From positions 1-20,673 of IMG/VR virus record IMGVR_UViG_3300032294_000784: a stretch of 20,673 nt of DNA. The stretch is one strand, 5' to 3'. Numbering within the stretch: position 1 is the stretch's first letter; each line of letters starts with the position of its first letter. The translations under genes were made by a program, and so were the position numbers. The notes beneath the pieces are model-generated. The model was not told the origin of the DNA, made no database searches, and saw nothing but the letters and a program-made list of their open reading frames with translations. Origin of the DNA: a virus. Positions 1 to 20,673 of the stretch are shown in pieces.

Positions 1-1
1 T

Positions 2-934
2 CAAAGCATTGTTATGACCAATGCCAACTACACGCTTACTAACTTTAACGGGGTAGCAGACGAGGCACGAAACGCTGTACTAGTCGTTACTGGCACAAAT
101 ACCGCCCAACGGGACATAATCGCACCGCTAGTTGAGAAGACTTATATTGTCTACAACAACACCACAGGCGGCTTTGCTATACGAATTATTGGTGCTTCTG
201 GTACTGGCATAGTTATTGCTAACGGCACTACAACGCAAGTCTACTGCGACGGCACAAACTTTTTCTCCTCCCAAACGGGCTCGGCAGGTAACTTTACAGT
301 TAACGGAAACTTAGCGGTTACAGGTACAACAGCTTTATCGGGTGCTTTAACTTACGGCGGTGTAGCCTTATCCAATGCGGTAACAGGTACTGGGAACATG
401 GCTTTATCTGCTTCACCTACATTTACTGGCACTCCCGCAGCCCCTACAGCATCCCCAGGAACCAATACCACTCAGATAGCAACTACGGCTTTTGTACTGG
501 CTAATGGTGTGCCAACAGGCGCAATTATTATGTGGTCTGGGTCTATTGCCAGCATTCCAAGCGGTTGGTTATTGTGTAACGGTACTAGTGGTACCCCTGA
601 TTTACGAGATCGTTTTGTTGTTGGCGCTGGTTCTACTTACGCTGTTGCTGCTACAGGTGGTACTGCCGACGCTATTGTAGTAGCTCACACTCATACAGCA
701 AGTACAAGCGCATCAGACTCAGGACATACACATAGCTCTCAAGGAAACGGCGCTCCTAACGGAGGCGGTGCAGGTATTGCTTATGTAGTAGGCACTGGAA
801 ACCAACCTGGCTACGCTACAACCACAGGTAATGCAAATATTACCGCATCAACCACAGTTAACTCAACAGGTTCAAGTGGCACAAATCAAAACCTACCGCC
901 TTACTACGCTCTTGCTTACATTATGAAGGCTTAA
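2..934 (+). CDS. Phage tail fibre with tail-collar domain, 5' end cut by window edge
   Basis: This is the distal part of a tail fibre, the adhesin that touches the host surface. The frame is open to the left edge, so the ATG at 14 is probably an internal methionine and the true start lies outside. Counting from that Met, residues 1-165 are Gly/Thr/Asn-rich beta-type sequence with motifs common in fibre shafts (TGTGNMALSASPTFTGTP). Residues about 166-205 match the phage tail-collar domain (GAIIMWSG, then GWLLCNG and PDLRDRFVVGAG). The C-terminal part has two HTH motifs (AHTHTA and SGHTHSS), like the metal-binding HxH motifs of T4-type fibres, and ends NLPPYYALAYIMKA, typical of collar proteins. 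No stem repeats of the variable/template type are visible. It precedes the lysis-type genes by 11 bases. Function is firm at class level; the receptor is unknown. Confidence 0.85.
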   Translation, partial: QSIVMTNANYTLTNFNGVADEARNAVLVVTGTNTAQRDIIAPLVEKTYIVYNNTTGGFAIRIIGASGTGIVIANGTTTQVYCDGTNFFSSQTGSAGNFTVNGNLAVTGTTALSGALTYGGVALSNAVTGTGNMALSASPTFTGTPAAPTASPGTNTTQIATTAFVLANGVPTGAIIMWSGSIASIPSGWLLCNGTSGTPDLRDRFVVGAGSTYAVAATGGTADAIVVAHTHTASTSASDSGHTHSSQGNGAPNGGGAGIAYVVGTGNQPGYATTTGNANITASTTVNSTGSSGTNQNLPPYYALAYIMKA

Positions 935-945
935 AACAGTGGATC

Positions 946-1398
946 ATGGCAGACGAACTGGGGTTAGCGGCTGGTGCCAAGGGGATCAGCGAGGGGTTTA
1001 AGACCGGGCGAGAGGCTGGCAAAGAGATTGGCAAGAACATCGAGGATGTTCAGAAGGAAGCGGTAGATTTAGCAAAGGAACGGGCAAATGCCAAGATTCG
1101 TGAGCGCAGAGAAGCAGAGTTAAGGAAAGAGCGGGCAATATTTAAAGCCCTTGAAGAGTACCGACACCGTAAGAAAATATCGGATGAAGAGTACAAATTA
1201 AGGGTGGATTTTATAAAGCAGCACGGCACCAAAGAATGGCAAAAGGTGCTAGACATCAAGACGGAGATTGAGCGCCTTGAGAAAGAAGACAAGAAGTATT
1301 TTGATGCTGAGTTGGCAAAGGTTAAATGGGTGCAGTTTTGGTGCTTTATGGTAGCTGCATGGATTGCTTATTACATGGTATGGGGGAGTAAAAAATAA
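946..1398 (+). CDS. Tail-anchored coiled-coil protein next to the holin, function unknown
   Basis: I do not recognise this 150-residue protein as a named family. Residues 1-30 are Gly/Lys-rich. Residues about 30-125 are strongly charged (Lys, Glu, Arg) and look like a long helix or coiled coil. Residues about 128-146 (VQFWCFMVAAWIAYYMVW) form one hydrophobic segment, followed by a short basic tail, so it would be anchored in the inner membrane by its C-terminus with the coiled coil in the cytoplasm. The start has only a weak ribosome site (GTGG just upstream). The stop overlaps the next start as TAATG, tying it to the candidate holin and lysozyme. An antiholin, a lysis regulator or a small virion protein are all possible. 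It is not a normal i-spanin, which has its membrane segment at the N-terminus. Confidence 0.6.
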   Translation: MADELGLAAGAKGISEGFKTGREAGKEIGKNIEDVQKEAVDLAKERANAKIRERREAELRKERAIFKALEEYRHRKKISDEEYKLRVDFIKQHGTKEWQKVLDIKTEIERLEKEDKKYFDAELAKVKWVQFWCFMVAAWIAYYMVWGSKK

Positions 1399-1880
1399 TG
1401 CTTACATTAATATCCACAGCGCTGTCCTTCCTCATGGGGGGTCTGCCTAAACTACTAGACTTTTTCCAAGACAAGGGCGATAAAAAGCACGAGCTCGCCA
1501 TGGCTGCCATGCAGATGGAGCGGGAACTTAAACTCCTAGAAGCTGGTTATGCAGCCCAAGCCCGTGTAGAAGAGATCCGCACCGAGCAAGTAGCGATGGA
1601 AACTCAAGCTCAGGAACGCACGGCTATGTACTCCCACGACATTGAGATTGGCAAAGGTGCTTCTCAGTGGGTTATTAACCTTCGTGCCTCAGTACGCCCT
1701 ATGGTGACATACCTGTTTGTGATGTTGTTAATCATTGTTGATATTGCCTCAATCTGGTGGGCATGGTCATCTGGCGCCGTTTTTGCTGAGTCCGTTACAA
1801 TGATTTTTGATGACCAAGAGATGCAGATTCTGGCGTCTATTATTGCGTTCTGGTTCGGGACTCAGGCGTTTAAGAAGTGA
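1398..1880 (+). CDS. Candidate holin (3-TM, GTA-type)
   Basis: This 160-residue protein probably forms the inner-membrane lesion that releases the endolysin. There is a hydrophobic N-terminus (residues 1-22), a charged helical middle (about 25-85), then two clear membrane segments at about 101-123 (PMVTYLFVMLLIIVDIASIW) and 142-156 (QILASIIAFWFG). The order, the Arg-Pro just before the first main segment and the C-terminal WFGTQAFKK resemble the holin family of three TMs described for gene-transfer-agent release. That assignment is from recalled pattern, not a search. Its start overlaps the previous stop (TAATG) and its stop overlaps the endolysin start (GTGA), so the three are likely translated together. 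The long charged middle is unusual for a small holin, so a structural membrane protein remains possible. Confidence 0.6.
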   Translation: MLTLISTALSFLMGGLPKLLDFFQDKGDKKHELAMAAMQMERELKLLEAGYAAQARVEEIRTEQVAMETQAQERTAMYSHDIEIGKGASQWVINLRASVRPMVTYLFVMLLIIVDIASIWWAWSSGAVFAESVTMIFDDQEMQILASIIAFWFGTQAFKK

Positions 1881-2353
1881 AAGTAAGCGATAAAGCCATC
1901 AAAATGATTAAGCACCACGAGGGTGTCCGTCAGCGTCCATACCGCTGTCCCGCTAAATTGTGGACGATCGGTGTTGGGCATGTACTTTACCCACGCCAAG
2001 GTGCGTTAAAAATAGACGAGCGGGATGCCTACCCACTGGAGTATAAAGATGACCGTACTTTTTCGATGGAGGAAGTAGATGACATTCTTCGAGATGATCT
2101 TAACCGCTTTGAACGAGGTGTTGAACGCTACTGTCCTGTCAAGCTCACTCAAGGTCAGTTCGATGCTCTTGTATCTTTTAGCTTTAATGTTGGTCTGGGA
2201 ACACTACAGCGCAGCACCCTCCGTCAGAAGGTTATTCGAGGCGAAATGGAAGAAGCGGCAGAAGAGTTCTTGAAATATACGCTAGCTGGCGGTAAAGTGC
2301 TAAAAGGCTTAGTCACTCGCAGAAACGACGAACGTGCCTTATTTTTATCCTAG
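1877..2353 (+). CDS. Endolysin, GH24 lysozyme
   Basis: This 158-residue muramidase cuts the beta-1,4 bond between N-acetylmuramic acid and N-acetylglucosamine of peptidoglycan at the end of infection. The GH24 catalytic layout is visible: Glu15 in HHEG, Cys24, and Thr30 in WTIGVGH, spaced E-8-C-5-T. This is the Cys variant found in P21-type endolysins rather than the Asp of T4 lysozyme. The second family motif, QFDALVSFSFNVG, is at residues 94-106. Residues about 38-62 form a loop longer than I expect for the family. There is no signal peptide or SAR anchor, so export depends on a holin. The start is GTG, overlapping the holin stop as GTGA. The next in-frame ATG (residue 10) would leave only four residues before Glu15, so GTG is preferred. 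There is no good ribosome site, which suits coupled translation. Confidence 0.93.
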   Translation: MKVSDKAIKMIKHHEGVRQRPYRCPAKLWTIGVGHVLYPRQGALKIDERDAYPLEYKDDRTFSMEEVDDILRDDLNRFERGVERYCPVKLTQGQFDALVSFSFNVGLGTLQRSTLRQKVIRGEMEEAAEEFLKYTLAGGKVLKGLVTRRNDERALFLS

Positions 2354-2355
2354 GG
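2352..2355 (+). promoter_or_regulatory. Ribosome binding site of the tail hub gene
   Basis: AGGG lies six bases before the ATG at 2362. It restarts translation after the endolysin and supports this start for the 746-residue protein. Confidence 0.6.
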
Positions 2356-2361
2356 TAAACC

Positions 2362-4602
2362 ATGCCATTACAAAAACTTCAATTTAGACCCGGCGTAAAC
2401 CGAGAAGGTACTGATTATTCCAACGAGGGCGGTTGGTATGCTTGCGATAAGGTGCGTTTTCGTTCTGGCTTTCCTGAGAAGATTGGTGGCTGGATCCGCT
2501 TATCTAATGACTTCTTTGTCGGCGTGTGCCGATCAATGTGGAACTGGGTTACTCTAAACGGCGCTAACTTACTAGGGGTTGGCACTAACCTCAAATACTA
2601 TATTGAGCAGGGTGGCGAGTACAACGATATTACTCCCATCCGTGCTACGTTTACTACATCCTCTACCCCATCAACAGACAATATCATTTACACCACAAAC
2701 GGCTCTAATGTAGTCACGGTGAACTACGCTAACTATGGTGGGGTAAATAACGACTTTGTGACCATTAGTGGCGCTACTGCCGTAGGTGGGATACCCGCAA
2801 CCGAATTAAACGCCGAGCACCAGATTACCTACGTAGACCTTGATACCTTTACATTTACTGTAGCTACAGCCGCAACTTCTACTGTTAATGGTGGGGGTGG
2901 CACGGCTATTACGATGGCATTTCAGATTAATACGGGCTTGGATGTGTTTGTGGTTGGTACTGGCTGGGGTGCTGGTACTTGGCCTTCCTTTGTTAACACC
3001 ACACTAACAAACCCATTTACAGCGGCTAGTATTGGCGTTTCTGTTCTTACTGTTACTCAATCAGCGCATGGTTTAACGTCTGGAGACTACGTGTATTTTT
3101 CTAGCATTTCCGCTGATGCTTGCGGTATAAACCGACTAGTGTTGCAAAAATCATTTGTAGTAACCGTAACAAGCTCAAGTACTTACACTATCTCTACGGT
3201 AATTGGACAAGCTCCTGGTCCAGTAAACACCTATGTAACTACGTCAACTGCTGCTTCTGGTGGAACCGTTGTGGTATCTACGCCTGTAGCTCCTGTGCGG
3301 GGTTGGGGTGCTGCGGCTTCTGTGGGTATTGGTCAGCAGTTACGGCTTTGGACTAATGACAACTTTGGTGAAGACTTAATTATTGCCCCTCGTGGCGGTG
3401 CTATTTATTACTGGGATGCAACAACTGGGGTGTCTGTACGGGCGGTAGAATTAAGTACTTTGGCTTCAGGTGCAACGGTTCCCGGTACTGCATATACCTA
3501 CAAAGACTTTGTACCAAATCAAACAAACCAGATTATTGGTTCAGCCATTCAGCGCTTTGTTATTGCCTTTGGCTCAAATCCATACGACCCAACTGCTCCA
3601 AATAATACGTTTGACCCCTTATTAGTGCGCTGGTCCGACCAAGAAAACCCCTTCCTCTGGGTGCCAGACGCTACTAACCAGTCAGGTGAGTACCGCTTAA
3701 ACATTGGCTCAACCATTATTATGGCTCGTTCAACCCGTCAGGAGATCTTGGTTTGGTCTGATGCGGCTATTTACTCTATGCAGTATTTAGGACCACCCTA
3801 TATTTGGGGCTTCCAGTTGTTGCAGGACAACATCACAATCATGTCGCCTAATGCGGCAATAACCATTAACAACATCACCTACTGGATGGGTACGGATAAG
3901 TTCTTTATGTACTCTGGTCGTGTTGAAACCCTACCCTGCGCTATCTGGCAGTTCATTTTTGATGACATTAATAAAGACCAAGCCTTCCAAGTATTTGCTG
4001 GCTCTAACGAAGCGTACAGCGAAGTATGGTGGTTTTATTGTTCACAAAACAGCAATACAGTAGACAGCTACGTTATCTATAACTACCTTGAGCGTACATG
4101 GACTTACGGCACAATGAACCGCACCGCTTGGCTAGATTCTGGTTTGCGTCAGTACCCAATGGCAGCCGACGGCGTTAACAACCGCATTCTTTACCATGAA
4201 GCCAACGTTGATGACGTATCAGGGTTAACCCCAGTACCGATTGAAGCTTATATTCAGTCTTCTGACTTTGATATTGGTGATGGGCATAACTTCGGGTTTG
4301 TATGGCGCATACTGCCTGACTTGACCTTTAACGGCTCTAACGTAAATCAACCTCATGTCACAATGACGGTACGTCCTCGTAGAAATTCTGGTGCGCCTTA
4401 CGGCACTGCGGATAACCCACAAGTAGCTAGTACTCAGAACTACACTAGCCGTAATACATATGACGTGCAGGAGTTTGATGGACAGGTCTATACCCGCTTA
4501 CGGGCTCGCCAGATGAGCTTTAGGATTGAGTCAACTACCCTTGGTGTGGCTTGGCAATTAGGTACCCCACGAATTGATATTCGACCAGACGGCAGAAGAT
4601 GA
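2362..4602 (+). CDS. Tail hub/nozzle-type virion protein (P22 gp10-like by context)
   Basis: This large, beta-rich 746-residue protein probably plugs or extends the tail below the portal and keeps packaged DNA in place, as P22 gp10 or T7 gp12 do. The N-terminus (FRPGVNREGTDYSNEGGWY, then KVRFRSGFPEKIGGW) and the second half, with blade-like segments such as YSMQYLGPPYIWGFQ, WWFYCSQNSN and RTWTYGTMNRTAW, match the style of beta-propeller tail hub proteins of podoviruses. Residues about 114-180 and 225-300 look like two copies of one beta domain inserted in the propeller: each has an xVxTV start, a (G)D-VxxS turn, and a VTxxSSTYTIST/TYVDLDTFTFTV strand. The gene is followed by a knob protein and ejection-type proteins, the same relative place as gp10 in P22. 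The ATGA junction at 4599 couples it to the next gene. Virion role is fairly sure; the exact homology is inferred. Confidence 0.72.
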   Translation: MPLQKLQFRPGVNREGTDYSNEGGWYACDKVRFRSGFPEKIGGWIRLSNDFFVGVCRSMWNWVTLNGANLLGVGTNLKYYIEQGGEYNDITPIRATFTTSSTPSTDNIIYTTNGSNVVTVNYANYGGVNNDFVTISGATAVGGIPATELNAEHQITYVDLDTFTFTVATAATSTVNGGGGTAITMAFQINTGLDVFVVGTGWGAGTWPSFVNTTLTNPFTAASIGVSVLTVTQSAHGLTSGDYVYFSSISADACGINRLVLQKSFVVTVTSSSTYTISTVIGQAPGPVNTYVTTSTAASGGTVVVSTPVAPVRGWGAAASVGIGQQLRLWTNDNFGEDLIIAPRGGAIYYWDATTGVSVRAVELSTLASGATVPGTAYTYKDFVPNQTNQIIGSAIQRFVIAFGSNPYDPTAPNNTFDPLLVRWSDQENPFLWVPDATNQSGEYRLNIGSTIIMARSTRQEILVWSDAAIYSMQYLGPPYIWGFQLLQDNITIMSPNAAITINNITYWMGTDKFFMYSGRVETLPCAIWQFIFDDINKDQAFQVFAGSNEAYSEVWWFYCSQNSNTVDSYVIYNYLERTWTYGTMNRTAWLDSGLRQYPMAADGVNNRILYHEANVDDVSGLTPVPIEAYIQSSDFDIGDGHNFGFVWRILPDLTFNGSNVNQPHVTMTVRPRRNSGAPYGTADNPQVASTQNYTSRNTYDVQEFDGQVYTRLRARQMSFRIESTTLGVAWQLGTPRIDIRPDGRR

Positions 4603-5288
4603 CCCTCACTAGAGCCGCACCCCTTCGCCCACCAAAAGCACCGAACCTGCTGGTTGCGCCAGTAGACTACCGCCAGCAATACATTGACCAGCTTAATAAC
4701 GCCCTGCGTTTATATTTCAACCAGATTGATAACAGCCTACAGTCTTTACTATCGCCTACTGGCGGGGGTCTTTTACAGTTTCCATTTATTGAGGCATCTG
4801 ACAATACCACCCAATATGCAACAGCAACCAATACCGCCACTATTGTTGAGTGGACTACAACCAGCCTCGGTAACTATTTCACTTTAAACGCTGGTTATAC
4901 GGCAACAGCAGAGGTAGCTGGTATATACAAAATTACCTATAGTCTTCAGTTTGCTAATAACGACAATGCAGCCCATGATGCTATAGTCTGGCTACGGGTT
5001 AATGGTTCAACTTCAGCCGCTGATGTAGCAAATTCAACGACTATTTTTACTGTTGCTGCTCGAAAAAGCGCACTTATTCCAACAAAGGTTTGTGGATATT
5101 CAGAAGTAGTATTTGCATTAAATGCAGGTGATGAAGTAGGTCTTTGGTGGGGCACTAATCAAGCTGCGTCATCTGGCGGCGCAACAGGAATTTATATGTA
5201 CTCTCAAGCTGCTCAAACAACCCCAATGGCATACCCTGCAACTCCGTCTGCACTTGGTTCAATAACGTTTGTTTCGGCGCTATATTAA
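4599..5288 (+). CDS. C1q/TNF-like knob protein, candidate tail needle or receptor-binding protein
   Basis: This 229-residue protein has three parts. Residues 1-24 are Pro-rich (RAAPLRPPKAPNLLVAP). Residues about 25-50 are a short helix (QLNNALRLYFNQIDNSLQSL). Residues about 60-229 form a beta sandwich of C1q/TNF type: AGIYKITYSLQF is the typical G-x-Y strand, WLRVNGS the next, and NAGDEVGLWW the late strand with the GD turn, ending ITFVSALY. Such domains trimerise and bind surface ligands. The gene follows the hub by an ATGA overlap, the position that P22 gives to its tail needle gp26; the needle of phage Sf6 ends in a TNF-like knob. The stem here is very short for a needle, so a small fibre tip or capsid decoration is also possible. 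The fold call is good; the needle role is inference. Confidence 0.62.
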   Translation: MTLTRAAPLRPPKAPNLLVAPVDYRQQYIDQLNNALRLYFNQIDNSLQSLLSPTGGGLLQFPFIEASDNTTQYATATNTATIVEWTTTSLGNYFTLNAGYTATAEVAGIYKITYSLQFANNDNAAHDAIVWLRVNGSTSAADVANSTTIFTVAARKSALIPTKVCGYSEVVFALNAGDEVGLWWGTNQAASSGGATGIYMYSQAAQTTPMAYPATPSALGSITFVSALY

Positions 5289-5329
5289 TGATAAACTTGA
5301 CACCAAATAACCCCAAGGTACGCTTATGA
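5288..5329 (+). CDS. Possible 13-codon bridging reading frame
   Basis: ATG at 5288 overlaps the stop of the knob gene (TAATG). The frame reads MINLTPNNPKVRL and ends in TGA at 5327-5329, inside ATGA with the next start at 5326. It therefore fills the whole 37-base gap with overlaps at both ends. It may be a coupling leader rather than a functional peptide, or simple chance. It also contains the ribosome site of the following gene. Confidence 0.3.
   Translation: MINLTPNNPKVRL
5315..5318 (+). promoter_or_regulatory. Ribosome binding site of the gene at 5326
   Basis: AAGG lies seven bases before the ATG at 5326 and supports that start. Initiation here need not depend on coupling from upstream. 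Confidence 0.55.
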
Positions 5330-6888
5330 GCTTACACAATCTAGCGCATCACGTTCGAGCCAAAGGACGTGGCAAAGACACGATGCTTGTCCATATGACT
5401 CCACGAGAAGTTCAGGGGTTACAAGCGCTTGCTAAAGCTAAGGGTGGCACACTAACAATTAACCCAGAAACAGGTCTGCCAGAAGCAGGCTTTTTAGATC
5501 AGATTCTCCCAGTGGTAGCTATGGCTGCCGCTACGTACTTTACCGCTGGAGCCGCCGCTCCTTATTTAGCTAGTGCGTTAGGTAGTGCTGGTATGGCTGC
5601 AGGTACTGCTACTACTGTTGGTGGTGCTCTTGCTGGTGCCGGAGCCGGTGCTCTTTATGGTGGTATTGGTGCAGGAGTTCAGGGTGGAGACGTTGGCAAA
5701 GGCGCTTTAATGGGCGGTTTAGGTGGTGCTATCTCTGGTGGTATGGGTGCGTATGACAACGTGTTTAGCGCTGCTGGGGCTACTCCTCCTGTAGATTCAA
5801 ATTTAGTTACTGTCCCACCAGGAACAGGCGCAGAAGGGGCGGCTTCTATCCCAGCCGATCAAATAGCTAAACAACAGGCTTCAAATTTGATACCCCCAGA
5901 TAGCCCAGTTCCTCCAGAAGGGTATCGTTTTAACCCTGAAACAGGCGATGCTCTTAAAACAGCAACACAAGCTCCAAGCGGCACCGTTAACCCAACCAGC
6001 GTTTATCAAGGTTTTGGCCCAATGGGTAAAACAGCTACTCTTGCTTTGCCTGGTATTGGTGGCGCAATGGGCGAGAAACCAGATCAAGTACCCGGTCTTG
6101 AACCTTACAGCAGCCAGTCTACGTTATCCCCTGATTTCCAAGGATACACCCCAGAAAGACCAAACCCATACTATAGAGCGCAATACACACGGTATGCAGC
6201 AGGTGGCGGTTTAATGGATGCGTATCAAGCTGGTGGTCCTGTAGAGCGTATGTCTATGATGAACACGGCTATGAACCCCCAAGGCGGTTTGTACCCCCAA
6301 GGCATGATTGATAAGACCCAATATGCCACTCCTACTCAGCGCCCAGTAAGTGCTGAAATGGTATCCGAAGCTCCAGCGTATGAGCGGTCTAGCCCTATGT
6401 TGATGTCAAGCGGTGGAGATACACGAAAGAAAAAGCGTGCTTCTTTAACTGCACAAAAAACAATTAATTCCCTTGACTCATATAACGCGGCACTAGCTGA
6501 GCTTAATAATGCCCGCTACGGGGCAAACTTGTCTGGTATTAGTGCGTTAAACCCAGCTATGACTTCGCTCGGAGAGTTGCCAGTAGTAGCGGGTGCAAAA
6601 GGCGGTATTGCTGATTTGGGAGGGTACTCAGATGGTGGCAGAATGCTTAAGGGACCTGGTGATGGTATGTCTGATTCTATTCCTGCTTCTATTGGGAATA
6701 GACAGCCTGCTCGATTGGCTGATGGGGAGTTTGTGGTTCCGGCAGACGTAGTTAGTCATTTGGGTAACGGCTCTACAGATGCCGGCGCTAGAAAGCTATA
6801 CGCCATGATGGACAAGGTTCGCAAGGCTAGAACGGGTAAAAAGAAACAGGCTCCAGCAGTAAATACAGGTAGGTTTGTGCCTGCATGA
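5326..6888 (+). CDS. Gly/Ala-rich virion protein, candidate DNA-ejection protein
   Basis: This 520-residue protein has a short N-terminal region with a pattern I associate with environmental phage virion proteins (MTPREVQGLQALAKAKGG at 24-41, then TINPETGLPEAGFLDQ). Residues about 55-141 are a long Gly/Ala-rich hydrophobic stretch with glycine-zipper spacing (GGALAGAGAGALYGGIGAG), able to pack as membrane helices. The middle is Pro-rich and probably disordered. Two GG motifs follow (RYAAGGGLM at 289, YSDGGRM at 434). The C-terminus carries ARLADGEFVVPADVVSHLG, then a basic helix ending in KARTGKKKQ; similar GEFVV ends occur on phage tail and tape-measure-like proteins. It sits where P22 has its ejection-protein genes and overlaps the next gene by ATGA. 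I infer an internal particle protein that enters the host envelope with the DNA. No enzymatic motif is visible. Confidence 0.55.
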   Translation: MSLHNLAHHVRAKGRGKDTMLVHMTPREVQGLQALAKAKGGTLTINPETGLPEAGFLDQILPVVAMAAATYFTAGAAAPYLASALGSAGMAAGTATTVGGALAGAGAGALYGGIGAGVQGGDVGKGALMGGLGGAISGGMGAYDNVFSAAGATPPVDSNLVTVPPGTGAEGAASIPADQIAKQQASNLIPPDSPVPPEGYRFNPETGDALKTATQAPSGTVNPTSVYQGFGPMGKTATLALPGIGGAMGEKPDQVPGLEPYSSQSTLSPDFQGYTPERPNPYYRAQYTRYAAGGGLMDAYQAGGPVERMSMMNTAMNPQGGLYPQGMIDKTQYATPTQRPVSAEMVSEAPAYERSSPMLMSSGGDTRKKKRASLTAQKTINSLDSYNAALAELNNARYGANLSGISALNPAMTSLGELPVVAGAKGGIADLGGYSDGGRMLKGPGDGMSDSIPASIGNRQPARLADGEFVVPADVVSHLGNGSTDAGARKLYAMMDKVRKARTGKKKQAPAVNTGRFVPA

Positions 6889-7301
6889 ACTTAAAGGTTG
6901 TGCCTATTCCTACGCAGTTTGTTAACCAGATGTGGGGTCAGGCAGAAGCGCATATTAAAAGCGCTGAAGAGAAGTTTGGTGGGGCAGAGTACACAACCGA
7001 GCAGATTAAGGTATATCTAGTAACAGGGCAGTGGGTGTTGCTAGTGGCAGTAGATGAGAGTGATGTTGTACATGGTGCGGCAACTGTAAATTTTGTGAAT
7101 TACCCGAACGATAGAGTTGCTTTTGTAACTGCAATAGGTGGAAAATTAGTAACAAATCCAGATACATTTAAACAAATGTCCGACATATTTAAAGCCAACG
7201 GTGCAACCAAGATACAAGGGGTTGCAAAAGAAGCCATAGCTAGGCTGTGGAAACGCTTTGGTTTTGAAGAAAAGGCTATTTTGGTGGAAGTTAAATTATG
7301 A
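6885..7301 (+). CDS. GNAT-fold-like protein without a clear acetyl-CoA loop
   Basis: This 138-residue protein resembles small phage GNAT-type proteins. The strand order can be read as WVLLVAVDESDVVHGAATVNF (split at about 50-70), RVAFVTAIGGKLV (78-90), then a helix, a strand KIQGVA, and the C-terminal IARLWKRFGFEEKAILVEV (118-136), where the A-x-LWKRFGFE helix-turn is a common GNAT ending. The cofactor-binding signature of true acetyltransferases, R/Q-x-x-G-x-G/A, is missing: the segment after the fourth strand reads GGKLVTNPDTFKQMSD. It may have kept the fold as a structural or binding protein, or use another acyl donor geometry. It overlaps both neighbours by ATGA (6885-6888 and 7298-7301) inside the ejection-protein block, so a role in particle assembly or modification of those proteins is plausible but unproven. 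Confidence 0.55.
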   Translation: MNLKVVPIPTQFVNQMWGQAEAHIKSAEEKFGGAEYTTEQIKVYLVTGQWVLLVAVDESDVVHGAATVNFVNYPNDRVAFVTAIGGKLVTNPDTFKQMSDIFKANGATKIQGVAKEAIARLWKRFGFEEKAILVEVKL

Positions 7302-8347
7302 GCATCTTAAGATCAAAACACAGCGGTTGGACCCATGAAGGTCGACGTACTCCATATTTTGGTGGGGGCGGTGGCGGCAGTCAACCTACAACTTCTACTA
7401 CCCAGACAGCTAACATCCCTGAGTATGCTCGCCCGTATGTGGAGAACATGCTGGAGTCTACTCAGAAACAGATTTACACATATAACGACCAAGGACAACA
7501 GACTGGCTTTAGACCTTATCAGCCTTACAGCACAAACCCAAGTGACTATGTAGCGCCGTTTAGCCCCATTCAACAACAAGCTCAAGCAGGTGTTGCTAAC
7601 TTACAAACACCTGAACAATTTCAAGCAGCTACTGGATTAGCAGGTGCTTCTGGCTTAGGTTCTCTTGGTTTGGCTCAACAGGCTATGGGCGCTGGGCAAC
7701 AGTTTGCACAACAAGCTACAAACCCATATGCCGTGCAGCAATACATGTCGCCATACATGCAAAATGTGGTGGACTATCAGAAATCACAGGCGTTACGGGA
7801 TTATCAACTGGCTGCCCCAATGCGGGCTAGACAAGCCGTTGGTGCTGGTGCGTTTGGTGGTAGCCGTCAGGCAATTATGGAAGCTGAAGCCGAACGTGCT
7901 TTAGGTAGCCAATTACAAGGCATTGCCGCAACAGGTTCACAGAAAGCCTTTGAAGATGCACAACGCCAACAACAGTTTGGTGCTAACTTAGGTTTACAGG
8001 GTATCGGTGCTGGACTGCAAGGCATGGGTCAAGCTACTCAAGCCGCTGGTGCTTTAGGGCAGTTAGGTCAGCAACAGCTTGGTGCACAGACAGGCATATT
8101 GAATTTACAAAGCCAAGTGGGTGCACAGCAACAAGCGCAAGAGCAACAGAAAATTAATCAAGCTATTCAAGATTACGCTACTGCACAGCAATATCCGTAC
8201 ATGCAACTCGGCATTATGAACGCAATGCTTAGGGGTTTACCCTTACAAAGTACTACGACGCAGTCGTATCAAGCCCAGCCTAGTACTGGGCAACAGCTTT
8301 TGGGCTATGGTCTTGGCGCATTGGGCGCTTATAAAGCATTTAGTTAA
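7298..8347 (+). CDS. Gln/Ala-rich phage virion protein, candidate ejection protein
   Basis: This 349-residue protein belongs to a type common in environmental podoviruses, known to me only as virion-associated or hypothetical. After a basic start there is a Gly6 run (residues 22-27) and a Thr/Gln linker. A conserved-looking block, IPEYARPYVENMLESTQ (40-56), follows, then a Tyr/Pro-rich stretch with DYVAPFSPIQQQAQ. The centre holds MSPYMQNVVDYQ and, at about 181-205, a GAFGGSRQAIMEAEAERAL helix that I recall as recurrent in such proteins. Residues about 200-320 are Gln/Ala/Gly-rich helix with heptad-like repeats, ending in a small hydrophobic GLGALGAYKAFS. There is no enzyme motif or signal peptide. 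The position, overlapping a GNAT-like gene by ATGA and followed by two further large low-complexity genes, fits an internal ejection protein of the P22 gp7/gp20 class. This is inference from context. Confidence 0.55.
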   Translation: MSILRSKHSGWTHEGRRTPYFGGGGGGSQPTTSTTQTANIPEYARPYVENMLESTQKQIYTYNDQGQQTGFRPYQPYSTNPSDYVAPFSPIQQQAQAGVANLQTPEQFQAATGLAGASGLGSLGLAQQAMGAGQQFAQQATNPYAVQQYMSPYMQNVVDYQKSQALRDYQLAAPMRARQAVGAGAFGGSRQAIMEAEAERALGSQLQGIAATGSQKAFEDAQRQQQFGANLGLQGIGAGLQGMGQATQAAGALGQLGQQQLGAQTGILNLQSQVGAQQQAQEQQKINQAIQDYATAQQYPYMQLGIMNAMLRGLPLQSTTTQSYQAQPSTGQQLLGYGLGALGAYKAFS

Positions 8348-8350
8348 GGA
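8346..8350 (+). promoter_or_regulatory. Ribosome binding site of the gene at 8357
   Basis: AAGGA lies six bases before the ATG at 8357 and overlaps the last bases of the previous gene. It is one of the best ribosome sites in the late unit. Confidence 0.65.
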
Positions 8351-8356
8351 TTTACT

Positions 8357-9913
8357 ATGGCTATTCCTTCCGCACCCGCAACGTCGCCAGCCATGGCTGC
8401 TGGACGTGGTTCTCCTAATCCCATGCCAGCAGGGTTATCTGCACTATTAAAGCCTGACTCTACGCCTCGTGGCATGCCATCGGGAAGCATTCAGCAGATT
8501 ATGAACACCGCTCGCAAAATGAGCGACTCGCAGTTGGCTGATGTGTTGGCTGGCAAAAGCATAGATGTTCCACAGTATGTTGCGATGACCGAAGCTATGG
8601 GACGTAAGAAGCTACGCACTGCCATGCAGGGCGCTCAAGCACAAGCCCAGATGCAACAGCCTAGCGTTAAAGATAAGTTGATGGCTGAAGAAGCCGTTAG
8701 TCCCATGATGGGACAACCCATGCAAGGGCAGATGCCTGTAATGGCTGCCGAAGGCGGTTTGGCTAGTTTGCCTGCTCCCAATATGGACACTGTTGATATG
8801 GCTGACGGTGGGATTATTGCGTTTAACGGCGAAGATAACGAGCAAATAGTTAAAGATAAAGAAGGGCGTAATTTCTTTGAGCGTCTACGAGATAGCCTAT
8901 ACACTCCTTCGGAAACGTATTTATCAGACATTATGCGGGGTAAAAAAGCTACACCACCTCCGGGCAATAAAGTCACAGAAAAAGACGTAGATTTAATGCG
9001 TCAAGGTAAAACACCGCCTGTAATGCCACAAACACCAGAGCAATTACGTGAGTTACAAAGAGAATCTACCAGAGGTATTCGTGCTCCTTTAGCTAATTTA
9101 CCTGTTGCCGCTGCTCCTGCCGCTCCTGCTGCCGCTCCTGCTGCCGCTCCTGCTGCCGCTCCTGCCGCTGTTCCCGGTGCCGGTGCCGCTGCTTCTCAAA
9201 CTAGTGGTATGAGCGGGCTTCAGTCTTATTTAGATGCAATAAAAGCAAACCAACAAGACTACTACAGCAAGCTTGAAGGTTTGGGCGCTAAACAGCGTGA
9301 AGGTCTTGCGCAGTTAAAAAGACAAGGTGGTGGCGAAGCGCTTATGAATTTAGCTCAAGGTATATTAAGCAAGCCTGGTTTAGCGGCTGGTATAGCTGCT
9401 GGTTTACCCGGAGTTACTCAAACTGCCGCAGCATCTCGTAAAGAACAACGTGCGGTTGAAGGTCTTGCTAACGACTACGACATGAACTTGGCTAAAGCTC
9501 GTGCTGCTGACGCTAAAGGTAATACAGAAGCTGCTCTCAGATATATGCAGTTGGCTGATGATGCTAAATATAAAGCCGCTGACATTAATTACAAAATGGC
9601 TTCGCTTAATAGAGATCCTGAAGCAGTTCGTTATCTTAGAGCATTAGCAAAACCCGGCGAAAGTTTGAGCGATACTTTTGCACGTGTAGAAGGAGTTAAA
9701 GGTAAAACTAATTTATACTCGATTGACAAAGCTACGGATGATTACAATAAAATTATGGAAAATCCTGTAAGCAGTGAAGCCAAAAGACTTAAAGCAGCAG
9801 GCATTACAACGCCTTTTGCGTATCAACAATATGTTTTAAACCAAGGTAGTGGTGGCGGGTTCGATCTATCCGCGGCAGCAAGAGCTGAATTAGAGCGCAG
9901 AAAAAAAGAGTAG
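8357..9913 (+). CDS. Low-complexity phage virion protein with Ala/Pro linker
   Basis: This 518-residue protein is not assigned to a named family. Residues 1-45 are Pro/Ser/Ala-rich and probably disordered. Residues about 46-90 form a small helical domain (QQIMNTARKMSDSQLADVLA, then YVAMTEAMGRKK). Met/Gln-rich sequence follows, then two GG motifs (MAAEGGLASL at 129, MADGGIIAFN at 148). An amphipathic segment with FFERLRDSLYTPSETY comes next, then an Ala/Pro linker at about 249-280 made by a 12-base tandem repeat. The last 230 residues are helical: SGMSGLQSYLDAIKANQQDYY, a GGGEALMNLAQGIL segment, and a tetratricopeptide-like ANDYDMNLAKARAADAKGN region. It may be an ejection protein or scaffold that lines the particle core. 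A strong ribosome site supports the start. The gene lies directly before the giant protein gene, separated by 41 bases. Confidence 0.55.
   Translation: MAIPSAPATSPAMAAGRGSPNPMPAGLSALLKPDSTPRGMPSGSIQQIMNTARKMSDSQLADVLAGKSIDVPQYVAMTEAMGRKKLRTAMQGAQAQAQMQQPSVKDKLMAEEAVSPMMGQPMQGQMPVMAAEGGLASLPAPNMDTVDMADGGIIAFNGEDNEQIVKDKEGRNFFERLRDSLYTPSETYLSDIMRGKKATPPPGNKVTEKDVDLMRQGKTPPVMPQTPEQLRELQRESTRGIRAPLANLPVAAAPAAPAAAPAAAPAAAPAAVPGAGAAASQTSGMSGLQSYLDAIKANQQDYYSKLEGLGAKQREGLAQLKRQGGGEALMNLAQGILSKPGLAAGIAAGLPGVTQTAAASRKEQRAVEGLANDYDMNLAKARAADAKGNTEAALRYMQLADDAKYKAADINYKMASLNRDPEAVRYLRALAKPGESLSDTFARVEGVKGKTNLYSIDKATDDYNKIMENPVSSEAKRLKAAGITTPFAYQQYVLNQGSGGGFDLSAAARAELERRKKE
9121..9168 (+). repeat. 12-base tandem repeat encoding Ala-Ala-Pro-Ala
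   Basis: Unit CGCTCCTGCTGC is present three times without change (9121-9156) and a fourth time with one mismatch (9157-9168); a degenerate copy lies just before. Being a multiple of three bases, copy-number changes would lengthen or shorten the Ala/Pro linker without breaking the frame. Confidence 0.85.
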
Positions 9914-9954
9914 TAAAACACAATTTAACTTAGCTTTTAAAGAAAGCCATTAGT

Positions 9955-12900
9955 ATGGACTTGAGCAGACTTTCAGACGACGACCTACGCGCACTAAGCG
10001 CTAATAATTTAGGGGCTATGTCGGATGCGGGTTTAAAGCTCATAGCCGCTGGTGGGCAAGAAGCTCCTAAGAAAAAAGGTATTGGCGCTGCTTTAGCTCG
10101 TGGTACTGAATCGTTTCTTGGTGCTGGACAAACATCGCTTGAGTCAATAATTGACGCTGATAAAGCTGCCAAAAAAGGTTTACGTAGAGAAGAAGCGCTG
10201 GGTGCAAAGTATGCGGATCAAATTGGTTTAGACAAACTTAAAGAAGCGTACGAAAAAAAGGGCATTACTGGGGCTATTGGAGAAGTTGGTCGCCAAGTAC
10301 CTTTAGCTTTAGCAGAACAAGCGCCTAATATTGCTGCGTCTATTGCCAGCGCTAAACTTGGTGCTGTAGGTGGTTCTGCTTTTGGTCCTGTTGGTACTGT
10401 TGTTGGTGGCGGTTTAGGTGCTTTAGCGCCTTCTGTTTTACAGCTATTTGGTTCTAACGTTCAAAGACAAGCGGCAGAGCAAGAAGCTGCCGGTAAACCT
10501 GTAGACATTAATGTAGGTAAAGCCGCTGCCGCAACCGCAGTGCAAGCCCCTCTTGATGTAGCCGCTACCTTTATCCCTCTTGGTGGACGTATTGCAGGTA
10601 AAGTATTTGGTCCAGAAGTTGAAAAATTGCTTTCCCGTGGCGGTACTAAAGCCGCTGAAAAACTAGCTCAAGAATCATTAACTAAAACTCTTGCTAAAGG
10701 TACGGCTTTTGGTGCGGCTGTTGAAGTACCAACAGAAATTACTCAGCAGATGCTTGAGCGGTATCAAGCCGGGCTACCCCTTACTACCCCCGATGCTTTA
10801 AAAGAATATGGCGAGGTTGCATATCAGTCTGGTTTACTTGGTCCTATTGGTGCTGTTGGTCGTGTATCTCAAAGAAGCGGTGCACGGGCAGAAGTAGAGC
10901 AACAAAAAGAAATTGAGCGTGTAAAAGCAGCAGAAGAGCAAGCACGCCAAGACCAAATTGTTGCTGACGAAAAAGCACAAGCAGACCTAACTAAAGCACA
11001 GGCAGAAACAGGACAGCTATTTGGTGAAGCAACTCCAGAAGCCAGCGCTTATACACCCCCTAAAGCGCCCAGTACATTAACTGTACGCGAAAGAGAATAC
11101 TCACAGATTGCAGATTTAGAAGCGCAAGCCAAAGCTACAACAGACCCTGTTGAAAAGAAAAGACTAGAAACAGAAGCGGCACGTTTAAAAGAACAGCCCA
11201 GTCAACGTGCACAGTTACTAAAAGACGCTGATACATACGACAAGCAGTTGCTAGATATTGAAAAGCAACGTGATGCTGCCGCTGAAAAGGGTGATTTTAA
11301 GCAATTTGCCACTTTGGATGCACAAGCTAGAGCGCTGGAAGAAAGTCAGAAAAAAATAAACGCAGCTTTAAAAGAAATGCCTGTTGAACTAACTCCTGAA
11401 ATGGAGATGGCTAAGCTCCGTGGTGAGCAAAAAAGTTTAATTAAGCAGTTGCAGGGCATGACAGGCCCATCTTATGACGCTAAAAAAGCCGCTACTGTAA
11501 CAGCTAAGCTAGAAGAAATTGACAAGCGCATTAACGAGATTGCTCCTGCTGCCGGTCAAATGGATTTGTTTGATGAAGCGCAGATTGGCGCTGAGCAACG
11601 TGCTGCGGTGCAACAACAGAAAGAACAACGTGCCCAAGAGCAAGAAGATTTTTTTGCTCAAACTAAAGGGCGTGAAGTAATTGATGAAGATGCAATGAAG
11701 CGGTATCAAGAAGGGCTGCAAGAATTAGAAGACGCTTACGCCGCCGGTGCTGACGAGCGTATTGTTAATCAGCTTATTGAAAAGTTACAGCAAATTGCTC
11801 AAGAAAGAGACCAGTCTTTAGCTAAAAGTCAAAGCACACCGACTGGCGAAGAAATGGAAGTTGCTGTTGAAAAAGAACAGCGGATAAAGCGGGCTATTAA
11901 AGAAGAGGAAAACAAACTCTACGACGCTAAAACTAACGAAGAAGTAGCCACAATTAGAGCTAATGTAGATGTTTTAAAACGTCGTTTAGCTAGTATGCGC
12001 ACCGAACGCGCCATACCTCAACCTGAAAATATTGAACGGCAAGCCAAAACAGATCAAACTGAAGCAGTTCGTGACGCCGTTGAAGCAACTCGTGCTATTT
12101 TGTCTGGTGATTATTTTAATAGTTTTAATGTAGATGCTGCTTCGTCGTTAAAATCAGGACTTGAAGCAGACATACAAGACGCTGGCGCTCTCTACACTAA
12201 AGCAGCAATCGCTGAGATTAACAATACAAGACAAAAGAATAAACAAACACAGTTAACTACTGATGAGGGTTTGCGTTTAGCCACGGCTATTCGTAGTCGG
12301 TTTGCATATCTTTCCAAAGATCCTACATATCTTGCTGAAAAAGTAAGAGAAAAGAACCAAAAAATATTTGAAGATTCTTTAGAAAGAATTAAAGATACGT
12401 TCCGCAAAGGTAAGTCAACAGTACAAAAATCTGTTCCTGTATTAAAACAAGAGCGTGATGTTCTTGGAATGTTACGCAAAGAAAAAGCTAAAAAAGAACC
12501 TGACCAAAAACGTATTGCGCAAATAGAAAAAGAAGTTGCCGCACGTAAGGCAGAAGAAACCAAAATTGAAGCGCAAAAAGAAAAACAAGAAACTATTGAT
12601 ATGGAGCGTTATGCTCCGTCAGGAATTAGCCCAGATCAAAAAGATTTATTTAGTGAAAAAGACCTTGAGCCAATTGCAATTGTACGGGCTACACCAGCTA
12701 ATTTTTTGCGGTTTGTAAATATTCAAGCAAACCGTTTTGAAAAAATTAAGAAGATAGCTGAAGATGCAATAAAAAAACCAATGCAAAAAGTAAAAGTTTT
12801 GTTTGGTGAAAAATATGCAAAAGAATTTGGTGCTTTAGAAAATATACGTTTGCAGCTAGAAAATGAAAATAAAAAAATAGCACCTGAACTTTATACTCCA

Positions 12901-15900
12901 AGTGAAGCAGATATTAAACGTTACTCTAAAGCGTTTATTACTGCACGTATTGAAAAAGCAAAAAATATTCGTGAAAAACATTTTGCAAATATAAAAAATT
13001 TAGAAGACAGACAAAAAGAAATATTAGAAAAACTTCGTGGTACCGAAACTACTGCGCCTGTTGAAACGCTTGCTTCTAAAGTTGCAGCGCAAAGACAATT
13101 TGTATTTGAAGTTATAAAAGCTGACGAATTTGCAAGTAACTTAAAAGAAAATGCTACTCAACTTTGGCAAGCACGTGGAAAAATTGTAAAAGCTTTAGAA
13201 AATGCTACAAAAAAAGAACGTGCAATTTATGAAAAAGCATTAGCCAAACTTGATGAACAAGCTCCACAAATTAAAAACGCTATTGATTCTTTGCATGCAA
13301 GGGCTAACGAATTACTAAATGCTAATTTAAAAACAGAAAAAGCAATACTAAAAGGACTTGAGAAAAAACTTGCAGATTCTCAAAAAGGTACTCCTGCGTC
13401 AATAAAATTTAAGAAAGAAGCAGATGAAGCAAGGGCTCGTATAGGTAAAGCCGAAGCAGAAAAAGAAAGAAACCTAGAGCGTCAAGCAAAAGAAAAGCGT
13501 GATTTAGAAGAGAAACAAGCCGCAGCACTTAAAGCGCTGCCGTCTACACGTCAAGAAATTATTGAGACAACCGCACGGCTACCGGGCGAAAAAGAAGTTG
13601 TTAAGCAAAAACGTGTTGTTAAACGTGAAACGCCTAAAACAGCAGCTGAAAAACGTGCAGAAATGATTGCGGAAGAAAAAGAAGCCGCTAAAGAACGTCA
13701 AGCTATTCGTGAGCAAGTTAAACGTGGTTTAACACCACAGCAAATGGAAACTGAGGTTAAGAAATTTAGAGCCGCAGCCGCAGAAAGCCGTAAGAAAGGC
13801 AATGAAAAACAAGCTAAGCGTCAAGAAGACGCTGCCAACGCATTAGAAAAACAGCTTAAGAGTAAGATGGCGCAAGCCCGTATGGCAATGACTGGCGCTA
13901 AAGACACAAAAACTGCGCAGCCACCTAAGATGAAAACAGGTGTAGCCAAAGAACCCAAGGCAAGAAAAAATATTGATTACGAACAAGAAGCCCTTGACGC
14001 AGGCGTTAGCCGTGAAGACTACGAGTTTGTAGAGCAAGGATTGGCTTTTGGATTTAAGGCTCGTGCCGAAAGCGCACCGGCTACAAAAGGTACTGTAACT
14101 CAGGCTGACGTTAAGAGAGAGCTTGCCAAGACCAAAATGCCTAAAGGCTTAAAGATTGTGGTGTTTGATAAGCTACCCGGCGCATTGGCTGAAAAAATTC
14201 AAATGGCGGGGCATAAGCCTAGTGAAGTGCGTGGTGGTGTTCTGCCTGACGGAACTGTGATATTTGTTGCTGAAAACCACAAAGACTTAAACGACGTCAA
14301 AGAAACGATTGCCCACGAATTGGTAGGTCACTTGGGCGTAGAAGGTCTGCTTGGCGAAGCTGGCATGAAAGCATTGGCTAAACAGATTCAGAAGACTGAC
14401 AACAGCGTGTTTGAGTTGGCTAAGAAGCTTGGAGTGTTTGATGATGTGCTAGCTACATACGCTAATGCCCGCCGTACCAAGTCTGAAGAAGCTTCCGTAA
14501 CGGATGCCGTACGTGAATTAATTGCGCACGTTGAAGAAGCAAGACCGACTAGAAGCCTGTTGGAAACAGCTAAGGCGTTTATTAAGGCTTTGGTTGGTGC
14601 TGTCCGTGCTGCGCTACGTAAGCGTGGTGTGGATTTAGAGATTTCTACCAGCGATATTTACAAGTTACTGCGTGATGCTCGTAAAAATTTTGAAGAAGGC
14701 TCGCCCGGTGCTTACGTAAATAAAGATGGCGACATTGTTTTCCGCACTGCACCTGCTCAAGCTAATGCAGGGTTTGCTGACGTGCTTAGTTCTCTTGATG
14801 GCGTTATTGCCCAACAAAAATCGTTAAAAGACAGAATTCTTGGCGAAGCTACTGGATTGATCTTTAAGACCAAATACATAGACCGTTTTGCCCCTGTGCA
14901 AGCTGTTGCTAACAAGATGCAGGATTCTTTAAAAGCAACACAGTTAATGTATTTTTTGCGCATGCACGATCAGCGTATGGCGTTTAACAGCGAGATTGCA
15001 TCGAATGGTCCGATTGATTTAAAGCCTGCCAAAGATGGCAAAGGTTTAGTAATTGAAAGCACACCCGGTGCTAACCTAAAAGATATGGCTGCCGCACTTA
15101 AAGACGCTGACGTTGGTAATACTGAAGCTACTGTGCGCATCTTTACTTTGTATTTGGCAGCTAAACGTGCCAAGCGTGTTGGTTTAGATAAATTAAATTT
15201 TGGCGGCAAAGTTACACAAAAAATGCTTAATGACGCTGATAAAGCCGTTAATGCTAGCCCCAAAACCAAAGCCGCCTTTGAAAAAGCCGCAGGAATTTAT
15301 GCTAAATATAACGAGGGCTTAATTAACTTTGCCGTTAAGACGGGCGCTTTGAGTAAAGATCTTGGTAAGCAGTTGCTAAAAGACGGCGACTACGTACCGT
15401 TCTACCGCCAGACTTCTGACGGCTCGGTGTTCCTAGATATAGGTGGTGCGCCTGCTATTAAGATTGGTAACTTAAAAGATCAGCCATATCTGCATGAGTT
15501 AGTTGGCGGTGATCAGCCGATTTTGGACGTATTTACCAGCGCATTGCAAAACACATCCATGCTCACAGACATGGCTTTACGTAACTTAGCAACTCGCAAC
15601 GTGGCGTATGCCTTGGGAGATATGGGTCTGCTTAGAGTAGGCGAAAAAGAAAAAGGTAGTGGCATCCGCAAAGGCGATGGTCCAAGAAGCCCGACAGTTA
15701 TTCGTTTCAAGATGGACGGAGAAAACTATTACGCAGATGTAAATACAGAAGCCGCAGGTGTGCCTGCTGAGTTATTGGTCAAAGGTTTAGAGGGCGTAAA
15801 TACAGCCCTGCCAAATGCCGTGAAATTAATGAATGTGCCTGCCAACTTATTGCGCAAATGGGTAACAAGAAACCCAGCCTATGCGTTGCGTCAGGTTATT

Positions 15901-17322
15901 CGTGATCCGCTTAACGCCGTGTTTGTTACTGGTGTTAACACTACGCCTATCGCTAGTTCTATGAAAGAGATTGCCAAGATGGTTCAAGGCAAGAGCGAGG
16001 GAGAGCCATTACTTCAGCGTAGGGGTGTTTTAGGTGGGCAGGTTTTGACTGGCACCGCTGAAGATATGGGCAAGATCTTGCGTGATGTAACCGCAGGTAA
16101 GAAGGGTTGGGATTATCAGATGGCTAGGCTAGATTCGCTAGCTATTAAGGGTGATGCCGCTACCCGTGTTGTGATGTACAACAACTTTATTAAGCAGGGC
16201 TTGTCTGAGATGGAAGCTACGTTGGCTACGCTCGAAGCCATGAACTTTAGTAAGCGGGGTATATCGCCTAGCTTGTTTGCTCTGTCTACGATGGTGCCGT
16301 TCATGAACGCACAGATCCAAGGTTTAAACGTTATTTATCAAGCGTTTACCGGACAGATGCCGTTTAACGAGAAGCTGAAAGTTAAACAAAAGTTATATCA
16401 ACGTGCAGCTATGATGGTCGGCTTTACCATGCTGTATGCGTCGCTCATGCAAGATGACGAGTCATATCAAAACGCTAACGACGACGAGAAATACAACAAC
16501 TGGTTTATGCCTAATCCGTTTGGCGATGAGTACATTAAAGTGCCTATCCCATTTGAAATTGGTTTCTTATTCAAGGCTGTGCCTGAAGCGCTTGTTAATA
16601 CTGCGTTTGGCGATGAGAAAGCCCGTGATACTTTAACTGCTCTAGGTAAGATGGCGTACAACTCTATGCCAATAAGTATGCCCCAAGGTATTAAACCAGC
16701 GCTTGAGACAGCGATTAACTACTCGTTCTTTACTGGGCGCCCAATCGAGTCTGAAAGATTACAACGTTACGAACCGGGCGAGCGCTATACCGAGAGAACT
16801 GGTGAGTTGGCTAAATTAGTAGGTGGTGCTCTCAATATCTCTCCAGTTAAAATTGAGTACTTGATCCGTGGATATACAGGTAGCTTGCCGTTAGCCATAG
16901 GTTCTTTAGCTAACCCCGTTTTGCGTAGTGGTGATACTGGCGAACAACCTGATACTCGTGGTTTAGTCAGTTCTGAAACTCCTTTAATTGGCTCGTTCTT
17001 TCAACCTAAAGATGCCGGTGGTTTGATTAACAAGGCATACAGAGATATGGAAGAGGTTGTTCAGGCTAAAGAAACTTACAAAAAAATGGTTAGCGAAAAC
17101 CGTGAAAGAGAAGCTGAAGACTATCTTGAAGCCAATGCAGACATCATAGCCATGAGTTCTTTAGCCGGTAAGTTCCGTCAACAAATGGGTAAATTAACCC
17201 AACAAGAACGGGCTATCAGGTCAGACAGCGGCGCAACGGGAGCAGAAAAACGTGAAGCGCTAGATGAAATACGTCAAGCCAAAATTGAACTTGCCAAGAT
17301 GTTCTCTAGCGCACGCGAGTAA
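9955..17322 (+). CDS. Giant 2455-residue polyvalent/ejection protein with zincin-like and LPD38-like domains
   Basis: This is the largest gene here, in the slot of the biggest ejection protein (P22 gp16 or T7 gp16 position). Residues 1-40 hold a short helix (LSRLSDDDLRALSANNLG). Residues 50-300 are hydrophobic and Gly-rich and may cross membranes (VGGSAFGPVGTVVGGGLGAL). Residues about 300-690 and 790-1345 are charged coiled coil, split by a small globular island (about 690-790). Residues about 1395-1580 look like the metallopeptidase domain of large phage polyvalent proteins: ETIAHELVGHLG with H1454, E1455 and H1459, and a possible third ligand E1521 in AVRELIAHVEE. Residues about 1620-2250 resemble LPD38 of those proteins (RKWVTRNPAYALRQVIRDPL near 1965, VPFMNAQIQGL near 2112, FMPNPFGDEYIKVPIPFEIG). 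Domain names come from recalled patterns. I infer a packaged protein delivered with the DNA. The ribosome site is weak. Confidence 0.72.
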   Translation: MDLSRLSDDDLRALSANNLGAMSDAGLKLIAAGGQEAPKKKGIGAALARGTESFLGAGQTSLESIIDADKAAKKGLRREEALGAKYADQIGLDKLKEAYEKKGITGAIGEVGRQVPLALAEQAPNIAASIASAKLGAVGGSAFGPVGTVVGGGLGALAPSVLQLFGSNVQRQAAEQEAAGKPVDINVGKAAAATAVQAPLDVAATFIPLGGRIAGKVFGPEVEKLLSRGGTKAAEKLAQESLTKTLAKGTAFGAAVEVPTEITQQMLERYQAGLPLTTPDALKEYGEVAYQSGLLGPIGAVGRVSQRSGARAEVEQQKEIERVKAAEEQARQDQIVADEKAQADLTKAQAETGQLFGEATPEASAYTPPKAPSTLTVREREYSQIADLEAQAKATTDPVEKKRLETEAARLKEQPSQRAQLLKDADTYDKQLLDIEKQRDAAAEKGDFKQFATLDAQARALEESQKKINAALKEMPVELTPEMEMAKLRGEQKSLIKQLQGMTGPSYDAKKAATVTAKLEEIDKRINEIAPAAGQMDLFDEAQIGAEQRAAVQQQKEQRAQEQEDFFAQTKGREVIDEDAMKRYQEGLQELEDAYAAGADERIVNQLIEKLQQIAQERDQSLAKSQSTPTGEEMEVAVEKEQRIKRAIKEEENKLYDAKTNEEVATIRANVDVLKRRLASMRTERAIPQPENIERQAKTDQTEAVRDAVEATRAILSGDYFNSFNVDAASSLKSGLEADIQDAGALYTKAAIAEINNTRQKNKQTQLTTDEGLRLATAIRSRFAYLSKDPTYLAEKVREKNQKIFEDSLERIKDTFRKGKSTVQKSVPVLKQERDVLGMLRKEKAKKEPDQKRIAQIEKEVAARKAEETKIEAQKEKQETIDMERYAPSGISPDQKDLFSEKDLEPIAIVRATPANFLRFVNIQANRFEKIKKIAEDAIKKPMQKVKVLFGEKYAKEFGALENIRLQLENENKKIAPELYTPSEADIKRYSKAFITARIEKAKNIREKHFANIKNLEDRQKEILEKLRGTETTAPVETLASKVAAQRQFVFEVIKADEFASNLKENATQLWQARGKIVKALENATKKERAIYEKALAKLDEQAPQIKNAIDSLHARANELLNANLKTEKAILKGLEKKLADSQKGTPASIKFKKEADEARARIGKAEAEKERNLERQAKEKRDLEEKQAAALKALPSTRQEIIETTARLPGEKEVVKQKRVVKRETPKTAAEKRAEMIAEEKEAAKERQAIREQVKRGLTPQQMETEVKKFRAAAAESRKKGNEKQAKRQEDAANALEKQLKSKMAQARMAMTGAKDTKTAQPPKMKTGVAKEPKARKNIDYEQEALDAGVSREDYEFVEQGLAFGFKARAESAPATKGTVTQADVKRELAKTKMPKGLKIVVFDKLPGALAEKIQMAGHKPSEVRGGVLPDGTVIFVAENHKDLNDVKETIAHELVGHLGVEGLLGEAGMKALAKQIQKTDNSVFELAKKLGVFDDVLATYANARRTKSEEASVTDAVRELIAHVEEARPTRSLLETAKAFIKALVGAVRAALRKRGVDLEISTSDIYKLLRDARKNFEEGSPGAYVNKDGDIVFRTAPAQANAGFADVLSSLDGVIAQQKSLKDRILGEATGLIFKTKYIDRFAPVQAVANKMQDSLKATQLMYFLRMHDQRMAFNSEIASNGPIDLKPAKDGKGLVIESTPGANLKDMAAALKDADVGNTEATVRIFTLYLAAKRAKRVGLDKLNFGGKVTQKMLNDADKAVNASPKTKAAFEKAAGIYAKYNEGLINFAVKTGALSKDLGKQLLKDGDYVPFYRQTSDGSVFLDIGGAPAIKIGNLKDQPYLHELVGGDQPILDVFTSALQNTSMLTDMALRNLATRNVAYALGDMGLLRVGEKEKGSGIRKGDGPRSPTVIRFKMDGENYYADVNTEAAGVPAELLVKGLEGVNTALPNAVKLMNVPANLLRKWVTRNPAYALRQVIRDPLNAVFVTGVNTTPIASSMKEIAKMVQGKSEGEPLLQRRGVLGGQVLTGTAEDMGKILRDVTAGKKGWDYQMARLDSLAIKGDAATRVVMYNNFIKQGLSEMEATLATLEAMNFSKRGISPSLFALSTMVPFMNAQIQGLNVIYQAFTGQMPFNEKLKVKQKLYQRAAMMVGFTMLYASLMQDDESYQNANDDEKYNNWFMPNPFGDEYIKVPIPFEIGFLFKAVPEALVNTAFGDEKARDTLTALGKMAYNSMPISMPQGIKPALETAINYSFFTGRPIESERLQRYEPGERYTERTGELAKLVGGALNISPVKIEYLIRGYTGSLPLAIGSLANPVLRSGDTGEQPDTRGLVSSETPLIGSFFQPKDAGGLINKAYRDMEEVVQAKETYKKMVSENREREAEDYLEANADIIAMSSLAGKFRQQMGKLTQQERAIRSDSGATGAEKREALDEIRQAKIELAKMFSSARE

Positions 17323-17483
17323 ACAGTACGCCAATCTTACCCCCAAACGTACCAAACTCTGCCTTACCAAGAACGCCGTGATGTATAGCGGCGCTGATGC
17401 CTGTCTCTTTAACTTCTTGTAGCTTTAGAGTAGGCACAAAAAAAGCCCCCTTGACGGGGGTGTTAACCCAAGGATAGTGCACT
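17323..17483. other. Convergent intergenic region
   Basis: This 161-base gap separates the 3' ends of the late unit and the leftward replication unit. It holds the leftward terminator (17438-17461). No intrinsic terminator for the rightward unit is visible: a 5-base stem, CGCCG/CGGCG at 17374-17378 and 17389-17393, has a 10-base loop and no T-run. On the minus strand the part from 17437 down to 17306 stays open and reads with protein-like composition (see findings). Confidence 0.6.
17438..17461 (-). terminator. Intrinsic terminator of the leftward primase unit
   Basis: Read on the minus strand, CCCCC and GGGGG form a five-pair stem around the loop GTCAA, followed by CTTTTTTT (seven T). It lies about 22 bases past the primase stop. 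On the plus strand the same stem is preceded by the A-run and followed by GTTAACCC, so it should act in the leftward direction only. Confidence 0.9.
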
Positions 17484-20336
17484 TTAATTTTCCGCAATGT
17501 CTTCTTCAGATACAGGACGAGTGATCTGCATAACGTTAACCCGCATGGTAGGACCACGAGTTTTGGAAAGCATGTCCTTACGAAGGTAGTTTATTTTGTA
17601 GTTTGGCAGTAACTCAAGCCCTTCCTTAAAGTCTTTGTAGCCATAACTCATGGTTACGCAATGCGCTTTAAGCAGTTGCTCTTCAATGTAATACTCCACA
17701 TGTCCGGGCGTAAACCCATGCTCAACACGCCCTGCTACGTCAGATCGGGTAAGCGACTGATCAATCATGCCACTACCGCCTAGCGTTGCGTCGATGGTGC
17801 CGTTAACTGCCTTGACTACCACAAACTTACCAAAATACTCACGGGTATATGCGTTCAATACGTCTTCGGGGGTACGCTTACTGCCATGAATAATGCCACG
17901 AGCGCTGTATACCATGAGGCGCAGAACATCAATAATTGGACCCTTGGGGATGTCGATTAGGTTAGCGTGGTCTTTGCCAAGCAGTTGTAGTATGGTCACG
18001 ATGCACGCATTACCGGCAGTCCAGTAGCGCTCGTCAGCATTGGCTTCAAATTCAACCTTCAAGCGTTCTTGGTTTTCTTTAACAAGTTTCTTGGCTACGT
18101 CATGGTTCTTTACCAACCAACGAATTAATTCCTGACCAACGACACCGAAGTTTTCTTTTAGTAAGCCAAGGGTAGATTCTTCTTCGGGAGACCATTTCAG
18201 CTTCTTGCTCAGTTGCAACTCAAGCAGACGGAACATTTCACCCTGAGACGCATGCTTACGAGCGCCTGATAAGAAGTCCATAACGTGTGTATTGGACGAG
18301 AGTAAAACCAGTAACTTCCATGTCGAGGTGTTGATGCGTTCCTCGTTGGTGCCCTGCTTCATGCGGTCTTTGCCTTTACCCTGCGTTAAATCAAGCAAGA
18401 ACTCAGGCAACCACTCAAAGTCCTCACGGCTCTTACTGGTGGTTTCATCAATAATAAACGGCAGACTGTTAAGTAAACCCTGTCTCTGTTGCGATGCAAC
18501 GATAGACGTACTCTGTGTTACACGATAGCCTTCGGGGTGTCCAAAGAAACTAGCCGCTAACTCAAGCGACAACGACTTACCTGTGCCTGACTCAGATGAA
18601 CCTAGGTGGTATACACAGCCGTTGAATTTAGTAAAGTTCATGAGCAACGATGCCGGTCCAACCAAAGCCATTGCCAACACCTGCCACTCTTGACGAGCAA
18701 TAAGCATATTGAAGACCTTGCGCCAGTTGTCTAGCGTGCCGGTAGGTTTGGTCGAGTAGTTGATGTTATCAAGCGCAGGGGTTGGTACGTACACTTCCCT
18801 GCTATCAGGGTAAAACACATGGCTGTTGTATACAAACGACTTGTCATCCTGCCAACCACAGTTATTCGGTACTTTAATAGCACGCTTATTAGCACTAACA
18901 AACTCTACGCAACCACGCACATACTCAAACAAGTTCTTGTCGTTACCTGAACCATATGCTGCAATGATGTTTTGATTGGCTAGCGCTTTGACTGTCTCGT
19001 CTTTACTGACAATGGATTTTTGTGGAATCAGTACGTCAACCGCACCTTCAGGTCTAAACGCCATGAGGTGAACTAAGTGGTCGCCGTTGCTATTAAGGAT
19101 GTCAACCGCAAACAAGTCGTAAGACAACAACATAACTTGCTTACGGGTTTTCTTGCCGTCCTCGTCATCCATCAACCTATCCATAAAGATACCGCCGTTA
19201 GAGCCGTAGCTATATCCCTTGGGTGGGGTTGGGCGGGTAACGGTTTTTTGTGGTGCTTCTGGCGTGGAGTTTTCTGTCTCTATTACAACTTCTTTTGGAG
19301 CGTTGTCGACCTTGATCTCCCGACCCAAGGCTAGTGGGTTGGTAATCTTGCCTTTGTGTGGGCATTTATCGCACACTCCTGGATTGGTCTCATCTAGTTT
19401 TAGGCAGGCATAAGGACCTTTAATCGCTCTCCATTTGCTGTTGTGGCGGTCTGTATCGTAAGGATGTAGCGCAGATAACGCCAAGCCCTCTTCAATGCCG
19501 TCATCACAGAATTTAGCTATGCTGAGGATGCCCCGCCACAAAGGCTCCATGCCGTCCTTACTAGCGTTCTCACGATAGTAGTTAATCTGCCCACACTTAT
19601 CGCCGATAGTTTTAAAGTATGTAACGCTGTTTTCTATTAGCTTGACGCTATTGGCTGTTGGAGCGGCTTTGGGGCGTTTTCCGGGGATTTGCAACGGCGG
19701 TACTGCTTCGTATGCCTCTTCGCCAATCGCTTCTTTAAGATGGTTTGCTAGCGCCTCAAAGTCAAAAATATCGCCCTCTGCCTTGAGGATTACCTTGCGT
19801 GGCTTCTCTTGCTTGTAGTTGTGGGTGTCAGGTACACGAAGCACCCTAGCCGCATCACCTGTAACTGAAGCGTCGATATTAAAACCTAACTTCTTGCATA
19901 GCCTTTTTAAGTTCTCTGCAACAGGTTTCCAAGTGGCAATATCTACTTCTTCAGCAAACGGGAAATACACATGCAACCCACCACCGCTCGTTACCACCCA
20001 AGGCGAACCTAGGTCAGTTAAGTTAGTGTCGGTTAAGAACTTAGCTAGTGCGTTAACAGCGTCTACTTTTTTCTCGTAGTCCTTGCCTGCTCCACAATCA
20101 ATATCCAAGAACAAGGATTTCATTTTTACTGCGTGTTCAGCTTTGCGCTCGCTAGCCCCAAACGTAGCCAATGCAAAGAAAGCGTTGTAGCCCTTTGCAT
20201 CAAACGCCATAGCGGCGTCGTACAACTCGTTTATGGAGTCAACGAATACATGCTCTCTTTTTGCTGTGCTAATTTCAACGGTGCAGTATTTACCCGAAGT
20301 CGGTAGCACAGTCGCTAGGAATTCCTGCGACGTCAT
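17484..20336 (-). CDS. AEP primase fused to DUF927-like helicase (replication primase-helicase)
   Basis: This 950-residue protein probably primes and unwinds phage DNA. Residues 1-200 are an archaeo-eukaryotic primase (AEP/PrimPol-type) domain: FLDID gives D78 and D80, TSGGGLHVYF gives H122, D155 is a likely third acidic ligand, and ARVLRVPDTHNYK (163-175) is the usual sugar/template motif. A Cys/His cluster, C311, C322, C325 and H327, could hold zinc. Residues about 380-530 look like the DUF927 N-terminal part (GWQDDKSFVY). Residues about 550-720 form an ATPase: a Walker A-type loop, GSSESGTGKS (579-588), Walker B IIDE with D630-E631, a sensor-type SSNTH at 680-684, and R703 as arginine-finger candidate. 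The loop has Ser instead of the usual first Gly/Ala. AAAGG six bases upstream supports the start. It is the last gene of a leftward operon and ends before a strong terminator. Confidence 0.88.
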   Translation of the reverse strand: MTSQEFLATVLPTSGKYCTVEISTAKREHVFVDSINELYDAAMAFDAKGYNAFFALATFGASERKAEHAVKMKSLFLDIDCGAGKDYEKKVDAVNALAKFLTDTNLTDLGSPWVVTSGGGLHVYFPFAEEVDIATWKPVAENLKRLCKKLGFNIDASVTGDAARVLRVPDTHNYKQEKPRKVILKAEGDIFDFEALANHLKEAIGEEAYEAVPPLQIPGKRPKAAPTANSVKLIENSVTYFKTIGDKCGQINYYRENASKDGMEPLWRGILSIAKFCDDGIEEGLALSALHPYDTDRHNSKWRAIKGPYACLKLDETNPGVCDKCPHKGKITNPLALGREIKVDNAPKEVVIETENSTPEAPQKTVTRPTPPKGYSYGSNGGIFMDRLMDDEDGKKTRKQVMLLSYDLFAVDILNSNGDHLVHLMAFRPEGAVDVLIPQKSIVSKDETVKALANQNIIAAYGSGNDKNLFEYVRGCVEFVSANKRAIKVPNNCGWQDDKSFVYNSHVFYPDSREVYVPTPALDNINYSTKPTGTLDNWRKVFNMLIARQEWQVLAMALVGPASLLMNFTKFNGCVYHLGSSESGTGKSLSLELAASFFGHPEGYRVTQSTSIVASQQRQGLLNSLPFIIDETTSKSREDFEWLPEFLLDLTQGKGKDRMKQGTNEERINTSTWKLLVLLSSNTHVMDFLSGARKHASQGEMFRLLELQLSKKLKWSPEEESTLGLLKENFGVVGQELIRWLVKNHDVAKKLVKENQERLKVEFEANADERYWTAGNACIVTILQLLGKDHANLIDIPKGPIIDVLRLMVYSARGIIHGSKRTPEDVLNAYTREYFGKFVVVKAVNGTIDATLGGSGMIDQSLTRSDVAGRVEHGFTPGHVEYYIEEQLLKAHCVTMSYGYKDFKEGLELLPNYKINYLRKDMLSKTRGPTMRVNVMQITRPVSEEDIAEN

Positions 20337-20342
20337 GTGAAA

Positions 20343-20348
20343 CCTTTC
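20343..20348 (-). promoter_or_regulatory. Ribosome binding site of the primase gene
   Basis: On the minus strand GAAAGG lies six bases before the ATG at 20336. It sits in the 15-base gap after the 54-residue gene and fixes the primase start. Confidence 0.65.
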
Positions 20349-20351
20349 GAG

Positions 20352-20516
20352 TTAATAAATGCCGTTGTTTATCTTATTTTGTAAACGCTTAATTACTTCA
20401 AGTTGCCAAGTCTTTGGCAGTCGATCTTCATGCGCTAAACGACTAGCGTATTCAACCAGTTCACGATCAGTATAGGCGGTGGGGGTTACTGGGTGTTCGT
20501 TTAAGCTTTGTTGCAT
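20352..20516 (-). CDS. Small 54-residue protein upstream of the primase
   Basis: This short frame runs leftward from ATG at 20516 to TAA at 20352. The sequence begins MQQSLNEHPV, contains YTDRELVEYASRLAHED, and ends LEVIKRLQNKINNGIY. It is charged and mostly helical, with no membrane segment or Cys motif. GAGG ten bases upstream (20527-20530) serves as ribosome site. It overlaps the end of the upstream HTH gene by 16 bases and is 15 bases from the primase start, so the three genes look like one operon. The composition and tight packing make it a likely real gene. I do not recognise a family; a primase or regulator partner is possible by position only. Confidence 0.6.
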   Translation of the reverse strand: MQQSLNEHPVTPTAYTDRELVEYASRLAHEDRLPKTWQLEVIKRLQNKINNGIY

Positions 20517-20673
20517 TTTCTCATCGCCTCTTCTGCTGTGTTGCTAGATTGTAGAATGTTCAACAAGGACTGAACCCGCATGCGGTAAGCAGGCGTTACA
20601 TCCGTTCCGCTAAACCAGTTGTACACAGTTTGTCTTGTTGCGCCTGTAAATTTTGCTACTTCAATGACTGGGA
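20501..20673 (-). CDS. Helix-turn-helix DNA-binding protein, 5' end cut by window edge
   Basis: The last 56 residues of a leftward gene are present, ending in TAA at 20501-20503. The visible part starts with VIEVAKFTGATRQTVYNWF, a clear helix-turn-helix: a first helix, the T-G-A turn, and a recognition helix RQTVYNWF. It is followed by SGTDVTPAYRMRVQSLLNIL, a wing or second helix pair typical of small Cro/XRE-like phage regulators. The C-terminal tail (NTAEEAMRKCNKA) overlaps the next gene by 16 bases. It may control this early-type operon. The N-terminus, the start and the promoter lie beyond the right edge, so size and exact family are unknown. Confidence 0.75.
   Translation of the reverse strand, partial: PVIEVAKFTGATRQTVYNWFSGTDVTPAYRMRVQSLLNILQSSNTAEEAMRKCNKA

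Follow-up and report, generated by a model that had tools for sequence, protein, structure and literature searches.

A cysteine-free giant with a zincin-like domain and an LPD38 end, probably the largest ejected protein of a podovirus-type phage

It is difficult to tell which of its proteins a phage delivers into the cell, and the question is raised here by a single very large late gene in a virus record of 20,673 bases, all of which was analysed and is called the window below. The gene lies at 9955..17322 on the plus strand, with its ATG at 9955 and its stop at 17322, and reads uninterrupted for 2455 residues, the coordinates, frame and length in an earlier note on this DNA proving exact. We propose that, among the ejected internal proteins of a podovirus-type phage, this giant is probably the largest, a vRNAP-like carrier in which the protease/LPD38 end stays constant and the cargo varies. 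Our sequence test for entry into the cell is the absence of cysteine, a signature published for N4-like vRNAPs and extended here to the LPD38 giants and their neighbouring genes.

The layout of the genome is of the podovirus type, as known here from gene content alone. Upstream of the giant are genes for a tail collar fibre, a lysozyme and a virion structural protein in the tail-tube-B position (2362..4602, plus strand; phrog_3287), and an ejection block of four smaller cysteine-free genes on the same strand. These encode proteins of 520 aa (5326..6888), 138 aa (6885..7301; acetyltransferase-like by position only), 349 aa (7298..8347; PHROG 'DNA ejection protein', phrog_4287, E 1.2e-13) and 518 aa (8357..9913). 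The giant is last in the late operon, directly after these ejection-type genes, and so occupies the place of podovirus ejection proteins behind the tube and ejection genes, as the earlier note had it. The cysteine-free gene block was found in four large relative contigs, and a 68 kb relative contig joins the same ejection block to terminase, portal and major head protein. The pelagiphage Lederberg has a matching order of tail tubular protein B, acetyltransferase, internal virion protein and LPD38 giant. The 138-aa gene stands at the place of Lederberg's putative acetyltransferase and its product has the same length as T7 gp13, to which it showed no similarity when the two were compared. The 518-aa protein lacks Cys, His and Trp, and 14 members of its family are also cysteine-free. 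A convergent neighbour on the minus strand, a primase-helicase (17484..20336), contains 13 cysteines in contrast to the giant, and a terminator-like hairpin (17446-17460, minus strand) lies between the two genes.

The giant has no cysteine in 2455 residues. Its relatives were gathered from viral contigs, and 36 family members, the window included and some of them fragments or close copies, contain a single cysteine among 94,685 residues; that one (in L026) lies ahead of the first Met of its ORF. With annotated starts, the giants of D274, PTXU04, phiARM81mr, BA3, Palmer, HTVC010P and Pag-Yong1 have none, and neither do those of VvAW1 (5' end cut), X14, 1.232.O, CF418P1, K249 and Lederberg in 16,009 residues. 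Some of the cysteine-free annotated giants carry enzyme cargo, either helicase and methylase or pyrophosphatase. Across the four relative contigs cysteine runs at a background of 9-12 per 1000 residues, and the chance of finding none in 2455 is 2e-11 at 10 per 1000 and 6e-4 at a low 3 per 1000, figures that apply to one protein only because the relatives are not independent. A comparison of 63 ORF families, each 450 aa or longer, showed those free or nearly free of cysteine to be ejection proteins or their neighbours, together with three proteins of D274 and 1.232.O, and none of the packaging, portal or replication families was cysteine-free. Cysteine is also absent from N4 gp50, gp51 and gp52, T7 gp15 and gp16, and P22 gp7, gp16 and gp20; T7 gp14 has one, and nine occur in P1 DarB, a long-tailed phage's polyvalent protein. 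The trait is one that we found to be shared, not a formal definition of podovirus ejection proteins, and the giant possesses it. As the giant lacks cysteine like the threaded proteins of T7, P22 and N4, its composition supports ejection into the host cell at infection, and the passage into the cell proposed in the earlier note thereby gains independent support.

That N4-like vRNAPs lack cysteine has been published, with passage through the tail and periplasm as the likely reason (PMC3715699, PMC3915230, PMC2784036). For LPD38 giants we found no published statement in one open-access library, and Iyer et al. make no mention of cysteine (PMC5512222), so what is new here is its absence from these giants and their neighbouring genes. 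Downstream of the D274 and 1.232.O giants are cysteine-free proteins of 542, 1051 and 707 aa (L005 14732-19515; L186 12952-15075), which may be ejected as well or may be cases where the signature does not hold.

Along the chain, residues 1-340 (9955..10974; this and all following features on the plus strand) form an N-terminal region that is semi-conserved among relatives, some with alternative starts. It is rich in G and A and has a single hydrophobic stretch, the most hydrophobic of the protein, at residues 146-164 (10390..10446). The variable middle, about residues 340-1390 (10972..14124), is charged, poor in G and P and corresponds to the family's cargo slot; no enzyme was recognised there in the window's giant. 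Heptad periodicity exceeded that of shuffles only at about residues 1051-1200, so the coiled coil of the earlier note has partial support, confined to that segment, the rest of the charged middle not rising above shuffles. A metallopeptidase-like cassette (about residues 1375-1605; 14077..14769) is followed by a conserved C-terminal region (residues 1600-2455; 14752..17319).

The LPD38 domain, a polyvalent-associated domain of phage-type polyvalent proteins, occupies residues 2168-2330 (16456..16944), and the Pfam check (PF18857, E 1.5e-31, its 110.4 bits lying far above the cut-off of 27) confirmed the LPD38-like end read from the sequence earlier. PHROG families of unknown function cover residues 1782-2448, and tblastn returned 55 phage records, none reaching 30% identity and each aligned only within the last ~735 residues. 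No relative was found in the bacterial genomes searched or in sequence searches of the PDB, and the plasmids searched gave a single distant LPD38 protein. Profile comparison of the LPD38 region with the N4 C2 region and T7 gp16 gave no match. Palmer and Lederberg have LPD38 and lack the HEXXXH motif. LPD38 itself may be a packaging or regulatory module.

Is the middle domain a metallopeptidase, as had been suggested? A classical zincin is defined by HEXXH and a third ligand; the giant has the variant HEXXXH, as HELVGH at residues 1454-1459 (14314..14331), and a candidate third metal ligand in Glu1521 (14515..14517). The motif arises in 0.2% of shuffles of the giant, and His1454, Glu1455, His1459 and Glu1521, along with His1442, are invariant in all 25 aligned family members. 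Iyer et al. reported the HEXXXH variant for one set of polyvalent MPTases (PMC5512222). Among other phages it occurs in D274, PTXU04, phiARM81mr, K249 and CF418P1, with HEXXH in BA3, X14 and VvAW1, in each case roughly 1,000-1,250 aa before the C terminus. Profile comparison with the C-terminal part of the N4 vRNAP gave the HExxH domain as the sole match (score 48.6, E 3.9e-4), aligning motif and third ligand (HELVGH over HELVH, RELIAH over NEFMAW); shuffled controls reached at most 27.9 and reversed ones 22-25, about half the real score.

Two structure models were of moderate confidence (pLDDT 70 and 64). In the AlphaFold model of the domain (pLDDT 70) the order is helix-strand-helix-strand-strand-motif helix-Glu helix, that of the described zincin core, which counts for a zincin relationship. 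The structure prediction called for earlier fits the core order. Fold searches of the PDB with the two models, by Foldseek for the domain model, found no match, to a solved zincin or otherwise. Against viral models, Foldseek with the domain model retrieved large phage polyvalent-type proteins at E 1e-5 to 1e-3. A Pfam scan of the domain in the 25 family members detected no zincin, the weak matches including DUF2268 and Peptidase_M76 (E 0.03-0.06). The invariant residues, the N4 profile match and the Foldseek hits agree with the zincin-like MPTase of phage-type polyvalent proteins, and the metallopeptidase-like reading of the middle is supported. We take the domain to be a zincin relative; whether it would be catalytic is uncertain because the HEXXXH spacing is atypical.

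The family comparison points to a fixed back and an exchangeable front. From the motif to the C terminus the distance is 1001-1033 aa (sd 8.5, 35 members), and from the N terminus to the motif 953-2207 aa (sd 287, 27 members). The last ~1,070 residues can be aligned in all members while the front is mosaic, and Pfam, run on the fronts of 20 giants, found no domain common to more than two. On these alignments the protease-like/LPD38 back end is constant and the front parts and cargo appear interchangeable. Relatives of the window's giant, in which one putative enzyme domain was seen, carry more, namely DarB-like helicase-methylase modules or a pyrophosphatase. The cassette also seems to have moved by itself: in the sister phage L013 the giant shares 95-100% identity with that of the window outside residues 1301-1600 and 71-83% inside, and the breaks in identity coincide with the cassette borders. 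We read that as exchange of the peptidase cassette alone, as a unit, between near-identical phages, its edges marking a natural domain border.

These features place the giant as a further phage polyvalent/ejection-type protein, a kind already known. A close parallel in layout is N4 vRNAP gp50, likewise huge and cysteine-free, with a HExxH domain that leads into a long helical C-terminal region, and encoded with other cysteine-free ejection proteins. In N4 the domain called C1 bears the HExxH motif of zincins and precedes a helical C2 of ~110 kDa (PMC12633501). Unlike the giant, gp50 has an RNA polymerase in the cargo slot and a canonical HEXXH, and its C2 is not detectably related; no RNA polymerase domain was found in the giant by Pfam or PHROG. 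A relationship of the giant's N terminus to the N4 NTD was considered on profile comparison and is unconvincing (E 0.008, probability 5%). The N4 vRNAP is already an ejected giant with a protease-like domain, so that part of the arrangement called striking in the earlier note has a precedent. PTXU04 gp25, a putative polyvalent protein of an Escherichia phage (2197 aa), shares the LPD38-type C terminus, the lack of cysteine, HEXXXH ~1,000 aa ahead of the C terminus and a position after ejection genes, with ~25% identity in the C-terminal part only. The phage-type polyvalent proteins of Iyer et al. (PMC5512222) share a zincin-like MPTase, LPD38 and a late-gene context, but the giant has only one recognised putative enzyme domain.

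How would such a protein work? Built on the plan of the N4 vRNAP, with a front and cargo that vary, then a zincin-like domain and a helical LPD38 end that stays constant, the whole giant would be packaged in the head and would pass down the tail unfolded along with the smaller cysteine-free ejection proteins. It would then refold at, across, inside or beyond the inner membrane, and the smaller proteins would act as parts of the channel. Most speculatively, the zincin-like domain may cut the giant itself or free held cargo after entry. Of particle proteins in PTXU04, only gp7, gp10, gp11 and gp12 were identified from gel bands (PMC6563267), and gp25 was not among them, as could happen to a giant of low copy number; for phiARM81mr no proteomics paper was found.

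The chain might instead conduct the DNA itself, as a T7 gp16-like internal core protein that spans the envelope and forms the channel. The giant resembles gp16 in being the last and largest of the ejection block, the largest internal protein and free of cysteine, and it has a hydrophobic N-terminal stretch. However, gp16 is about half as long, the profile comparison gave no match (E 0.44), and its lytic transglycosylase domain was not found in the giant by Pfam. N4-type phages, moreover, form their pores from the smaller gp51 and gp52 (PMC12633501), and the giant here has four smaller cysteine-free genes ahead of it. These points count against the DNA-lining chain of the earlier note, and we regard this reading as quite unlikely. 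More doubtful still, in our view, is a protease that works in the producing cell while heads mature, as has been suggested for P1 DdrB, with the chain only partly packaged. DdrB is processed before packaging (PMC5512222), but the N4 vRNAP is packaged unprocessed (PMC5512222) and the whole chain of the giant excludes cysteine, as if all of it travels.

The giant might also be a polyvalent protein that mainly disarms host defences, through its protease and helical middle. In favour of this, LPD38 and such MPTases are typical of phage polyvalent proteins, DarB-like methylase-helicase modules occur in relatives and the MPTase cassette is swapped between near-identical phages, as a target-specific part might be. 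Against this, Pfam and PADLOC detected no known anti-defence domain in the window's giant, and PTXU04 gp25 is required for infecting the laboratory strain BL21. In a library assayed in BL21, gp25 scored as a Fit gene whose knock-down strongly reduced plating (PMC11879866); it also appears in a list of genes that, when expressed, were toxic or disturbed infection (PMC11879866). The need for gp25 in BL21 suggests that a basic part in infection is more probable than action against defences alone, and both may hold. The earlier proposal of action on host defences is therefore weakened, and as the main function we judge it unlikely.

Returning to the ejected carrier, it is about an even question whether short-tailed phages use the zincin-like and LPD38 C-terminal module as a general delivery chassis. 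The module would be analogous to the back half of the N4 vRNAP, bearing swappable cargo (helical rods, methylase-helicase or pyrophosphatase) all purged of cysteine. If true, freedom from cysteine would reveal, with nothing but the sequence, which of a phage's proteins enter the cell, and the signature is checkable in phages already cultured. In public records the LPD38 giants are labelled methylase, portal, RelA/SpoT, DarB-like or hypothetical protein, and a constant back with a variable front helps to explain such variation, whether each label follows the cargo or is an error.
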